In this document: positions 1 through 64,000 of the stretch, piece by piece
Numbering within the stretch: position 1 is the stretch's first letter
How the letters are laid out: every line of letters begins with the position of its first letter
NCBI GenBank assembly: GCA_945881865.1
Contig: CAMCVK010000009.1
Span: forward strand, 62,001 to 126,000
Direction of reading: 5' to 3'
From: Fimbriimonas ginsengisoli Gsoil 348
GTDB lineage: Bacteria > Armatimonadota > Fimbriimonadia > Fimbriimonadales > Fimbriimonadaceae
DNA: 64,000 bases
Made by a program: the position numbers and the translations under genes
The notes under the pieces: model-generated
Database searches by the model: none
What the model saw: only the letters and a program-made list of their open reading frames with translations
What the model was told of the DNA's origin: nothing

Positions 1-242
1 ATGCCGAGTAGGTACGGCTTGGGGTGGTTCGCTTGCTCGCGAAAGATGAGCGTCGCCGTGAGTGATGCGTCGGGTTCCGAGTGCCATTCCCGGCCAAGCC
101 GTCCCCGGCCGGCCTTTTGGTTTCGGGCCAAAACCCCACCAAACGACCTGTTATCGCGGAGGATCCTTAGCGCGGTGTTCTGGGTTGAATCCACCTCTTC
201 GACGGTGTACCAAGGAAATGCTTCCGAAATTGGGACGTTCAT
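1..242 (-). CDS. birA: Biotin--[acetyl-CoA-carboxylase] ligase, N-terminal part (cut by window edge)
   Basis: The minus strand from 242 down to 1 encodes 80 residues of a biotin protein ligase catalytic domain, which makes biotinyl-AMP and transfers biotin to a carrier lysine. Visible are the EVDSTQNTA segment, the nucleotide-binding QKAGRGRLGREW motif (GRGRxGRxW) and a following SLTATLIF strand. The frame begins directly with the ligase domain, so there is no N-terminal helix-turn-helix; this is the non-regulatory type. Its ATG (240-242) overlaps the nadC stop in an ATGA, so the two are co-transcribed and probably translationally coupled. The C-terminal part lies outside the window. Confidence 0.88.
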   Translation of the reverse strand, partial: MNVPISEAFPWYTVEEVDSTQNTALRILRDNRSFGGVLARNQKAGRGRLGREWHSEPDASLTATLIFREQANHPKPYLLG

Positions 243-1093
243 TCGAACTCCAAGTGCATCGCAAGGGCGGGCGCGGAGTGGGTCAAGGCTCCTACCGAGA
301 TGATATCGACTCCGGTTTGCGCGACCTGCCGCACCGTGTCAAGGTTAATTCCGCCGCTGGCTTCCAGCAAAATTTGGCCCGAGAACTGCTTCACTGCGGC
401 CCGCATCTGGAACGGATCCATGTTGTCCAGAAGCGCAATATCGGCCCGGGCTCGAACGGCCTCATCCAACTGCTCTAGCGACTCAACCTCGACCTCGATC
501 TTAGTGACGTGCGAGGCAAACCGGCGAATCTTTTCGATGGCGGCGGTGATGCTTCCGGCCGCCGCGATGTGGTTGTCCTTGATCATCACCGCGTCGTACA
601 GACCCATGCGGTGGTTAAAGCCGCCTCCGCAGCGAACCGCATACTTCTGAAGTCCGCGCAGGCCGGGCAAGGTTTTGCGCGTGTCCACGATCCGTGCACC
701 GGTTCCGTCCACCTTGGAAACGAAGTGCGCGGTCAGAGTGGCGACTCCGCTGAGGTGCATCAAGAAGTTCAGACCGGTTCGCTCGGCGGTCAATATTCGG
801 CGTGCGTTGCCGTAGCCCGAAGCGAGGACGTCGCCCCTCGAAACCTGCGAACCATCCGCCAGGTCGATAATGATGCGGCAGTTTTCCGGGTCGTTGCCGG
901 CCGGAGCGAAAAGATATTCGGCGATGCCGAGCCCGCAAACCACGCCGTCGGCCTGAGCCTCAATCTTCCAATGAACCAAGTCCTCATCAGGAATGGCGAC
1001 GGCGGAAAGGTCGCCGGTGCCGATGTCCTCGGCCAGGGCCTCGTCCACAAGGAACCACCAGCTCTGGGGTTCCGGATCTAACCAAATGCCCAT
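239..1093 (-). CDS. nadC: Nicotinate-nucleotide pyrophosphorylase (carboxylating)
   Basis: Quinolinate phosphoribosyltransferase converts quinolinate and PRPP to nicotinate mononucleotide in de novo NAD synthesis. The 284-residue length is typical. Visible family motifs are AERTGLNF (about 103-110), the substrate-binding DTRKTLPGLR (137-146), GGGFNHR (156-162), KDNH (172-175), a LLDNM segment and the C-terminal EASGGI and ISVGALTHS phosphate-binding loops. It follows a small hypothetical gene by 26 bp and overlaps birA by 4 bp. nadA and nadB are not in the window. Confidence 0.95.
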   Translation of the reverse strand: MGIWLDPEPQSWWFLVDEALAEDIGTGDLSAVAIPDEDLVHWKIEAQADGVVCGLGIAEYLFAPAGNDPENCRIIIDLADGSQVSRGDVLASGYGNARRILTAERTGLNFLMHLSGVATLTAHFVSKVDGTGARIVDTRKTLPGLRGLQKYAVRCGGGFNHRMGLYDAVMIKDNHIAAAGSITAAIEKIRRFASHVTKIEVEVESLEQLDEAVRARADIALLDNMDPFQMRAAVKQFSGQILLEASGGINLDTVRQVAQTGVDIISVGALTHSAPALAMHLEFE

Positions 1094-1119
1094 GGCATCA
1101 GTTTAGCCAACCGTCGGCT

Positions 1120-1620
1120 TCAGGACCTTTTGGTCATCGTGAGGCCGGCGCGAGCGGAGATCTCCTCGATGAGCAGTTCGAAAGGCGCGTCCATGCCGTT
1201 TCGCTGCCAACCCAAAGGAACTTTAGCGCTGCCGGCAGAAAGGAACGCGATCGGGTGGATCGTCAGGTATCCACGGTCCAACGTTAGCACTCCTTTATCC
1301 GAGTGCAACTCGACCGCCTTCACGCGATCGTAAGGAACGGTCTTGATGCTTCCGCCTTTCACGATATCAAAGTGGTCTTTCAGTAACACGTATTCGCTCG
1401 CCTGCGCTGACTGATGAACTCGATCCGTGTAGGCACCTTTTCCAAAGTCGAAGATCGCGCCGGCGGCGGTGCGAACGTTGTCCACAAATTTCTTTTGGTC
1501 GGTGCCCGTTTGTCCCATCACGCTTCGGCCGCGCTCTGCCGCCGATTTACGAATGGCCTCCGCGCTGGTTTGTAGCCACCGCACGGCGGAGTCGGGGCGG
1601 TACCGGATCACTTCACTCAT
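1120..1620 (-). CDS. Hypothetical protein, possible PH-like beta domain
   Basis: A 166-residue soluble protein with no signal peptide. Residues 1-45 are charged and probably helical. From about residue 70 there are alternating short beta segments (YVLLKDHFDIV, KTVPYDRVKAVEL, GVLTLDRGYLTIHP) of the kind found in bacterial PH-like domains; this is inference from pattern only. It heads the nadC-birA operon. A TAAACT hexamer (1628-1633) lies 7 nt before its ATG and there is no Shine-Dalgarno sequence, consistent with a leaderless transcript. Function not recognised. Confidence 0.7.
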   Translation of the reverse strand: MSEVIRYRPDSAVRWLQTSAEAIRKSAAERGRSVMGQTGTDQKKFVDNVRTAAGAIFDFGKGAYTDRVHQSAQASEYVLLKDHFDIVKGGSIKTVPYDRVKAVELHSDKGVLTLDRGYLTIHPIAFLSAGSAKVPLGWQRNGMDAPFELLIEEISARAGLTMTKRS

Positions 1621-1627
1621 AGAAAAC

Positions 1628-1633
1628 AGTTTA
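1628..1633 (-). promoter_or_regulatory. Putative -10 element of a leaderless promoter
   Basis: TAAACT reads toward the nadC operon and ends 7 nt before the first ATG (1620), leaving room for a start at or next to the initiation codon. It shares the 78-bp divergent gap with the promoter of the aldo/keto reductase, whose own TAACCT lies at 1685-1690. No convincing -35 was seen. Confidence 0.45.
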
Positions 1634-1698
1634 TGGCATGTTGGGCCCGCATCGGGCCTATCGGCGAAGGCGAATCATTGGGAGTAACCTCAAGCGTG

Positions 1699-2649
1699 AT
1701 GAAGCACACGTACCTTGGCCGCACCGGCTTAAAAGTCAGCCGACTATGTCTTGGCACCATGAACTTTGGCCCGAAGACAATTGAAGCCGACTCCCACGCG
1801 ATCATGGATCGCGCCCACGAGCTGGAACTGAACTTTTTCGACACCGCCGACGTTTACGGCTGGGAGCAAAAGGGCTGGACCGAAGAGATCATCGGCCGGT
1901 GGTTCGCCCTCGGCGGCGGTCGCCGCGAGAAGACGGTCATCGCGACCAAGGTCTACGGCGATATGGGCAAGTGGGCAAACGAGTCTCGTCTTTCGGCGCT
2001 GCACATCCGGAACGCCGCAGAGGCGTCGCTGAAGCGCCTTCAGACCGATTTCATCGACCTTTACCAGATGCACCACATCGACCGAAACACGCCGACGGAA
2101 GAGATTCTAGAGGCGTTTGAAGTCCTGCATCGCCAAGGAAAGGTGCTGTACTTCGGCTCCTCGAACTTCGCTGGCTGGCACATCTCGCGCTTCAACGAGC
2201 GGGCGACCAAGCGAAATGCGACCGGCCTGGTCAGCGAGCAGTCGATCTACCACCTCATGAACCGGAATATTGAGATGGAAGTCATTCCGGCGGCCTTGGA
2301 GTACGGCCTCGGCATCATCCCGTGGAGCCCCCTCGCCGGTGGCCTGCTAGCAGGCCCACCAAGCGAAGAAGGTGGTCGCCGATCGACAAAGCAGTTCGAG
2401 GACAACGCCGAGAAGCTGGCTCCGTGGCACGCTCTGACGGCAGAGCTTGGCGAAGAACCGGCAAACGTGGCGCTCGCCTGGCTTCTGCATCAGAAGGCGG
2501 TCACGGCACCTATCATCGGCCCCCGAACCATCGGTCAGCTCGACGGCGCACTTCGCGCGCTTGAGATGGAGCTCTCAACGGAAACGCTGGCAAAGATTGA
2601 CGAGATCTTCCCCGGCAAGAAAACTTCGCCCGAAGAATACGCCTGGTAA
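1699..2649 (+). CDS. Aldo/keto reductase (YghZ/Kv-beta-like)
   Basis: NAD(P)H-dependent oxidoreductase with a TIM-barrel fold. The 316-residue protein starts MKHTYLGRTGLKVSRLCLGTM, shows the GWTEEIIG region, catalytic Asp/Tyr in FDTADVYGW, Lys in VIATKVYG, His in YQMHHID, and the C-terminal nucleotide-binding APIIGPRTIGQLDGAL. The open frame extends to 1633, but family similarity begins at the ATG at 1699; a GTG at 1696 is an alternative. TAACCT (1685-1690) sits 8 nt upstream. The substrate cannot be told from sequence. Confidence 0.9.
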   Translation: MKHTYLGRTGLKVSRLCLGTMNFGPKTIEADSHAIMDRAHELELNFFDTADVYGWEQKGWTEEIIGRWFALGGGRREKTVIATKVYGDMGKWANESRLSALHIRNAAEASLKRLQTDFIDLYQMHHIDRNTPTEEILEAFEVLHRQGKVLYFGSSNFAGWHISRFNERATKRNATGLVSEQSIYHLMNRNIEMEVIPAALEYGLGIIPWSPLAGGLLAGPPSEEGGRRSTKQFEDNAEKLAPWHALTAELGEEPANVALAWLLHQKAVTAPIIGPRTIGQLDGALRALEMELSTETLAKIDEIFPGKKTSPEEYAW

Positions 2650-2658
2650 TCCTGTCAT

Positions 2659-2685
2659 TCCTCCGCCCTACTGCGGGGCGGAGGA
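2659..2685. repeat. Inverted repeat between convergent genes
   Basis: A perfect 10-bp stem, TCCTCCGCCC/GGGCGGAGGA, with a 7-nt loop follows the aldo/keto reductase stop by 9 nt. It also forms the last codons and stop of the small membrane protein on the other strand. It could act as a terminator for the reductase, but neither side has a run of T. Confidence 0.45.
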
Positions 2686-2847
2686 ACTCTGTGGTCGCTT
2701 GCTTTGGGGCAAATCTTTAGCGGCGGCCTGTCCGAGCGCCCAAGTGCCGTACGTCATCACGATGGCGAAGACCACGAACCCGATGAGCAGCGCGGGTACG
2801 AACCACTTGCCAGAGACCTCTTTTTCGCTTCCCGGAACCTGAGCCAT
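2668..2847 (-). CDS. Small single-pass membrane protein (59 aa)
   Basis: A short gene on the minus strand starting MAQVPGSEKEVSGKW. Residues about 16-36 (FVPALLIGFVVFAIVMTYGTW) form one hydrophobic helix. It is followed by a polar tail rich in Lys, Gln, Ser and Pro. The lysine distribution does not fix the topology. The ATG is preceded by AATAGGAT, and it begins 13 bp after the GNAT acetyltransferase stop, so the two are likely one operon. Size and layout resemble small accessory subunits of membrane complexes, but there is no specific match I recognise. Confidence 0.6.
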   Translation of the reverse strand: MAQVPGSEKEVSGKWFVPALLIGFVVFAIVMTYGTWALGQAAAKDLPQSKRPQSSSAPQ

Positions 2848-2860
2848 ATCCTATTGTGGC

Positions 2861-3352
2861 CTATGGCTCAGGCGCGGCTAGATCCAACTCGAAGTACCGA
2901 ACGTCGTCTTCCGGGTTGTAGTTGTACGGCTCGATCTCTTGAAAACCGAACGAGCGGTAAAGTGCGACCGCCGGAGTCAGTCGGCCCAAGGTGTCTAGCA
3001 CGACGCGCCGGTGGCCGCGCCGCCGAGCTTCGTCAAGCAGTCGCTGCATCAGCTCTCGGCCAAGACCTTGCCCCCTGAACTGCGAGCGGATAAACATCCG
3101 TTTAATCTCAACCGCGTCTTCTAATGGTCGGAGGCCACCCACGGCGGCTGGAAATCCGTCGATGAAGCCGACCAGAAGGCAGCCTTCCGGTTCGGAGTAT
3201 TTGCCTGGCAGTTGGGCTAGTTCAGCTTCAAAGTCCTGAAAGCAGAGGTCAACTCCCAGCCCGAGCTGGTATTCACGCATCAGCTCGGCAGCGATCGGAA
3301 GCAGCGAAGATCCTTCGCTCGCCAAACGAAGCTCAAGACGGGATTGGTTCAT
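2861..3352 (-). CDS. GNAT family N-acetyltransferase
   Basis: A 163-residue acetyl-CoA-dependent transferase. The acetyl-CoA pyrophosphate loop RGQGLG (motif A, R-x-x-G-x-G) follows the beta-strand VEIKRMFIRSQF. A LYRSFGF segment near the C-terminus is the usual motif B. GxxxAAVGGLRPL precedes motif A. The acceptor substrate is unknown. TAACCT lies 11 nt before the ATG, and the 59-residue membrane protein follows. Confidence 0.88.
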   Translation of the reverse strand: MNQSRLELRLASEGSSLLPIAAELMREYQLGLGVDLCFQDFEAELAQLPGKYSEPEGCLLVGFIDGFPAAVGGLRPLEDAVEIKRMFIRSQFRGQGLGRELMQRLLDEARRRGHRRVVLDTLGRLTPAVALYRSFGFQEIEPYNYNPEDDVRYFELDLAAPEP

Positions 3353-3416
3353 TAGGGTAACGAAGGTTATGTTAACGTCTCGTTAAGCCTGAATGTTTGT
3401 TGGTAGGCTTCATTGG

Positions 3417-5861
3417 ATGAAAAAATTCCGACTATTGGGTGGCGTGGCGATCGTTGTGGCGGCGGGGTCCATCTTGGTCGGAATGCGCCCGTCCGCCCGA
3501 GAAGGGGTTGCTACCTTCCCTGACGGTTCAGCGCGTTTGGCCAATGGCTGGAAAATTACCCCAGCCGGCCGGCACGTTGGCCTTCCGGGAGACATGCCAG
3601 GCAGCATCGTCGTTGCGCCGGGCGGGCGGTTTGCTTTCGTCAACACGTGCGGCTACCACGGGCATAGCATCGACGTGGTCGAAATCGCAACCGCCTCGGT
3701 TGTTCAGAAGTTGGACGTGGGCGTGAACTGGGTTGGAATGGCCTACGATGCCGCCCGCCGGGAGCTGTACGTTTCTGGAGGCAGCCCGGCGAAGTTTGGC
3801 AGGAAGGCGGCCGACGTTTCCATCGGCGAACCTTACGGCAAGGAAAACCTCGGTGCCGTGCTTCGCCTTGGCTGGGACGGATCTAGGCTCACACCGAAAG
3901 CCGCATTGGCCATTGCCGACATACCGGAGAAGGATCAGTTTGTCAGCGGAATCTCAACGCTGCGCGCGGGCGGCCTGGCGGTCGTGAATATTCAGAACGA
4001 TACGGTGTATCGATTGTCTCCGGAAAATCGGGAGACGACGGGAAGTGTGAAGGTTGGCTACCGGCCGTACGCCGTGGCGGAGTCCCCATCCGGAAATATG
4101 ATCGCCGTGAGCAACTGGGGCGCAAAGTCCGTCAGCCTCATTGACGCCACAACCTGGAAGATCACCGCAACGGTGCCGGTGGGTGTACACCCGAACGCGC
4201 TGACCTATGGGAAAGACGGTCGGCTATTTGTGGCCTCTGCCAGCGACAACCGTATCGACGTGATCACCGGCGAGAAGCGAACCGAGTCCATCCGCGTGAG
4301 CTTAAGCGCGGCGGATAAGATCGGATCCGCGCCAAACGCCCTCTCGTTGAGCCCAGACGGCAAGACGCTCTACTGCGCGAACGCGGATAACAACTCGATT
4401 GCCGTGATCGACATCTCCGGCACCAAGAGCAAAGTGCAGGGCTTTTTTCCGACCGGACGATTCCCGAGCGCGGTGGCTGCAACACCGGACGGCAAGACGA
4501 TTCTCATCGGCACGGGTAAGGCAATGGGACCTAGCGCAAGTTTTTCGCCGGAGCGCCTCAAGACGTTTAAGGGCACGCCTCAAGAGGCACGCAACACGAA
4601 GAATTACATCGGTGATCTGCTGACCGGAACCCTCTCCATCGTGGCCGTTCCTTCCTCGACCGACCTAAAGTCGTTCACCGCCCAGGTCAAGGCCAACCGG
4701 CCGACCGCCCCGGCGGTTCCGAAAGGACTTCTCGCCGCGATGCGGAAGATCAAGCACGTCGTGTATGTTCTGCGCGAAAACCGAACCTACGACCAGGTCT
4801 TTGGCGACCTTCCCCAGGGCAACGGCGAGCCCCGCCTCGTGATGTTTGGCGAGGAAGTAACGCCGAACTCGCATGCGCTGGTACAGCGCTACGGCCTGAT
4901 GGACAATTTGTACTCAGATGGGGAGACCTCGCAGGTTGGGCACCAGTGGGCGGGAGCGGCTTACGCGACCGACTTCAATGAGAAGAATTGGATTCTTGGC
5001 TACAGCAACCGGACCCAGATCGCGGCAGACCCTCGCCTAAACTCTTCACCGGCCGGATACTTGTCCGACAACGTGCAGCGGCACGGCAAGACCAGCCGCA
5101 TCTATGGCGAGTATGTGAAGTGGCAGGAGGATCACGACTCGGCGAAGGGCGAAGTGAAGGCAGACCCGGAGAAGTTCGGCTGCAGCGCGGCTTTCGAGGA
5201 AGTCTTCGCGCGGGGCGGCCGAGACACCGAGAAGGTGGACGTCTTCCTGAAGGAAATGCGGGCGTACGAGGCAAAGGGCAACTGGCCGAACTTCATGCTG
5301 ATGGCCCTTCCCGAGGATCACACCGAGGGGCTTCGACCCGGCCACCCAACGCCGGAAGCCTGCGTGGCCAACAACGACCAGGCGATTGGGCGACTGATTG
5401 AAGGCATCAGCCGCTCGAAGTTCTGGGCCGAGACGGCGATCTTCATCATTCAGGATGACGCGCAAGACGGGCCGGATCACGTGGACGCCCGGCGAACGGT
5501 TGGACTGGTGGTCTCACCTTACTGCAAGCGCGGCATCGTGGACCGAACGCACTACTCGACCTCCTCAATGATCCATACGATGCAGCTCATCCTGGGCATC
5601 CCCACGATGACGCAGTACGATACGGCCGCGACCCCGATGACGGCCTTGTTTACCGAGAAGCCGAACTTCGAGCCGTGGACCAACATCCCGGCCAAGATTG
5701 ACGTGAACAAGATGAACCCTTCGTCGGGCAAGCTCGCCGAGCGGAGCATGAAGCTGGACTTCAGCGAAGTTGATAAGGCCGATTGGAAGGAGCTCAACGC
5801 GATCCTTTGGGAGTGGCGAAAGCCCGGCCAACCGATGCCGAAGCCGGTCTACCGGCGCTAG
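3417..5861 (+). CDS. Secreted beta-propeller/phosphoesterase fusion protein
   Basis: An approximately 814-residue exported protein. MKKF followed by a hydrophobic stretch (LLGGVAIVVAAGSILVG) is a signal peptide or anchor. Residues about 35-420 are YVTN/YncE-type beta-propeller repeats (VAPGGRFAFV, SPSGNMIAVSNWG, SPDGKTLYCANADNNSI, TPDGKTILIG). Residues about 440-760 are a phosphoesterase domain of the phospholipase C/acid phosphatase type (ENRTYDQVFGDLP, SDGETSQVGHQW, LPEDHTEG, IQDDAQDGPDHVD). The ATG at 3417 puts the signal peptide at the N-terminus and has TAGGCT 7 nt upstream; an in-frame ATG at 3393 is less likely. The stop shares CTAG with the feoB stop. Substrate unknown. Confidence 0.85.
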   Translation: MKKFRLLGGVAIVVAAGSILVGMRPSAREGVATFPDGSARLANGWKITPAGRHVGLPGDMPGSIVVAPGGRFAFVNTCGYHGHSIDVVEIATASVVQKLDVGVNWVGMAYDAARRELYVSGGSPAKFGRKAADVSIGEPYGKENLGAVLRLGWDGSRLTPKAALAIADIPEKDQFVSGISTLRAGGLAVVNIQNDTVYRLSPENRETTGSVKVGYRPYAVAESPSGNMIAVSNWGAKSVSLIDATTWKITATVPVGVHPNALTYGKDGRLFVASASDNRIDVITGEKRTESIRVSLSAADKIGSAPNALSLSPDGKTLYCANADNNSIAVIDISGTKSKVQGFFPTGRFPSAVAATPDGKTILIGTGKAMGPSASFSPERLKTFKGTPQEARNTKNYIGDLLTGTLSIVAVPSSTDLKSFTAQVKANRPTAPAVPKGLLAAMRKIKHVVYVLRENRTYDQVFGDLPQGNGEPRLVMFGEEVTPNSHALVQRYGLMDNLYSDGETSQVGHQWAGAAYATDFNEKNWILGYSNRTQIAADPRLNSSPAGYLSDNVQRHGKTSRIYGEYVKWQEDHDSAKGEVKADPEKFGCSAAFEEVFARGGRDTEKVDVFLKEMRAYEAKGNWPNFMLMALPEDHTEGLRPGHPTPEACVANNDQAIGRLIEGISRSKFWAETAIFIIQDDAQDGPDHVDARRTVGLVVSPYCKRGIVDRTHYSTSSMIHTMQLILGIPTMTQYDTAATPMTALFTEKPNFEPWTNIPAKIDVNKMNPSSGKLAERSMKLDFSEVDKADWKELNAILWEWRKPGQPMPKPVYRR

Positions 5862-8029
5862 CCGCCGGCCAGCCGCGACAGTTGGTGGATGAGCACCGCC
5901 GCGAGGTAGGCCAGGCCGGTCATGTAACAAAACATAAAGACCGGCCACTTCCAACTGTTGGTCTCGCGCCGGACCGTGGCGAGCGTCGCCATACACTGCG
6001 CGCATAGCGCGAAGAACACCATGAGCCCGGCGGCGGTCCACACCGTGAACAGCTTTCGGCCGTCCGGCCACGTCGCCTCTTGCATCGCCGTTCGCAAGTC
6101 GGCCGATTCCGCATCAGTCTCATTGCCGAGCGAGAAGATGATGCCGAGCGAGGGCACGACCGTCTCGCGGGCGGGGAAGGCGGATAGGATCGCCGTGGAA
6201 ATGCGCCAGTCGAATCCGGCTGGCACGAATACAGGCTCAATCGCCTTGCCAAATCGCCCCAAGTAGGACTGTTCGAGCTGACGTTCCTGGATTTTCTTAT
6301 CCGCGTCCTCTGGTGTCTCCACCTTTAGGATTTGCGCGGATTCGACCGGCGACAACCGCGGGTAGTAGGAAAGTGCCCAAATGAGTGCCGACATGAAGAC
6401 GATGATGGTTCCGGCGGTCTTCACGAAGACCTTTCCACGGGTGAACATTGCCAACCAAACGTCGCGCCACTTCGGCCACTGGTAAGGGGGAAGCTCCAGT
6501 AGAAACGGCAACCGGCGACCCTTGAGAACCTTTCGGTTGAGCACAAAAACAACGGGAATGGCGACCGCCATCCCCACAAAGTGCATCGCAAACAAGGTGA
6601 ACCCGGCCCAGAACGGGCCGTATGTTGGCTCGATAAACGCTCCGATGAGGATGATGTACACCGGTAGCCGAGCTGAGCAAGACATCAGCGGAGCGACGAG
6701 GATCGTGGCCAGTCGGCTCTTGGCGTCCGGCATCACCCGTGCGGCCATGATTCCCGGGATAGCGCAGGCAAAGCTAGAAAGAAGCGGGATGAACGCGCGA
6801 CCGTTAAGCCCGGCCCAACCCAGGAGGCGATCCATGAGAAACGCCGCCCGCGCGAGATAGCCGGTGCCTTCCAGCACGGCAATAAAGAAGAACAGAATCA
6901 GAATCTGCGGCAGGAAAACGAGCATGCCGCCGACTCCGCCGATGAGTCCATCCACGATCAGCGACTTCAGGTCCGGGTTGCTCTCTAAAGGCGGCGAAAC
7001 CGTGTCGGCAATCCAGCTGAATCCGCCCTCGATCCAGTCCATGACCGGCGTCGCGAGGGTGTAGATGCTCTGGAAGACCAGATACATGACGCCGATAAAG
7101 ATCGCCAAACCCCAAACCCGGTGGATCAAGATCTGATCGATCCGGTCTGTCCGGCTTTTTCGAAGCTTAGCGTCGCTCAGGCGAGTGACGACCCGCTCTT
7201 GAATGTCCTTCGCCCACTTGTAGCGAGATTGAACATCCAGGCTGGGCCGCAACAGATCGGCGGCTTCCAGCTTTTCCCGCGCAGTACGGTACGGCTCGCT
7301 CACCTCGGGGAAGTCCCGCAGAAAGTTTGAAAACTCCTCCGTCGGTTGGTACAGGCTGTGCCGGACCTCGCCCAAGCTGGCGTCCACGCCCAGCCGCGAG
7401 AGCCGGTCCCGTAGTTCTGCAAGCTCGGCTTCAAGGCCTTCCGGCAAACCGAAGTCGTACGCCGGTCGCTTTGGTTCCCGGAGATTCCGGCGAATCGCCA
7501 TCTTCAGCTCGGCGATTCCTTTCTCTTTGTGCCCGATCACGGCGACGCAGTCGACGCCAAGCTCCGCGGAGAGCGCCGCGATGCTCAGCTCCTTGCCGTG
7601 AGCTTCCAGTCGGTCCGTCATCGTAACGGCAATCACGACGGGCAGTCCGGCCTCGGCAATTTGTGTAAACAGAAAAAGGTGCCGTTCGAGGTTCGTGCCG
7701 TCGAGCACAATCACGCACAAATCCGGCGGATTATCTTTGGCGAGAATCGCCGAGGTCGCGACGCGCTCATCTTCCGAAGCCGCCGTCAGCGAGTAGATGC
7801 CGGGGATGTCGACGCACTCGACGATGTCGTCGCCGAGGCGCATTTGGCTGGAGACCCGCTCTACGGTCACGCCCGGGTAGTTCGCAACCTTTTGCCGTGA
7901 CCCGGTCAGGGCGTTGAAAAGCGTTGTCTTTCCGGCGTTGGGATTCCCGACCATCGCCACGAGGCGTCGGCGGGAGGACGTATCGGTCAAAGGAAGCTCA
8001 GACGATGGCTTCAAGTTCGATACAGGCAC
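5858..8029 (-). CDS. feoB: Ferrous iron transporter B
   Basis: GTP-gated Fe(II) permease, about 723 residues. The N-terminal G domain shows G1 GNPNAGKTT and G3 DIPG. The segment equivalent to G4 reads TMTD rather than the usual N-x-x-D, so the guanine-contacting Asn is a Thr. A FeoB GDI-like helical region follows, then a membrane core with two Gate segments including IPLLSSFACAIPGIMAARVM and SAFPARETVVPSLG. The start is uncertain: GTG at 8029 (used here), TTG at 8014 and TTG at 7990 are all in frame and overlap or abut the feoA stop (7998). A longer frame to 8089 would overlap feoA by 92 bp. Confidence 0.93.
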   Translation of the reverse strand: MPVSNLKPSSELPLTDTSSRRRLVAMVGNPNAGKTTLFNALTGSRQKVANYPGVTVERVSSQMRLGDDIVECVDIPGIYSLTAASEDERVATSAILAKDNPPDLCVIVLDGTNLERHLFLFTQIAEAGLPVVIAVTMTDRLEAHGKELSIAALSAELGVDCVAVIGHKEKGIAELKMAIRRNLREPKRPAYDFGLPEGLEAELAELRDRLSRLGVDASLGEVRHSLYQPTEEFSNFLRDFPEVSEPYRTAREKLEAADLLRPSLDVQSRYKWAKDIQERVVTRLSDAKLRKSRTDRIDQILIHRVWGLAIFIGVMYLVFQSIYTLATPVMDWIEGGFSWIADTVSPPLESNPDLKSLIVDGLIGGVGGMLVFLPQILILFFFIAVLEGTGYLARAAFLMDRLLGWAGLNGRAFIPLLSSFACAIPGIMAARVMPDAKSRLATILVAPLMSCSARLPVYIILIGAFIEPTYGPFWAGFTLFAMHFVGMAVAIPVVFVLNRKVLKGRRLPFLLELPPYQWPKWRDVWLAMFTRGKVFVKTAGTIIVFMSALIWALSYYPRLSPVESAQILKVETPEDADKKIQERQLEQSYLGRFGKAIEPVFVPAGFDWRISTAILSAFPARETVVPSLGIIFSLGNETDAESADLRTAMQEATWPDGRKLFTVWTAAGLMVFFALCAQCMATLATVRRETNSWKWPVFMFCYMTGLAYLAAVLIHQLSRLAGG

Positions 8030-8243
8030 ATTCGCGCTTGCGAAGGCAGATGCGGTAGCCGCGTAGGTCGATTTCGATCGGATCGCCAAGCGGAGCGACT
8101 TTGACGACGTGGAACTCGGTCCCGACGGTGAAGCCCATCTCCTGAAGTCTCCGACTTTCGAGACAGTTTTCTTCCACGCCTGTCACCCGGGCATACATGC
8201 CGGTCTTCAGGTCCGCAAACGTTAGCGCCCGCGATGTCGTCAT
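7998..8243 (-). CDS. feoA: Ferrous iron transport protein A
   Basis: An 81-residue SH3-like FeoA protein that modulates FeoB. It shows the typical TFADLKTGMYARVTGVE start, SRRLQEMGFTVGTEFHVVKVAPLGDPIEIDLRGYRICLRKREC core and a short C-terminus. ATG at 8243 is preceded by AAAAGAG; an in-frame TTG at 8261 would add six residues. A TAGATT hexamer (8251-8256) lies 7 nt upstream. The gene follows the LolA-like gene by 65 bp, and that gap is filled by overlapping palindromes. Confidence 0.93.
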   Translation of the reverse strand: MTTSRALTFADLKTGMYARVTGVEENCLESRRLQEMGFTVGTEFHVVKVAPLGDPIEIDLRGYRICLRKRECACIELEAIV

Positions 8244-8298
8244 CTCTTTTAATCTACCCAAAACAGTCTTTTTTGACGCGTCAAAAGAAATGACGACA
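8235..8298 (-). promoter_or_regulatory. Overlapping palindromes over the feoA start
   Basis: Two structures overlap. First, a perfect 16-bp palindrome TTTTGACGCGTCAAAA at 8271-8286, about 28 bp before the feoA ATG. Second, a 16-bp inverted repeat whose arms are 8235-8250 and 8283-8298; in the feoA-strand RNA it pairs throughout, with one G.U, and its downstream arm AAAAGAGATGACGACA contains the AAAGAG and the AUG of feoA. The first fits a dimeric-repressor operator, the second an RNA hairpin that hides the start codon if transcription begins upstream of 8298. Both readings are inference. Confidence 0.55.
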
Positions 8299-8308
8299 AG
8301 GCTTGCGA

Positions 8309-9031
8309 TTAGTTCAGATTGGTGAACAGGCTCGGGTCGAGTTCCGCACCGATCTTCAAGCTCACTTCGAAATTCGTTTCCACCGTGATGACCTCTTTCA
8401 AGACGTCGGTCACGCTAACTCGGTCACGCAGGAAATATCGCAAAAGCGTGCCGTCGTCCGCAATCACCATTTCCAAGTAGCCAAGGTTCCGGGACCCAGG
8501 GAAAGGATGGTAACCCCCCGTGACCACGTTGCCCGTGATCCCTCGGATGGTCTGCGTCCCTTTGACAACAAAGTTCGTGTCCCACTCTTTGATCAGTCCG
8601 CGAAGATCGTCCCGTCGGCCGATGGCGATGTCGAGCGGCGCGCACTTGTCTCCCAGGGAGTAAATGACCGCCGTGTAGACATCTTCAATGCCTAGCTTCG
8701 TTCCGTCCCGCATGGTCATCGGCTCCATGAACCGCGCTTTACCGCCGATGCCTTTTGGCCGATCGTAGGAGAATCGCAAACCGTCCGCCGCGACTTTCCA
8801 ACGACCGCCCGCAGAGCCATCGCGGGTTTGAAGGATGTACAGTCGGTTCGGCCGTTCCAGCTGAAGCGTGGTTCGAGTGGTGACGGTGACGTTCTGCGCC
8901 GATTGCGTGCACACGATCTCGCCACGCAACGTCTTTGCGTCATGGTACAGCGCAAACATTTTGGAGATGAGTTGCGCGCCCGTAGGCTCGGCGACCGGGG
9001 TGGAAAAAGCGATCAAAGCGGCAAGGATCAT
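8309..9031 (-). CDS. LolA-like exported protein
   Basis: A 240-residue protein with a short hydrophobic N-terminus (MILAALIAFSTPVAEP) compatible with export. The body is an all-beta pattern of the LolA/LolB or DUF2092 kind: GEIVCTQSAQNVTVTTRTTLQLERPNRLYI, then GRWKVAADGLRFSYDRP, and a late LEMVIADDGTLLRYFLRDRVSVTDVLKEVITVETNFEVS. LolA-type proteins bind lipoprotein acyl chains in the periplasm, but this fold is reused widely, so function is tentative. Its ATG overlaps the stop of the adenosyltransferase gene (ATGA), and it precedes feoAB. Confidence 0.55.
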   Translation of the reverse strand: MILAALIAFSTPVAEPTGAQLISKMFALYHDAKTLRGEIVCTQSAQNVTVTTRTTLQLERPNRLYILQTRDGSAGGRWKVAADGLRFSYDRPKGIGGKARFMEPMTMRDGTKLGIEDVYTAVIYSLGDKCAPLDIAIGRRDDLRGLIKEWDTNFVVKGTQTIRGITGNVVTGGYHPFPGSRNLGYLEMVIADDGTLLRYFLRDRVSVTDVLKEVITVETNFEVSLKIGAELDPSLFTNLN

Positions 9032-9579
9032 GGTTGGTTCTCTTTCTCCCAGAAAACGTCTCCGTTGCCGGAAACGTGGTTTTCATACCGTGCGGCGGTG
9101 AACAGCCAGTCGGATAGACGGTTCAGGTACGCAATCACTTCATCGCGCAACGGCTCCAGGGTGTGAAGTTCCAAGAGAACCCTCTCGGCCCGGCGGCAGA
9201 CTCCTCGTGCGACGTGCATCGCCGCCGATCCTTGCGTGCCGCCCGGCAGAATAAACCGCTGCAGGGGCGGCAAGATCGCGGTCATTCGATCAATATCGGT
9301 TTCCAATGGCAGGATGTGGCGATGCTGGATGGAGGCAATCTGCCACTCCGAGCCGCTCACGGCGGCCAGTTCGGCACCGAGATCGAAAAGTCGGTTTTGA
9401 ACCTCCGCCAGAATGCTATCCAGCGACGCTTCCAACCCAACCGAACGGGCGAACCCAATGGAGGCGTTCAGTTCATCCACCACTCCAAGGGCGGAAATTC
9501 TGGAACTTGCCTTGGAAATTCGTTGCCCACCTAGCAGGCCGGTCTCGCCCTGATCGCCGGTCTTCGTGTAAATCTTCAT
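9028..9579 (-). CDS. Cob(I)alamin adenosyltransferase (PduO type)
   Basis: ATP:corrinoid adenosyltransferase making coenzyme B12. The 183-residue protein begins MKIYTKTGDQGETGLLGGQRI, the PduO N-terminal ATP-binding segment, and continues with VDELNASIGFAR, FDLGAELA, FILPGGTQGSAAMHVARGVCRRAER (ATP/Arg motif) and YLNRLSDWLFTAAR. The open frame extends 37 residues further upstream into tagA, but the family start is the ATG at 9579, which forms an ATGA with the tagA stop. No other cobalamin genes are nearby. Confidence 0.93.
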   Translation of the reverse strand: MKIYTKTGDQGETGLLGGQRISKASSRISALGVVDELNASIGFARSVGLEASLDSILAEVQNRLFDLGAELAAVSGSEWQIASIQHRHILPLETDIDRMTAILPPLQRFILPGGTQGSAAMHVARGVCRRAERVLLELHTLEPLRDEVIAYLNRLSDWLFTAARYENHVSGNGDVFWEKENQP

Positions 9580-10325
9580 TTCTTGTCTCTCAAGACGTAC
9601 CAGATGAACTTTGGGAGCCACATGACTTTCGGAAGCTTCTGCGGATTTTGGATCAGCCGCCACAGCCATTCCATCTTTAGCCGTTGCCAAACGCGCGGGG
9701 CGCGCGGCACGTTGCCACTGATGACATCGAAGGAGCCGCCAATGCCGATCGCGATCCCCGCCCGAATGACGCTTTGGGTCGCGAGGATGAACTTCTCCTG
9801 CCGGGGAATCCCCATCGCGACGAAAAGATAGTCAGGCTTTGCCTGGGCGATCTCCGCGGCCACCGCCATGTCCTCGTCCGGCTTGAAGAACCCGTTTCGC
9901 GACCCGACGATGTTGCAACCGGGATAGCGCTGTCGCATCCGTTCCGCCGCTTGGTCGGCGACGCCTTCAGCGGCACCCAGAAAAAAAATTCGGTGTTGCG
10001 TCTGGACGCTGCGGGCACAAACTTGCTCCACAAGGTCAACCCCGCTTACGCGTTCCGAAATCGGGCATCCGGCCCGGCGTGCCGCCCAGAGAACCCCCGC
10101 GCTGTCGGGCGTAATGAGTGCCGCCCGCGCAAACAACGCGCGGTGCTCTGGGTCGTGTTGGGCTTGCGCAAGGCCGCTCGCGTCGGCGGTGATCACAAAG
10201 TGTGGCTCGCCACTTTCGACGAAGCGATCGAAACGCGCCAAGGTCTCCGCCATCGTGAGGCGATTGACGTCGACCCCGAGAATTCGGACCGTTTTCTCCG
10301 AATTATCGAGCACGACTAGGGACAT
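9576..10325 (-). CDS. WecG/TagA/CpsF family glycosyltransferase
   Basis: A 249-residue GT26 enzyme, the family that transfers N-acetylmannosamine(uronate) to undecaprenyl-PP-GlcNAc in envelope polysaccharide synthesis. Features seen: ILGVDVNRLTMAETLARF at the start, VITADASGLAQAQ (equivalent to the TxN segment), LITPDSAGVLWAAR, ERVSGVDLVEQVC, IFFLGAAEGVADQAAERM, PDYLFVAMGIPRQEKFI and GIGGSFDVISGNVPRAPRVW. The C-terminal basic amphipathic part probably binds the membrane face. It heads a five-gene leftward operon ending in feoB. TAATCT (10334-10339) is 8 nt upstream. Confidence 0.9.
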   Translation of the reverse strand: MSLVVLDNSEKTVRILGVDVNRLTMAETLARFDRFVESGEPHFVITADASGLAQAQHDPEHRALFARAALITPDSAGVLWAARRAGCPISERVSGVDLVEQVCARSVQTQHRIFFLGAAEGVADQAAERMRQRYPGCNIVGSRNGFFKPDEDMAVAAEIAQAKPDYLFVAMGIPRQEKFILATQSVIRAGIAIGIGGSFDVISGNVPRAPRVWQRLKMEWLWRLIQNPQKLPKVMWLPKFIWYVLRDKK

Positions 10326-10410
10326 CGCGAGCTAGATTACCGGCAGGGTTTGCTCGCGATGTTTCAACCCAGGCTGAAACTTCCCGCAAACCAAGGCCCT
10401 CCGGAATGCG

Positions 10411-10416
10411 TAAACT
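10411..10416 (+). promoter_or_regulatory. Putative -10 element of sdhB
   Basis: TAAACT lies 9 nt before the sdhB ATG in the 100-bp gap divergent to the TagA-family gene. No Shine-Dalgarno sequence and no consensus -35 is visible, so a leaderless or near-leaderless transcript is likely. Confidence 0.45.
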
Positions 10417-10425
10417 AAAGATAAC

Positions 10426-11235
10426 ATGGCGGCTTCTCCCACGCTCTCCCGGCCCTCCGTTCCCACCGGACCGACAAAGATCCGACTGCGGGTGTTGCGG
10501 CAAGCAAACGCAAGCGCCGAGAGCCACTGGGAAGAGTTCATCGTGCCGATGCGCGACAAGCTGAACGTCATTTCCGCCCTCATGGAGGTGCAGAAAAACC
10601 CGACCACAACCGACGGAAAATCCGTCTCGCCGCCGACTTGGGACGGTGCGTGCCTCGAGGAAGTCTGCGGCTCCTGCACGATGAACGTCAACGGAACCGT
10701 TCGCCAAGCGTGCACGGCGCTCATCGAGGAAGTCGGCCAGGTCCAGGGCGACACATACTTCGTCCAGCTTGAGCCGATGAAAAAGTTTCCGCTGATACGG
10801 GACTTGGTCGTTGACCGTTCGCGGATGTTCGAGAATCTAATCAAAGTGAAAGGTTGGGTGCCGATCGACGGCTCTTACGACCTTGGTGCGGCGCAACCCC
10901 AGGATGACCACGTTCGCCAGTTGCGCTATGCACTCTCGCGCTGCATGTCCTGCGGTTGCTGCCTTGAGGCTTGCCCGCAGGTCAGCGAGAAGTCGCCGTT
11001 TGTCGGTCCGGCCGCGCTGGGCCAAGCGTTGCTCTTCAACCTTCACCCGGTTGGAAAGTCGCTGTCAGATGATCGAATGGAGTTCCTCACCAGCGAGGAA
11101 GGCATTACCGGTTGTGGCAATGCACAGAACTGCGTGAAGGTATGTCCAAAAGGGGTCCCATTGACCCGGGCCATCGCCCAGTTGAACCGAGACACTACGG
11201 TATACAAGTTAAAGAAATGGGTGGGACTCCTTTGA
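10426..11235 (+). CDS. sdhB: Succinate dehydrogenase/fumarate reductase iron-sulfur subunit
   Basis: A 269-residue electron-transfer subunit of complex II. An N-terminal 2Fe-2S domain carries Cys76, Cys81, Cys84 and Cys96 (CLEEVCGSCTMNVNGTVRQAC). The C-terminal ferredoxin domain has CMSCGCCLEACP and a second group GCGNAQNCVKVCPKGVP, which supply ligands for the 4Fe-4S and 3Fe-4S clusters. It stands alone: neither sdhA nor a membrane anchor gene lies next to it, unlike the usual sdhCDAB order. It is followed with overlap by a DsbD-N-like gene. Confidence 0.95.
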   Translation: MAASPTLSRPSVPTGPTKIRLRVLRQANASAESHWEEFIVPMRDKLNVISALMEVQKNPTTTDGKSVSPPTWDGACLEEVCGSCTMNVNGTVRQACTALIEEVGQVQGDTYFVQLEPMKKFPLIRDLVVDRSRMFENLIKVKGWVPIDGSYDLGAAQPQDDHVRQLRYALSRCMSCGCCLEACPQVSEKSPFVGPAALGQALLFNLHPVGKSLSDDRMEFLTSEEGITGCGNAQNCVKVCPKGVPLTRAIAQLNRDTTVYKLKKWVGLL

Positions 11236-11681
11236 TTTCGGCAACCGTCTTCGCGCTCGGTCTTGTTGCGTGGCAACCAAGTGCCCCGGCACCTAAGGTG
11301 AGTTCAGTGCAGAAGGTCACGTTGGCCCCGTCGGCGACCAGCGTGCTCAACCTAACCGTTCAGTTTGTCGAGGGCTACCACGGCTATCAAAACCCGCCCA
11401 GCGATGAGTATCAACTTCCGGTGAAAGTCACCGGCATGAAGGGACCCGTCCGGGTGATCAAAGTGGCATATCCTGCCGGCGTGGACTTTAAGATGGAGGG
11501 TGAGAAAAAGGCTTCCAAGGTTTACTCCGGAAAGGTTGCCTTCCCGGTTACGCTGAAAGCACCGGCAAAGGCCGGGATCTACAAGCTTGAACTGAAGCTG
11601 GAAGCTCAGCAGTGCACGGACCGAGAGTGCTACCCGCCGGTCACGGTTAGCCACTGGGTCACCGTCACGGTGAAAAAGTAG
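11217..11681 (+). CDS. Exported DsbD N-terminal-domain-like protein
   Basis: About 154 residues with an N-terminal hydrophobic segment (PLISATVFALGLVAW) acting as a signal peptide, then an immunoglobulin-like beta domain. The pair of cysteines in the late AQQCTDRECYPPVTV matches the redox CxxxxC of the DsbD alpha domain, which accepts electrons in the periplasm. There is no DsbD membrane or thioredoxin domain, so it would work as a free domain. The ATG at 11217 overlaps sdhB; a TTG at 11232 behind GGTGGGA is an alternative start. Confidence 0.72.
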   Translation: MGGTPLISATVFALGLVAWQPSAPAPKVSSVQKVTLAPSATSVLNLTVQFVEGYHGYQNPPSDEYQLPVKVTGMKGPVRVIKVAYPAGVDFKMEGEKKASKVYSGKVAFPVTLKAPAKAGIYKLELKLEAQQCTDRECYPPVTVSHWVTVTVKK

Positions 11682-11682
11682 T

Positions 11683-12501
11683 TTGACCGGATTTCAACTC
11701 GGCACGACCGTTCAGGTTGGTGATCGGCCACTTGTGCTGATTGCCGGGCCATGCCTCGCCGAGAGCCATGCGCTATGCGAGGAAATTGCCGGTACGGTGC
11801 AGGAACTGGCCCGTGAACTCGGTTTCCCATACGTGTTTAAGGCCTCGTACGACAAAGCAAATCGAAGCAGTGGTGGCACCGTGCGCGGTGCCGGACTCGA
11901 TGCTGGTCTCCAGATTCTGGCCGCGATTAAAGAGGCGTTCTCGGTGCCGGTAACGACCGATATCCATTTGCCCGACCAAGCTGCCCCGGTTGCCGAGGTC
12001 GTGGACCTGCTTCAAATTCCGGCATTCCTTTGCCGCCAAAGCGACCTCCTGGAAGCCGCCGCGCGAACCGGCCGGGCCGTAAACGTTAAGAAGGGGCAGT
12101 TTTTGGCGCCCCACGACACAAAAAACATCGTAGAGAAACTGCGGTCCTACGAGGCCTCGGGAATCATGCTGACCGAGCGGGGAACTTCCTTCGGCTACAA
12201 CACGCTTGTCGTGGATATGCCCGGCCTCGAGATCATGCGTGGGTTCGGCGTGCCGGTCTGCTTTGATGCAACCCACTCCGCCCAGCGACCGGGCGCGGCG
12301 GGAACGTCGTCCGGCGGCGTGCGAGAGAGTATTCCGGCGATGGCGCGGGCGGCGGTGGCGGTCGGAATCGATGCGTTGTTCGTCGAAACCCATCCGGACC
12401 CGGCAAACGCCCTCTCCGACGCGGCAACGCAGTGGCCGTTGGCTCGCCTGCGCGAGCTCCTTGAACCGGCCGCCGAGATTCACCGCCTTCGAAGCCGCTA
12501 G
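11683..12501 (+). CDS. kdsA: 3-deoxy-8-phosphooctulonate synthase
   Basis: Condenses arabinose-5-phosphate and PEP to Kdo-8-phosphate for lipopolysaccharide inner core. The 272-residue TIM barrel shows LIAGPCLAESH, FKASYDKANRSS, PVTTDIHLPDQA, DLLQIPAFLCRQSDLL, VNVKKGQFLAP, LTERGTSFGYNTLVVDM, FDATHSAQRPGA and the late FVETHPDP. No Asn of the metal-independent type is assigned here. The start is a TTG at 11683, one base after the previous stop. The stop shares CTAG with the convergent GT4 gene. It indicates an LPS-bearing outer membrane. Confidence 0.93.
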   Translation: MTGFQLGTTVQVGDRPLVLIAGPCLAESHALCEEIAGTVQELARELGFPYVFKASYDKANRSSGGTVRGAGLDAGLQILAAIKEAFSVPVTTDIHLPDQAAPVAEVVDLLQIPAFLCRQSDLLEAAARTGRAVNVKKGQFLAPHDTKNIVEKLRSYEASGIMLTERGTSFGYNTLVVDMPGLEIMRGFGVPVCFDATHSAQRPGAAGTSSGGVRESIPAMARAAVAVGIDALFVETHPDPANALSDAATQWPLARLRELLEPAAEIHRLRSR

Positions 12502-13568
12502 GCACCGAACTGGCGGTAAGCGCCTTCGATCCGTTCCGCCATCTTCTCGACGGTGTACTCGGCTTCCTGCAGCGCCTTACCGTTCTTAGCAAGGCGAGCG
12601 CGTCGATCGTCGTCAGACCGCGCGTCATTCAGCGCGCGGCCAAGGTCCTGCGGACTGCCTTTGGTAAACAGGAATCCGTTCTCGTTCGGAACCACGATCT
12701 CTGGCAGGCCACCAATCTCGGAGGCCACGACCGGGACGCCCAATGAGAGGGCCTCCAGCGCGGCGTAGGGAAACGCTTCATCCCAAACGCTGGGGATAAC
12801 TACCACGTCCATCGCGGACATATGGTTGGCGATGTCCGTGACCCGGCCCATGAACGAAACTTGATTGGCGACTTTGAGGAAGCTCGAAAGCTGAGCGAGT
12901 TCCTCGCCGGCGGGCCCTTCGCCGTAAATCACGGCCTGGACATCGGGTGCCCAAGGGATGGAACGCAGAAAAATGTCGATGCCTTTTTCTTTCACCAGTC
13001 GACTGAAAGAGCCCGCTGCAAAGGAACCTACCCGCAGTCCCAGCTCCGCACGCATTTCCTCCCGTCCTTTCGTCGCGATCAGCCGGGGCGTGCCGGCTTT
13101 TGCCACACACATTCGCGACTCAGGCACGCCGGAGTCTGAAAGCTTCTGCTTCACCGCGTTCGATACCGGAATGATCCCTTTCCACAGCTTGAGATAGACA
13201 TTCGCCTTCGCTTTTGCCCACGGGAGCGCCACGTGCCGGGTCATCACGGAAACCGGCACCCGCCGTAGTCGTGCGGCAACCCCGGCAACCACAAAATCTG
13301 GGCTGAAGTGTCCGTGCACGACGTCAAACTTCTGGCCGCGAAAAAGGGCCAAATAGCGTCGAAAGGCGTCGAAGTCGAACTTTTTAACCACCGAGATGGT
13401 TTCGACGGTCTTGCCTTCGAAACGTAGATGCTTCTCAAGCGGCGTGTTGGCGGGAGCCGCTACGGTCACGTCGTGGCCGCGCTCGGTAAGTCCGCGTGAA
13501 AGGTAGAGCACGTACCGCTCGATTCCGCCCCAGTCAGATAGGGAACTCGCAACCTGAAGAACCTTCAT
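12498..13568 (-). CDS. Glycosyltransferase family 4
   Basis: A 356-residue GT-B retaining glycosyltransferase. The N-terminal acceptor domain starts MKVLQVASSLSDWGGIERYVLYLSRGL with the Gly-rich GGIE loop. The C-terminal domain has GSFSRLVKEKGIDIFLRS, a nucleotide-sugar pocket around VIYGEGPAGEEL, and the E-x7-E motif region EAFPYAALEALSLGVPVVASEIGGLPEIV. It lies at the end of a leftward operon (NIL protein, CE7-like hydrolase, GT4) with ATGA overlaps. Likely acts in envelope glycan synthesis with the convergent kdsA neighbour; sugar specificity is unknown. A longer frame to 13622 is less likely. Confidence 0.9.
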   Translation of the reverse strand: MKVLQVASSLSDWGGIERYVLYLSRGLTERGHDVTVAAPANTPLEKHLRFEGKTVETISVVKKFDFDAFRRYLALFRGQKFDVVHGHFSPDFVVAGVAARLRRVPVSVMTRHVALPWAKAKANVYLKLWKGIIPVSNAVKQKLSDSGVPESRMCVAKAGTPRLIATKGREEMRAELGLRVGSFAAGSFSRLVKEKGIDIFLRSIPWAPDVQAVIYGEGPAGEELAQLSSFLKVANQVSFMGRVTDIANHMSAMDVVVIPSVWDEAFPYAALEALSLGVPVVASEIGGLPEIVVPNENGFLFTKGSPQDLGRALNDARSDDDRRARLAKNGKALQEAEYTVEKMAERIEGAYRQFGA

Positions 13569-14461
13569 CCCAAATGCCTCCGCATCCATTGTTCGTCGGA
13601 AGTGATCATGTCCGCATGCCAATCGTGCCCCCAGTCGAGCGAAAGAAGCTCCTTTTCAACCGGAAGCGCGTCGTAGATCGCGCCGACATTATCGGGCCGG
13701 GAAGCGGGATCACGCATTCCGCGGGAAACAAGCACTGGGACCTTGGCAAACGCCGCTTGATTCATCGTGTCGAAGTAGGAAACGGTGTGGCGAATTCGCT
13801 CCTGGCCAACCGGGATCTGCTCCATGTAATCCACCAATTCCTTCAGCGGGTAACGAAAGACGGTCTTGCTCAGCGTCTCGCCCATCGCCCCCAGAAACGG
13901 CATGTCGGCGCAAGCCGCGCGAATGAGGGGGTTCCAGGCCGCATTCCAAATGCTGATTCCTCCGCCTTGGCTCATTCCCATCGTCGCCAACCGGTCTTCA
14001 TCGGCCTCGGGCTGCGCCTGAAGAACGCGAAGGGCGATCACCGTGTCTTGATACATCTCCCGAAAAATCCACGTGGTCGGGTCGTCGGCACCTTCGGCAA
14101 AGTAGCCAATTCCGGGGGCGTACTTTTCTTGATGAAAGGCACCCAGCCCAAAAAAGTTGAAGCTCATGCTGACGAAGCCAACGCGGGTTCCATAGGCGTC
14201 CGGTAGCTTCGATTCTCGACCATATGGCGGAATCCAGAGGAAAGCGGGAAGCCGCCGCGCTTCGTTTGGATAAGCAATCCAGCCGAACCTGCGTTTACCG
14301 CGAATGCCGTGAAACTCAATCTTCTCGACGACATGGTCGTCGGCCGGGTAGTCGTTGGCCCATGAGCGGTGATAGTCCAGGGGCGCGGCAAGCGCTTCGT
14401 CCGTGGTCTCTCGCCAAAAACTCTCGAAGTCGTCCGGCGGATAAGGCCGGAAATCGTTCAT
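13565..14461 (-). CDS. Alpha/beta hydrolase, acetyl xylan esterase (CE7)-like
   Basis: A 298-residue cytoplasmic hydrolase starting MNDFRPYPPDDFESFWRETTDEAL, the typical CE7 N-terminus. The nucleophile elbow is GMSQGGG; a candidate catalytic Asp lies in VSRGMRDPAS and the His in DWGHDWH. CE7 enzymes deacetylate xylo-oligosaccharides or cephalosporin C. It is related to the second CE7-type gene at 27991-28962. No signal peptide, so it would act on imported substrates. ATGA overlaps on both sides. Confidence 0.82.
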   Translation of the reverse strand: MNDFRPYPPDDFESFWRETTDEALAAPLDYHRSWANDYPADDHVVEKIEFHGIRGKRRFGWIAYPNEARRLPAFLWIPPYGRESKLPDAYGTRVGFVSMSFNFFGLGAFHQEKYAPGIGYFAEGADDPTTWIFREMYQDTVIALRVLQAQPEADEDRLATMGMSQGGGISIWNAAWNPLIRAACADMPFLGAMGETLSKTVFRYPLKELVDYMEQIPVGQERIRHTVSYFDTMNQAAFAKVPVLVSRGMRDPASRPDNVGAIYDALPVEKELLSLDWGHDWHADMITSDEQWMRRHLG

Positions 14462-14697
14462 GCGCCTACGGCACGCTGCGTGGCTTCGACGTGCACTCCC
14501 GTGGTCATCAGCCATGCGGTTGCCCGCTGAATCTCCTCGACCGGGCCAGATAGTTCGAGCAGCGCGTAGCCAAAGTCTTCGTCGATGTTGGCTTTCTTAA
14601 TGTTCACCTTCACGTTGAACTCGCGAGAGAGCTTCCAAAGAATGGCTTCTTGGACTTGGTCGCGTCCGGCGGTGAGGTTCAGTTCAACGTGCGTCAT
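14458..14697 (-). CDS. NIL domain protein
   Basis: A 79-residue stand-alone NIL/ferredoxin-like fold domain: MTHVELNLTAGRDQVQEAILWKLSREFNVKV start, then ANIDEDFGYALLELSGP and a C-terminal AWLMTTGVHVE. The same domain is found at the C-terminus of the methionine importer ATPase MetN, where it binds the amino acid, and in some ferredoxins. It heads the GT4 operon; TATTCT (14709-14714) is 11 nt upstream. Its divergent neighbour is leuA, so an amino-acid sensing role is possible but unproven. Confidence 0.78.
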   Translation of the reverse strand: MTHVELNLTAGRDQVQEAILWKLSREFNVKVNIKKANIDEDFGYALLELSGPVEEIQRATAWLMTTGVHVEATQRAVGA

Positions 14698-14764
14698 GGC
14701 CGAGGGAAAGAATACCGCCGACGTCCGCTTTTCGTTGCTGCCGTTTGCACCGCATAATAACGCT

Positions 14765-15907
14765 ATGAGCAACCGCGTGATGGTCTTCGATACGACACTC
14801 CGCGATGGCGAACAGTCCCCGGGGGTTCGTCTTTCGCTGGACGATAAACTTGAGATTGGTCGACAGCTCGCCGCCATGGGCGTCGACATCATCGAGGCTG
14901 GGTTTCCCATCTCGAGCCCTGGGGATTTCCTCAGCGTTCAAACGCTCGCTCGCGAGATTAAGGGCGTCACGATTTGCGGCCTGACCCGTGCGCGCGACGG
15001 AGACATTGAAGCCGCCGCCGAAGCCCTAAAGCCCGCCGAACGGCGACGGATTCATACGGGTCTTGGAGTCAGCGACAACCATCTTCAACACAAGTTGAAA
15101 ATGACTCGGGATCAGGCCCTGGAGGTCGGTATCCGGGCGGTGAAGAAAGCCCGCGAGTACACCGACGACATCGAGTACTTCATGGAAGACTCCGGCCGCG
15201 CCGACCTGGACTATGTGTACCGTGTCGTGGAAGGCGTAATTCGCGCCGGAGCGACCGTCATCAACGTGCCCGACACGACGGGTTTCACCTACCCGAATGA
15301 GTACTACCACCTCATCAAGGGCATCATCGAAAACGTTCCCAACAGCGACCAAGCGGTCTTCAGTTGCCACTGCCACAACGACTTGGGCATGGCCACCGCC
15401 AACACCTTGGCGGGCGTGATGGCCGGGGCTAGGCAGGTTGAGGTCACGATGAACGGCATCGGCGAGCGCGCGGGGAACACGGCCCTCGAGGAGGTCGTCA
15501 TGGCCCTGCACGTTCGGCAGGATAAGTTCAACGTGACCACGGGAATCCAGACTCAGCAGCTCTTGCCCGCTTCTCGGCTCGTTTCGCGGCTCACCGGCAT
15601 GGTCGTTCAGCGCAACAAAGCGATCGTCGGGGCAAATGCCTACGCCCACAGCTCGGGAATCCATCAGGATGGCGTTTTGAAGGAGCGGTCCACCTACGAG
15701 ATCATCGATCCCACCCTTGTGGGTGCCGAGAAGAGCGAGATCATCCTCACGGCGCGAAGCGGGCGGCACGGCCTGAAGTTTCGGCTCGCTGAGCTCGGCT
15801 ACAACTTCGAACCGGCGAGGTTTGAAGAGATTTACACCGAGTTCTGCCGGGTCGCGGACACCAAGTCGGAGGTCACCGAAAGCGACCTCCGATCCATCGT
15901 CGCCTAG
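14765..15907 (+). CDS. leuA: 2-isopropylmalate synthase, short form
   Basis: First committed step of leucine synthesis: acetyl-CoA plus 2-oxoisovalerate. [12 protein letters not shown] carries the metal-binding Asp and the catalytic loop; HCHNDLGMA supplies metal-binding His residues; [19 protein letters not shown] and [17 protein letters not shown] follow. At 380 residues the protein ends after the catalytic and subdomain-I/II region and lacks the approximately 130-residue C-terminal leucine-binding domain of standard LeuA. It may be feedback-insensitive, or may be homocitrate/citramalate-like. CATAAT (14753-14758) ends 6 nt before the ATG. The stop shares CTAG with the next gene. Confidence 0.88.
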
Positions 15908-16338
15908 CGGGCGCAGGTTCCAGCTTGCCGGTGTTGCCAAATGTTCTGGGCACCGGCAATCATTGCGATTCCGATGGCGATACCACCTATGAGTTGTGCG
16001 GCCGCTGCCTGCTGCTGAAGCACTAGGAAGGCTCCCAAAGGCGCGGCAACCAAGACGGCCAGTCCGGTCCGCCGAAAGAGATTTCCCGTGATCACGGTCG
16101 GACACACATCCGGCTTCGGTCCGACGGTTGCCAGTGCGGCGAGGACGATTCCGGCGACCAAGGCAGGAAGCGCAAATCGGATGATGCCTTCGTAAACCCC
16201 CTGAACCAGTGGTCCAAGGCCGATATCGGAAAACTGTCCGGGGCTGAGCAGGACCCAAATCGACTCAAGGGTTACGGCGGCAAGAAGTGCAACGACAAAA
16301 GTTAGAAGCCAAGTTGAGAAGAAGTGGATGGTTCGCAT
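15904..16338 (-). CDS. Hypothetical integral membrane protein
   Basis: A 144-residue protein with about four predicted membrane segments: FFSTWLLTFVVALLAAVTLESI, GIIRFALPALVAGIVLAALA, LAVLVAAPLGAFLVL and LIGGIAIGIAMIAGAQNI. It ends with HRQAGTCAR. No family recognised. It is convergent with leuA (shared CTAG) and divergent from the DinB gene. Confidence 0.65.
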   Translation of the reverse strand: MRTIHFFSTWLLTFVVALLAAVTLESIWVLLSPGQFSDIGLGPLVQGVYEGIIRFALPALVAGIVLAALATVGPKPDVCPTVITGNLFRRTGLAVLVAAPLGAFLVLQQQAAAAQLIGGIAIGIAMIAGAQNIWQHRQAGTCAR

Positions 16339-16401
16339 GACTTCAGAAAGACCTCGCCTGCGCGCTAAGTTCCACGATCTGTTTAGGATATCCTTGGCGG
16401 C

Positions 16402-16884
16402 ATGAACGACGCGTATGCCGCATGGTCGCTTTCCCGAGATCGCTTCGTTGCGTCAATCTCCGACCTAAATGCGGAGCAACTCAACTACCGGTTGTTTCCC
16501 GCGACTTTGACGATCGCCGAGATGGCGGTCCACGTCGCTGGCGTCGAGATCTACTTCGGCAACGGGATGCTGAAGGACCAGCTTTCACCCGAGTTCGCCA
16601 TGCTGCTGCGGGCGGCGATGGATGGCGTCGCCAACGACCGACCGTTCCCATTTACGCCGCAAGAACTGACGCCCGAGTTTGTGGCGGAAACGCTTGCGGC
16701 GGCCCGATCCTACGTCGAGCCGCTCATCCAAAACCCGACTGCCGAAGCAAGGGCGGCTGAGATCGTCAGCGTTCTGGGGCCCTTGATCAGCGGAAGCGGC
16801 GCGCTTGCGCGATTTGCGTTTCACGCCGCCTACCACCATGGCCAGGTCTATTTGATTCGAGCCTGTCCGAGTTTTCCGGCCTAG
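16402..16884 (+). CDS. DinB/YfiT-like four-helix-bundle protein
   Basis: A 160-residue protein of the DinB-like superfamily, which includes bacillithiol/mycothiol-dependent transferases and metal-binding stress proteins. The three usual metal-binding histidines are suggested by AEMAVHVAGVE and FHAAYHHGQVYLIR. The start LNAEQLNYRLFPATLTIAEM is typical. TAGGAT lies 12 nt before the ATG. Its stop shares CTAG with mntH. Cofactor and substrate unknown. Confidence 0.78.
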   Translation: MNDAYAAWSLSRDRFVASISDLNAEQLNYRLFPATLTIAEMAVHVAGVEIYFGNGMLKDQLSPEFAMLLRAAMDGVANDRPFPFTPQELTPEFVAETLAAARSYVEPLIQNPTAEARAAEIVSVLGPLISGSGALARFAFHAAYHHGQVYLIRACPSFPA

Positions 16885-18299
16885 CTCGCGGCCATCGGAG
16901 ATCGGTAGCCGATCCGCATCCAAGCGGCGAACCCGATGAGCGCCGCGTAGGCCAGAACCAGCGGGGCATAGCCCAATTGGGGCGCAGCCTCTTGGATATA
17001 TTTGTCTGTTAGCAACTTCAGATTCAGCGCCGTGATCACGGTGCCGATGGAATAGGCGAGAACCCGCACCCAGACCGGATTCGTGAAGGCACCCATTCGT
17101 AGCCGGTCGGATGTGACCATGACGAGCGGGAAGACCGCAAAGGGAAGTTGTAGGGTCAAAATCACCTGCGTCACGGTCAGCAATTCCACCGTCTTCGAGG
17201 CGCCACTCCCACCGACGATGATCACCGCCGGAATGATCGCGAGGCCGCGGGTGATCATTCGCCGAACCCATGGCTTCACATGCCAGGTTGTGAATCCCTC
17301 CATCACGACCTGGCCCGCAAGCGTTGCCGTGATCGTCGAAGATTGGCCCGAAGCCAAAAGAGCCACGGCGAAAAGCGTTGCCGCGACGCCGCCAAGCGCC
17401 GGCTTCAGGAGTTCGTGCGCCTGGGAAAGGTCGTCCACCACGCCAATAGTGCCGTGGAAGACGGCGGCGGCCAAAACCAAGATCGCGGCGTTCACAAAGA
17501 ACGCGCCGCCCAGCGCAATCAGCGTGTCCGTCGTCGAGTGCTTGATTGCCTCGCGCTTGTCCTTTTCGTCGGGACCGTAATTCCGAGTCTGGACAAGTGC
17601 GCTGTGCAAGTACAAGTTGTGCGGCATCACCGTGGCGCCAATGATTCCGACCGCCACAAAGAGCGCGTAGTCCGACGGAATCGTAGGGGTAACCATCCCG
17701 TTAAGAACCGCCGCCCAGTCCGGTTTTGCGAGGGCAAGGTTAACGCAGAAGCAGCCAAAGATCGTGGCCACCATCACCATGATGATCGCTTCGATTTTTT
17801 TGAACCCGAAGCGCATCAAGCCAAGCAGCAACAGAACGTCCAGGCCGGTTAAGACGACTCCGGCGACCAGTGGAATCCCGAAAAGCAGATTCAACGCGAT
17901 GGCCGAACCGATCACCTCCGCGATGTCCGTACAAACGATGGCAATCTCGGCCAGAACCCAAAGCACCACTCCTACCGGCTTCGGAAAGCTCTCCTTACAG
18001 ACCTGGGCTAGGTCTCGGCCACTGGCGATGCCGAGCCGCGCGCAAAGCGTTTGAAGCACCATCGCCATCAGGCTGCTCGCCAAAATCACCCAAAGAAGCT
18101 TGTAGCCAAAGGCACTTCCGCCGGCAAGGTCAGTCGCCCAGTTACCTGGGTCCATGTAGCCAACGCTTACCAGGTAGGCCGGACCCGCAAACGCCAAAAA
18201 CCGCCGCCACTGTGGGCCTTTTGCCACCCGAACGGTCCCGTGGACCTCGGGCAGAGATGCGGTATTCCCGACGGTCGGGTTATCAGAAAGTTTAGCCAT
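16881..18299 (-). CDS. mntH: Nramp-family divalent metal (Mn2+/Fe2+) transporter
   Basis: A proton-coupled metal importer of 472 residues with about 11 membrane helices. The TM1 metal site YMDPGNWATD and the TM6 segment VMPHNLYLHSALVQTR are both intact. The ATG at 18299 lies at the centre of a 22-bp perfect palindrome and 10 nt after a TATAAT, so both promoter and start are well placed; a longer frame to 18464 is rejected. Regulation by a metal-sensing DtxR/MntR-type repressor is likely. The upstream gene ends inside the -10 element. Confidence 0.95.
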   Translation of the reverse strand: MAKLSDNPTVGNTASLPEVHGTVRVAKGPQWRRFLAFAGPAYLVSVGYMDPGNWATDLAGGSAFGYKLLWVILASSLMAMVLQTLCARLGIASGRDLAQVCKESFPKPVGVVLWVLAEIAIVCTDIAEVIGSAIALNLLFGIPLVAGVVLTGLDVLLLLGLMRFGFKKIEAIIMVMVATIFGCFCVNLALAKPDWAAVLNGMVTPTIPSDYALFVAVGIIGATVMPHNLYLHSALVQTRNYGPDEKDKREAIKHSTTDTLIALGGAFFVNAAILVLAAAVFHGTIGVVDDLSQAHELLKPALGGVAATLFAVALLASGQSSTITATLAGQVVMEGFTTWHVKPWVRRMITRGLAIIPAVIIVGGSGASKTVELLTVTQVILTLQLPFAVFPLVMVTSDRLRMGAFTNPVWVRVLAYSIGTVITALNLKLLTDKYIQEAAPQLGYAPLVLAYAALIGFAAWMRIGYRSPMAAS

Positions 18300-18309
18300 G
18301 GCTAAACTT
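18288..18309. promoter_or_regulatory. 22-bp palindromic operator over the mntH start codon
   Basis: A perfect palindrome of 22 bp with core TTTAGCCATGGCTAAA and flanks AAG/CTT. Its centre CATG contains the mntH ATG. It directly abuts the TATAAT at 18310-18315, so a bound protein would cover the transcription start. The TTTAG...CTAAA arms resemble the sites of Mn-dependent DtxR-family repressors as I recall them; the regulator itself is not in the window. Confidence 0.7.
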
Positions 18310-18315
18310 ATTATA
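18310..18315 (-). promoter_or_regulatory. -10 element of mntH
   Basis: A consensus TATAAT on the minus strand, 10 nt before the mntH ATG. It would place the transcript start about 4 nt before the ATG, so the mRNA is nearly leaderless. It overlaps the stop codon (18311-18313) of the upstream gene. Confidence 0.65.
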
Positions 18316-19216
18316 CGCGCTCCTTGGACGCACTTGGGACCATCAAGCCAAAAATCTGGAACTCCGAAAGACTCCATAGCGCGGACCCGGCAGGCGGATC
18401 GATCGTGAGGCGGAACCGCTCCTTTCCGGGGGGCACCGCAACCCCAAATTCGGCCACCCGCCATCGATTCCGGCGGTCCTCGATCGGGAGGAACCAGACG
18501 CCAACTGGCTCGCCATCGATTAGAACCCGCGCCCGTTGGCGGCCATGGAACGCGTCGTAGATCTTTCGCAGTCGCAGGCCGTAGGTGCCTTCCGGAACCT
18601 CAAGATCGAAATGCGCCGCGTTGAGATGCGAGCAGACGTTTGCCTTGTGCACAGAGCCATCCGGAAACGACGACTCCAGGAACACGCTCCGCGTCACGTT
18701 TTGCACCGAGAACGACACCGGCGGCATCGCATCGGGACCAGCAACCTGCTCCGACATTAAAAGAATGGTACAAGTCGCAGAAGGCAGAATCTCAAACTCG
18801 CCCCGCGAATCGATGGATCGAAAGAAGGGAATCGGCCACTCGGGACTTGCCAGTTCGAGTACCTCACGATGCTGATCGACCGAAAAAGAAACGGGCGACC
18901 CAAGCACCCAGCCAGCCCCAAGAAACGGTCCCTGTACGCGAGCGAAAGGAAGATCCGACGTCTCAAACGAAGGGCAGGTGAGAATACGAACGCAAACCTT
19001 CCCGAGTTCGCGCGTATGAACCATTAGGCCGTCACGGAAAAACCCTACGAACTTGCCGGGGGCAATGTGCCCTCTAACAACCACAACATCATGGGCACCC
19101 TCCTCCAACCTAAAGCGGCCGTCTCCTTCGGCATCGGCCACCACCCAGTTTCCGTCGGCGTCTCGGTAGATCGGCTCACCGAAGCTCGCGTACGACTCGT
19201 TTGGATTCAGAAGCAC
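18311..19216 (-). CDS. Hypothetical protein with carbohydrate-binding-like C-terminal region
   Basis: A 301-residue soluble protein, probably starting at GTG (19216) with TACATT 6 nt upstream. Residues 1-60 are acidic. The C-terminal third (LEVPEGTYGLRLRKIYDAF, then ARVLIDGEPVGVWFLP, then FGVAVPPGKERFRLTIDP) looks like the jelly-roll segment seen at the end of DUF2961-type proteins: a hydrogen-bonded beta sandwich with a VLIDGEPVG hairpin. No catalytic motif is visible. It may bind a sugar. It precedes mntH by 11 bp. Confidence 0.6.
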   Translation of the reverse strand: MLLNPNESYASFGEPIYRDADGNWVVADAEGDGRFRLEEGAHDVVVVRGHIAPGKFVGFFRDGLMVHTRELGKVCVRILTCPSFETSDLPFARVQGPFLGAGWVLGSPVSFSVDQHREVLELASPEWPIPFFRSIDSRGEFEILPSATCTILLMSEQVAGPDAMPPVSFSVQNVTRSVFLESSFPDGSVHKANVCSHLNAAHFDLEVPEGTYGLRLRKIYDAFHGRQRARVLIDGEPVGVWFLPIEDRRNRWRVAEFGVAVPPGKERFRLTIDPPAGSALWSLSEFQIFGLMVPSASKERV

Positions 19217-19245
19217 TTCGAGAATGTAGCCCAGGAAGGCGGGTC

Positions 19246-19566
19246 ATGAAGGTTCACAACCTGAAATCGCCCAGACCGATTGGCCTGGTGGAAGCCTGCC
19301 GGTTAGCCGAGATTTCTTCGGTGTGCAGCGAAGTTATGGTGTGCCCGGCCTGCAACGGTGTGAACTCGCGGGCGAACGCCGACTGCTACAACTGCGGGTG
19401 GCGCGGGCGCTTCATCACCGAGCGAGCCGCCGTCAGCGAAGGCGTTCGCCGAATGCTGATCGAGTCGCCGCATCTCATTTTGGCGTTTGTGGATAACCCT
19501 CCTCGTAAGCCAAAGTTCTGGGAATGGGTGCGAACCCGGTGGTTTCGAATGCGACAAAACCGGTAA
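19246..19566 (+). CDS. Small zinc-ribbon protein
   Basis: A 106-residue protein. A single zinc ribbon CPACN...DCYNCGW (C-x2-C-x10-C-x2-C) lies at about residues 33-50. The flanks are basic, with a C-terminal WEWVRTRWFRMRQNR tail. ATG at 19246 follows AAGGCGGG, a good ribosome-binding site; the open frame extends to 19201. It is divergent from the 18311-19216 gene by only 29 bp and precedes dnaB by 37 bp. The function could be nucleic-acid or protein binding. Confidence 0.62.
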   Translation: MKVHNLKSPRPIGLVEACRLAEISSVCSEVMVCPACNGVNSRANADCYNCGWRGRFITERAAVSEGVRRMLIESPHLILAFVDNPPRKPKFWEWVRTRWFRMRQNR

Positions 19567-19587
19567 CGATTGCCCGGCTGGGTCGCG

Positions 19588-19593
19588 TACACT
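19588..19593 (+). promoter_or_regulatory. Putative -10 element of dnaB
   Basis: TACACT ends 10 nt before the dnaB ATG in the short gap after the zinc-ribbon gene. The ATG has no clear Shine-Dalgarno sequence, so dnaB may have its own leaderless transcript. Confidence 0.4.
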
Positions 19594-19603
19594 CACCAGT
19601 CCT

Positions 19604-21001
19604 ATGTCGCAGCAAGGCCCCGAAGATTTCATACCCTTGCACAGCGTCGAAGCCGAGATGGGTGCCCTCGGCTCGATGCTCCTTTCCGAAAGAGCGGCCG
19701 ACGAAGTCACCCAGATTCTAACAATCGACGACTTCTACCGGCCGGCACACCGTCTCGTTTTCCGGGCGATGCTCCAACTCCGCAAAGACCTGAAGCCGAT
19801 TGACTTCTTGACCCTGAAGACGGAACTGGTAGCCCGTGGAAACCTGGCTGATATCGGTGGGGAAGACACCATCCTCCAACTTGCCGAGTTCGTGCCGAGC
19901 CCGGCCAACGCCGAATACTATGCGCAGATTGTCGTAGATCGAGCTCGGCTGCGTCGCCTTGAGACCGCCGGACGAGACATCGTTGGCCTGGTGCATAACC
20001 CAAACGAAGGCGATGCCGCCGAGAAGATCGACAAAGCCGAGCAAATGGTCTTCAGTATCGGCAAAGGCACCGAGAAGGAGTATTTCCAACCGGTTAAGTT
20101 CTTTGCAAAGAAGTACTTCCAAAAGGTTGACGACTTCTACGTCTCGAAGATTCCGGAAACAGGCGTCAAGGTCGGATTTCACGCCCTAGACGACCTAACC
20201 ACCGGCTTCTATCCGGGGGATTTCATCATCATCGGAGGCCGCCCGGCGATGGGCAAGACCTCCCTCGTGCTCGACTTCGCCCTGAACGTTGCGCGAACGG
20301 TAGTGCGCGAAGAATCGAAAGGGTCGGTTGCCTTCTTCTCGCTCGAAATGGGCGGCATCCAGCTGGCACAGCGCTTTATTTCGATGATGAGCGGAATCTC
20401 AGCCCGATCCATTCGGCAGAGGGAGCCGCTGAGCGATCAGAAATACGACCGTCTCGCCGAAGCCTGCGAGGACCTGTTCAACCTGCCCATCTTCATCGAC
20501 GACGGTAGCGACATCAATCCGCTTGAGGTGCGTGGAAAGTGCCGCCGTTTGAAGTCGGAGCACGGGTTGTCGCTCGTCATTGTCGACTACCTGCAGTTGA
20601 TGCGTGGAAGCCGCCGGACCGACAACCGGGTTCAGGAAATCTCCGAGATCGCCCGGGCCTGCAAGAACATGGCCAAGGAACTCGAGGTCCCGGTCATCGC
20701 GCTTTCCCAGCTGTCTCGCGGCGTTGAGTCTCGTGAGGACAAGCGACCTCAGCTTTCCGACCTACGAGAATCAGGCTCCATCGAAGCGGAAGCCGACATG
20801 GTGATGCTGCTCTACCGCGACAGCTACTATAAGGCCAAAGAAGAGCATCGCAAAGAAGTCGAGAACTTCGATGACGTGCAGACGGCCGAAGTCATTGTTG
20901 CCAAGCACCGAAACGGACCGGTTGGCACCGTCAAGCTTGGCTTCCAGCCGGTGTTTGCCCGTTTTCGAAACATCGTCTCTGACGATTCTATGGAGGACTG
21001 A
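19604..21001 (+). CDS. dnaB: Replicative DNA helicase
   Basis: Hexameric 5'-3' helicase of the replication fork, 465 residues. The N-terminal DnaB domain begins HSVEAEMGALGSMLL. The RecA-like domain has Walker A GGRPAMGKTS (about 211-220), Walker B SLVIVDYLQLM, the DnaB H3 region VPVIALSQLSRGVE and the arginine-finger segment KHRNGPVGTVKLGF. No intein or insertion is present. The ATG at 19604 was chosen over an upstream extension because family similarity starts there. Its 3' end overlaps the convergent sialate esterase by 14 bp. Confidence 0.96.
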   Translation: MSQQGPEDFIPLHSVEAEMGALGSMLLSERAADEVTQILTIDDFYRPAHRLVFRAMLQLRKDLKPIDFLTLKTELVARGNLADIGGEDTILQLAEFVPSPANAEYYAQIVVDRARLRRLETAGRDIVGLVHNPNEGDAAEKIDKAEQMVFSIGKGTEKEYFQPVKFFAKKYFQKVDDFYVSKIPETGVKVGFHALDDLTTGFYPGDFIIIGGRPAMGKTSLVLDFALNVARTVVREESKGSVAFFSLEMGGIQLAQRFISMMSGISARSIRQREPLSDQKYDRLAEACEDLFNLPIFIDDGSDINPLEVRGKCRRLKSEHGLSLVIVDYLQLMRGSRRTDNRVQEISEIARACKNMAKELEVPVIALSQLSRGVESREDKRPQLSDLRESGSIEAEADMVMLLYRDSYYKAKEEHRKEVENFDDVQTAEVIVAKHRNGPVGTVKLGFQPVFARFRNIVSDDSMED

Positions 21002-22931
21002 GGAGCCACGTGTCCGTTCGGAACGGCATCGCGGGCAGCCCGGCCTCGTTCTCCAAGTTGGCGTTCGGGTTGTCGGCCCAAAGGTAGCGCACCGCGACTG
21101 GGCGCGGAACCTTGCTCGATTCGACCACAACCATTTCTCCTTCGATGGTGGCCGTTGCATCCAAAAACTTTCGGTTTCTCCCGGCAATGGTAAAGCCGAC
21201 TGGGGGCCGGTTGAGGCTTGAGCGCAAGCCTCGGGCGTTGCTGAAAAGGATGCGAACCTTGTTGCCGTCGACCCGAAAGTTACGATACATGGGACTCTTG
21301 AAAAGCCCGGCTTGGTGGTAGGTGCCATCCAGGGCAAGCAGCGATAGCCGCCGACCAATTTCCCGCTTGTTGCGGGGGTGAATGTCGTTGATTGAGCCGA
21401 GGTCGATCGCCGTCGTCATCGCGGTTCGCGGCTCGTTCAGACCGGAAAGTTGAGCATCGCGAATGGACGCCATGGCGCTCTCGCCGGGTGCCTGGTCGCG
21501 CGGGCCAAAGTTTGAAAGACCGACGAAGTAAAAGGGAAGGTTGTCGTTTTGCCACTTGTCTCGGTAGTCGCGGATGAGCTCCGGAAAGAGGCTGCGGTAT
21601 TCAACAAACTTTTCTGCGTTTGCTTCGCCTTGGTACCAGATGAAGCCCCGGATCGCGTAGTCGATGCAGGGATTTACCATCGCGTTGTACAAGACCGAGA
21701 TGTCGTTCTTTGCGTCATCAAGCGCCGGTCGATCCGGCATGCTGGCCGAGTTCAGCTGACGTTCGATGCGGTACTTCCAGGTTCCCGCGAGGCTGGTTCG
21801 CTTGCCGGTCGTGAACTCCTCGAAGCCCACTTCACTCGGCGGGCTGGAAAAGCCGCCGTCTTCGGAGAAGTCGTAGACCCGAATCGCAATGGTATTCACG
21901 CCGGGCCGAAAGAGCTTTGCCGGAACGGAGTAGGTTCGGCTATTGCTTGCCTGGCGTAAGTCGATTTGCTCTAGCTTGGTTTCGCCAATCTTCTCACCGT
22001 TGAAATACACGGCGTCAAGGTCTCGAATCTGGCCTAGCCGAAGCGTGCCACCGGAGTTGATCGTGGACTCCGGCAACCGAACATCCTTACGGAACCAAAT
22101 GGCTCCGTCGAAAACCCCGTTGGTAATTTGATCGTTGCTTCCAGGAAGGGTGGCGGGTTGCCATGTCTTATCGTTGTACTCTGGTTGTTGCCACCCCTGG
22201 TCGACCCCGGTGGTGGATGTATCCTTCACGAACTCGCGAAACTCTGCTTCCAGTTTCTGCCGCTCGGCCCCCCTGGCTTCAACTGCTTTCGGATCTAGCT
22301 CCCGCTGCAGGACATCCTGGCCGGCTCGAGACTTCTCCATCGCGCGCCGACTCATCCAGGCCTCAATGCGTGTGGCCCGCCATCCGGCAACGATCATGCC
22401 GACTGGCGACCCGAGTTGGCCAGAAAGATTGACCCCGAACCAAAATGGTGTCGCCGGCAGCGAGGGAATGTCGGCTTCGTTGGACAACAACCACCTGCCG
22501 CGGGTAAACGTGCTTTTAGGGGTGTCGGAGAATTCCCGGGGAACAACGAACATTCGCACTTTAGGGGTTGCTTCCGCAACGGCCTGCTGCCCGTTGTCAG
22601 TGGTGTAGTTCTCGATCACCATGTTCGACTGGCCCGCCGCGAACCAGACCTCGCCCGTAACGACGTCCCGGGAGGCGACCAACCCGTTGAGCTTAATCTC
22701 GTAAGTTGAACCCGACCGTAAGGTTCGGAAGACTGTCCGCCAGCTTCCGTTGCCGTCTACCGGTACCGAGCGGGTCTCCGTCCCGATGTTAACGTTCAGC
22801 GTGGTATTTGGTTCGGACGTTCCGTAGACCGGCACCAGTCCGCCGGCTTGCAGGACCGCGTGGTCTGAGAACAGCGGATGCAGCGCCGGCGTCGCCGCGA
22901 ACATCGGATAGACGGCAAGGGCCAAAATCAT
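20988..22931 (-). CDS. Sialate O-acetylesterase-like SGNH hydrolase, paralogue 1
   Basis: A 647-residue exported esterase. After the signal peptide (MILALAVYPMFAATPA) comes HPLFSDHAVLQ, the usual SASA start. The nucleophile is Ser102 in GQSNM (100-104). The block III motif is GFIWYQGEAN and the catalytic Asp/His is in SINDIHPRNKREIG. A beta-sandwich insertion (about 230-400; IWFRKDVRLPE, FSEDGGFSS) splits the hydrolase domain. This family removes 9-O-acetyl groups from sialic acid, or acetyl groups from plant glycans. It is the last of three tandem copies and overlaps copy 2 by 4 bp. Confidence 0.87.
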   Translation of the reverse strand: MILALAVYPMFAATPALHPLFSDHAVLQAGGLVPVYGTSEPNTTLNVNIGTETRSVPVDGNGSWRTVFRTLRSGSTYEIKLNGLVASRDVVTGEVWFAAGQSNMVIENYTTDNGQQAVAEATPKVRMFVVPREFSDTPKSTFTRGRWLLSNEADIPSLPATPFWFGVNLSGQLGSPVGMIVAGWRATRIEAWMSRRAMEKSRAGQDVLQRELDPKAVEARGAERQKLEAEFREFVKDTSTTGVDQGWQQPEYNDKTWQPATLPGSNDQITNGVFDGAIWFRKDVRLPESTINSGGTLRLGQIRDLDAVYFNGEKIGETKLEQIDLRQASNSRTYSVPAKLFRPGVNTIAIRVYDFSEDGGFSSPPSEVGFEEFTTGKRTSLAGTWKYRIERQLNSASMPDRPALDDAKNDISVLYNAMVNPCIDYAIRGFIWYQGEANAEKFVEYRSLFPELIRDYRDKWQNDNLPFYFVGLSNFGPRDQAPGESAMASIRDAQLSGLNEPRTAMTTAIDLGSINDIHPRNKREIGRRLSLLALDGTYHQAGLFKSPMYRNFRVDGNKVRILFSNARGLRSSLNRPPVGFTIAGRNRKFLDATATIEGEMVVVESSKVPRPVAVRYLWADNPNANLENEAGLPAMPFRTDTWLLSPP

Positions 22932-24859
22932 TGTTGCTTGGCCACCTTATCCGTCCGGAAGGGTAGGGCCGGAAGTTGATACCGGTTGAAGAGGTTCACC
23001 GCCGGATTGTCTGCCCATGCGTACCGAACGTAAAGCGGTCTGTCTACTTGTGAGGCCTGAAGAGTGACGTTGCTTCCCGTCAACGCGGCGGTCGCTGAGT
23101 AGAACTTCAGGTCCTCACCGGCGACTTCGAAGCCAGACGGCGGCTTGCCGTCAAGTGTATAGAGTCCGTCGTTGTTCCGGAACCTAACGGTAACCGACTT
23201 AGAGAAAGTTCGGAGTCCGTCGAAGGTAGGTCCGGTGGAGTGTTGGTTTTTTCGATAGCTCTTTTCGAGAGCGACCATGGCGAGCCGGTAGCCGACGTCC
23301 AACTTACGACGGGGATGGATGTCGAACTCCTCTCCGAGATCGAGCGCCGTCGCCATTCCGGTGTTCTTTATCGCGAGCGCACTCTCCTGCGCTTCTCGCA
23401 AACGAGCCGCGTCGCTATCGCGCGGCTCGTTCAGTCTTCGACCGTAGCCCGCAATCTGCACAAAGTAAAACTCGAGGTCGCCATTACTCCAGGTAGTGCG
23501 CCAATCCTTTATCAGATCAACGAAGAGGCTTCGATATTCATCCGGCTTCGAAACGTTGTTTTCGCCTTGATACCAAAGGAATCCTCGAATGCCATATGGG
23601 GCAACCGGTGCCACCATTCCGTTGTACGCGCCTGCGTAGGCATTCTTTTCGCCCGGTGGGATAAACGTGAAGTCGTCTGAGGGCGGCAGCTCTGTCTCGA
23701 TTTTGTATTTCCAGGGTCCAGATAAGTCCACCGTGTCGTTGCTTCCGGCGAAGGTCATTTTAAAGTCGCCCGTCTCGCCAAAAAAGCCACCGGGACCCGC
23801 GAAGTTAAAGATTCGCATGGAGATTACGTTTCGGCCGAACCGAAGGTCCTCGCGAGGAATGTCGAAAACCGCATTTACGGTTCTTGGCAACGCGGGAGCG
23901 CCCGTATTCGCCAAGGCGGCTGGTTTGCCGTTTACCCATAGCTGGATCCTATTTGCGATCACCCCAAGGTCGATCCGCGCAGATCGAACCCCGCTCTCAC
24001 GAAAGTTGAACTCTTTCCGGTACCAAATGGAACCATCAAATTGTCGGTCTAGCGATTCCTCGAACGATGTCGGAAGCGTTCGGGATTCCCAACCGCCGTC
24101 CGAGAAGTCAAAGTCACGGTACTCCTTTCGGTCCGGGCCAAATCCGGGATCGGTTCGCCTTGCTTCTGCATCGGCGATCCGCTGCTGGTACTTTGCGGCG
24201 AGTTCCTCGGGCTTTAGGTTCAATGCATCCCGTGTTTCTTTTGCGGTTGAGGCAGAAAACCTGTTTGATTCGAGGCTTTCAAGGCTCATCCAAGTTTCAA
24301 CTCGGGTGCCGCCCCATGCCGACTGAATGATCCCAATGGGGCATCTCAACTCATCGTAAACTCTTCGTGCAAACCAGAAGCCAACGGCGGAAAATCTGCC
24401 AACCGTGTCCGAATCGCTGATGATCCATCGTCCCTTGACGTTCTTCTGGGCTGCGGCTGGAGAGGTTGGGGGAATCTGAAAAAACCGGATGTCCTTGCTC
24501 GCACGTGCCCGAGCCAGCGCGTAGTCGTCGACGATCGACACTGGCATATTCATGTTGCTTTGCCCGGAAGCGAACCAAACCTCGCCGACGAGCACATCGC
24601 GGGCCACCGGTTCACCGTTCACTTCAAGCGTATACGGTCCGCCCTCGGGGACGCTAACCAGGCGAGCGATCCACTTGCCTTTGGTGTCCACCTCCGCGGT
24701 AGCGGCGCGTCCAGCGAGGTCAATATCTACCGTCGCCCCGGGCTGTCCGGTTCCAAAAACCGGAATGACGAGGCCGCGTTGAAGAACGGCATGATCGCTG
24801 AACAGCCGGTTGACCTCGAACTGGGCCTGTACCGCGATTAGGGCTGCCAAAGCGATCAT
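22928..24859 (-). CDS. Sialate O-acetylesterase-like SGNH hydrolase, paralogue 2
   Basis: A 643-residue exported esterase with the same layout as its neighbours. The signal peptide MIALAALIAVQAQ is followed by NRLFSDHAVLQRG. The nucleophile block is VWFASGQSNMNMPV, block III GFLWYQGENN and the catalytic Asp/His block EFDIHPRRKLDVG. The middle beta-sandwich domain includes SIWYRKEFNFRESG and FNFAGPGGFFG. The stop overlaps the start of paralogue 1 by 4 bp, and it begins 32 bp after paralogue 3. The three are clearly homologous yet well diverged, so the duplication is not recent. Confidence 0.87.
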   Translation of the reverse strand: MIALAALIAVQAQFEVNRLFSDHAVLQRGLVIPVFGTGQPGATVDIDLAGRAATAEVDTKGKWIARLVSVPEGGPYTLEVNGEPVARDVLVGEVWFASGQSNMNMPVSIVDDYALARARASKDIRFFQIPPTSPAAAQKNVKGRWIISDSDTVGRFSAVGFWFARRVYDELRCPIGIIQSAWGGTRVETWMSLESLESNRFSASTAKETRDALNLKPEELAAKYQQRIADAEARRTDPGFGPDRKEYRDFDFSDGGWESRTLPTSFEESLDRQFDGSIWYRKEFNFRESGVRSARIDLGVIANRIQLWVNGKPAALANTGAPALPRTVNAVFDIPREDLRFGRNVISMRIFNFAGPGGFFGETGDFKMTFAGSNDTVDLSGPWKYKIETELPPSDDFTFIPPGEKNAYAGAYNGMVAPVAPYGIRGFLWYQGENNVSKPDEYRSLFVDLIKDWRTTWSNGDLEFYFVQIAGYGRRLNEPRDSDAARLREAQESALAIKNTGMATALDLGEEFDIHPRRKLDVGYRLAMVALEKSYRKNQHSTGPTFDGLRTFSKSVTVRFRNNDGLYTLDGKPPSGFEVAGEDLKFYSATAALTGSNVTLQASQVDRPLYVRYAWADNPAVNLFNRYQLPALPFRTDKVAKQQ

Positions 24860-24891
24860 GCGTCTATCAAAGTTACCAGGAACGCCGGGCG

Positions 24892-26844
24892 TTACTGGCG
24901 CGTATCGGTGAGACCCGGCCAGGTGTCGGTTCGGAAAGGAACCGCCGGAAGCCCGTCGCCGTTCTCCAGATTGATCTCTGGGTTATCTGCCCATGCGTAT
25001 CGAACCGCCACCGGATTCGGGACGGCGGAGTTCTTCAGCACTACCGACGTGCCGACGATGGTGGCCTCGGCCCAGACGTATTTCCGGTCCGCGCCCGCAA
25101 TCTGGAAGAACTGCGGCGACTTGCCATCCCGCGAGCGAAGGCCCTTAGCGTGCTTGAACTGCACCTTCAGCGCCCCCGGCAACACCGTTAGCTTGCCGAA
25201 GCGCGGTCCGCTGTACTCGATCTTTTCCTCATGGACGCGGTTGAGGGCGATGAGCGCAAGCCGCCGACCGACTTCCTTCTTGTTGCGCGGGTGGATGTCC
25301 TGCGCCTCACCGATGTCAATGGCGGTCGCCATTCCGGCGTTCCGCAGTCTCAGCGTCATGTCCTGGGCTTCGCGAAGCTCGGCCCAATTGCTCTCGCTCG
25401 GTTGGCCCGGCCGGCCCATGAAGTTGGCCAACTGAACAAAGTAGAAGGGGAACTCACCCTGGCCAAACCGCTTGCGCCAATCGCGAATCATGTTCGCGAA
25501 GAGCGATCGGTACTGGAACGCGCGATCGGCGTTCGATTCGCCCTGGTACCAGATGGCGCCACGAATTCCGTACGGAACCAGCGGGGCAATCATGCCGTTG
25601 TAGAGGCTGGCCGGAGCCCACGGATTGCCGGGACCGAACGGCTCCTGCGGGATCTTGCTGAAGTCGGCAATACGCTCCGCCTTGTAGCTCCAGGTTCCGG
25701 CCAGCGGAATCTTCTTGCCTTGTCCGCCGATAGAGAGCTCGCGTGCCGAGGACATGAATCCGCCCGCGCCGCCCCAATCGTAGACTCGGACCGCAACCAG
25801 GTTCCTGCCGGGCTTGAGCACACTCGCCGGAACCGAATACTTGCGGGGGTAGGAGAAAAAGTTCGGGGTCTCTTCGCCGGTCTTTCCGACCAGTTTGCCG
25901 TTTACGTATGTGTGATCGAAGTCGTCAAGGGCGCCCAGCGAAAGCTCCATGTCGCCCGGAACAGACGAAAGGTCGAACTCAACTCGGAACCAGAACGCAC
26001 CGTTAGATGGCTTTCCGGGGCCTTCGATGGACCCGGTCGTCTGCGGAACGGCCACCTTTCGCCAGTCGCTGATGTTGTGCGTGGGAAGGGGCCAGCCTTT
26101 GGCTTCGCCTTCGTTTGCCTTGTCGCGTCGCTCTTCGTTATAGGCGGCAAGGGCTTTCTTATACTCCGCTTGGCGCAACGGGAAATCGTTCTTGAGGTTC
26201 TCCTCATAACCCGCGAGTCGAGTGGCGTAGCTGGGAGTCTTGCGCAGCATCTCCATGCTCGTCCAGCTTTCGGCGGGGGTTCCGCCCCATGAGGTGTGAA
26301 TGACGCCGACGGGAACCTTGGTTGATTGGGCGAGGAACTCTGCGAACCAGAAGCCCACGGCGGAGAATCCGCCAACGGTGTCGGCGTTTCCTTCGACCCA
26401 CCCGGCTCCGCGCACGTCCTCCAGGGGGTTTTCCACGCTGGTTTTAGTGACCGTGAACATGCGGATGTTCGGCTTGGCGATTCGCCGCGCTTCGTCGTAG
26501 TCGTTGGCATTGTTAGCCGACCATTCCATGTTCGACTGGCCGCTAGCAATCCAGACCTCGCCGAAGAGAACGTTTCGCGCGATGACGCTGCCGTTTAGCT
26601 TGAGCTCGTGCGGCCCGCCGGCTTCCTTTGCGGGAAACTTAACGATCCATCGGCCATCTTTACCGACCTTCGTCTTTCGCGACTCCTGGTCGAGCGCGAT
26701 CTCGACTTCGGTTCCTGGCGTTCCGGTTCCGAAAACGGGGACCGGCTTTTGGCGCTGAAGAATCGCGTTATCGGCAAAGAGCGCATTTGCCTTCACGGCG
26801 GGCGTTTGGGTGAGCTGCAGCATCGCGGCAACCAAGCATAACAT
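24892..26844 (-). CDS. Sialate O-acetylesterase-like SGNH hydrolase, paralogue 3
   Basis: A 650-residue exported esterase and first gene of the tandem triplet. The signal peptide is MLCLVAAMLQLTQTPA. Key blocks: VWIASGQSNMEWS (Ser nucleophile), GAIWYQGESNADR and EAQDIHPRNKKEVG (Asp/His). The insertion domain shows AFWFRVEFDLSSVPG and YDWGGAGGFMSS. It starts 22 bp after the glycerate kinase stop, so the kinase and the three esterases are likely one unit for glycan or sugar-acid use. Confidence 0.87.
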   Translation of the reverse strand: MLCLVAAMLQLTQTPAVKANALFADNAILQRQKPVPVFGTGTPGTEVEIALDQESRKTKVGKDGRWIVKFPAKEAGGPHELKLNGSVIARNVLFGEVWIASGQSNMEWSANNANDYDEARRIAKPNIRMFTVTKTSVENPLEDVRGAGWVEGNADTVGGFSAVGFWFAEFLAQSTKVPVGVIHTSWGGTPAESWTSMEMLRKTPSYATRLAGYEENLKNDFPLRQAEYKKALAAYNEERRDKANEGEAKGWPLPTHNISDWRKVAVPQTTGSIEGPGKPSNGAFWFRVEFDLSSVPGDMELSLGALDDFDHTYVNGKLVGKTGEETPNFFSYPRKYSVPASVLKPGRNLVAVRVYDWGGAGGFMSSARELSIGGQGKKIPLAGTWSYKAERIADFSKIPQEPFGPGNPWAPASLYNGMIAPLVPYGIRGAIWYQGESNADRAFQYRSLFANMIRDWRKRFGQGEFPFYFVQLANFMGRPGQPSESNWAELREAQDMTLRLRNAGMATAIDIGEAQDIHPRNKKEVGRRLALIALNRVHEEKIEYSGPRFGKLTVLPGALKVQFKHAKGLRSRDGKSPQFFQIAGADRKYVWAEATIVGTSVVLKNSAVPNPVAVRYAWADNPEINLENGDGLPAVPFRTDTWPGLTDTRQ

Positions 26845-26866
26845 GAACCGGTTGTACCCTTTACCG

Positions 26867-28009
26867 CTAAATCCTGAGGATCAGGAAGAGGTCGTTGACG
26901 TTGGTGCCGGTTGGACCGGTCCGGATGAGGGCGCCAGCGCGGTCCAGGAACGGGTAGCTGTCGTTGTTTGCCAGCGCTGCTCGGGCGGCTTCAATGCCGC
27001 CGCCGCGGCTTATGGTTTCGCCGGTGACGATCGCGCCGGCGGCGTCGGTCGGGCCGTCGCTTCCGTCTGTTCCGGCCGAAAGCACGGCGATTCCAGCTTG
27101 GTTCTGGATTTCGATTGCCGCCGCTAGAGCGGCTTCTTGGGCGCGGCCGCCCTTGCCGTCGCCAATGATGGTTACCGTGGGTTCGCCTCCGGCGATCGTG
27201 AGCGTGTCGGGTCGAGCGAGCTCGCGGTAGCCTGCGAACTGGTCTTTTGCTTCGCCTTGCATCGGTTCGGCGATTTGGCTGGGGATGCCTTGTGATGCGG
27301 TGGCGAACGCTTCGGCGGCCCGGAGGGCGCTCTGGTTGTTGCCGATGATCACGTGCGGGACGACGGCCTCGTCCGGAAAAAATGGGCCGGAACCGATGGT
27401 CGCCAATGGGTCGCCCATGACGTCCGATAGCACCACGACTAAAACGTTGGTGTGCCGGAAGGCGTCGGCCAACCCACCGGCTTTAATCCGGCTAACGGAT
27501 CGACGGTAGGCGTTGATCTGCCGGATGTCGGAGCCGTCGGCCAGCATCTGCTTCGTCTTGGCTTGCAGTTCGGTGAGCGAGACTCCCGGCATAAGGGCTT
27601 CCATGAGGGCAGACGCCCCCCCACTGAGGCAGAAGACCACGCTCTCGCCGCTGGGCGTCTCAGCGGCTCTGCGCAGCATCTCCTCGCCCGAAAGTAGGGA
27701 GGCCGCGGTCGGAACGGGATGACCTCCGAGGGATATCTCGACACCCGGCACTGGCGCGCTCGGCAGGTCGCGGTCGATGGCGAAGCCCGGAACTTGCAGC
27801 CGCTGGGTGAACCAGCCGACCATGGTTGCCGCCGCCTTTCCGGCCCCGAACACGAGCAGGCCGGTTGTTCGAGGTAACTCGAACTCGCCCATATTCACCG
27901 TATCTGGGGAGACTTGAACCTTATGGGCCAGCAAAGCTCCCGGTGCGACCGCCTCCAGAACGGAGGCGTAGGTCGCCCTCAGGAACGGCTCTAGTTCAGC
28001 AGGCCGCAA
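26867..28009 (-). CDS. Glycerate 2-kinase (MOFRL family)
   Basis: A 380-residue kinase converting D-glycerate to 2-phosphoglycerate. The N-terminal domain has VFGAGKAAATM and GHPVPTAASLLSGEEML, then the ATP region FCLSGGASALM. The C-terminal MOFRL domain shows IAGGEPTVTIIGDGKGGRAQEAAL and SAGTDGSDGPTDAAGAIV. The gene overlaps the upstream CE7 esterase by 19 bp. Glycerate is an end product of sugar-acid breakdown, which fits a catabolic operon. Confidence 0.92.
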   Translation of the reverse strand: MRPAELEPFLRATYASVLEAVAPGALLAHKVQVSPDTVNMGEFELPRTTGLLVFGAGKAAATMVGWFTQRLQVPGFAIDRDLPSAPVPGVEISLGGHPVPTAASLLSGEEMLRRAAETPSGESVVFCLSGGASALMEALMPGVSLTELQAKTKQMLADGSDIRQINAYRRSVSRIKAGGLADAFRHTNVLVVVLSDVMGDPLATIGSGPFFPDEAVVPHVIIGNNQSALRAAEAFATASQGIPSQIAEPMQGEAKDQFAGYRELARPDTLTIAGGEPTVTIIGDGKGGRAQEAALAAAIEIQNQAGIAVLSAGTDGSDGPTDAAGAIVTGETISRGGGIEAARAALANNDSYPFLDRAGALIRTGPTGTNVNDLFLILRI

Positions 28010-28962
28010 AGGAATTCAAAGGTTCGGTCGCCAAAGCCCGGTAGCCCTTCGTGGCCGAAATCGGGATAGATCATGACTTCCTTCACGCTTTCCAGCTTGT
28101 TGTAGGCCGCGAAGCACGTCGAGGGCGGCGTGACCGAGTCCATCAGCCCCAGAGCCATGAGCACCTCACCACGAACGCGCGGCGCCAAGTGCTGCACGTC
28201 AATGTAACCCAGCCGCTCGAAGATTGCCTCCTCGCGCTGGTGCAGCGGGTCGAAGAATCGGAAGTAGCGGCGAAGCTCAGCGTAGGCGGCGACGTCGAGG
28301 TCCATCTCCCACACGCGCTGGTAGTCGCAGAGGAACGGATGAATCGGAACTGCCCGCGCGATCCGTGGCTCCAAGGCGGCACAGGCGAGCGTGAGGCCTC
28401 CGCCCTGCGAGCCGCCGAACGCGCCAACACGGTTGTCATCGACTTCCGGCATCGCCATCACGATGCCCGCGAGCTGGGCGGTGTCGAGGAAGACGTTTCG
28501 GAAGTAAAGCGTTTCAGGGGTGGGGTCGCTCAGGCCGCGGATGATGTGGCCATCGAGAGTAGGCCCCAACGTCGAGACCGTGTCCTGCGAGCTTCCGCCC
28601 TGGCCGCGGCAGTCCATTGCCGCGACGGTGAATCCGGCCGCTACCCAGGAAAGGTAGGTTGCCCAGTCATCCGCACGCCAGCTGTAGCCATGGAAATGGA
28701 CCAAGCCGGGACCTGGCGCGGCGCTTGGCTGTTTCGGCTTGAGCAGTTTTGCGTGGACCCGCGATCCGCCGGTTCCGGTAAAGGTCATGTCGAAACAGTC
28801 GGCGATGGGCTGGGCGAAAGGAACCTCGACCAGCTCGATCGCCGGATCGATGGCCCGCATCTCGGCCAGCGAGGCGTCCCAGAAGGTATCAAAGTCCGCC
28901 GGCTTTGGGTTTCGCCCGGCGTACGCCCGAAGTTGATCGAGAGGAAGGTCTACCAGCGGCAT
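27991..28962 (-). CDS. Acetyl xylan esterase/cephalosporin-C deacetylase (CE7)
   Basis: A 323-residue alpha/beta hydrolase. The start MPLVDLPLDQLRAYAGRNPKP and FDTFWDASLAE are hallmark CE7 features. The nucleophile elbow is GGSQGGG, the RGQGGSS loop shapes the oxyanion region, and the late GLMDSVTPP and FGHEGLP give Asp and His. It has no signal peptide. It heads the glycerate-kinase/esterase group and starts 22 bp after livG, so read-through from the liv operon is possible. Confidence 0.92.
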   Translation of the reverse strand: MPLVDLPLDQLRAYAGRNPKPADFDTFWDASLAEMRAIDPAIELVEVPFAQPIADCFDMTFTGTGGSRVHAKLLKPKQPSAAPGPGLVHFHGYSWRADDWATYLSWVAAGFTVAAMDCRGQGGSSQDTVSTLGPTLDGHIIRGLSDPTPETLYFRNVFLDTAQLAGIVMAMPEVDDNRVGAFGGSQGGGLTLACAALEPRIARAVPIHPFLCDYQRVWEMDLDVAAYAELRRYFRFFDPLHQREEAIFERLGYIDVQHLAPRVRGEVLMALGLMDSVTPPSTCFAAYNKLESVKEVMIYPDFGHEGLPGFGDRTFEFLCGLLN

Positions 28963-28984
28963 CGCCCGCTAGTTTAGCCAAAGC

Positions 28985-29752
28985 CTAGGCCGGTTGTCCC
29001 AGGTACGCCGCAATCACTTTCGGGTCGTTTCGGATGGCGTCCGGCGGGCCGGAGGCGATTTCCGTGCCAGCGTCCAAAACAAGAATTCGCTCGCAGAGCG
29101 ACATCACGAACCGCATGTCGTGCTCGATCAGCAAGACCGTGAGCTGGAACTGATCGCGAATCCGCCGCACCATGACGTTGAGCTCTTCCTTTTCTTGCGG
29201 GTTCATTCCGGCGGCTGGCTCGTCCAGAAGCAGCAATTTAGGCTGGGTTGCCAACGCCCGGGCAATCTCCAGGCGACGCTGCATACCGTAGGAAAGGTCG
29301 GCGCTGCGGGCACTGGCCATGTCCGCCAGGTCGACAATCTTGAGTAGTTCCATCGCTTCGGCGCGCAACTTTTCGGTTTCGCGAATCTGCGCGGGGAGGT
29401 AGGCCATGGCCCCAAACAAGCCGGTTTTGTGCCGCAGAAATCCGCCGACCACCACATTCTCAATCACGGTTAGCGATTTGAAAAGCCGGATGTTTTGAAA
29501 CGTTCGGGCGATTCCGAGGTTGGCAATCTTGTTCGACGGAGTGCCGCCGATCAACTTTCCGTTGAACTCGATTTCGCCGGAGGTCGGCTTGTACACGCCG
29601 GTGATGATGTTGAAGCACGTCGTCTTCCCGGCGCCGTTTGGTCCAATGAGGCCGAAAAGGTCGCCCTGCTTTAGTTCGAACGAGACCTTGTTGACGGCAA
29701 CGAGGCCACCAAACTTGATCGTTGCCTCGGTGAGTTTGAGGCAGACGCTCAT
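28985..29752 (-). CDS. livG: Branched-chain amino acid ABC transporter, ATP-binding protein LivG
   Basis: A 255-residue ATPase. Walker A GPNGAGKTT, a Q-loop region, LivG-type signature equivalent (LSYGMQRRLEIARAL), Walker B LLLDEPAAGMNP and the H-loop VLLIEHDMRFV are present. The start KLTEATIKFGGLVAVNKVSFEL is typical of LivG rather than LivF. A LivF partner normally completes the importer, but none is found here. The ATG overlaps the livM stop. Confidence 0.93.
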   Translation of the reverse strand: MSVCLKLTEATIKFGGLVAVNKVSFELKQGDLFGLIGPNGAGKTTCFNIITGVYKPTSGEIEFNGKLIGGTPSNKIANLGIARTFQNIRLFKSLTVIENVVVGGFLRHKTGLFGAMAYLPAQIRETEKLRAEAMELLKIVDLADMASARSADLSYGMQRRLEIARALATQPKLLLLDEPAAGMNPQEKEELNVMVRRIRDQFQLTVLLIEHDMRFVMSLCERILVLDAGTEIASGPPDAIRNDPKVIAAYLGQPA

Positions 29753-30933
29753 GCCGTCACCTTCTTATCGGTATCGATTCGGAGGACCTTCCGGAGCCAC
29801 GCCCAGCTGAACTCGTGATGAGCGAAGATGCCCTGCGGCCTGAGCAGCATCAGGACGATGAGCGTCACGGCAAATACGACCATTCGCAGTTTTGCACCTT
29901 CAACGGGGACGCCCAAGGTAGGAAGTTTGCTCACTATCGGGCCCAAAACGAGGGCGATGACGACCGCTATCGCGAGGATCGCCAAATAGCGGAGGACGCG
30001 TTCCACCATTTTTCCGTGGAAGTTCGCGGCGATGTGCCGGAATCCGATCACCATGATGACGATGCCGATTCCCGTGGCCACCAAGTTTCCTAGAGGGAAG
30101 TTGGGCAGATCGCGCATCTTCTCCGGCAAGAAGAATAGGCCGATTGCGGCCAGAGTGGCCCCGGTGATGCTGCCGGTTCCGCCGAGGACCACCATCGTCA
30201 CGATGATGAAGCTGACGTCCATCGTGAACATCTTAGGGCTGACGAAGCCCTCGAAGTGAGCAAGCAATGCCCCCGCCGCGCCGGCGAACGCCGAACCCAA
30301 GAGGAAAGCGGTCACCTTGGTCCGAGTGACATTCACGCCCATGGCCGAGCTTGCGACTTCGTCTTCGCGAACGGCAAGAAACTGGAGGCCGTGCGCGGTT
30401 TTGAGTAGGTTTCGGCAGACGGCAATACACAGAATTGCGAGCAGCCATACCAGCCAGATCATCTCAAACCTTGGCGCGACCGAGAGCCCGTAAGCCCCGC
30501 CGATCGCCGGCTGGTTTTGCACAATGATGCGTATGATTTCGCCAAAACCAAGGGTGACGATGGCCAAATAGTCGCCCTTTAGGCGCAACGAAGGAAGGCC
30601 GACGATGAGTCCCGCGACGCTGGCCACAGCCGCCCCGGTCAGAAGCGACAGGATCATCCACAGTTCCGGCGGCAACTTTGCCCCGGCGTAAAACTTCATC
30701 GCGATGAAGCCGGCTGTGTACGCGCCAATTTGGTAGAACGCGGCGTGCCCCATGCTGAACTGGCCGGTGATTCCGTTGATCAGATTGAGGCTAACCGCAA
30801 GCGTCACGTATAGTCCGGCCAACACGATCAGTCGTTGCACGAAGTCGCTTTGTTGATCGGCAAGCAACTGAATGCCCGCGCAGAGAGCGAACGCCAGGAG
30901 AATGGAGCCGGTTCGGCCGAGCCAGAACTTCAA
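29749..30933 (-). CDS. livM: Branched-chain amino acid ABC transporter permease LivM
   Basis: A 394-residue permease with about 10 membrane segments. Family blocks: LINGITGQFSMGHAAFYQIGAY, VGLPSLRLKGDYLAIVTLGFGEIIRI, LLKTAHGLQFLAVREDEVASSAMGVN and MVVLGGTGSITGATLAA. The C-terminus continues through two extra hydrophobic segments (LRYLAILAIAVVIALVLG; LRMVVFAVTLIVLMLLRPQGIF) to a basic tail. ATGA overlaps with livH and livG. Confidence 0.93.
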   Translation of the reverse strand: MKFWLGRTGSILLAFALCAGIQLLADQQSDFVQRLIVLAGLYVTLAVSLNLINGITGQFSMGHAAFYQIGAYTAGFIAMKFYAGAKLPPELWMILSLLTGAAVASVAGLIVGLPSLRLKGDYLAIVTLGFGEIIRIIVQNQPAIGGAYGLSVAPRFEMIWLVWLLAILCIAVCRNLLKTAHGLQFLAVREDEVASSAMGVNVTRTKVTAFLLGSAFAGAAGALLAHFEGFVSPKMFTMDVSFIIVTMVVLGGTGSITGATLAAIGLFFLPEKMRDLPNFPLGNLVATGIGIVIMVIGFRHIAANFHGKMVERVLRYLAILAIAVVIALVLGPIVSKLPTLGVPVEGAKLRMVVFAVTLIVLMLLRPQGIFAHHEFSWAWLRKVLRIDTDKKVTA

Positions 30934-32108
30934 ACCTTTTCCACCTTATTCGAGCCGAGCAAGCCGCCCGGTTTGAAGAGCAGAACGATGATGAGGACGA
31001 TAAAAGCGATGGCGTCCCGGTAGCTGTCATAGCCGGCCCAAACGACAAGCGTTTCGGCAAGACCCATCAGGATGCCGCCCAAAACGGCGCCAGGAATGTT
31101 TCCGATTCCACCGAGGACTGCCGCGACGAACGCCTTCACGCCCGGGAGCATGCCAAAGAAGGTGTCAATTTTTGTGCCACTGAGGAATGTGGCGTTCATC
31201 ATAGCCCCGGCTCCGGCAAGCGCCGAGCCAATAAGGAAGGTGAACGTGATCGTGCTGTTGACGTTGATGCCCATCAACGACGCCGCGTCAAAATCGTGAG
31301 ATGCGGCACGCATGGCGCGGCCAGGTTTGGTGTGCATCACCAAAAAGTTGAGCAATGCCATGAGGACGACGGTCGTGACCAGCATGATCATTTGCCCTTT
31401 TGGCAAACGAATCGAGAGTCCGCTGGCCTCGGCTTTTCCTTCGGCGGTTCGGAGGTCGCGTTCGGCGTCCTGGGCGGCTTTCTTAAACGGCTGGCCGGCG
31501 GCACTTAACTGGAACGGCGATTCTTTCGTCCGCTCGAGATAGCCATCGAAGGCGGTTTTCGTTTCAATCTGCTTTGCCTCAAGTTGCTTTGCGGCGGCAA
31601 CAAGCGTGCCATCTACCGGACGAAGCGGGATCGTGATGTTGTCCTGATATGGGTTCACCTTGGCGTCGATGTTGGGTGCCGGGCTACTAGGGAGGAACAA
31701 CTGGCCGCCGTATTGAAGCAACAACGAAACGCCGATCGCGGTGATGAGCGACGCGATGCGCGGCTGGTTCCGCATGGGCCGGTAGGCAAACCGCTCAATC
31801 AAGACTCCGAGTAAGCCGCAGAGCGTCATCGACGCCAAAAGCATGATCAGAAGGTTGATGGGGTTCGACCCGCTCATCGCGTTGTTGGGCGTGTAACCCA
31901 AACCCCACGACGCAAAGAGGGCCGCATAGGCACCGATCATGAAAACTTCACCGTGGGCGAAGTTGATCAACTTCAGAACCCCGTACACCATCGTGTAGCC
32001 GAGGGCTATCAGCGCGTAGATGCTGCCGAGCAGAATGCCGTTCACGAGCTGTTGCGGCAGGGTGGATAACTCCAGCCCTGCCACAGAATGCAGAAGACCG
32101 CCGTACAA
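30930..32108 (-). CDS. livH: Branched-chain amino acid ABC transporter permease LivH, with a charged insertion
   Basis: A 392-residue permease, about 90 longer than usual. LVNGILLGSIYALIALGYTMVYGVLKLINFAHG and the late ALAGAGAMM and FLGGIGNIPGAVLGGI blocks are standard. Residues about 165-235 (31403-31616) form a hydrophilic, Lys/Glu/Ala-rich helical insertion (KQLEAKQIETKT, AAQDAERDLRTAEGKAEAS) between membrane segments. The gene starts 6 bp after livK. The insertion resembles a coiled coil and is in the position of an extracytoplasmic or cytoplasmic loop. Confidence 0.92.
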   Translation of the reverse strand: MYGGLLHSVAGLELSTLPQQLVNGILLGSIYALIALGYTMVYGVLKLINFAHGEVFMIGAYAALFASWGLGYTPNNAMSGSNPINLLIMLLASMTLCGLLGVLIERFAYRPMRNQPRIASLITAIGVSLLLQYGGQLFLPSSPAPNIDAKVNPYQDNITIPLRPVDGTLVAAAKQLEAKQIETKTAFDGYLERTKESPFQLSAAGQPFKKAAQDAERDLRTAEGKAEASGLSIRLPKGQMIMLVTTVVLMALLNFLVMHTKPGRAMRAASHDFDAASLMGINVNSTITFTFLIGSALAGAGAMMNATFLSGTKIDTFFGMLPGVKAFVAAVLGGIGNIPGAVLGGILMGLAETLVVWAGYDSYRDAIAFIVLIIVLLFKPGGLLGSNKVEKV

Positions 32109-32114
32109 AACGGG

Positions 32115-33386
32115 TTACTTAACCTCGTCCGCTTCGTACGCTTTACGGAAGACCTGGAAGCCGTCCTTCTCAGATCGAACCTCAACTACCAACGCGCGCT
32201 TCTTCGGGTTACCGTTCGCGCCCTTAAGGGTGATGTTCCCAGAAACGCCGGCAAAGTTCTCCGTCTCGTTGATGGCCGCAATGAGTGCCTTCGAATCGAG
32301 GCTAGCGGCTCGCTTCAGGCCGTCCAGCATGAGTTTGGTAGCGTCGTAGCCAAGTGCCGCCATCGTCGTTCCCGGCTCCTTTCCGCCATGAGACTTCTTC
32401 CAAGCCTCTAGGAACTGCTTCACTTCCGGTCGATCTTCGCGGTTGTTATAGTGGTTACAGAAGAAGCTGCCTAGGATCGCGTCGCCGCCGCTCACGAGTA
32501 GCTGCGGGCTGTCCCAGCCATCACCACCCATCAACTTAACGTCCTTCATACCGGCTTGGCGAACCTGCTGAGCAATCGCTCCGACCTCGGTGAAGTAACC
32601 GGAGAGGAAGAGGCCGTCTGGCTTCTTCGCGCTGAGCTCCGTGATCTGGCCGTTGAACTGCGTCTGGCCGCTCTCGTAGAACGCCTCGCCAACGATCTCA
32701 CCGCCGAGCGCCTTAAACTTATCGCTGAACGACTTGCTGAGGCCCTGCGAGTACGGCTGCTGGTTGTCCGTCATCACACCGACTTTTCGAAGACCGAGCT
32801 CATCGAACGCGAACTTCGCCATGACCGGACCCTGGAAGTCGTCGGTGTAGCAAACGCGCGTGACGTTCGTTCCTTCGTCCGAGAGGGTCGTCTTCGTTGC
32901 TCCGATTGCGACAACCGGGATTGCTTTCTGGAATGCCGACTTCGCAATCTGGATCGTGTGGCCGCTGGCGACCTCACCGACGATGCCGATGACGCCGTCG
33001 GAAATCAGCTTCTCCGCCGCGGATTTCGCCTGCTCGGCTTTCGAAGCCGAGTCGCCAACGAGCAACTCAACCTTCTTTCCGTTTAGGCCACCGGCCGCGT
33101 TGAACTCTTCAACTGCCATCTTGCCGCCTTCGATGCTGTCTTCGCCCCATGGCTTCTGGTCGCCGGATAGGCTGCCCACGATGCCAATCTTGATCGTGTC
33201 GCCTTCGGCCTTGACGCCTTCACCGGATGGCTCGGGTCGAAGTGCCGCCGTGCCGCCTCCTGCGGCATCGGTCGCGGATGGCGTTTCGCCCGGCTTGTCC
33301 TTGGCGGTTTCGCCACCGGTGCATCCGACGGCGGTGATGCCGAGAACGGTTGCCAGCAGTGCGGCCGAGAAAAGAGATCGATTCAT
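32115..33386 (-). CDS. livK: Branched-chain amino acid ABC transporter substrate-binding lipoprotein
   Basis: About 423 residues. The N-terminus MNRSLFSAALLATVLGITAVGC is a lipoprotein signal peptide ending in VGC, followed by a low-complexity linker (Gly/Ala/Pro/Glu). The type I periplasmic binding fold runs from IKIGIVGSLSGDQKPWGEDSIEGGKMA to the C-terminus with VGDSASKAEQAK and TDNQQPYSQG. The open frame reaches 33446, but the ATG at 33386 places the signal peptide correctly. It heads the liv operon. Confidence 0.92.
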   Translation of the reverse strand: MNRSLFSAALLATVLGITAVGCTGGETAKDKPGETPSATDAAGGGTAALRPEPSGEGVKAEGDTIKIGIVGSLSGDQKPWGEDSIEGGKMAVEEFNAAGGLNGKKVELLVGDSASKAEQAKSAAEKLISDGVIGIVGEVASGHTIQIAKSAFQKAIPVVAIGATKTTLSDEGTNVTRVCYTDDFQGPVMAKFAFDELGLRKVGVMTDNQQPYSQGLSKSFSDKFKALGGEIVGEAFYESGQTQFNGQITELSAKKPDGLFLSGYFTEVGAIAQQVRQAGMKDVKLMGGDGWDSPQLLVSGGDAILGSFFCNHYNNREDRPEVKQFLEAWKKSHGGKEPGTTMAALGYDATKLMLDGLKRAASLDSKALIAAINETENFAGVSGNITLKGANGNPKKRALVVEVRSEKDGFQVFRKAYEADEVK

Positions 33387-33551
33387 CGGAATGAAGCGAA
33401 GGTTCTGTACAAATCGATTTTGGATCATGCGGTTCGGATCTCCCACCCTACACAGTAATTGCCCCCGTTGGAACGCAGGGCTTTACCGGTTTGGCCGTAG
33501 TATACAAAACCGTTCGCAAAAAACCACGTAACGGTACAATTCCCCATCGGA

Positions 33552-34238
33552 ATGGCGACGGAAACCCTTGTCTTCGAAGCCAAAGAAGCTTTGCGGGCTC
33601 GCGAATATGCAAAGTCCCTCCCCCTCTGGGACGCCGCGATTGAGGAAGATCCAAAGAACGCCCAGTTGTGGATGTATCGCGGCATCTGCCTAGCGCACAT
33701 GGGCCGACGACGCGACGCGACCGACAGCCTGGCAAATGCGGCCGAACTGGAACCGACAAACCCGCAAATCCTGGCGAACCTTGCCGTCCACCAATATGAA
33801 ACTGGCCTGAGAAAGGAAGCCCGCGTTTCGGCGCTCGCCGCTCTGCAGTACGACCCAAACGACGCCCAGGCGAGGGAAGTTATAGCTCGGACGGACGACA
33901 GTGCACTGGTCACCACTCCGGCCCAAAAGGAACCGCAGTGGTCTCAGCTCGGCATTGCCTTCATCGTTTTTGGTTTCGCGGTCACCGTCTTGAATCTTGC
34001 TCGGCCACCGGTGACGTTTCCGACGGCTCAGAACCCGTCGGTTCCCAAGGGGGATGTCACGTCCTTCATCCAAATTTTCCTTTGGGCTTGTGCTGGATTA
34101 GGGTGCGGCTGGTGGATGCTCGTGGACATGATTCATCGCAAGGCTCGCTTCGCCTGGATCGTCCCGCAACTCATTTTCTGCGCTTGCGGAGTCCCGGCGG
34201 CACCGATGCTCATCTATTTCGTGATCGGACGGAAGTAA
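33552..34238 (+). CDS. TPR protein with C-terminal membrane segments
   Basis: A 228-residue protein. Residues 1-115 hold about three tetratricopeptide repeats (LREYAKSLPLWDAAIEEDPKNAQLW style; ATDSLANAAELEPTNP; EARVSALAALQYDPND). Residues 130-228 contain three hydrophobic segments (LGIAFIVFGFAVTVLNL, FIQIFLWACAGLGCGWWML, WIVPQLIFCACGVPAAPMLIYFVI). TACAAT lies 11 nt before the ATG. Function is unknown; it may anchor a complex at the inner membrane. It is 31 bp upstream of an exported protease-like gene. Confidence 0.7.
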   Translation: MATETLVFEAKEALRAREYAKSLPLWDAAIEEDPKNAQLWMYRGICLAHMGRRRDATDSLANAAELEPTNPQILANLAVHQYETGLRKEARVSALAALQYDPNDAQAREVIARTDDSALVTTPAQKEPQWSQLGIAFIVFGFAVTVLNLARPPVTFPTAQNPSVPKGDVTSFIQIFLWACAGLGCGWWMLVDMIHRKARFAWIVPQLIFCACGVPAAPMLIYFVIGRK

Positions 34239-34269
34239 GGCGAAACGTTTTTCCGTTTTCGGCGTCATC

Positions 34270-35463
34270 ATGGCTAGCATGATTTCGGCTTTGCTCGTTT
34301 CTGTTGTCTCGGCGCAAGCGGCACTGACCGCGCCGGTGGAGGTTCCGTTCCGCTTAGGCGAGAATGCCATCATCGTTGACGCCACGGTGAACGGCCGAAA
34401 AGTCTCGCTCATGTTCGACTCCGGGTTCTCGGGCACGGTGATCCTGGATAGCGCGATCAACATTGGTCCCGCTACCGGGAAACAGGGTCTTCAGGACTTT
34501 GTTGGGCGCTTTGAAGCAGATACGGTCAAGCTAAAAAGCTTCAAAGTTGGCGCGATGACCATTCCGGCTACCGAGCTAAGCGATGCGGTCATGATGCCGG
34601 GCTCGGACTACAGCCTCTCGTACGGAACCCACTGCGATGGAATCATGGGCTTCGAAGTCATCCGACGCTTCGTGACCGAGATCAACTTCGAGAAGAACAA
34701 ATTTATCTTTCATCCATCTTCCGTCGACGTGTCGGCGAGAAAGCCGGACGGCAAGAAGAGCTTCCTTTCCAAGTTGCTCCCGATCGGAGCCGACTCTGTC
34801 GAGATGTCGGTGGATCTCTCCACTGGAAAGAAGCTTATCATGGCCCTGGACACCGGCAACGCCTTTTTCGCCACGACCCACAAGGACTCGCTTGAGCGAA
34901 TCGGCTTATGGACGGTTGGCAAGGCTCCAAAATTCATGGGGTCATCCGGCGTGGCGAGCGGCACGGTGGACTCTTGGGATATCGAAATGCCGCCGTTGAA
35001 TATCTTCGGCATTCCGGTTAAGGAAACGTACTGGAGCATTATTGATCTTCCGTCCAGTTCAGCCGAGGGCGACGGCACGATCGGGTTCGACTTCCTGCGG
35101 CACTTCAACACGACGATCGACTACGCGCGCCGTCGTGTCTGGTTCGATAACTTCACGGGAGACCGAGAGAATGAGCTGGAGGGCGAGACCGGAATTTCGG
35201 CTGGATACAATCCGAAGACGAAGCGCACTGAAATCTTTAACGTCGCTCCCGAGTCACCCGCCGAGGTCGCAGGTGTCAAAGATGGCGATGAAATATTGAG
35301 CATTGACGCGCTCGACCTTTACAGATCGGGCTACCGTGCGACGCGGAACTTGCTGCGAGGAAAGATTGGGAGCAAGGTCAAGCTCGCCACCTCGCGCGGC
35401 GGGGAACTTCGGCGCATCGAAATTGAACGCAAAGCCTTGGTTAACTATCCAACCAAGCCATAA
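34270..35463 (+). CDS. Exported retropepsin-like aspartic protease with PDZ domain
   Basis: A 397-residue protein with signal peptide MASMISALLVSVVSAQA. Two aspartic-protease-type half-domains are visible: MFDSGFSGTVIL (D-S-G) and MALDTGNAFF (D-T-G). The C-terminal region (about 310-385) is a PDZ domain (GYNPKTKRTEIFNVAPESPAEVAGVKDGDEILSID). The pepsin-like pair in one chain suggests a monomeric protease. The last 23 bp overlap the convergent uracil-DNA glycosylase gene. Substrate unknown. Confidence 0.78.
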   Translation: MASMISALLVSVVSAQAALTAPVEVPFRLGENAIIVDATVNGRKVSLMFDSGFSGTVILDSAINIGPATGKQGLQDFVGRFEADTVKLKSFKVGAMTIPATELSDAVMMPGSDYSLSYGTHCDGIMGFEVIRRFVTEINFEKNKFIFHPSSVDVSARKPDGKKSFLSKLLPIGADSVEMSVDLSTGKKLIMALDTGNAFFATTHKDSLERIGLWTVGKAPKFMGSSGVASGTVDSWDIEMPPLNIFGIPVKETYWSIIDLPSSSAEGDGTIGFDFLRHFNTTIDYARRRVWFDNFTGDRENELEGETGISAGYNPKTKRTEIFNVAPESPAEVAGVKDGDEILSIDALDLYRSGYRATRNLLRGKIGSKVKLATSRGGELRRIEIERKALVNYPTKP

Positions 35464-36103
35464 CGGCGGCGTCGAGCATCGGCTCGGTTAGCCGTCCGGT
35501 GAACGTGTTCTGTTGGCTCGGGTGGTAGCTGGCGACGATCTTTGGTCCTCCGTCTGGCCGATGCCAGGCACCGTGACCAAACTTCGGGGCCGGAGTCCCA
35601 AGGTTCCGGTGGAGCTGCGTCCAGGCGATTCCGCCAAGGCAGAGAATTCCGCGCCAAGGCCGAGCGGCCAGAACCCGGAGCATAAAAGGCCGACAATTGG
35701 CGATCTCTTCGTTCGTTGGCTTATTGTCCGGCGGCGCGCAGTGACACGATGCGGCGATGACCGCGCCGGTCAATCGCAAGCCATCTTCTCGGCATTGCGC
35801 CTGCGGTAGATTGGCGACTCCCGCCCGGTGGAGGGCGCGAAAAAGCCAGTCTCCGCTTCGATCGCCGGTGAACATTTGGCCGGTCCGGTTGGCGCCGTGG
35901 GCGGCCGGGGCGAGGCCAACGATCAAGTGGAGCGCAGATGGGTCGCCGAAGGCGGGAACAGGTTTGCCCCAGTACTCCTCATCCTTATGGGCCCGCTTCT
36001 TCTCCAAAGCGACCTTCTCCCGCCATGCAACCAGTCGAGGGCAGAGTCGGCAAGCGACCACCTCTTCGTTGTGGAGATCCAACCAGCTGGGCAAAGGCTT
36101 CAT
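35441..36103 (-). CDS. Uracil-DNA glycosylase, family 5 (UDGb)
   Basis: A 220-residue base-excision repair enzyme with a 4Fe-4S cluster. The cysteines include CRLC near the N-terminus and Cys residues in CREDG and CHCAPP. Motif 1 is GLAPAAHGANRTGQMFTGDRSGDWL (GLAPA type, lacking the usual catalytic Asp, as in UDGb) and motif 2 is SYHPSQQNTFTGR. Length fits the family. It removes uracil, and in this family also hypoxanthine, from DNA. Confidence 0.92.
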   Translation of the reverse strand: MKPLPSWLDLHNEEVVACRLCPRLVAWREKVALEKKRAHKDEEYWGKPVPAFGDPSALHLIVGLAPAAHGANRTGQMFTGDRSGDWLFRALHRAGVANLPQAQCREDGLRLTGAVIAASCHCAPPDNKPTNEEIANCRPFMLRVLAARPWRGILCLGGIAWTQLHRNLGTPAPKFGHGAWHRPDGGPKIVASYHPSQQNTFTGRLTEPMLDAAVMAWLDS

Positions 36104-36139
36104 CGATGATTCTGCGGATCGCCCAAAATGAATTCAGCG

Positions 36140-36472
36140 ATGCCTGTTTACGAGTATGAGCCAGAAGATCGGGACTGCTTTATGTGCGAGGGCCGCATCC
36201 AGGCCCTGCAGGGCATTCATGAAGAGGCGCTGAAGCACTGCCCGTGGTGCGGCCTCGATGTCCGCCGGGTTATCAGCAACGTCACGATCAAGCTGCCGGG
36301 CGTCATCCACAACGAGAAGAAGGGATTCACAACATGGAAGCGCACCGAAACCGGGGTGTGGGAGAAAACTGACGGCGCAGGACCCGACATCCTGATGGCC
36401 AGCGAGGCGCAAAAGAAGGAATTTCGTGAGGGCAAGAAGAAGCCGAAGGTTATCGACTTAGACGCCGAGTGA
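36140..36472 (+). CDS. FmdB-like zinc-ribbon protein
   Basis: A 110-residue protein starting MPVYEYEPEDRDCFMCEG. Two CxxC pairs (CFMC; CPWC) form a zinc ribbon as in FmdB/regulatory proteins, with a later TTWKRTETGVWEK segment and a lysine-rich tail. The ATG at 36140 begins the family motif; an upstream ATG at 36128 would add four residues. It overlaps the convergent ArgC-like gene by 15 bp. Confidence 0.75.
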   Translation: MPVYEYEPEDRDCFMCEGRIQALQGIHEEALKHCPWCGLDVRRVISNVTIKLPGVIHNEKKGFTTWKRTETGVWEKTDGAGPDILMASEAQKKEFREGKKKPKVIDLDAE

Positions 36473-37162
36473 TTCTTCGAAACCGCACATCACGTTCATC
36501 GCGTGGATGATTTGCCCGGGACCCAGCTTGCCATTCCGGTCGGCGAGGACGCGAACCGTAAGAAGGGAATTTGGCTCATCGACCGTGATTCGAAGCCGGT
36601 AAAGCGCAAGTTGCGAGCCGGCGACCGCCGCTGGCGTCCAGTCCGAAATGTCGTCTTCCCGGACGAAGAAGCTTCGGCCAAATCGCTCGGCAAAGGCTTC
36701 GTCAATCTCTGCGAGGTCCTCCGGCGCTTTGATTTCTGCGAACGCCGTAAGGGCGGCAACGTTGGAGTCATCTGGCTGGGATTGGATCACGGCCCCTTCC
36801 TGCCAGCCAAGTTCGGTCAGTTGCGCTTCCAAGTCAGCAACGTCCCATTCAAGGTTCGTCGTGAGCGTCGGGGGAGCCACGAGCATTCCCGCCAGGATAA
36901 TCGGCCCGAGCGCAATGAGGGCCAGGGAAGTAGCCGGGGTCGGCAGCGAGAAAGTATCCGCGCAAACGAGGGGATTGTTGTCGATCAGCTCCGTGAGGCC
37001 GGTTACTTCGCCACTGGTCGAGCCAACCACGATGGATCGGTGCCAGTCGTCGACCGAGAAGCGCAATCCGGGATGGCCATCGTTGGAGACCTGCGAGACG
37101 CGCGGATGCCGCGATAGCGCGGCGAGGAGGCTCGGATCGCCGGTGGAAACGCGAAGGGTCAT
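36458..37162 (-). CDS. ArgC-like protein, probably catalytically inactive
   Basis: A 234-residue protein whose C-terminal half matches N-acetyl-gamma-glutamyl-phosphate reductase: FGRSFFVREDDISDWTP (for YxxEPFVR), VAGSQLALYRLRI (for VRGSNxCxI) and a late LGPGQIIHAMNVMCGFEESLG (for KGAAGQAVQNMNLMxGxxE). ArgC is about 345 residues; here the N-terminal NADPH-binding GxTGYxG region is replaced by a short stretch without it, and the position of the catalytic Cys (NPGCYPT) reads TFSLPTP, a Ser. I infer a pseudoenzyme or regulator. It is the last gene of the 38659-to-36458 operon. Confidence 0.55.
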   Translation of the reverse strand: MTLRVSTGDPSLLAALSRHPRVSQVSNDGHPGLRFSVDDWHRSIVVGSTSGEVTGLTELIDNNPLVCADTFSLPTPATSLALIALGPIILAGMLVAPPTLTTNLEWDVADLEAQLTELGWQEGAVIQSQPDDSNVAALTAFAEIKAPEDLAEIDEAFAERFGRSFFVREDDISDWTPAAVAGSQLALYRLRITVDEPNSLLTVRVLADRNGKLGPGQIIHAMNVMCGFEESLGV

Positions 37163-37166
37163 AAGT

Positions 37167-37847
37167 CTAGAGCCGCTTAACGGTCATCTTGAACTTCAGC
37201 GCGGTCGGATTCGACTTGGAGTCCGTCGTCAGGTTCATCGACAGATTCATCTCGGCCCCGACCAGCCAGCCATCGCTCAGCTGAACATAATTCCGCCCAA
37301 CGCCGTTGATGGCGGAAGTTCCACCCGAGTTGAGCTTGAACCCAATGACGGCGACTTTCTTGCCGGCGTAGGTACCAATCTTTTCGAACGTGTAAACCGC
37401 CTTCGCCTCGTTGGTCCCGAGGCCGGAGCTCGCAAGGGACATATCGCCGGTCCACTTGTCGCCGATTCGAATCGGCGTCGTCGGAAAAACGGAAATGCCG
37501 GGCGTCGGAGCGGCACCGGAAACTTGCTTTCCGGATGCATTCAGCTGCATCGAGACCACGTTCGGCTCTTCGCCCATTACACGGCCGTTCATCTTTGCCG
37601 GACCCATCGCAACGTCCAGGTTGGCCACTCCGTTTCGAACAAATCGAACCTTCTGCGAGAAAGGAAGTGCGACGACCATGCCGCCCGCACCGGCCTGTTT
37701 GAACTCGGAGACGTACCGACCAAACTGCCCGGCGGTGAACTTCATCCGGAACGTGTACTTGCCCTTCGACTGGGTGATTTGGGCGTAGGAGGCCGACGAA
37801 ATCCCGGCAAGAACCAAACCGCAAACGATGAACTGGCCTAGCTTCAT
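37167..37847 (-). CDS. Exported hypothetical protein
   Basis: A 226-residue protein with a clean signal peptide (MKLGQFIVCGLVLAGISSASYAQ) and a beta-rich mature part (YTFRMKFTAGQFGRYVSEFK, VSMQLNASGKQV, IRIGDKWTGDMSLAS, KVAVIGFKLNSGGTS, LVGAEMNLSMNLTTDSKSN). The pattern suggests a periplasmic or outer-membrane-linked beta-sandwich. Its ATG overlaps the FKBP stop by 4 bp, and it is followed by the ArgC-like gene after 4 bp. Not recognised. Confidence 0.68.
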   Translation of the reverse strand: MKLGQFIVCGLVLAGISSASYAQITQSKGKYTFRMKFTAGQFGRYVSEFKQAGAGGMVVALPFSQKVRFVRNGVANLDVAMGPAKMNGRVMGEEPNVVSMQLNASGKQVSGAAPTPGISVFPTTPIRIGDKWTGDMSLASSGLGTNEAKAVYTFEKIGTYAGKKVAVIGFKLNSGGTSAINGVGRNYVQLSDGWLVGAEMNLSMNLTTDSKSNPTALKFKMTVKRL

Positions 37848-38659
37848 TTGAACCCGAGGAGCGTCAGTTCGTATTCCACGAAGCTGTTCGGTGGCACGAT
37901 CGGCTCGCGGCCCATCGGTCCAAATGCGGTGTTCGGTGGCAACGTCAGCTTGCGGACGCCGCCAACTTTCATGCCGATAATGCCCGCGTCGATGCCGGGA
38001 ATAACTTCATCCTTTCCGACCGTGAAGACATATTTGCCCTTCTCGATTTCGTCGCCACCAATGACCTTGCCGTCAAAGTTCACCTCAACTTTGTCGCCGG
38101 TTTTTACCGCGCGACCGCTGCCGGGCTTCAGATCCTTCTTGGTAACCGTCATCTCCTCGCCCTTCTTCATCACGCGGATGAGCTGGATCTCGAAGAAGAG
38201 GTCTGCCTTCGGCGGAATGGTCCCGGTGCCGCCCTCGCCGTAAGCCATTGACCAAGGAATCGAAAGCTTCCGAGTGCCGCCGGCTTTCATGCCGATGACG
38301 CCCTTCTTCCATCCGTCAATGACCGTGCCGGTTGGGCCGGCGGTGAAGCTGAAAATGGGCTTCCCTTCGTCGGTATTCGAGTCAAAAACTTTGCCGTCGG
38401 CCAGGGTGCCCTTGTAGCGTACGAAGAGGAGATCGCCCTCGGTAACGGCATCGCCGGTTCCGACTTTCGTATCGTCCATCTTCAGCGCAGTGATCGCGCT
38501 TGGTTTGGCGCCAGCGTCCGCTGCCGAGCCCGGCTTCTTACCATCCGTTTGCTTGGGGGCTTCGGGTGAAGGATTACAACCCGCAAAGCTAATGGCGAGA
38601 CCAACGAACACGGCCGCACCCATAATGGACCGGCCTAAACGCAACGACTGCATACCCAT
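37844..38659 (-). CDS. Lipoprotein with two FKBP-type peptidyl-prolyl isomerase domains
   Basis: A 271-residue protein. The N-terminus ends in SFAGC, a lipobox, so it is probably a lipoprotein; a Pro/Lys/Ala-rich linker follows. FKBP domain 1 (about 68-163) has LFVRYKGTLADGKVFDSN, VIDGWKKGVIGMKAGGTRKLSIP and MAYGEGG. Domain 2 (about 175-271) has VEVNFDGKVIGGDEIEKGK, VIPGIDAGIIGMKVGGVRKLTLPP and a late FVEYELTLLGF. Domain 2 lacks some usual aromatic active-site residues. The ATG is preceded by AAAGGTAG. Likely periplasmic protein folding. Confidence 0.87.
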   Translation of the reverse strand: MGMQSLRLGRSIMGAAVFVGLAISFAGCNPSPEAPKQTDGKKPGSAADAGAKPSAITALKMDDTKVGTGDAVTEGDLLFVRYKGTLADGKVFDSNTDEGKPIFSFTAGPTGTVIDGWKKGVIGMKAGGTRKLSIPWSMAYGEGGTGTIPPKADLFFEIQLIRVMKKGEEMTVTKKDLKPGSGRAVKTGDKVEVNFDGKVIGGDEIEKGKYVFTVGKDEVIPGIDAGIIGMKVGGVRKLTLPPNTAFGPMGREPIVPPNSFVEYELTLLGFK

Positions 38660-38769
38660 GAATCTACCTTTCTGAACCGATTTTCCATGGCGGTTAGTGC
38701 CGGCTCAGCCAAAAGTCGGCGTAAATTCCGCCAGGCCCTTTCGGCCCGCCTTCGAAATTGTCGTCCCGG

Positions 38770-38775
38770 TAAAAT
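38770..38775 (+). promoter_or_regulatory. Putative -10 element of smpB
   Basis: TAAAAT lies 9 nt before the smpB ATG, in the 125-bp gap divergent to the FKBP gene. No Shine-Dalgarno sequence lies in between. No consensus -35 is visible. Confidence 0.45.
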
Positions 38776-38784
38776 ATATCAGCC

Positions 38785-39270
38785 ATGTCGAAAAAATCTG
38801 GAAATAAGAAAGAGTCAAAGGCTCCGAAATCGATTCAGAATCGACGGGCCCGGTTCGACTACCACGTCGAAGAGACCCTGGAAGCGGGGATTGCCCTCGG
38901 TGGAAGCGAGGTCAAGAGCTTGTATTTGGGCAAAGCCCACCTTACGGATGCGTTTGTTAAGGTTCTGCGCGATGAGGTCTGGCTGATCAACGCCGACATC
39001 GAGCCGTACGACAAAGCGAGCCATTTTGGCCACGAGCGTCGCCGCGACCGAAAGCTGTTGATGCACCGGAAGCAGATCTCAAACTTTGAGCGCAAGGCAC
39101 TTGAGAAGGGTTTCACGATCGTCCCGCTCGCGATGTACTTTAACGAGAAGGGCCGAGTGAAGGTCGAGATCGCTCTGGCGCGTGGTAAGGCCACTTACGA
39201 CAAGCGGGAGTCCATCGCCAAGAAGGACACCCGTCGAGAGATGGCCCGCGAACTTTCGAACCGGAGTTAG
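38785..39270 (+). CDS. smpB: tmRNA-binding protein SmpB
   Basis: A 161-residue trans-translation factor that brings tmRNA to stalled ribosomes. It shows NRRARFDYHVEETLEAGIALGGSEVKSLYLGKAHLTDAFVKV, then VWLINADIEPYDKASHFGHERRRDRKLLMHRKQI, and KGRVKVEIALARGKATYDKRESIAKKDTRREM, all family signatures. The N-terminus carries a Lys-rich extension. No ssrA gene was recognised nearby. The stop shares TTAG with dapF. Confidence 0.96.
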   Translation: MSKKSGNKKESKAPKSIQNRRARFDYHVEETLEAGIALGGSEVKSLYLGKAHLTDAFVKVLRDEVWLINADIEPYDKASHFGHERRRDRKLLMHRKQISNFERKALEKGFTIVPLAMYFNEKGRVKVEIALARGKATYDKRESIAKKDTRREMARELSNRS

Positions 39271-40100
39271 TCCGGCCAAACGCCGCGAAAGACGGTGACA
39301 GCTGGGCCGGTCATAAACACCGTCTCGTCTTCACGATAGTCGATCTGTAACCGTCCGCCGGGTAGGTCGATCTGCGTAAGACGATCCGAGTGACCGTTTA
39401 AAAATCCGGCGACGCCAACGCTGCAAGCTCCGGTCCCGCAGGCCAGAGTCGCGCCTGCGCCGCGCTCCCAGGTACGCATCTTCAAGTGGCCTCGATCCAC
39501 CACCTCGACGAAGTGAACGTTGGTCCGGTTGACAAACTGCGGGTGGTGCTCGAGAATCGGACCGATTTCGGCAAGGGGAACCGCCGCGAGGTCGTCCGTG
39601 AAGATCACCAGATGCGGATTCCCCATCGATATCGCCGTTCCAAACAGATCCGTACCGTTGAGCTCTACACCGAGCGGCTCATCAACGAACCTTTTGCCGG
39701 TTCCAGAGATGCCGATGGCGGCAAAAGAGAGCTTTGCTTGCCCCATGTTGACTTCGACGTCGCCGTTCTCCGCAATCTGAAGATGGAGGATGCCGGCCCC
39801 GGTTTCGACAGAAATCTGGTTCTCCATTGAGTGGCCGTGGTCACGCACCAGCTTTGCGAAGCAACGGATGCCGTTGCCACACATCTCGCTCTCCCTTCCA
39901 TCGGGATTGAACATCCGCATGCGAAACGGAGCGGCATCACCATTCTCAAGAAGGATCAGTCCGTCGGAGCCCACACCAAACCTCCGGTCGCAGATATGGC
40001 GTGCGAACTCCGCGAGATCGGCGGGCATCTTGGGGTTCTGAATCACATCAAGGAAGACGAAGTCGTTCCCGATGCCCTGCATCTTTACGAAAGGGGTCAT
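39267..40100 (-). CDS. dapF: Diaminopimelate epimerase
   Basis: Interconverts LL- and meso-diaminopimelate for lysine and peptidoglycan. A 277-residue protein with both catalytic cysteines: [12 protein letters not shown] (thiol base) and [21 protein letters not shown] near the N-terminus, GMGNPH-like [12 protein letters not shown] and the late [11 protein letters not shown] fit. The start overlaps the hfq stop by 4 bp, an unusual partner for the usual miaA-hfq pair. Confidence 0.95.
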
Positions 40101-40357
40101 TCGTCTCGGCGACTCTCTTCTTGTTCGGCCGCCGACTTGTAAGTTCCGACCGTCTTGTTTGGGACGATGCTGGCCATCGCGTGCTTGTAAACGAGTTGCG
40201 TTGGTTTGCCCGGCGCATCTAGCAACACGGTAAATGTGTCAAAGCCGCGGACGCTCCCTTTCAGCTGAACGCTGTTGGTGAGGTAGATCGTGACGCCGAT
40301 TCCTTCCTTTCGGACCTGGTTCAGGAACATATCCTGAAGGTTAATTGTTTTACCCAT
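40097..40357 (-). CDS. hfq: RNA chaperone Hfq
   Basis: An 86-residue Sm-like protein. Sm1 motif: [41 protein letters not shown]. Sm2: [13 protein letters not shown] (usually YKHAIST). The C-terminal tail is short and acidic ([10 protein letters not shown]), unlike the long tail of enterobacterial Hfq. It follows miaA by 9 bp, a conserved pairing, and overlaps dapF. Confidence 0.96.
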
Positions 40358-40366
40358 TGTAAAGCT

Positions 40367-41257
40367 CTACATGAATTCATTCAATACAGAGGCCACCAGA
40401 TCATGCGATCCGGACCCGGCCACGTTGAGGACGGTGAGACGTGGCTCGGTCCGCATCCAAGTCAGTTGACGCTTCGCGTACTGCCTGGTTTCGAGCTTTA
40501 TCTGCTCGACCATGCCTTCCGATGCCGCCTCGCGGACTAGAAATTGGTAAATCTGACGGTAACCGATGGCGCGAAACCCCGGGTCAGAGGGACCAAATCC
40601 TGACTGCTTCAGCCGTTGAACTTCCTCAACCCATCCATTTTGCATCATTTGATCGACGCGGTCCCGCATTGCCTTTCCGTGACACGCTTCGTCGGGAAGG
40701 AGGCCAAATTTGAATTGAGGCATCTCCGGAATTTCTGGCAGTCGCAGTGGTTCGCCTTCGAGTCTTTCTAATGCACGGATCACCCGCACCGGGTTCTTGA
40801 GGTCGGTTTCGAGAGCGACTCGCGGGGCTAGGCTCCTCAACCGTTCCACCAAGGGGTCGAGGCCGCCAGACTTCCACTCTTCGTTGAGTTCGGCACGAAC
40901 TTCGGGGGATGGCGCGGCGACCATGCTGCTGTAGTTCTCGAAAAGCGCCCGAAGGTACAGTCCAGTGCCGCCGACCACGATGATCGATCGGCTCGTTTCT
41001 GCCCAGTCGGCGATCTGTTGCCGGGCCTTCACCACGAAGTCGCCAACGCCGTACGGCTCAGATGGCTTCAGGAAGCTCATCAAGGCGTACCGTTCGGGCT
41101 GGAGTGACTTACCAGTGCCGACGTCCATGCCCGCATAGGCCTGGAAGGCGTCTGCATTCATCAGGTGAGCGTCGAGTTGATCCGCGAGGGATTCAGCGAG
41201 GGATGTCTTGCCGGATGCCGTCGGACCAAAGATGCCGATGAGGCTAGGCGGCCTCAC
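40367..41257 (-). CDS. miaA: tRNA dimethylallyltransferase
   Basis: Adds a dimethylallyl group to A37 of tRNAs that read UNN codons. A 296-residue protein. The P-loop is GPTASGKTSL; NADAFQAYAGMDVGTGK replaces the more usual DSRQVY block by NADAFQAY; VVGGTGLYLRAL follows, and the C-terminal ETRQYAKRQLTWMR segment is conserved. The ATG overlaps the upstream OB-fold gene stop by 4 bp. Confidence 0.95.
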   Translation of the reverse strand: MRPPSLIGIFGPTASGKTSLAESLADQLDAHLMNADAFQAYAGMDVGTGKSLQPERYALMSFLKPSEPYGVGDFVVKARQQIADWAETSRSIIVVGGTGLYLRALFENYSSMVAAPSPEVRAELNEEWKSGGLDPLVERLRSLAPRVALETDLKNPVRVIRALERLEGEPLRLPEIPEMPQFKFGLLPDEACHGKAMRDRVDQMMQNGWVEEVQRLKQSGFGPSDPGFRAIGYRQIYQFLVREAASEGMVEQIKLETRQYAKRQLTWMRTEPRLTVLNVAGSGSHDLVASVLNEFM

Positions 41258-41658
41258 CCCTGTTTGGGCATCAACCTAACCGCTCGCTCGTTCACATTGA
41301 TGCCGATTTCGAACTTGTAGGTTCGACCGCCGACCGTCTTTTCCTTGACGTATTCGCCGGTAACGCTGACACGGCTTCCATCTTTCAGAGCCGGATCAAG
41401 CAGGCCCTGGCCATACACGTTTACGAACTTTTTCTCGTTGTGAAGTTTGAACACGACGTACTTGTTGCCCTTTTGGCTCGTTCGCTGCTCGAATCCGGCG
41501 ACGATGCCCACTGTCTCAACGCGCTTCTTGTGGAACAGCTCCGGCTTTTCTAGGAGATCTTTTACCGTCGCCGGCGTGGCATCGGTTTTTTGGGCGACGG
41601 TCTGCGAGAAAGACAGAGCGCACAGCGCGAGCAATCCGAAAGTTGCGAAGTTTTTCAT
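41254..41658 (-). CDS. Exported OB-fold protein
   Basis: A 134-residue protein. The signal peptide MKNFATFGLLALCALSFSQTVAQ is followed by a domain with an OB-fold-like strand pattern: KRVETVGIVAGFEQRTSQKGNKYVVFKLHNEKKFVNVYGQG, then DGSRVSVTGEYVKEKTVGGRTYKFEIGINV. This resembles periplasmic tRNA_anti/NirD-like OB proteins of unknown role. It follows apt by 2 bp. Confidence 0.65.
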   Translation of the reverse strand: MKNFATFGLLALCALSFSQTVAQKTDATPATVKDLLEKPELFHKKRVETVGIVAGFEQRTSQKGNKYVVFKLHNEKKFVNVYGQGLLDPALKDGSRVSVTGEYVKEKTVGGRTYKFEIGINVNERAVRLMPKQG

Positions 41659-41660
41659 GG

Positions 41661-42182
41661 TCAGTAGGTGAGCAATGCATCGACGTGCAAGCCAGCAAGT
41701 GCCGCCCGGCCATCGAGAAATCCGAGTTCGATGAGAAATCCAAATCCGGCAACCTCGCCGCTGAGGCGTTGTATAAGCTTCGCCGTCGCGGCAGCAGTTC
41801 CGCCGGTTGCCAGAAGGTCGTCAATCACGTAAACGCGATGTCCGGCGGCAATTGCGTCGGTATGCATCTCAACGGTGTTCGTGCCGTATTCAAGGGCGTA
41901 CTCCTCGCGAATTCGCTCTGCCGGAAGCTTGCCAGCTTTACGGGCAAGCGAGAAGGGCAGGCCGAGCTTCATCGCGACGGGAACGCCGAAAAGAAAGCCT
42001 CGGCTTTCGATGCCCACAATCACCTCGGGCTTCTGCGCGGCGGCAAGCTCCGCCATCTCGTCCACCACCTCGGCAAATGCCGCCGGATGCATCAGAACAG
42101 GCGTAATGTCCTTGAAGAGAATTCCCGGCTTAGGGAAATCGGGGACATCGCGAATCAGAGATAGGGCGAGAAGGTCGGCCAT
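41661..42182 (-). CDS. apt: Adenine phosphoribosyltransferase
   Basis: Purine salvage enzyme that makes AMP from adenine and PRPP. A 173-residue protein. Start SLIRDVPDFPKPGILFKDITPVL, middle VGIESRGFLFGVPVAMKL, the PRPP motif VYVIDDLLATGGTAAATAKL and the substrate loop EYGTNTVEMHTDAI are present. Placed between a ferredoxin and an OB-fold protein in the fdx-apt-OB-miaA-hfq-dapF run. Confidence 0.96.
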   Translation of the reverse strand: MADLLALSLIRDVPDFPKPGILFKDITPVLMHPAAFAEVVDEMAELAAAQKPEVIVGIESRGFLFGVPVAMKLGLPFSLARKAGKLPAERIREEYALEYGTNTVEMHTDAIAAGHRVYVIDDLLATGGTAAATAKLIQRLSGEVAGFGFLIELGFLDGRAALAGLHVDALLTY

Positions 42183-42200
42183 AACGCGATAGGTTACCGG

Positions 42201-42524
42201 TCAGGGTTCGACTTCGTGGCCGGGCTCCCAGCCTTTCTCGGACGCGAGCATGAGGACCTTCAGTTTGAGGTCTCGATCCACCCGAATCTGGCAAGAAAGT
42301 CGGAACTCACCGAGAACACCGTCTTCTTCGAGGCTGACCTTTTCGGCTTCGCCCATTTCAGGCTCGACGCCGTCGATCGAAACTCGGCAGGTCGTGCATT
42401 TGGCCTCTCCGCCGCAGCGGTGGCTTACATCAACGCCGGCGTTCTCCAACGCAAGGACAAGCTTTTGGCCAGCTTCGGCTTGGAAGGCAGGGAACCCTTC
42501 TGCTTCGATCGTGAACGTTTGCAT
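42201..42524 (-). CDS. 2Fe-2S ferredoxin
   Basis: A 107-residue protein with an adrenodoxin-type cluster: CGGEAKCTTC with a fourth Cys in RLSCQI. The start MQTFTIEAEGFPAFQAEAGQKLVLALENAGVDVSHRCGG and acidic MGEAEKVSLEEDGVL segment are typical. It heads the operon leading to dapF and has TAGGAT (42532-42537) 7 nt before its ATG. The redox partner is unknown. Confidence 0.88.
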   Translation of the reverse strand: MQTFTIEAEGFPAFQAEAGQKLVLALENAGVDVSHRCGGEAKCTTCRVSIDGVEPEMGEAEKVSLEEDGVLGEFRLSCQIRVDRDLKLKVLMLASEKGWEPGHEVEP

Positions 42525-42592
42525 CGTCGAAATCCTACACCTTTTCCGGCGGAAAAACCGAACCGTTTTCGAGAATGGTTCAAAATGCGTGA

Positions 42593-43723
42593 GTGATTCA
42601 AGAAGCCCGACTTAAGCGCCTGTTCCTCGACTTGATTTCGATTAACGCACCGAGTTTGGACGAGAAGGAAGTCGTCGACTGGACCCTTCAGTACCTTGAA
42701 GCCAACAATTTAGAAGCCTGGACCGAGAGCGCGGCGGCTCAATTGGGCGGGAATGCAGACAACGTGATCGCGCACCTTCCGGCGAACGCCGAGGGACGCC
42801 CCCGCATTTTCCTGAGCGCGCACTTCGATACGGTTGAACCAACGCCCAATCTCGTGGTGATTGAAGAAGATGGCGTCATCCGCTCGGACGGAACGTCGAT
42901 CCTCGGGGCAGACGATAAGGGCGGCATGGCCCCGGCAATCGAGGCAGTTTTGGCACTTCGCGAGAGTGGCCTCCCGCACGGAGATGTCTACCTTTTGCTT
43001 TCGGTCGCGGAGGAAATCGGGCTACTCGGCGCGAGCGTGCTAAAAATCGAGGACCTCAATCTGGACTACGGCTACGTGCTCGATACCGGCCCGCCGGTCG
43101 GCACGTTCGTCACCCGAACCGCGACCCACGATCACCTGAGGGTGTTCATCGAAGGCAAGCCGGCCCATGCGGGCAAGGATCCAGAGCACGGCATTAACGC
43201 GATTCAGGTGCTGGCGGATGCCGTGACGCGCATGAAGCTAGGGCGAATTGGCCCCGAAACCACCGCAAACCTTGGGATTGTTCGGGGCGGAACCGCCACC
43301 AACGTCGTCTGCCCGTTTGTCGAGCTGGAAGCAGAAGCCCGAAGCACCAACGAGGCCGAGCTGGATGCGCAGATCGGCCACATGATCGTCGAGTTTGAGG
43401 CCGCCGCCGCACGGTTCGGCGCGACAGTCAGCATCGAGCATCATCGGCACTATCACGCTTACGACATTCCGGAAAACAGCCCGGTGGTTCAGGTTGCGAA
43501 ACGTGCCCTGACGGCCCAAGGGTTTGCGGGAACTTCGCGAACCACGCTCGGGGGAAGCGACGCCAACATCTACAACGCAAAAGGGGTGCCGACGATCGTT
43601 CTTGCGACCGGAATGGATCGGATTCACACCCACGAAGAGTTCATTCGGCTCGATGACCTGTACTCAACGGCGAAGGTTGCACTCGCGATTCTGATCGAGA
43701 GCGGGGGCTCGCCAAAGGCCTGA
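42593..43723 (+). CDS. M20-family metallopeptidase (peptidase T-like)
   Basis: A 376-residue cytoplasmic dinuclear zinc peptidase. Ligands: HFDTVEPTPN (His, Asp), GADDKGGMA (Asp), SVAEEIGLLGA (catalytic Glu and ligand Glu), LDTGPPVG (Asp) and HTHEEF (His). A dimerisation domain (about 180-295) begins KPAHAGKDPEHGINAIQ. Start is GTG at 43593 minus 1000 (42593). The best reading is a tripeptidase or a carboxypeptidase G2 relative. Specificity is not shown. Confidence 0.88.
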   Translation: MIQEARLKRLFLDLISINAPSLDEKEVVDWTLQYLEANNLEAWTESAAAQLGGNADNVIAHLPANAEGRPRIFLSAHFDTVEPTPNLVVIEEDGVIRSDGTSILGADDKGGMAPAIEAVLALRESGLPHGDVYLLLSVAEEIGLLGASVLKIEDLNLDYGYVLDTGPPVGTFVTRTATHDHLRVFIEGKPAHAGKDPEHGINAIQVLADAVTRMKLGRIGPETTANLGIVRGGTATNVVCPFVELEAEARSTNEAELDAQIGHMIVEFEAAAARFGATVSIEHHRHYHAYDIPENSPVVQVAKRALTAQGFAGTSRTTLGGSDANIYNAKGVPTIVLATGMDRIHTHEEFIRLDDLYSTAKVALAILIESGGSPKA

Positions 43724-43820
43724 TCTTGGCTTCCATTGAATCCGATGGGGGTGCTATCCTATGGAGGTAACTTTCCGCCGATGCGCTGAGCTTTTGGCGG
43801 GGTGACTTGGAAGACTAGAA

Positions 43821-44342
43821 ATGAAGAAAACTGCAGGTTTGGCCGCACTTACGGCCGCAATGGTTCTCACGATCGCTCCGGCAATGGCTCAGGATGCTCC
43901 GACTTCGACCGGCATTAGCCTCCGCGTTGGCGCATTCTTCCCCAACGACGCCTTCGCTAAGGACCAGTCAAAGACTTGGTTCGCAATCGGCGTTCAGTAC
44001 AAGGTCTCGGAGCTTACGCAGTTCTCGAAGGACAACTACAAGGCTGACCTCGCGGTCTCCTTCGACTACTACGAGCGAAGCGGATTCCGGATCTCCCCGC
44101 TTCTTGTCAACTACGTCGGCCACCTCGGAGAGAACTTGTTCTACACGGGCGGCGTCGGAATCGCCTTCACCCGATTCCCGGCCGGATCCGGTTTCGACAG
44201 CGAAACCAAGTTCGCCTACACGATTGGCGTGGGCTATAACGTCACCAAGGGCAAGCAGCCGATCTTCGTCGAAGGCAAGTTCTTCGGCAACGAAACGAAA
44301 GAATACAACGGATTCGGCCTCTACGCCGGCATCCGATTCTGA
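43821..44342 (+). CDS. Outer-membrane beta-barrel protein
   Basis: A 173-residue protein with signal peptide MKKTAGLAALTAAMVLTIAPAMAQ. The mature part has alternating amphipathic beta-strands (GISLRVGAFFP, WFAIGVQYKV, ADLAVSFDYYER, NLFYTGGVGIAFTRF, FAYTIGVGYNV, IFVEGKFFG) and ends in a C-terminal aromatic residue (YAGIRF), a BAM signal. GGAAG lies upstream of ATG. The 97-bp leader holds a possible CCGCC/GGCGG stem. A terminator follows. Confidence 0.8.
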   Translation: MKKTAGLAALTAAMVLTIAPAMAQDAPTSTGISLRVGAFFPNDAFAKDQSKTWFAIGVQYKVSELTQFSKDNYKADLAVSFDYYERSGFRISPLLVNYVGHLGENLFYTGGVGIAFTRFPAGSGFDSETKFAYTIGVGYNVTKGKQPIFVEGKFFGNETKEYNGFGLYAGIRF

Positions 44343-44354
44343 AATAGCGCTTGA

Positions 44355-44386
44355 CCTGGCTTCCCGGTTGCATCCGGGAAGCCAGG
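44355..44386 (+). terminator. Rho-independent terminator-like hairpin
   Basis: A perfect 13-bp stem CCTGGCTTCCCGG/CCGGGAAGCCAGG with a 6-nt loop (TTGCAT) follows the beta-barrel gene by 12 nt, then ACTTTTC. The short T run makes it moderate in quality, but the stem is the strongest in the area. Confidence 0.7.
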
Positions 44387-44429
44387 ACTTTTCGTGAACC
44401 TTTCGTCAATCGAAACGTTAAGGCTTCGC

Positions 44430-45071
44430 ATGGAGATGTTGTCAAGGATCGGTGGCTGGAAAATGCGCCGCGCGGTAGAACCAGTGGTGCAAGAGGATCT
44501 GCGAGATTCGGCACTGGTCGAGCGATGCCGGAAACAAGATTTCGAAGCGTTCGGAAAGTTTGTCGATGCCTACCAGGCACGCGTTTTTGGATTTGTTCGC
44601 CGAAGTGTGGCCACCGCCGATGACGCAGCCGACGTCACACAGGAAGTTTTCATTCGCGCGTTCCAGAGCTTCCCGAGCTTTGATGGTCGCGGTTCCGTTC
44701 GTACCTGGCTGTTTAGAATCGCCCACAACCTGTGCATCGATCGAGCGCGAAAGCGCGACCGGCGAGTCACAGAAGCGTCGATGTTTATTGGCGACGATGC
44801 CGAAGAATTTGAAACGCCTGATGATCGATGGCAGCCAGAACGACTTGCCCTCAGCGAAGAACTGAACGCCGTGGTAGAGCAGGGAATCCAGGAACTGAGC
44901 CTGAAATTGCGGACCGTTTTGCTATTGCATGACCGAGAAGACATGGATTACGAAGAGATCGCCAAGCTGGTTTCTGTACCCGTCGGAACCGTCAAGAGTC
45001 GCCTTTTCCTCGCTCGCAAACACTTGCAGGCGAAACTTACGGCCTACCTCGCTGCAGAAGGTGTGGCATGA
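44430..45071 (+). CDS. ECF-type RNA polymerase sigma factor
   Basis: A group 4 sigma factor of about 213 residues. Region 2 is seen in AFGKFVDAYQARVFGFVRRSVATADDAADVTQEVFIRAFQSF and the RTWLFRIAHNLCIDRARKR segment; region 4 in LRTVLLLHDREDMDYEEIAKLVSVPVGTVKSRLFLARKHLQAKL. Start candidates are ATG 44430 (AAGG 6 nt upstream, chosen), 44394 and 44463. The anti-sigma gene overlaps its stop by 4 bp. It probably controls envelope stress through the RseB-like gene. Confidence 0.9.
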   Translation: MEMLSRIGGWKMRRAVEPVVQEDLRDSALVERCRKQDFEAFGKFVDAYQARVFGFVRRSVATADDAADVTQEVFIRAFQSFPSFDGRGSVRTWLFRIAHNLCIDRARKRDRRVTEASMFIGDDAEEFETPDDRWQPERLALSEELNAVVEQGIQELSLKLRTVLLLHDREDMDYEEIAKLVSVPVGTVKSRLFLARKHLQAKLTAYLAAEGVA

Positions 45072-45490
45072 GCCAGTCCCCATTCGATCGAAACGACTCG
45101 CCGGAGGATGTTGTTCGTCAGCTCGTTTCCAGACTGCCCGAGGAAACTCCGAGCATGGTCTGGCGGAGCGAACTTAACGAAAAGCTTCGGCGAGAAGCAG
45201 ACAAGACGCGCGCTCGAAAGCGGCGGATGCTCCTCTTCAGTCCGATGCTGGGATTCGCAACCGTGCTTCTCATTACGGCGATTTGGTGGCAGCCCCGAAT
45301 GTCCGCCACCAGCTCGACTGCAATGAACGCATCGGTAAGTTTGGAGTTCGCGCTTGCGGCTGCCTACGGAGACCAGGTCGATTCGAGCACCGGTTCGACG
45401 CTAACGGCCGACGAAGCAACCGAGTTTGCCGGTCGCACGCTGCCCATCGCTGCCGCAGAGAGGTTAGATTTTGATCCGCATTCTTTCTAG
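45068..45490 (+). CDS. Putative anti-sigma factor (single-pass membrane protein)
   Basis: A 140-residue protein. Residues 1-50 are charged and would be cytoplasmic; LLFSPMLGFATVLLITAIWW (about 55-74) is one membrane helix; the rest is a short extracytoplasmic tail. This RseA-like layout, and the position right after an ECF sigma (ATGA overlap) and before a RseB-like gene, support an anti-sigma role. There is no zinc HxxxCxxC motif, so it would be an RseA-type rather than a ZAS-type factor. Confidence 0.72.
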   Translation: MSQSPFDRNDSPEDVVRQLVSRLPEETPSMVWRSELNEKLRREADKTRARKRRMLLFSPMLGFATVLLITAIWWQPRMSATSSTAMNASVSLEFALAAAYGDQVDSSTGSTLTADEATEFAGRTLPIAAAERLDFDPHSF

Positions 45491-46454
45491 CCTGGTTCTG
45501 TTTGGCCTTGCTCTCCCGGGCGCGATTGCTCAAGCTCCCGTTCGAGTTGAGGATCCGCAGATTGGCCGTAAGGACCCGATTCCTCCGATCGTTCGGCTTG
45601 CCGTGCGACAAAGTCGCGACCTGAAATTCGTGGGTCGCCGAAGCGTAGAGCTTCGCCGAGACGGAAAAATGCTCCGGTTCACGGAGATCGTCACAAGGCT
45701 GGGCCAACGAACGCGCACGGAGTTCTCGGAGGATTCGCCGTTCTCCGGTCAAATCATCGTGGAAGACGCTCAGAACCGCCGCCATTTTCTTCCGGATTCG
45801 AACGAGGTCCGGGTGTTGCCGGCGCGGGCAGAAGACGGCGTACCCGGGATCATCAAGGCGTACAAGAGCGGAACCAAGATGTCCTTCCGCATGGGTCGAC
45901 CTGAACTGATCGCCGGTCGAAGGGCGCCGCGACTCGATGTGCGAGACCCGGATGGAAACGTTCTGCAGCAGTTTTGGATTGATCCTCAGAGCGGTGCGGT
46001 CCTGCAGCGCAAGGTTTACGATTCGGTTGGGACGTACGTAGGAGGCTTCCGATTTGAGTCGGTCGACTTCAAGGCCGCGATCGATCCCGGCATTTTCGTC
46101 TTGATGCGAAAAGGGGCGAAGCTGACGACTCCGGAAACGACCTTGGATGAGATGATTCAGCAAGGCGGGTTTGCTGCGGTCACTCTGAAGGGGGCACCCG
46201 GCTTTCGTCTGGACAACGTCCGGGTGATCTCGCCCGTTGGAGCACCTGTCCTGCTCCAAGCCTACGTTGGCGGTGGCCGCCGGGTCATTCTGTTTCAAAC
46301 CAAAGCCGATTTGGATCCAGAGCGAATGAAGCGTTTTGCCCGGGCCGGTACCCGGACGGTAGTCTGGACGGCCCAGGGACGGAATTTTGCGCTGGTTGGT
46401 CCGTCTAAAGGTACGGACCTAGAGTCGCTGGCCGAATACGCGAAGAAGCGCTAG
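45471..46454 (+). CDS. RseB/MucB-like periplasmic regulator
   Basis: A 327-residue exported protein starting at TTG (45471), with signal peptide MIRILSSLVLFGLALPGAIAQ. The MucB/RseB N-terminal lipoprotein-binding-like fold is suggested by LKFVGRRSVELRRDGKMLRFTEIVTRLGQRTRTEFSE, LRQQFWIDPQSGAVLQRKVYDS and a C-terminal MucB-type domain (VRVISPVGAPVLLQAYVGGGRRVILFQ). The start overlaps the anti-sigma gene by 20 bp. RseB restrains cleavage of the anti-sigma until envelope signals appear. Confidence 0.72.
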   Translation: MIRILSSLVLFGLALPGAIAQAPVRVEDPQIGRKDPIPPIVRLAVRQSRDLKFVGRRSVELRRDGKMLRFTEIVTRLGQRTRTEFSEDSPFSGQIIVEDAQNRRHFLPDSNEVRVLPARAEDGVPGIIKAYKSGTKMSFRMGRPELIAGRRAPRLDVRDPDGNVLQQFWIDPQSGAVLQRKVYDSVGTYVGGFRFESVDFKAAIDPGIFVLMRKGAKLTTPETTLDEMIQQGGFAAVTLKGAPGFRLDNVRVISPVGAPVLLQAYVGGGRRVILFQTKADLDPERMKRFARAGTRTVVWTAQGRNFALVGPSKGTDLESLAEYAKKR

Positions 46455-46516
46455 GTGCCCTGGAGTCCGCCGTTTAGCCTGGCAAGGCGCGACGGCTATA
46501 CTGCAAGGAGAGCATA

Positions 46517-48811
46517 GTGCGCAAACAGAATCGAGTTGTAAAGCCCTGGGTTCGCTTTCTGAAGCGGACTCTCGCGGTAGTTGTCCTCCTGGGACTCACC
46601 GTCATTGCGGTTCTTTTCGGTGCCCTCATAGTTATTACCAAAAACGTTCGGTCCGAAATTGGGACCCTCGAAGACAAGCTGGTGGTCAACGAGAACCGAC
46701 CTTCCGTTATCGTTTCGAGCGACGGAACTGAGCTCCTGCGGCTTGTCTCCGAATACCGCAAGCCTTTCCAACTCGAAGACGTTCCTCCGCATGTCATCAA
46801 CGCCTTTATTGCCGCAGAGGACCGTCGTTTCTACCAGCACGAGGGTGTTGACTACATCGGCCTCGGTCGGGCGCTGGTCTTGGCAGCGCGCGAGGGCAAG
46901 GTTTCGCAAGGCGGAAGCACGATCACGATGCAGCTTGCCAAGCAGCTGCTCACGGGAAGTGACCGAACCTTCGACCGTAAGCTGAAGGACATCATCCTGG
47001 CCAATGAGCTTGAGTCGCTCAAGACCAAAGACCAGATCATGGAGCTTTATCTCAAGCAGGTCTACTTTGGGGAAGGTGCCTTTGGCTTGGCATCAGCAGC
47101 CGAGGTGTTCTTCAAGAAACACGTCAAGGATCTCACCATCGCTGAGGCAGCGATGCTCGCCCGTTGCGTTCGCCGTCCGACCTTCGAAAATCCGGTCGCG
47201 CGATATCCGCGCGCCTTCGCCAACAAGAACGTGGTGCTCGGCATCATGAAAGAGGAGGGGATGATCAATGAAGGCGAGTTTCAGCGCGGCCGGGCCGAGC
47301 GACCTAAGATCTACGGCCAGACGTTTCGGAAGAGCCTTCAGAACAGCATCGCCCCCTATTTCGTGGACTATGTGCTGAGCGAGCTGAAAGAGAGCTACCC
47401 GGAGCTGGACCTGAAGACCGGCGGCTACCGAATCGAGACGACCCTCAACCTGAAGCTGCAGCAGTTCGCCGAAGCGTCGGTTCGTGGGGTCGTCAAGGAC
47501 TTCCGGCGTCAAGGGGTAACCAACGGTGCCTTCGTGTTGATGGACCGAAACGGGCACCTCTTGGCCATCGTTGGCGGCCAAGACTATAGTAAGAGTCAGT
47601 TCAATATCGCAACGATTGGAATGCGCCAGCCTGGTTCCAGCTTCAAGCCGATTGTGTATAGCGCAGCCCTCGCGACGGGTTCCGTCCGCCCGGGTCAGAG
47701 TATCAGCAACCAGCCGGTAAAGGTAATCGACGGGCGTCCGTGGCCAAAAAACAGCGGAAGGTTCAACGGGCCGAGCTACTCCATCGACACTTCGATCGCG
47801 ATGTCGATCAACCGGCCGGCAGTGCACACGTTCCTTGACGCAGGCAAACAAAACGTGGTGCAGTACGCGCAAGATGTTTTCGGCCTCAAGTCGCCACTTC
47901 AAGACCGTGGTGGGATCCCGGATTCGCTTGCGCTTGGAGCGATGCCGGTAAAGCCGGTGGAAATGGCAGAGGTCTACTCTGTCTTCATGCTCGGTGGAGA
48001 CCGTGTCCACCCGACGCCCATCCGGCGAATCCTGGGTCCTAATCAGGAAGTAATCAAGGAAGACCGTCCCCTGAAGTTTGAGCGCGTGTTGCCCACGTGG
48101 GTGGCCGAAACGATGGATGGCTATCTCGGGCAGGTCGTGAACAACGGCACCGCACGCGCGGCGATGGCGGTGCCAGACTCGCGCGGCAAAACCGGAACGA
48201 CGAACAGCAACAAAGACGCTTGGTTTTGCGGCTACACGCCGGATTACGTCGGGATCGCCTGGGTTGGAAATCTACGCGGCAAGGCGATGGGGGCGAAAGT
48301 CTTCGGCGGAACGGTTGCGATTCGCTTCTGGGTCGAAATCGTTAACCATGCGCGGGCCACGGTGAAGCCGCCTGACAAGCTGCCGCCTAGCGACTTTACG
48401 GTCACTACGGGTCCCGGTCCGACGGTGAAGTCGGTGCCACCGCCTGCAACTGGGCCCGAGGCGACGAAAGCGGAGGATTTTGACCCCGACGTCCCGACCG
48501 TAACCGAAAGTCGGCGCCCCGAGATCAATCCCTCAGACGTGCCGGTTGACCTTGACGGCAACGCGGACGCGGTTCCCACTGGCGATCTCGACCCGACAGA
48601 GGAACCGACTCCCCGGGCACGGGTGCCGGATCGCCCCAAGCCTCGTTCGAGCGCACCAAACAGGACCCAGACGGACACGTACGTCGAGATCGAAGTGTGC
48701 GCCGACACCGGAGAACGGGCCAGTCTGTATTGCCCGAACACCGTTACGCGGCGATTCCCGACCGGCAAGGCACCAAGGTCGATTTGCCATGAGCATCGGC
48801 GGGGCGGCTAG
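46517..48811 (+). CDS. Penicillin-binding protein 1A (bifunctional)
   Basis: A 764-residue class A PBP. A membrane anchor (LAVVVLLGLTVIAVLFGALIVI, about 20-41) precedes a GT51 glycosyltransferase domain with AAEDRRFYQHEGVD, GGSTITMQLAKQLL and KDQIMELYLKQVYFG. The transpeptidase domain has SxxK at S374-SFK, SIAMSINRPAV (SxN) and GKTGTTNS (KTG). The C-terminal approximately 150 residues are Pro/Thr-rich with a final CADTGERASLYC segment. GTG start behind AAGGAG. PBP2 follows after 3 bp. Confidence 0.94.
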   Translation: MRKQNRVVKPWVRFLKRTLAVVVLLGLTVIAVLFGALIVITKNVRSEIGTLEDKLVVNENRPSVIVSSDGTELLRLVSEYRKPFQLEDVPPHVINAFIAAEDRRFYQHEGVDYIGLGRALVLAAREGKVSQGGSTITMQLAKQLLTGSDRTFDRKLKDIILANELESLKTKDQIMELYLKQVYFGEGAFGLASAAEVFFKKHVKDLTIAEAAMLARCVRRPTFENPVARYPRAFANKNVVLGIMKEEGMINEGEFQRGRAERPKIYGQTFRKSLQNSIAPYFVDYVLSELKESYPELDLKTGGYRIETTLNLKLQQFAEASVRGVVKDFRRQGVTNGAFVLMDRNGHLLAIVGGQDYSKSQFNIATIGMRQPGSSFKPIVYSAALATGSVRPGQSISNQPVKVIDGRPWPKNSGRFNGPSYSIDTSIAMSINRPAVHTFLDAGKQNVVQYAQDVFGLKSPLQDRGGIPDSLALGAMPVKPVEMAEVYSVFMLGGDRVHPTPIRRILGPNQEVIKEDRPLKFERVLPTWVAETMDGYLGQVVNNGTARAAMAVPDSRGKTGTTNSNKDAWFCGYTPDYVGIAWVGNLRGKAMGAKVFGGTVAIRFWVEIVNHARATVKPPDKLPPSDFTVTTGPGPTVKSVPPPATGPEATKAEDFDPDVPTVTESRRPEINPSDVPVDLDGNADAVPTGDLDPTEEPTPRARVPDRPKPRSSAPNRTQTDTYVEIEVCADTGERASLYCPNTVTRRFPTGKAPRSICHEHRRGG

Positions 48812-48814
48812 ACC

Positions 48815-50650
48815 TTGTCCGTCATCCACGCGCCAAAGGAGCGGGAACTCGACCCGAGACTGCTGACATTTCCAGTAGTGATGGGTTTGCTCATTGCGAC
48901 CCTCTTTGCCCGGCTTTGGTACCTGCAGGTCGTGAAAGCGACGGAACTTCAGGAGCGCGCAAGCCAAACGAGCGAAGCCCAAACGATTTCGCTGGCCCCT
49001 CGGGGCCTCATTTTCGACCGTGACGGTCGGTTGATTGCCGGCGTGCGACCGAAAGTCGTCGTCAAGGTTGTACCGGCCCAGCTCGAAAAGAATCCCGCGC
49101 TTCTGGATCGGCTGGCCGCCGTATTGAAAGCGGACAAGAAAAAGCTGCTCCGCAAAATGAACGAGAACCGGGCGAACCGAAACTTGCCCACGGTGATTTT
49201 TGTGGGGGCAGACCTCAGTGCCAGCGGTCGAATCGCAGAAGCTCCCGAGGACTTCCCGGGGGTCGAAATCGACACCCTGCCCATGCGGTACTACCGGGAC
49301 GGAACCAGCTTCTCGCACGTGCTCGGCTACGTCTGGACGCCCGATCCCCGAGACGAGGGGCGGTTTAGAGAACGGGGCTTCACCGGGCCGATCCCGGCCT
49401 ACGTTGGCAAACAAGGAATTGAGAAGGCGTACGAGACCGACCTGATGGGAACGGCCGGCATCCAATGGACGGAGATCGACGCAAAGGGAAGACCCCTCCG
49501 CGTCGTCGAGCGAGATGCGGCGATTCCGGGTGGCCAGCTGTTTCTTTCGCTGGATGCCGACCTACAAAAAGCCGCCACGCACCTTCTCGGTGCTGGTGGA
49601 TATAAAGCCAGCGCGGTTGCGCTAGACCCCAGCACTGGCGAAATCCTTTGCATGGTAAGTAGCCCAACGTTTGACCAGACCATTTTTGAGGGCGGTATTA
49701 CGCAGAGCGAATGGGACTCGCTAAACAGCGCGGAACGAACGCCGATGCTGAACCGCGCGATTCAGACCGCGTTGGCGCCTGGTTCCACATTTAAGATCGT
49801 GACCGCGATAGCTGCGGCGCAGGCCGGAAAGTGGGATCCAAACCGACCGACCTTCTGCGATGGCGGCTTTCACATGGGCCGAAAAACCTTCAAATGCCTA
49901 GGGCGCCATGGTGCGATCACCTTCGAGCGGGCGATGGAGAAGTCGTGCAACACCTACTTCTGCGCGCTTGGCAAGTATGTTGGCCGGGAGTCCCTCGTCG
50001 AGACCTCGGCGATGCTGGGCCTCGGGGAAAAATCGGGGCTAGAGATCGGCGGCGAGCAACCCGGAGACCTGCCAAACGAACGCTGGCTAAATCGCGCTCG
50101 CAAACCGGCCGTTTGGTACGGGGGTGACGTTGTCAACGCAGCCATCGGCCAGGGCGCCGTGGCCGCGACGCCACTACAGATGGCGACCGTGGCGGCGATG
50201 GTCGGTACGCGGGGAGTCGCCTATGTGCCGCACTTGGTTCACGCCGTAAAGACCAGCGATGGCACGATGCAAAAGGTGATTCCCCGGGAGTCGCACCGCA
50301 TCCAACTGCCCGACTCGTTTTGGGATGCTTTGACCGAATCGCTAGGGAAAGTCGTTGAAAGCGGCACGGCGCAGCGGGCAAAGATCCCGGGCGTTGCCTG
50401 GGGCGGAAAAACGGGAAGCGCGGAGCATGCAAAAGGCACCGTGACCCACAGCTGGTTCGTGGGGATGGCCCCGCTCGTCAACCCCAAGATCGCGATCTGC
50501 GTTCGCGTGGAGAGCTCGGGGCACGGAGGAGACGTTGCCGCGCCGATTGCCCGCGATCTCGTGAAGATTTACTTGGACAAGATTGCACGGAAAGCCGCGG
50601 CATCATCGGCGGCCGTATCGCCTTCCGCTGCCTTGCCTTCGGCGCGGTAA
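48815..50650 (+). CDS. mrdA: Penicillin-binding protein 2 (elongation transpeptidase)
   Basis: A 611-residue class B PBP. TM anchor LTFPVVMGLLIATLFARLWYL, dimerisation domain with APRGLIFDRDGRLIA and YRDGTSFSHVLGYV, then the transpeptidase: S324-TFK (SxxK), KSCNTYFC (SxN) and KTGSAEH (K532). Starts at TTG, 3 bp after PBP1A. The final 20 residues are Ala/Ser-rich and overlap the convergent O-antigen-ligase-like gene by 82 bp. No RodA gene lies next to it. Confidence 0.92.
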   Translation: MSVIHAPKERELDPRLLTFPVVMGLLIATLFARLWYLQVVKATELQERASQTSEAQTISLAPRGLIFDRDGRLIAGVRPKVVVKVVPAQLEKNPALLDRLAAVLKADKKKLLRKMNENRANRNLPTVIFVGADLSASGRIAEAPEDFPGVEIDTLPMRYYRDGTSFSHVLGYVWTPDPRDEGRFRERGFTGPIPAYVGKQGIEKAYETDLMGTAGIQWTEIDAKGRPLRVVERDAAIPGGQLFLSLDADLQKAATHLLGAGGYKASAVALDPSTGEILCMVSSPTFDQTIFEGGITQSEWDSLNSAERTPMLNRAIQTALAPGSTFKIVTAIAAAQAGKWDPNRPTFCDGGFHMGRKTFKCLGRHGAITFERAMEKSCNTYFCALGKYVGRESLVETSAMLGLGEKSGLEIGGEQPGDLPNERWLNRARKPAVWYGGDVVNAAIGQGAVAATPLQMATVAAMVGTRGVAYVPHLVHAVKTSDGTMQKVIPRESHRIQLPDSFWDALTESLGKVVESGTAQRAKIPGVAWGGKTGSAEHAKGTVTHSWFVGMAPLVNPKIAICVRVESSGHGGDVAAPIARDLVKIYLDKIARKAAASSAAVSPSAALPSAR

Positions 50651-52692
50651 AGCCGTGCAAGTTCTTCGGCTAGCTTTGCCGCGAGTTCCATCTTCCGCTT
50701 GACGCTCGCCAAATCCTCGTCGGCGTAGGAACCCTTCCCGTCGGGACCGAGGCTTCCCAGTACTTGCGGAACGGTTCGACCCGCATACTCGCGGAATCCG
50801 GCCACGGCCTCCGACAGCAATCGAATTCTTTTCTCCGCGGTGCCGGCGATCTGGGCTAGGAACTCGCGCGCTTCGTAAGTCTCTGTCGGAATGACGTCGG
50901 GCAGACTTCGAACCAGGAAGTACGGCTTCTTCTCAACCGTCAACAACCGCTCCGCGGTGGCCTGAGCTTGATCGACGGCCCCGGTTTTCCGCTGGACTTG
51001 CCACAGAAGGCTGAGGGTCGGTAGGTTGTAAGGATCGCGGAACAGTGCCTTTAGGAGGGTCACTACGGCGTCGTTTTCTTCCCCGTTCGCCTCTTGGTAC
51101 CGCGCCAAGGCGCGAAGGTTTCGCGTGGTGGGGGACAAGTCGGCAGCACGACTTAGGTTAGAAATGGCTTCCGTACGGGATTCCGCGTTTCGTCCGGCAA
51201 GGGCGTACGCCTCACCATCGATTCCCAATAGCCCAACCGCGGCGCTGGCCCGTTCGAGAGCGCCGGTTCGGTCCCCCGTCATCGCGAGCCCGCGGGATTC
51301 CGCTCGCAGGGCTTCTCCGGCGCCGAAGTACAGTCCAAACAAACCTGGCAAGAGCGCAACCGCCGCAATGGGAACCCGAACGTTTGTCGGAAGGTGCTCG
51401 GGCGATATCGCATCCGCGGAAAGAAGCAGGCCGATCGCGAGTACGGAGAAGAACACAAAGCCGATGCCGAAGTAGTGGAGGTCGCTATCGACCCACGAAT
51501 GGGCAAAGATGGCGAACGCGGCTGCGACAATTGCCGCCTTCAGGATTCCGGTAGGTATAGGCTGCGCACGGGTCCCCTTAGCAACGGATCGAAGCCAAAA
51601 TCCAAGCAGAACGACGAGGAGGATCGGCGCAAAGGGACTTGCTTCCGCCGCTAGCTGCAGGGGACTGCTGTGGGTGAGGATCGTCTGGGTTGTCAAACCG
51701 GGTCGGGCAGATTCGAACCGGTAGGTCCCGATTCCGTAGCCGATCGGGTTCTTTTTGACGAGGCTGATCGCGCCTTGCCATAGGAGAATCCGGAATCCGG
51801 AGCTTTGTTCCTGGGTGCTTCCGGCATTGGTGAAACGGGAAACGGCGCTCGTACCCGGGACCCCTGCTTTCGGAGCGCTGGCTTGGCTAAGCCCGAAAGC
51901 AAACACGAACAGCAGAGCCACCAACGCCGCGGTGGAGCCCACCGGCTTCCAGGCTGACTTGCCGGTAAAAAGAAAACCGAAAACACAGAATGCGACCAGT
52001 CCGATTCCGGTCGCAATGATCGCACCTTTCGATTGGGTCAGCAACAGGGCTAGGCCGATGAGCACGGTTCCAGCCCCCATCAGTAAGTTGTAGGGTCTCT
52101 GGAGGCGCGATACCAATCCGAGGCCACAGAGCAGGCCGATCATCAGCACGACGGCGGTGGCGTTCGGGTTCACCCACCCGCCGAAGATGCGCCACGTAGG
52201 ATCGATCGCCTTCATCTCGCTGTACTCGATGATTCCCCGGAGGCCAACTGTAGCGGAACCGGCAAAGATTGCGCCGATAACCCAAAGAGGGCCCTGCTTC
52301 CGGCCAACGGTACCGATGATCGCGAAAAACACCAGGGCGTAGCAAAGCCACGGAACCAAGGCCGCCAGCGAGACCGCTCGGAAGGAGCTAAGGACGACGC
52401 TGAACAGCAGCGTTGCGATGAATACGCCGAACAGAATCGTCATTCGGTACGGCGGAACCTGCAGGACCGCCGAACGAGCAAGATGGAGCACAAGACCCGC
52501 CGCCACCAGCAGACTGAGTATCGCGACGGTGAGCGTCGGAACTTCTGGCCCACCCGAGAATGCGGCCAAGAGTGCCGACTGGCCCGGCAGTAAAGCCTGG
52601 GTGTCGGTGGGAATCTGCCCCCCAAAAACGACCGCGAGAAAAGTGGCGAGGGCGACAAGGACGAGGCTGACGCTGGGCTTGGCTCCGGTCAT
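50569..52692 (-). CDS. O-antigen ligase/polymerase-like membrane protein with C-terminal TPR region
   Basis: A 707-residue protein. Residues 1-440 hold about 12 hydrophobic segments with the Wzy/WaaL-type region ILLWQGAISLVKKNPIGYGIGTYRF and a HSSPLQLAAEASPFAPILL loop. Residues about 470-650 are helical TPR-like repeats (AISNLSRAADLSPTTRNLRALARYQEANGEENDAV, AVDQAQATAERLL). Its ATG overlaps the stop codon region of the GT2 operon by 4 bp. Likely transfers or polymerises an envelope glycan. The 3' end overlaps mrdA by 82 bp. Confidence 0.82.
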   Translation of the reverse strand: MTGAKPSVSLVLVALATFLAVVFGGQIPTDTQALLPGQSALLAAFSGGPEVPTLTVAILSLLVAAGLVLHLARSAVLQVPPYRMTILFGVFIATLLFSVVLSSFRAVSLAALVPWLCYALVFFAIIGTVGRKQGPLWVIGAIFAGSATVGLRGIIEYSEMKAIDPTWRIFGGWVNPNATAVVLMIGLLCGLGLVSRLQRPYNLLMGAGTVLIGLALLLTQSKGAIIATGIGLVAFCVFGFLFTGKSAWKPVGSTAALVALLFVFAFGLSQASAPKAGVPGTSAVSRFTNAGSTQEQSSGFRILLWQGAISLVKKNPIGYGIGTYRFESARPGLTTQTILTHSSPLQLAAEASPFAPILLVVLLGFWLRSVAKGTRAQPIPTGILKAAIVAAAFAIFAHSWVDSDLHYFGIGFVFFSVLAIGLLLSADAISPEHLPTNVRVPIAAVALLPGLFGLYFGAGEALRAESRGLAMTGDRTGALERASAAVGLLGIDGEAYALAGRNAESRTEAISNLSRAADLSPTTRNLRALARYQEANGEENDAVVTLLKALFRDPYNLPTLSLLWQVQRKTGAVDQAQATAERLLTVEKKPYFLVRSLPDVIPTETYEAREFLAQIAGTAEKRIRLLSEAVAGFREYAGRTVPQVLGSLGPDGKGSYADEDLASVKRKMELAAKLAEELARLYRAEGKAAEGDTAADDAAAFRAILSK

Positions 52693-53582
52693 CGGCCCCG
52701 CCGCAGGTTATCTAGCTTGTTCTTAGCGATGAAAAGCGATGCGCGAAGAGAGATCGCAATGGCCGCACCCAGCCAAGCCAAGGGTCGTAGCAACAGTGGG
52801 CGCTCGGGCAGCATATTCTTCGTGAAGAACCGGAACATGCTCCGGTGAAATCGACCAATCATGCGGTTCGGAGCCTTATCCGTGCTGTGCCCGATCGCGT
52901 GGGTGATCACCGATTCTGGGAAATAGGCAACCTTAAAGTCCGCCTTCCAAGCTCGCCAGCACCAATCCACATCCTCGCAGTACATAAAATACTCTGGGTC
53001 CAAAAGGCCAATCCGCTCGATGAGTTCGCCGCGCGCCAAAAGAGCCGCCCCAGAAACCCAGTCTACTTCTCGCGACTTAGTGTGATCCCAGTCGGTCATC
53101 AAGTACTCCCTCGTGAACCGGTTGTTCGGGAACAGCTTGCCCAGCGGGGTGTTGCGGAACAAGGCTGCGACCGGATTGGGGAACCGCCGGCAGCTCATTT
53201 GTAACGAGCCGTCTGGGTTGAGCAGCTTTGGACCGACGATGCCGACCTCCGTGTGTGCCTCAAGATACTGGTTGAGCGAGGCAATCGAGCCCGGAAAAAC
53301 TACCGTGTCGGAGTTCAGCAAGAACGCGTGAAATCCTTTCCTCTCGGAAATCGCCAGGTTTTGGCCCCCCGTGAAGCCGAGGTTCCTGGACATTTTAAAA
53401 AGTCGAACCCACGGAAATTCGGCTTCCACCATCTCAGCCGAGCCGTCTTCGGAGTTGTTATCGACGACGATGACCTCGAACAGGTCGCCGTCGCGTTCCC
53501 GCTCCAACGATGCCAGACAATCTCGCGTGTCCTGCAGTGTATTCCAACTGCAAATGGTAACGCTAAGTTTGAAATCCGGCAT
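52689..53582 (-). CDS. Glycosyltransferase family 2 (rhamnosyltransferase-like)
   Basis: A 297-residue GT-A enzyme. VTICSWNTLQDTRDCLASL, VIVVDNNSEDGSAEMV, the nucleotide-sugar DxD-like segment NSDTVVFPG, and the acceptor part EYFMYCEDVDWCWRAW are seen. It closely resembles its upstream neighbour in the first 90 residues. A C-terminal hydrophobic segment (LAWLGAAIAISLRASLFI) suggests membrane association. The ATG at 53582 was preferred to a 53612 start. It overlaps the upstream gene by 20 bp. Confidence 0.9.
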   Translation of the reverse strand: MPDFKLSVTICSWNTLQDTRDCLASLERERDGDLFEVIVVDNNSEDGSAEMVEAEFPWVRLFKMSRNLGFTGGQNLAISERKGFHAFLLNSDTVVFPGSIASLNQYLEAHTEVGIVGPKLLNPDGSLQMSCRRFPNPVAALFRNTPLGKLFPNNRFTREYLMTDWDHTKSREVDWVSGAALLARGELIERIGLLDPEYFMYCEDVDWCWRAWKADFKVAYFPESVITHAIGHSTDKAPNRMIGRFHRSMFRFFTKNMLPERPLLLRPLAWLGAAIAISLRASLFIAKNKLDNLRRGR

Positions 53583-54426
53583 GATATCCTTTTGCCCGCA
53601 CAAAGGCGGCAAGGTAAACGACCAAAGCGAGCGGGAAGAGCGCCAGCGGCGCTAGACCACCGGCGTGATGCTTCCATAGGTAACGCATCAGGCAGCGGTG
53701 CGATTCCCAAATCATGCTCTTTTTCACCTGACGGGTTCCCTCGCCGCCGTGGTGCCACACCGTCGCCTCCGGGAAGTACAGGCATTTTTCCCCGGCCAGG
53801 TGAAGCCGATACATGAGGTCGACGTCGTTGAAGAAGATCGGAAATTGGGGATCAAACGGTGCCTCGACCGCCCCGACCTTGGCAAGAGCCGTTCGTCGGA
53901 AAAGGGTGAACGTGGCCATCGGTTGCGGGCAGGGCTGCTCTTGGTCGTAGTCGAATTGACGAAGGAAGTACGTGTCGGCGGCAGGGAAGAGCCGGGTGAA
54001 ACCCAGCAAGTCGGCGGCCAGATTGAGCACCGTCGGGAAGCCTCGAATTGATCGTTGAGTGTTTCCGTCCATTCCACGTTGGCGAATCGCAAGCGAGCCG
54101 TAATCCGGCGCTTCGTCAAGACGTTGACAAGATGCCTCCAAGGCACGATCGCGAAATTCGGTATCAGGATTCAGCGTGAGCAGCGTGTCTCCGGTTGCCA
54201 GACCGAAGGCGAGGTTGTTTCCGGCGGCGTATCCGAGGTTCTTTCCGGCCTCCACCAAACGCACCCAGGGGAAGTCAGTGCGAACCATTTCGGCCGATCC
54301 ATCGTGCGACGCGTTGTCCACCACGATGACTTCATACTTTCTATCTGGCGGATATTGCGCAATTGACCGCAAGCAAGTCGATAGGAGCTGGCGGGTGTTC
54401 CAACTCACAATCAGCACGCTCAGCAT
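53563..54426 (-). CDS. Glycosyltransferase family 2 (rhamnosyltransferase-like), first of the pair
   Basis: A 287-residue GT-A enzyme: LSVLIVSWNTRQLLSTCLRSI, VIVVDNASHDGSAEMV, NPDTEFRD (DxD-like), FFNDVDLMYRLHLAGEKC and VWHHGGEGTRQ. C-terminal hydrophobic stretch LAPLALFPLALVVYLAAFV. It heads the GT2-GT2-ligase operon, which reads as a polysaccharide assembly unit next to PBP1A/PBP2. Confidence 0.9.
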   Translation of the reverse strand: MLSVLIVSWNTRQLLSTCLRSIAQYPPDRKYEVIVVDNASHDGSAEMVRTDFPWVRLVEAGKNLGYAAGNNLAFGLATGDTLLTLNPDTEFRDRALEASCQRLDEAPDYGSLAIRQRGMDGNTQRSIRGFPTVLNLAADLLGFTRLFPAADTYFLRQFDYDQEQPCPQPMATFTLFRRTALAKVGAVEAPFDPQFPIFFNDVDLMYRLHLAGEKCLYFPEATVWHHGGEGTRQVKKSMIWESHRCLMRYLWKHHAGGLAPLALFPLALVVYLAAFVRAKGYHAGFQT

Positions 54427-54565
54427 CCGAAGCTAGTTTACTTAGCCAAGTCTCCCGCAATCTTTCCGAAAAGTGCGGATCTCGGCACGATTCTCGGCGA
54501 ATCCTGCGTAAAAAGAGGGTCGACATTCGTCTCTACGAAGCGGCTTGGGCCGCTGTCGGTGCTTG

Positions 54566-54663
54566 CATGTCATCCCTTTTATTGACATGGGAGCCGAATA
54601 ACGGGTATCCCTTACAGGTCAAGGGACCCATTCTGTGGGGGGCGTGCCGTTCTTTAGAACGGC
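54566..54663 (+). promoter_or_regulatory. Structured 5' leader upstream of the LysM/NlpC hydrolase
   Basis: Four hairpins lie back to back: CATGTCA/TGACATG (54566-54589), TCCCTT/AAGGGA (54608-54626), CCCA/TGGG (54627-54639) and GCCGTTC-TTTA-GAACGGC (54646-54663). The last ends at the GGGG ribosome-binding site of the hydrolase. The layout fits a riboswitch or RNA-regulated leader. Cyclic-di-AMP riboswitches often control such hydrolases, but I cannot match the conserved core to this sequence. Confidence 0.5.
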
Positions 54664-54675
54664 GGGGAAAACATA

Positions 54676-56121
54676 TTGCCAAACAGGAATCTAACCTTGG
54701 GACTGATGTTGATCGTGGCGGCGACCGCTCACGGACAAACGAGGACCTACACTTTACAACCAGGAGACACGCTTTCGCAGATTGCGGAGCGTTTCCGAGT
54801 TTCAAAAACGGACTTGGTCCGGGCGAATGCTCTTCAGAATTCGCACAAGCTTACTGCCGGGGATCTGCTCCAGATTCCGTCGCCCTCTGAGGCTGGACGG
54901 TGGTACGCCATTCGAAATGGCGATCAAGATCTTAACATCGCCCGCAAGGCCGGGATTTCTACCGCCGACTTGCGGTTGATGAATCCCACAGTGAACTGGG
55001 AAGACCTCGAAATTGGGTCCAAGATTCGCCTTCCTAAGACCACGCAATTAGTTGTTGCTTCCACGCCTAAGCCAGCAACCCAAAAGAAGGGCTACGTTGT
55101 GCGGCAGGACGACAATGATTGGGTGATCGCCCGCAAGGTCGGCATGACGCCGTCGCAACTCCGCCAATTGAATCCGGGCACCGACTGGAGCCGACTCAAA
55201 CTCGGGTCCACACTTCAGATTTCGGGAGACGCAAAGCCGGTCGTGGCATCGGCGCAAAAGAGAATTCGCGGCCGATATGCCGTCATCACCTCCAACCGAG
55301 TTATGGTTCGCCGTGGCGGACGAACGGATAGCGAACGGCTGGCCGCGGTCGACGCCGGAACCCGCGTAGCCGTTCTCGACCGAGAAGGGAACTGGTACAA
55401 GCTGCGGTTTGGCGGCGGCACCGTCGGTTGGGTTCGAGAAGATTTTCTGAAGTCGGCGAGCTCTGGTCCGGCTCCGCAGCCGACTCGAGTTGTTTCTCGG
55501 CCGACTACGACCCGAGTAGCGGTCGCCCCGGCCCGCGCCGCCAAAAAGAAGAGCACCGTTGCGCAGGCACGAACCAAGCGTAAGAAGCCGCAATTCTTTG
55601 CCGCGAGACCAAAAACCACGGCGAGCCGGCTTGCCTCCTATAGCCCAGCGGCTGGGGCCTCGGTTATCGGCGTTGCCGAGCGCTACCGAGGCGTTCGCTA
55701 CCGCTACGGCGCGATGAGCCGCTCGAGCACCGACTGCTCTGGCTTCACGTCGCAGGTTTACCGAAGCGTTGGCGTCAAGCTTCCGCGCACCAGCCGAGAA
55801 CAGGCAAACGTCGGCGCGTCGGTCTCGCGAAATGGGCTCAAGTCGGGCGACCTCGTGTTCTTCCGCACTACGCGCGGTAAGCGCATCAGCCACGTCGGCA
55901 TCTACATGGGCGGCGGAAAGTTCATCCACGCCAGCAGCGGCGGCGGCAAGGTCCAGGTCAACAACCTGAGCGACCGGTACTACAATGCGCGGTTCGTCAA
56001 GGCGAAGCGGGTTAGCAGCAAGAAGGTCAAGGTGAGCCCAAATCTAGTCAAGGGGACCACCAAAAAGGTTGCGCCGAAAGCCGAGCCGTTCCCCGAAACC
56101 GTCCCGCCGATCAACGATTAG
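54676..56121 (+). CDS. LysM-SH3-NlpC/P60 peptidoglycan hydrolase
   Basis: A 481-residue exported endopeptidase. Signal peptide MPNRNLTLGLMLIVAATAHGQ; three LysM-like repeats (YTLQPGDTLSQIAERFRVSKTDL; WYAIRNGDQDLNIARKAGISTADL; YVVRQDDNDWVIARKVGMTPSQL); an SH3b domain (NRVMVRRGGRTDSERLAAVDAGT); and a C-terminal NlpC/P60 domain with catalytic Cys in STDCSGFTSQVY and His in RISHVGIYMGGGKFIHAS. The start is TTG (54676) after GGGG. It probably cleaves cell-wall peptides. The linker (about 290-340) is Lys/Arg/Ala-rich. Confidence 0.9.
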   Translation: MPNRNLTLGLMLIVAATAHGQTRTYTLQPGDTLSQIAERFRVSKTDLVRANALQNSHKLTAGDLLQIPSPSEAGRWYAIRNGDQDLNIARKAGISTADLRLMNPTVNWEDLEIGSKIRLPKTTQLVVASTPKPATQKKGYVVRQDDNDWVIARKVGMTPSQLRQLNPGTDWSRLKLGSTLQISGDAKPVVASAQKRIRGRYAVITSNRVMVRRGGRTDSERLAAVDAGTRVAVLDREGNWYKLRFGGGTVGWVREDFLKSASSGPAPQPTRVVSRPTTTRVAVAPARAAKKKSTVAQARTKRKKPQFFAARPKTTASRLASYSPAAGASVIGVAERYRGVRYRYGAMSRSSTDCSGFTSQVYRSVGVKLPRTSREQANVGASVSRNGLKSGDLVFFRTTRGKRISHVGIYMGGGKFIHASSGGGKVQVNNLSDRYYNARFVKAKRVSSKKVKVSPNLVKGTTKKVAPKAEPFPETVPPIND

Positions 56122-56138
56122 TCGTTGGTTTGAACCAA

Positions 56139-56173
56139 AAAACCCGGTTGGCCAAGCAAGCCCGCCGGGTTTT
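56139..56173 (+). terminator. Rho-independent terminator
   Basis: A 9-bp stem AAAACCCGG/CCGGGTTTT with a 17-nt loop that can pair further follows the hydrolase stop by 17 nt, with the T run on the 3' arm. It separates the hydrolase from the tRNA gene. Confidence 0.75.
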
Positions 56174-56194
56174 CGTTCATAATAATGGAGTTCT

Positions 56195-56271
56195 GCCTCG
56201 GTCGTCTAGCGGTCCAGGACGCCGCCCTTTCACGGCGGAGATCGCGGGTTCGATTCCCGTCCGGGGTACCA
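56195..56271 (+). tRNA. tRNA-Glu (UUC)
   Basis: A 77-nt cloverleaf including an encoded 3' CCA. Acceptor stem GCCTCGG pairs with CCGGGGT (with G1.U72 and U4.G69); the anticodon stem CCGCC/GGCGG encloses loop CTTTCAC with anticodon TTC (56229-56231); the T arm holds GGTTCGATT. The tRNA is the left flank of the putative accessory cluster. Confidence 0.93.
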
Positions 56272-56371
56272 AGTTTTGACGGCCGCGATTTTGTCGCGGC
56301 GCGAGACGGTAGCGGCTTGGGCTTGTTCCAAAATTAAAAGATCTGCGCTATTCTCGGTCGATGGAGGCTTT

Positions 56372-57397
56372 ATGTTGCGGATGACCTACCCAGGGTTTGT
56401 GTTTCGCGTGCTTACGAAAGAGGGCTACGACCACACAAGATTGCTTGCGAACACCGGATTGTCGGTGGAGGTCTTCTCCGATCCGAAATTCATGACCGGC
56501 TTTCCGCCTCTTCGTCATTTCTTTCTGAACGCCATCGAACAGACCGGCGAACCGCATCTCGGAATCCGGCTTGGCCAGCAGTTCGAAGCCAGCTTTATCG
56601 GGCTGCCAGCATACACCGCCATGAACGCAGCGACTTTCAAGGACGCCCTGGCGGTCTTGAGCCGCTTTTTCTTCCTGGCATTCCCGGCGATTGAGTTTGC
56701 GTCCCCCGACAATGACGCCGAGGTCCAACCTGGCGAATTCGCGATAAGGTTGCGGCCGAACCTGCCGCTGGGAGACATCTCGTATTTTGCATCCATCAGC
56801 GCGCTCGTGGGATGCGAGGGGCTGTGCAAGACGATACTGCGTACCTCCAAAGCGGGTTTACGCGGCGAGATGTGTATTAGCAAGCCCGAAGGATGGTCAC
56901 TGGTTGAAGGGCAAATCGGCTTTCCCATCCGCTTCGAAGCCCCTGAGATTAGGATAATCCTTGCAGAAGAACTGTTGACCAGCGTACTGCCAGGAGCAGA
57001 TCCACTCAATCATCCTCGTCTGCTAGCGCTTTGCGAAAAGGTTGCAGAGAGAGCACCGGTCGAGACTTCACCGGTTGTCAAGGTCTCGTCATTCTTACAA
57101 AAGGGCCAAAACCTCGCCTTGTCGGTCTCGCAAGTTGCGGCAGCGCTTGGTTTTTCCGAACGGAGCCTGCGCCGACACCTCGAGCAGGAGGGCACAACCT
57201 TCCGACAGCTGACGAACGAGATTCGCGAACGGAGGGCCCGTGATTTGCTTGCCAACACCGACACTCCGATCCAGATCATCTCACACGACTTGGGGTTCGA
57301 CACCCACTCGAACTTCGCGAGGAGTTTCAAGCAGTGGACAGGCACGTCTCCCTCGGCCTTTCGCCTAGCACGCAATAAGCCGGACGTTCCTGGTTAA
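56372..57397 (+). CDS. AraC-family transcriptional regulator
   Basis: A 341-residue regulator. The N-terminal region (TYPGFVFRVLTKEGYDHTRLLANTGLSVE, then the FMTGFPPLRHFFLNA and GIRLGQQFEASFIGLPAYTAMNAATFKDAL segments) matches the Arabinose_bd-type N-terminal domain of OruR/ArgR-like AraC regulators. The C-terminal HTH (about 250-335) has LSVSQVAAALGFSERSLRRHLEQEGTTFRQL and the second helix pair QIISHDLGFDTHSNFARSFKQWTGTSPSAFR. ATG at 56372 follows GGAGG. It is the likely regulator of the sulfatase cluster. Confidence 0.87.
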   Translation: MLRMTYPGFVFRVLTKEGYDHTRLLANTGLSVEVFSDPKFMTGFPPLRHFFLNAIEQTGEPHLGIRLGQQFEASFIGLPAYTAMNAATFKDALAVLSRFFFLAFPAIEFASPDNDAEVQPGEFAIRLRPNLPLGDISYFASISALVGCEGLCKTILRTSKAGLRGEMCISKPEGWSLVEGQIGFPIRFEAPEIRIILAEELLTSVLPGADPLNHPRLLALCEKVAERAPVETSPVVKVSSFLQKGQNLALSVSQVAAALGFSERSLRRHLEQEGTTFRQLTNEIRERRARDLLANTDTPIQIISHDLGFDTHSNFARSFKQWTGTSPSAFRLARNKPDVPG

Positions 57398-57527
57398 AAC
57401 TGAATAGCCTTTGGCCGAATTGGAGCCTCTTAAGGCGCCCACCTCCCCGCATACTTAACTCTAACTTACGGGAAGTGACCGTGGTAGCAGACGGACAGAT
57501 CTAGCTGCGGTTCTAAGGTGGCAAGCC

Positions 57528-58394
57528 ATGAAGATGAATTATCTCCTATTCGTACATTTAGTTCCGAACCAGCGTGTGTTCGTTGACGTATTCCGCGCGA
57601 GCCTTTTCGCACTTAGTTCTATCATAAGTGTGGCTACTGTTAATGCACAAGACGGCAGTAATGCTGTGGGCAATCCGAAGGTGCAACAGGAACGCGAAAC
57701 CGACTTGAAAGCCGCGCAGGATGCATTGTCCAAAAAATGGGTCGTAGACATTACGCCCTACGTTTGGGCCACAGGTATAAGCGGCTCCCTTCAGCCCTTT
57801 GCGGGGAGGCGGACCATCAAGTTCGATGAGTCGTTTACGGACGTACTTGAAGACCTGAACAGCGCTTTCTTTCTGGCCGGATACGCTCGGAAAGGCCGCC
57901 TCGTTGTCGCCGGCGACTTTAGTTTCGTGGATCTATCTGACGAAGGCGTCGTCCCTCCAAACGTTAAGGCGCGCGGCAGCTTGCGGCAAGCTTCGTTGAC
58001 CTTTGCCGTCGGATACCAGGCCGTCGCAAAGCAAAGAATGATTCTAGACGTGCTCGTAGGGTTCCGGTCTTGGCTTCTCAAGCCTGGCGTGGAAGCCGAG
58101 GCAGGCGGAATCGATAAATCCAGTGAGAAGTCATTTACGGACATTGTACTTGCTACCCGCCGCAACTTCCGCATTTCGGATGACTGGTCGTTCCTTCTGT
58201 ATGGAGACGTCGGGATTTTCCGAGTCGGATCTCATGCAACCAGCCAAATTGTCGGAACGTTCAGCTACCGTGCGAGCCGTGACTTCTTCCTTTCCATGGG
58301 GTATCGCGAGTTATCGGTGGACTACCGCAAAAACGGTAGTCGAGTTGACGCACGACTTTCGGGGCCGGTCTTCGGAGCGACGTGGCGGTTTTGA
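57528..58394 (+). CDS. Outer-membrane beta-barrel protein of the sulfatase cluster
   Basis: A 288-residue protein. A long N-terminal region (residues 1-40; hydrophobic core VFRASLFALSSIISVATVNAQ) is a signal peptide. The mature part has beta-hairpins and glycine/aromatic turns: VVDITPYVWATGISGSL, FFLAGYARKGRLVVAGDFSFVDL, ASLTFAVGYQAV, MILDVLVGFRSWLL, FLLYGDVGIFRVG, and ends in ATWRF, a C-terminal Phe. It may be a porin or a surface protein that works with the sulfatase 12 bp downstream. No family named with certainty. Confidence 0.72.
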   Translation: MKMNYLLFVHLVPNQRVFVDVFRASLFALSSIISVATVNAQDGSNAVGNPKVQQERETDLKAAQDALSKKWVVDITPYVWATGISGSLQPFAGRRTIKFDESFTDVLEDLNSAFFLAGYARKGRLVVAGDFSFVDLSDEGVVPPNVKARGSLRQASLTFAVGYQAVAKQRMILDVLVGFRSWLLKPGVEAEAGGIDKSSEKSFTDIVLATRRNFRISDDWSFLLYGDVGIFRVGSHATSQIVGTFSYRASRDFFLSMGYRELSVDYRKNGSRVDARLSGPVFGATWRF

Positions 58395-58405
58395 GGCGGC
58401 ACATC

Positions 58406-60253
58406 ATGAACTTGAATGATCTCACAAGCGCATTTAGAGTTCCAGTCCGACAAGGGCAGGTGGCGATGGCCCGAGCTGGCCTATCCGCAATTGTCTTGGG
58501 CTTTGCCGTGGGCGCCCTTGCCCAGTCCCCAGAAACAAAACCCAACATCCTAGTTGTGCTCTTCGACGATGTCGGCTTCATGGATTTCGGTGCTTATGGC
58601 AGCGATTCGCGGACTCCCAACATCGATGCCGTGGCAAAAAAGGGGGTTATGCTTTCGCGCTTCCATTCATCGCCATTTTGCGGGCCGAGTCGCGCGATGC
58701 TTCTGACGGGAATGGACAACCACCAGGTCGGAATGGGGACGCTGGTGGAAACTGTGACTGCGGAAATGCGAAGCAGCCCCGGCTATTCCATGCTCTGGCG
58801 CGAGAATCAGAAGACTGTTGCCAGCCTGCTGTCCACGGCGGGCTATCAAACCTACGTGACCGGCAAGTGGGGCATTGGCGAGGCGGGCGCGAACCTTCCG
58901 AATCGATTCGGATTCGACCGGTCCTACGTGATGGATGCGACCGGCGGCAGTAATTACAACGCCAAGCCGTACCTGCCGGGATACCACGATGTGGACTGGT
59001 TCGAAGATGGGAAGTCGATTAAACTGCCTGCCGACTATTATTCCTCTCGAAATCTCATCGACAAAATGATCGACTACATCGATGGGGGCAAACCGGACAA
59101 GCCGTTCTTCGGATTCCTTTCTCTACAGGCCGTGCACATCCCGGTACAGGCTCCGAAACCCTACATTGACTCCTACAACGGTGTTTTCGACGCTGGATGG
59201 GATGAAATGCGCAAGACTCGGCTTCAACGGGCAATCAAGCTCGGGCTGGTCCCGCCTACCACAAAGCTGCCGCCGGCACCCAAAACTCATCGCGCCTGGG
59301 ACGGTCTGACGCCTGATGAAAAGGCAGTTTCGGCTCGCGAGATGCAGGTCAATGCTGGAATGATGACAGCGGCCGACGAACATGTCGGGCGCTTGTTGAA
59401 ACACCTAGAAGCCGCTGGAAAGCTCAAGAACACCATCGTCATCATCACGTCCGACAACGGCGCAGAAGCGGCCGTCACCAAGTTCCAAGGTTTCCAGAAA
59501 GTGCTCGTCCGCGGGATCGAGTCGATCGAAGGTTTTGACACATCACCGGAGAACATGGGTCAGGTTAACAGCCTAACTGCCATCGGGCCGGAGTGGGCTT
59601 CGGTTTCATCCGCGCCCTTCAACCTTTACAAGTTCTACGGCAGCGAAGGGGGCTTGCGAGTGCCTTTGATCGCAGCTGGCCCCGGGATCAGGGCATCTGG
59701 CATCCTGGATGCGCCTATCCATGTGGCGGATCTGGTACCGACGATCTTGGATTCAGCGAACGTGCCCTATGAGGCATCCGCCTTCTATGGTCGCAGCGCC
59801 TTTCCGGTACTGGCCAAGAAGTCCGACCGCAGCAGGGCCGAGAACGAGGGGTTCGGATTTGAGGTGAGCGGCAACGCCGCCCTATATCGCGGGCAGTGGA
59901 AGATAACGCGCCTATCACCGCCTCTGGGAGACAGAAAATGGAGACTCTATGACCTCTCGACGGATCCGGGCGAGACCACAGACGTGTCCGCTGCGAACCC
60001 GAAGCTTTTTGAAAGCATGGTGGCTGAGTACAAGTCGTATTCCGAAAAAGTCGGCGTAATCGAGCTTGGACCAAATGACTCCGCTTTCAAGCAACTCTTC
60101 AAAAATGTTGCGACGAAGGCATTGCATAAATACTGGCCGTACGTGGTCGGAGTAGTCGTCGCAATCGCTGCAGTTCTGTATTTTTCGTTTCGGACAATCC
60201 GGGGCTTTGTGCGGCGACGACGTGCAAAGGCTAAGAATGGCCAGAGGATCTAA
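58406..60253 (+). CDS. Cys-type arylsulfatase with C-terminal membrane anchor
   Basis: A 615-residue sulfatase. DDVGFMDFGAYGS binds the metal; the active-site C-x-P-S-R motif is FCGPSRAMLLTGM with Cys92 (from the 58406 start), which must be converted to formylglycine; TGKWGIGE, FGFLSLQAVHIPVQ and SDNGAE follow. The signal peptide is clear at MARAGLSAIVLGFAVGALAQ, so an ATG at 58466 is an equally good start. The C-terminus (YWPYVVGVVVAIAAVLYF then RTIRGFVRRRR) is a membrane anchor with cytoplasmic basic tail, leaving the enzyme in the periplasm. Substrate unknown. Confidence 0.92.
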   Translation: MNLNDLTSAFRVPVRQGQVAMARAGLSAIVLGFAVGALAQSPETKPNILVVLFDDVGFMDFGAYGSDSRTPNIDAVAKKGVMLSRFHSSPFCGPSRAMLLTGMDNHQVGMGTLVETVTAEMRSSPGYSMLWRENQKTVASLLSTAGYQTYVTGKWGIGEAGANLPNRFGFDRSYVMDATGGSNYNAKPYLPGYHDVDWFEDGKSIKLPADYYSSRNLIDKMIDYIDGGKPDKPFFGFLSLQAVHIPVQAPKPYIDSYNGVFDAGWDEMRKTRLQRAIKLGLVPPTTKLPPAPKTHRAWDGLTPDEKAVSAREMQVNAGMMTAADEHVGRLLKHLEAAGKLKNTIVIITSDNGAEAAVTKFQGFQKVLVRGIESIEGFDTSPENMGQVNSLTAIGPEWASVSSAPFNLYKFYGSEGGLRVPLIAAGPGIRASGILDAPIHVADLVPTILDSANVPYEASAFYGRSAFPVLAKKSDRSRAENEGFGFEVSGNAALYRGQWKITRLSPPLGDRKWRLYDLSTDPGETTDVSAANPKLFESMVAEYKSYSEKVGVIELGPNDSAFKQLFKNVATKALHKYWPYVVGVVVAIAAVLYFSFRTIRGFVRRRRAKAKNGQRI

Positions 60254-60284
60254 TCGATAACCCTTAAGGAGCAAACCAAACACT

Positions 60285-61118
60285 ATGCACTGGAGTCTTT
60301 ACCTTCTCGGCGGACTTATAATTCTGCTTGCCATCATCACGTACTTCCTTCGCCAAATCCTGGCAGCGATGGGGTTGCATCGTCACTACAAAATTCCAGA
60401 CTTCGATCTGAAAGGGCTTCGCGCGCTGGTCGTGTGCACAAACCACAATCGACTTGATCCCCGCAATAAGGATACCGGCGCCTTTGGCTCGGAGTTTACG
60501 GTTCCCTACTACGCTTTTATCAACGCGGGCATGGACGTTGACATGGCCTCACCTAAAGGTGGGGAAATCCCGGTCCAGCCTCCGAGTTGGTCGTGGCCGC
60601 TCTCCTGCGCGGACGATAAACGCTTCATGGCGGACAAAGACGCCATGGCCAAGCTGAAGAACTCCAAGAAGATTAGCGATATCAACCCGGAAGATTACGA
60701 TGTGATCTTCATGGCGGGTGGTTGGGGCGCGGCCTACGACCTGATGCAAAGCGAGGAGCTCGCCGCTCTCGTCACGCGCGCCAATGCCCTCGGTAAGATC
60801 CTCGGGTCGGTCTGTCACGGCGCTTTGGGCCTCTGCAGCGCAAAGGGTATCGATGGCGAGTCTTTGGTCAAGGGCCGCCGTGTAACAGGTGTTACAAACG
60901 ATCAGATCAATACCTTCGGCATTGCAGTAACTCCTAAGCATCCTGAGGAAGAATTAAGGAAAGCCGGGGCGATTTACGAGTGCCAACACGGAAGGCTGGA
61001 CCCGTTTATGACCCATACCTCGATTGACGGCAACCTGATCACCGGCCAGAACCAGAACAGCGGTTACGAGACTGCCCACCGAATCTTGGAGAAAATTGCC
61101 ACGCAGAGGAGCGTTTAG
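60285..61118 (+). CDS. Membrane-anchored DJ-1/PfpI family protein
   Basis: A 277-residue protein. An N-terminal helix (LYLLGGLIILLAIITYFL) is followed by a class I glutamine amidotransferase-like domain: LRALVVCTNHNRLDP, FINAGMDVDMASPKGGEIPVQ, DYDVIFMAGGWGAAYDL and the nucleophile elbow GSVCHGALGL with Cys177 and His178. Hsp31-type chaperone/glyoxalase relatives share this. AAGGAG precedes the ATG. It lies between the sulfatase and the FGE; its membrane anchor and placement suggest a linked envelope role. The orientation of the domain is not settled. Confidence 0.82.
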   Translation: MHWSLYLLGGLIILLAIITYFLRQILAAMGLHRHYKIPDFDLKGLRALVVCTNHNRLDPRNKDTGAFGSEFTVPYYAFINAGMDVDMASPKGGEIPVQPPSWSWPLSCADDKRFMADKDAMAKLKNSKKISDINPEDYDVIFMAGGWGAAYDLMQSEELAALVTRANALGKILGSVCHGALGLCSAKGIDGESLVKGRRVTGVTNDQINTFGIAVTPKHPEEELRKAGAIYECQHGRLDPFMTHTSIDGNLITGQNQNSGYETAHRILEKIATQRSV

Positions 61119-61152
61119 GCAAGGGTCCCTGGCAGCTCAAGAGCATCCCATC

Positions 61153-61659
61153 ATGCATGTGTCCCCCGCCCTTAACGCCGACTGTAAACCGATCGATCAA
61201 GCTGCAGTCGGCCTGATCTACGGATCCATCTTGGTGCTGAGCGTTCTCATGGCGTTGGAGGAAGCGCAGGCGACACCGCTTCGGCCGGCCATCGTCCTTT
61301 TTGGATCGGTTTTGGCCGTAACTTTGGCGAAGGGTTTTTCTGAGGTACTTGGCCATGCGGTCCAAAGCCACGAGCGGATCCTAACGCGAACGGCCTGGAA
61401 GACGGCGTGGCACCATTCTCACCCGACCCTCACCGTCGCCAACTTGCCCACGCTGTTGCTCCTTTCGACTGGGCTCGGGTGGCTCGATTTCGGGTCGGCC
61501 ATTACGATCTCACAAGTCTTCTGCGTTGTCCTGCTCGCCGTCCTCGGTGCCCGGGTGGGCTGGGCAATTCAGCCCAAGTCTTGGCTCCCTTTGGGAGGAG
61601 CACTCTTCGTCGGCGGCATCGGATCGGCGTTGGCCGCTCTGAAGCATGCGATCCACTAA
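61153..61659 (+). CDS. Hypothetical four-helix membrane protein
   Basis: A 168-residue protein. ATG at 61153 chosen; an ATG-like upstream start at 61096 would overlap the DJ-1 gene. About four hydrophobic segments: AVGLIYGSILVLSVLMALEEA, LRPAIVLFGSVLAVTLAKGF, ANLPTLLLLSTGLGWLDF and VFCVVLLAVLGARVGWAI. The sequence AWHHSHPTLTVANLP between segments 2 and 3 has histidines. No family recognised. It ends 11 bp before the FGE. Confidence 0.65.
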   Translation: MHVSPALNADCKPIDQAAVGLIYGSILVLSVLMALEEAQATPLRPAIVLFGSVLAVTLAKGFSEVLGHAVQSHERILTRTAWKTAWHHSHPTLTVANLPTLLLLSTGLGWLDFGSAITISQVFCVVLLAVLGARVGWAIQPKSWLPLGGALFVGGIGSALAALKHAIH

Positions 61660-61670
61660 AGGAGAACAAA

Positions 61671-62546
61671 TTGACGACCACACGCAACAGTCGACCGCAT
61701 GTGATCATGGGAGCCGTCGCACTCGGAACCGTCGCGGCAGCCGTCTTGACCTCCCAGTTCGGTAGGAGCGGAGCCCAGCTAGGCGCTTTCATCGAAATCC
61801 CCGGCGGCGGGTTTATCCAGGGCTCCGATCCAGTCTACGCCGAAGAGGGTCCGCCCAGAAAGGTCTTCGTCTCCCCGTTTCGCTTGCAAGCCCATGAGGT
61901 CACCAACCGCCAATTCGCGGCCTTCGTGAAGGCCACGGGCTACGTAACTGATGCCGAACGTAAGGGCGGGTCCGCGCAGTTCTGCAAGAGTAACAGGCCT
62001 AATGTCTTGCCCACTTCGTGGACTATCGACCGCAACGTAACTTGGCGGACGCCAAACGGTGTGGGCTCGACACTTGACGGGCGGTCGCTTCATCCAGTGG
62101 TCCATGTCTCGCTGAACGATGCCCGCGCTTATGCGAAGTGGGCTGGGGGGCGGATCCCAAGCGAAGTGGAATGGGAATATGCGGCGACACTCGGTCTCTT
62201 GGACCCTAAGGATCCAGAATCGGGTGCGCGCCGTCCAGACGGCACTTTACGGGCCAACGTCTGGACGGGGATCTTCCCCAGAGTCAACACGCGTCAGGAT
62301 GGCTATGAAGGGACCGGGCCAGTCGGGTCCTTCGAGCCTGGACGGACCGGCGCCTACGACATGATCGGCAACGTCTGGGAATGGACCGAAACGGCCGACG
62401 GCCCCCATTTCACCATCAAAGGTGGATCGTTTCTATGCAGCGAGGACCACTGCCGAAGGTTCCGTCCGGCCGCGCGTCAAAGCATGGAGGTTGACTTTAG
62501 CGCCGCCCATATCGGCTTTCGCATTATCACGGATGCGCGGCAGTGA
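61671..62546 (+). CDS. Formylglycine-generating enzyme (SUMF1-type)
   Basis: A 291-residue oxidase that converts the sulfatase active-site Cys to formylglycine. The catalytic pair Cys256/Cys261 is in GSFLCSEDHCRRFRPAARQ, the C-x4-C spacing of human SUMF1 and bacterial FGEs. IEIPGGGFIQGS, PSEVEWEYAA, GNVWEWTET and HIGFR are conserved. The N-terminus (MTTTRNSRPHVIMGAVALGTVAAAVL) may be a signal peptide or anchor, which is unusual. Start TTG at 61671 behind AAAGGAGA. It matures the sulfatase three genes upstream. Confidence 0.9.
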   Translation: MTTTRNSRPHVIMGAVALGTVAAAVLTSQFGRSGAQLGAFIEIPGGGFIQGSDPVYAEEGPPRKVFVSPFRLQAHEVTNRQFAAFVKATGYVTDAERKGGSAQFCKSNRPNVLPTSWTIDRNVTWRTPNGVGSTLDGRSLHPVVHVSLNDARAYAKWAGGRIPSEVEWEYAATLGLLDPKDPESGARRPDGTLRANVWTGIFPRVNTRQDGYEGTGPVGSFEPGRTGAYDMIGNVWEWTETADGPHFTIKGGSFLCSEDHCRRFRPAARQSMEVDFSAAHIGFRIITDARQ

Positions 62547-62713
62547 ACTGCCGCCTCGTAATGACTAGTCTAGTAAGATTTGACGGGGCATAGAACAATA
62601 GGGAAATTACTTGAATAACTGATGGTGTGGTGGGTAGAATTCGCGCACAGTTACTCGCATAAAATAATATACAGCTATATCGCGTAAGTTATATAAACAC
62701 TTGTAGGTACAAC

Positions 62714-63655
62714 ATGCAAATACAAATTCTGACGTCAGCCATCCTTGGAGTGATTCTCTTAGGATGCGGAAAAGTTCAACAGATCCAATCAATACGCAAT
62801 TACGATCCGGTGCTTTCCAGTGCCGCCCAGGAAGACACCACCGTTACGACGATTCAATCAAAGCGCGATAAGCATGGACGGCAAGTAGGACTTATTTCCG
62901 CGTTTTTCGGATTAGATGATGCTTTAGCTAGAGCAGCGGATCAGGGGGTCTGGCCAGGTGCTGGCGGTAAAGATGGCATGCCCGTCATTTTCTCCCATGA
63001 GATCGACTACAAGACGATGCAGGCCGGAGATTTTCGAGTGACAACGGCGTCAGGGAAAGTTGGCGAAATTTTGGCCGTGACACTGGCTCCGGCAGATGAT
63101 AAAGGAGAACACAGAACCGTTTTGTTCGCCGGGCGCTACGGCAGCATTGATGACCAGCCCGCGAAGGTGGAAATCGTAGGCAACCTTCTTTCCATTGACG
63201 GAACACTAAACTTTAAAGGGGAAAGTATAGTTGTCACACCTCTCGAAGAGGGCGCAACTATGGTTTGGGCTGAAACTGTTCCCGAAGCTGAATGGGAGAT
63301 CGGGAAGAAGGCGACTCCATTGCCTTGGGGCGGAGGCAGTGGCGCTGCCGAAGGCACGAAGACGTTGGTGAGGGTGACGTGGAGCGGAGGCGTTACCAGA
63401 CCGGTTGGTGGAGAAGTTCAGGACGAAGAGCGACTACTTTATAAGGTCACCGTTCTGCTTGCGAATGGCAGCAAACAGATCGTCACCCCATTTGCGATTG
63501 GTGACTTAGGGGATGGGGACAACAATCATGAGCTTTGCCTTGACGTGGTCGGAACACCGCAATCGGTCTATTTCCCTAAAGCCAGACTGGTAGATCCTAG
63601 GAAGGACTTGAACCCGGAGACGACGATAGCGATCGTAAAGTCGCCAGCTCGGTGA
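62714..63655 (+). CDS. Hypothetical lipoprotein
   Basis: A 313-residue protein with lipobox ILLGC at residue about 18 (MQIQILTSAILGVILLGCGK). The mature part is acidic and beta-rich, with HEIDYKTMQAGDFRVTTASGKVGEI, VTLAPADDKGEHRTVLFAGRYGSI and a final DLNPETTIAIVKS. No catalytic motif recognised. Codon use and an A+T-rich upstream gap (62547-62713; many ATA/TTA) set it apart from the rest of the window. It may belong to a different acquired segment than the sulfatase operon. Confidence 0.65.
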   Translation: MQIQILTSAILGVILLGCGKVQQIQSIRNYDPVLSSAAQEDTTVTTIQSKRDKHGRQVGLISAFFGLDDALARAADQGVWPGAGGKDGMPVIFSHEIDYKTMQAGDFRVTTASGKVGEILAVTLAPADDKGEHRTVLFAGRYGSIDDQPAKVEIVGNLLSIDGTLNFKGESIVVTPLEEGATMVWAETVPEAEWEIGKKATPLPWGGGSGAAEGTKTLVRVTWSGGVTRPVGGEVQDEERLLYKVTVLLANGSKQIVTPFAIGDLGDGDNNHELCLDVVGTPQSVYFPKARLVDPRKDLNPETTIAIVKSPAR

Positions 63656-64000
63656 AGACTTGCGAAGGAGTGAAGTTCGTTTGATTGGCGGTGGTTTATG
63701 CCGGTAGCTAACGCAGTTTTGTGAAGCAGCTGCGTTCAGGGTCGTCAAATTTCTGGTTTTCATGGGCGGGTCGGCTAGAGTGCGGGAAGAGAAGTTCCTT
63801 AATCGCCCAGCACGTTCGCCACTAAATCCTGCACACCAATCGGTGGGCAAGATTTAGTGGTTTCTGGGGCTTGTTAGCAGCTTGAGGCCAGCGCTCTGCC
63901 CAACAGAGCGAGGGAAACGCACGAAAGGAGTCTCGGCCGTCTGGGATACCAATTGTTAGTCCGATACCTGATCGGGGAAGGAATGTGCAGTAAGATAGTC
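63656..64000. other. Intergenic region at the window edge without a recognisable gene
   Basis: No open frame with family features was found in these 345 bases. They contain a large imperfect palindrome (63819-63860) and a small perfect hairpin CGCTCTG/CAGAGCG (63892-63910, loop CCCAA). The rest is featureless. The right boundary of the putative island may lie here or beyond. Confidence 0.5.
63819..63860. repeat. 42-bp imperfect palindrome
   Basis: The outer arms CCACTAAATC and GATTTAGTGG pair over 10 bp, and the inner parts TGCACACC/GGTGGGCA pair except for one mismatch, around an AATC loop. In all, 17 of 19 positions pair. As RNA it is a strong hairpin with a TTTCT just after it on the plus strand, so a terminator for the lipoprotein gene is possible; as DNA it could be a recombination or protein-binding site. 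Confidence 0.55.

Follow-up and report, generated by a model that had tools for sequence, protein, structure and literature searches.

Next to a tRNA-Glu gene in the 64,000-nucleotide stretch of DNA analysed here (the window), a formylglycine-dependent sulfatase is encoded together with a formylglycine-generating enzyme (FGE) and with two membrane proteins to which the preliminary description could assign no standard place in sulfatase maturation, one of them belonging to the DJ-1/PfpI superfamily. The locus therefore raises the question of what these extra partners do for the sulfatase, and of whether the whole set reached the chromosome as a unit.

Organization of the locus

All seven genes lie on the + strand directly behind tRNA-Glu(UUC) (56195..56271, + strand), and their open reading frames, order and strand were verified as first listed. 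The tRNA gene itself is a genus-conserved flank behind a LysM/NlpC gene and lies outside the unit. The first gene encodes an AraC-type regulator with Arabinose_bd and HTH_18 domains (56372..57397; the frame is open from a TTG at 56276, the ATG at 56372 being the start common to the relatives) and the second a 288-aa outer-membrane beta-barrel-like protein (OMP, 57528..58394) that belongs to no Pfam family and has homologues in the clusters of relatives. There follow the Cys-type sulfatase (58406..60253, from an ATG start), a membrane-anchored, Hsp31-like DJ-1/PfpI protein (60285..61118), a 168-aa helical membrane protein of four to five helices and no known family (TM168, 61153..61659), the FGE (61671..62546, from a TTG start at 61671 with AGGAG upstream) and a lipoprotein (62714..63655). 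As the intergenic gaps from OMP to FGE are just 11–37 bases, the genes from OMP through FGE look like one transcription unit. A 537-aa gene behind the lipoprotein gene (from about 64024) was considered as a further member and ruled out as genus core (it is present in 17 of 20 genus genomes, and its orthologues in the congeners G013 and G014 sit elsewhere), which places the right edge of the unit between 63655 and 64024. The host genome (3.2 Mb, 26 contigs) contains one sulfatase and one strong FGE; no further sulfatase was found in it or in the genomes of loci L042 and L044.

The sulfatase and its activating enzyme

The arylsulfatase PAS of P. aeruginosa is a soluble cytosolic enzyme. It is also the nearest solved relative of the sulfatase described here (PDB 1HDH, 347 bits) and the catalytic domains are homologous over their full length, but the present protein has in addition a signal segment and a C-terminal membrane helix. 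It matches PF00884 (192 bits) and carries the C-x-P-S-R modification motif as CGPSR (58679..58693, + strand), the cysteine of which is the only one in the protein. In the anchored group, most linked sulfatases likewise have this single (FGly) cysteine and the C-terminal helix, which is conserved and followed by Arg-rich tails. Sulfate-ester hydrolysis is the activity predicted for this Cys-type enzyme from its nearest solved relative, an arylsulfatase, though phosphonate hydrolases have the same fold.

The FGE matches PF03781 above the gathering cut-off and over its full length (203.5 bits, positions 4–254 of 255), and its KGGSFLCSEDHC aligns with KGGSFLCHESYC of a solved FGE. The copper-binding cysteine pair, CSEDHC (62436..62453, + strand), lies in a stretch, GGSFLCSEDHC, that fits the pattern GGS[FY]LC....C and aligns with the solved bacterial FGEs; the C-x4-C arrangement is kept in 30 of 30 linked FGEs. 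The enzyme is thus predicted to convert cysteine to formylglycine. With both motifs aligned to those of solved enzymes and the PF00884 and PF03781 genes in one linked cluster, the proposal that the motifs are intact and that the unit encodes a sulfatase plus its own activator is borne out.

The FGE of the window has an N-terminal membrane segment, and a hydrophobic segment at this position was found in all 30 linked FGEs, 26 of them with a hydropathy of at least 1.6 and four at 1.31–1.41 (Kyte–Doolittle values over 19 residues ahead of the catalytic core, with upstream stretches taken in frame and start codons putative). Among ten control FGEs from plasmids there was one with such a segment. 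According to a published study, prokaryotic FGE works in the cytosol, in contrast to the endoplasmic reticulum location (PMC4505483). As the linked FGEs, unlike the usual cytosolic bacterial enzymes, carry an N-terminal membrane segment, activation of the sulfatase probably takes place in the periplasm, and we infer that FGE, sulfatase and DJ-1 would sit together on the periplasmic side of the inner membrane. An FGE in an exported, oxidising compartment would be analogous to human SUMF1/FGE in the endoplasmic reticulum (PMC4505483), the differences being that the FGE here is bacterial, membrane-tethered and encoded with one dedicated sulfatase. Arylsulfatase/FGE pairs of aerobic bacteria are a parallel in gene order, the sulfatase adjoining FGE on plasmids of Paracoccus, Bradyrhizobium, Streptomyces, Cupriavidus and Acinetobacter; the membrane segment, however, is lacking in nine of the ten plasmid FGE controls, and neither DJ-1 nor TM168 nor the lipoprotein was seen within the short stretches read.

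Horizontal origin of the unit

G013 and G014 also have all seven genes together, though in other surroundings and with some rearrangement: in G014 OMP lies ahead of AraC and the lipoprotein gene is reversed, and in G013 a second DJ-1 gene is inserted between TM168 and FGE. Among the genus genomes the sulfatase (at about 80% identity) was found in these two only, and the flanking genes of the window that were tested are not shared beside the cluster in either. When about 85,000 species genomes were searched with the DJ-1 alignment, the nearest DJ-1 relatives outside the genus proved to be those of Alphaproteobacteria (76–83% identity), in many of which the order AraC–sulfatase–DJ-1–TM168–FGE recurs; these loci hold AraC, sulfatase and DJ-1, mostly TM168 and FGE, and often also the lipoprotein or OMP. 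Gene order around the FGE/sulfatase pairs, and the position of the DJ-1 and 168-aa proteins as neighbours, are thus conserved in related and unrelated genomes and the genes are linked rather than scattered. Culturable bacteria are among the carriers (Alteromonas genovensis, Roseivivax and Aquisalinus).

In the sulfatase tree the three Armatimonadota sequences have an Akkermansia-labelled MAG as sister (100/100), and together they fall inside a clade (100/99) that otherwise consists entirely of Alphaproteobacteria; placement beside Sphingomonadales is weaker (91/88). Horizontal acquisition of the unit is well supported, because the trio branches within Alphaproteobacteria and the unit is missing from the other genomes of the phylum sample; this statement applies to acquisition and not to the exact donor. 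Vertical inheritance as an ordinary chromosomal operon would fit the small GC shift, the absence of a visible integrase and the codon use of the sulfatase, DJ-1 and FGE genes, which is close to that of their surroundings. It is nevertheless very improbable, in view of the strongly supported enclosing clade, the restriction of the sulfatase to two more genus genomes and of TM168 to 3 of 291 phylum genomes, and the differing surroundings in the relatives.

The mode of acquisition is less clear-cut. In 17 of 18 relatives searched with ARAGORN, tRNA-Glu(UUC) comes directly after the LysM/NlpC gene, a pair that serves as a stable genus landmark and has variable genes behind it. The G013 cluster, too, is downstream of this tRNA-Glu, separated from it by about 12 kb of other genes in which type III restriction-modification-like and SNF2-type helicase-like genes could be read from the sequence. 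In G014 it lies behind accC–nusB–folD-like genes with no tRNA near. Near-copies of the tRNA 3′ end, sought beyond the unit as the preliminary description had suggested, were found, but only in degenerate form: 13/15 at 63937..63951 (+ strand), between the lipoprotein gene and the next gene and so at the unit's right edge, and 14/15 at 69590, 5.7 kb further on, where chance would give about 0.4 such matches over the 90 kb searched. The former is a weak candidate for an attachment-site remnant. Reading by eye the open reading frames from the tRNA to the contig end again revealed no integrase. The proposed tRNA-flank island is supported as regards acquired DNA, by phylogeny and distribution, and the G013 unit lies behind the same tRNA-Glu; integration targeted to the tRNA is no more than a candidate reading, with a degenerate right-edge copy, no visible integrase and the G014 unit located elsewhere. 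GC does fall towards the right end, in line with the rise in A+T first noted, but mildly (0.54–0.57 in the unit region vs about 0.59 in the rest of the window); in a comparison along part of the contig the shift is concentrated in two genes, those of the OMP and the lipoprotein (GC3 −2.1 and −3.5 SD, respectively).

DJ-1 as a partner of sulfatases

The DJ-1 protein matches PF01965 (61.8 bits) and its catalytic residues Glu70, Cys177 and His178 are invariant in the alignment. The CHG nucleophile motif is kept in 87 of 87 sequences, so that this is probably an active Hsp31-branch enzyme; glyoxalase III activity can be predicted at most, from branch membership. With the Hsp31/glyoxalase III branch it has in common the fold family and the Glu–Cys–His catalytic residues, and it differs in its N-terminal membrane anchor and in its sulfatase context or fusion. 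Where DJ-1 is not fused, a hydrophobic helix stands at its N-terminus; the few low helix values are an effect of core placement by the script, and the beginning of the helix is still visible in the segments concerned.

The 80 closest DJ-1 relatives, picked by DJ-1 similarity and not by the presence of a sulfatase, include 37 with an immediate same-strand sulfatase neighbour, 29 fused to a sulfatase, five with one within 10 kb and nine with none nearby (several of the nine being close to contig ends), so that in 66 of the 80, from several phyla, DJ-1 is directly adjacent or fused to a sulfatase. In the 29 fusions, all from Acidimicrobiia and similar actinobacterial records, DJ-1 is joined to the C-terminus of the sulfatase (in one such ORF Pfam places PF00884 at 4–392 and PF01965 at 648–849), and an assembly error is unlikely, since many independent genomes show the identical architecture. 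The acidimicrobial fusion has no evident signal segment at its start and is probably cytosolic, which suggests that a periplasmic location is not universal. These patterns point to DJ-1 as a constant, unstudied partner of sulfatases across many bacterial groups.

DJ-1 might instead be a glyoxalase that detoxifies aldehydes in general and only happens to accompany sulfatase loci, as its Hsp31/glyoxalase III kinship, the GST and DSBA-fold genes in wider loci and the few homologues without a sulfatase could suggest. Against this stand the counts given above for the 80 loci of several phyla (29 fusions, 37 immediate same-strand neighbours), and three soluble DJ-1 relatives from plasmids, used as controls (the plasmid search yielded just distant relatives, below 60% identity), around which no sulfatase was found; we regard this reading as rather improbable.

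A role in maturation, with DJ-1 and TM168 aiding FGE or the sulfatase (as chaperone of the unfolded exported sulfatase, in repair of the reactive formylglycine aldehyde, or by assisting with redox or copper), is slightly less improbable and still doubtful. The strict sulfatase adjacency and fusion of DJ-1 are compatible with it, as are the position of TM168 between DJ-1 and FGE and the union of chaperone and aldehyde chemistry in Hsp31-type relatives. If DJ-1 took part in a maturation that depends on FGE, however, it should track FGE, and it does not appear to do so: DJ-1 is fused to sulfatases and was never seen fused to FGE, FGE was not found in two genomes that carry the anchored DJ-1 (those of loci L059 and L060), and ordinary sulfatase/FGE pairs had no DJ-1 beside them in the short stretches read. 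TM168, moreover, shows no conserved Cys pair, His/Met cluster or metal-binding pattern across relatives, and copper or redox supply by TM168 was ruled out for want of conserved ligands. The suggestion that these proteins supply FGE with copper or redox equivalents is thus not supported for TM168 on that ground, nor for DJ-1 on account of the two genomes in which FGE was not found and of the acidimicrobial fusion, which is to the sulfatase.

Acesulfame sulfatase clusters were considered as a parallel and set aside: they share an FGly sulfatase, but DJ-1 is never mentioned in the text (PMC11500405). No earlier description of the DJ-1 partner or fusion, of the anchored FGE or of TM168 was found in the open-access literature searched. 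Pairs of sulfatase and FGE are already known; what appears new is the addition of TM168, of an FGE with a membrane anchor and of a dedicated DJ-1 partner, with its fusion.

TM168 and the lipoprotein

Every full-length copy of TM168 seen adjoins DJ-1 in this type of cluster. A first genome scan with TM168 alone as query found nothing; the protein is present in the source genome, G013 and G014 within the phylum, and in one of 289 alphaproteobacterial genomes sampled, which is the centre genome itself. Its AlphaFold model is poor (pLDDT 58) and gave no fold match. The lipoprotein, which has an LLGC lipobox and no known family, is conserved in such clusters across several phyla, and its relatives extend over Armatimonadota, Pseudomonadota, Verrucomicrobiota-labelled MAGs, cyanobacteria and Bacteroidota; its model (pLDDT 76) is beta-rich and matches only unspecific Ig-like folds.

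Proposed function

The reading that we prefer, to which we give about an even chance, is that the unit is a horizontally acquired, self-contained module for organosulfate hydrolysis in the cell envelope, with DJ-1 processing the product of the sulfatase. It rests on gene linkage, fusion, motif conservation and horizontal origin, and its topology, activity and substrate steps are predicted as follows. The substrate would switch on the module through AraC and would be admitted through the outer membrane by the beta-barrel OMP. The C-terminally anchored Cys-type sulfatase would cut the sulfate ester at the periplasmic face, its single cysteine having been turned into formylglycine by the membrane-anchored FGE, probably after export, in the periplasm. 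The anchored Hsp31-like DJ-1, in the same place, would most likely convert the carbonyl or alcohol product, as its adjacency and fusion to the sulfatase suggest, and TM168 and the lipoprotein may be accessory membrane parts, perhaps keeping the anchored enzymes together.

Processing of the desulfated product is favoured over the main rival, a role of DJ-1 on the sulfatase itself (maturation or repair), which is less likely, because DJ-1 fuses to the sulfatase, FGE was not found in two genomes with the anchored DJ-1, and ordinary sulfatase/FGE pairs show no DJ-1 in the stretches read; our confidence in this preference, which is based on gene context, is moderate. Organosulfate catabolism fits this preference, since wider loci hold GST, DSBA-fold, acyl-CoA and SDR-like genes of catabolic type. 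Counting against the module are the nine sulfatase-free DJ-1 loci, a Clostridium MAG with an anchored DJ-1 homologue in whose genome the sulfatase matches are merely marginal, and the clusters without further catabolic genes, none having been found in those of Armatimonadota and in many of the alphaproteobacterial ones. Some neighbours in the wider loci (dehalogenase-like, acyl-CoA and GST) led us to consider breakdown of chlorosulfolipids or steroid sulfates, but the evidence was too thin for such a claim. Beside DJ-1 in a betaproteobacterial locus we also noted an ORF in which an FMO-like part is joined to an FGE domain.

More specifically, the DJ-1/Hsp31 partner, together with TM168 in some lineages, could hold the unmodified sulfatase or repair its formylglycine aldehyde while a tethered periplasmic FGE matures the exported enzyme. 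We consider this combination unlikely; if true, it would be a bacterial counterpart of the endoplasmic-reticulum route. An anchored FGE encoded with one anchored sulfatase would, if the predicted topology is correct, show post-export activation of bacterial sulfatases, as opposed to the cytosolic view (PMC4505483), and the compact, self-contained sulfatase/FGE cassette may be of use in aldehyde-tag technology. The partnership of DJ-1 with sulfatases, natural fusions included, opens a direct way to the function of a superfamily that has been much studied and is still poorly understood.

Neighbours and fusions of the sulfatase cluster genes

The DJ-1 domain occurs as a natural fusion at the C-terminus of a Cys-type sulfatase (CVPSR) in the ORF at L085:8198-10768 and at 28 other loci, the taxa concerned being Acidimicrobiia and similar actinobacterial MAGs. 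Among Betaproteobacteria, DJ-1 immediately precedes an ORF of about 865 aa (L055:9910-12504; also L052 and L054) in which a part resembling FMO-type flavin monooxygenases is joined to a membrane segment and an FGE domain. Sulfatase and DJ-1 in Proteobacteria are repeatedly neighboured by DSBA-fold (2-hydroxychromene-carboxylate-isomerase-like) and GST-like proteins (L027:15110-15751; L033:7393-8058; L043 and L044, where they adjoin FGE).

Near the sulfatase cluster itself, on the opposite strand and about 1.7 kb past the right end of the window, lie genes that by appearance are sulfur-related (L003:11717-14438): a metallo-beta-lactamase-rhodanese fusion, a membrane rhodanese and a TauE/SafE-like exporter. 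In the congeneric genome G013, tRNA-Glu and the cluster are set apart by a stretch of about 12 kb (L137:2576-14029) whose genes resemble those for type III restriction-modification and SNF2 helicases, possibly a defence island at the same tRNA-Glu.

Membrane-anchored DJ-1 proteins of about 50% identity are also encoded in a Clostridium MAG (L060) and a Lokiarchaeota MAG (L059), and a search of these two genomes for FGE found none. It is possible that in these genomes the membrane-anchored DJ-1 has a role independent of sulfatase.
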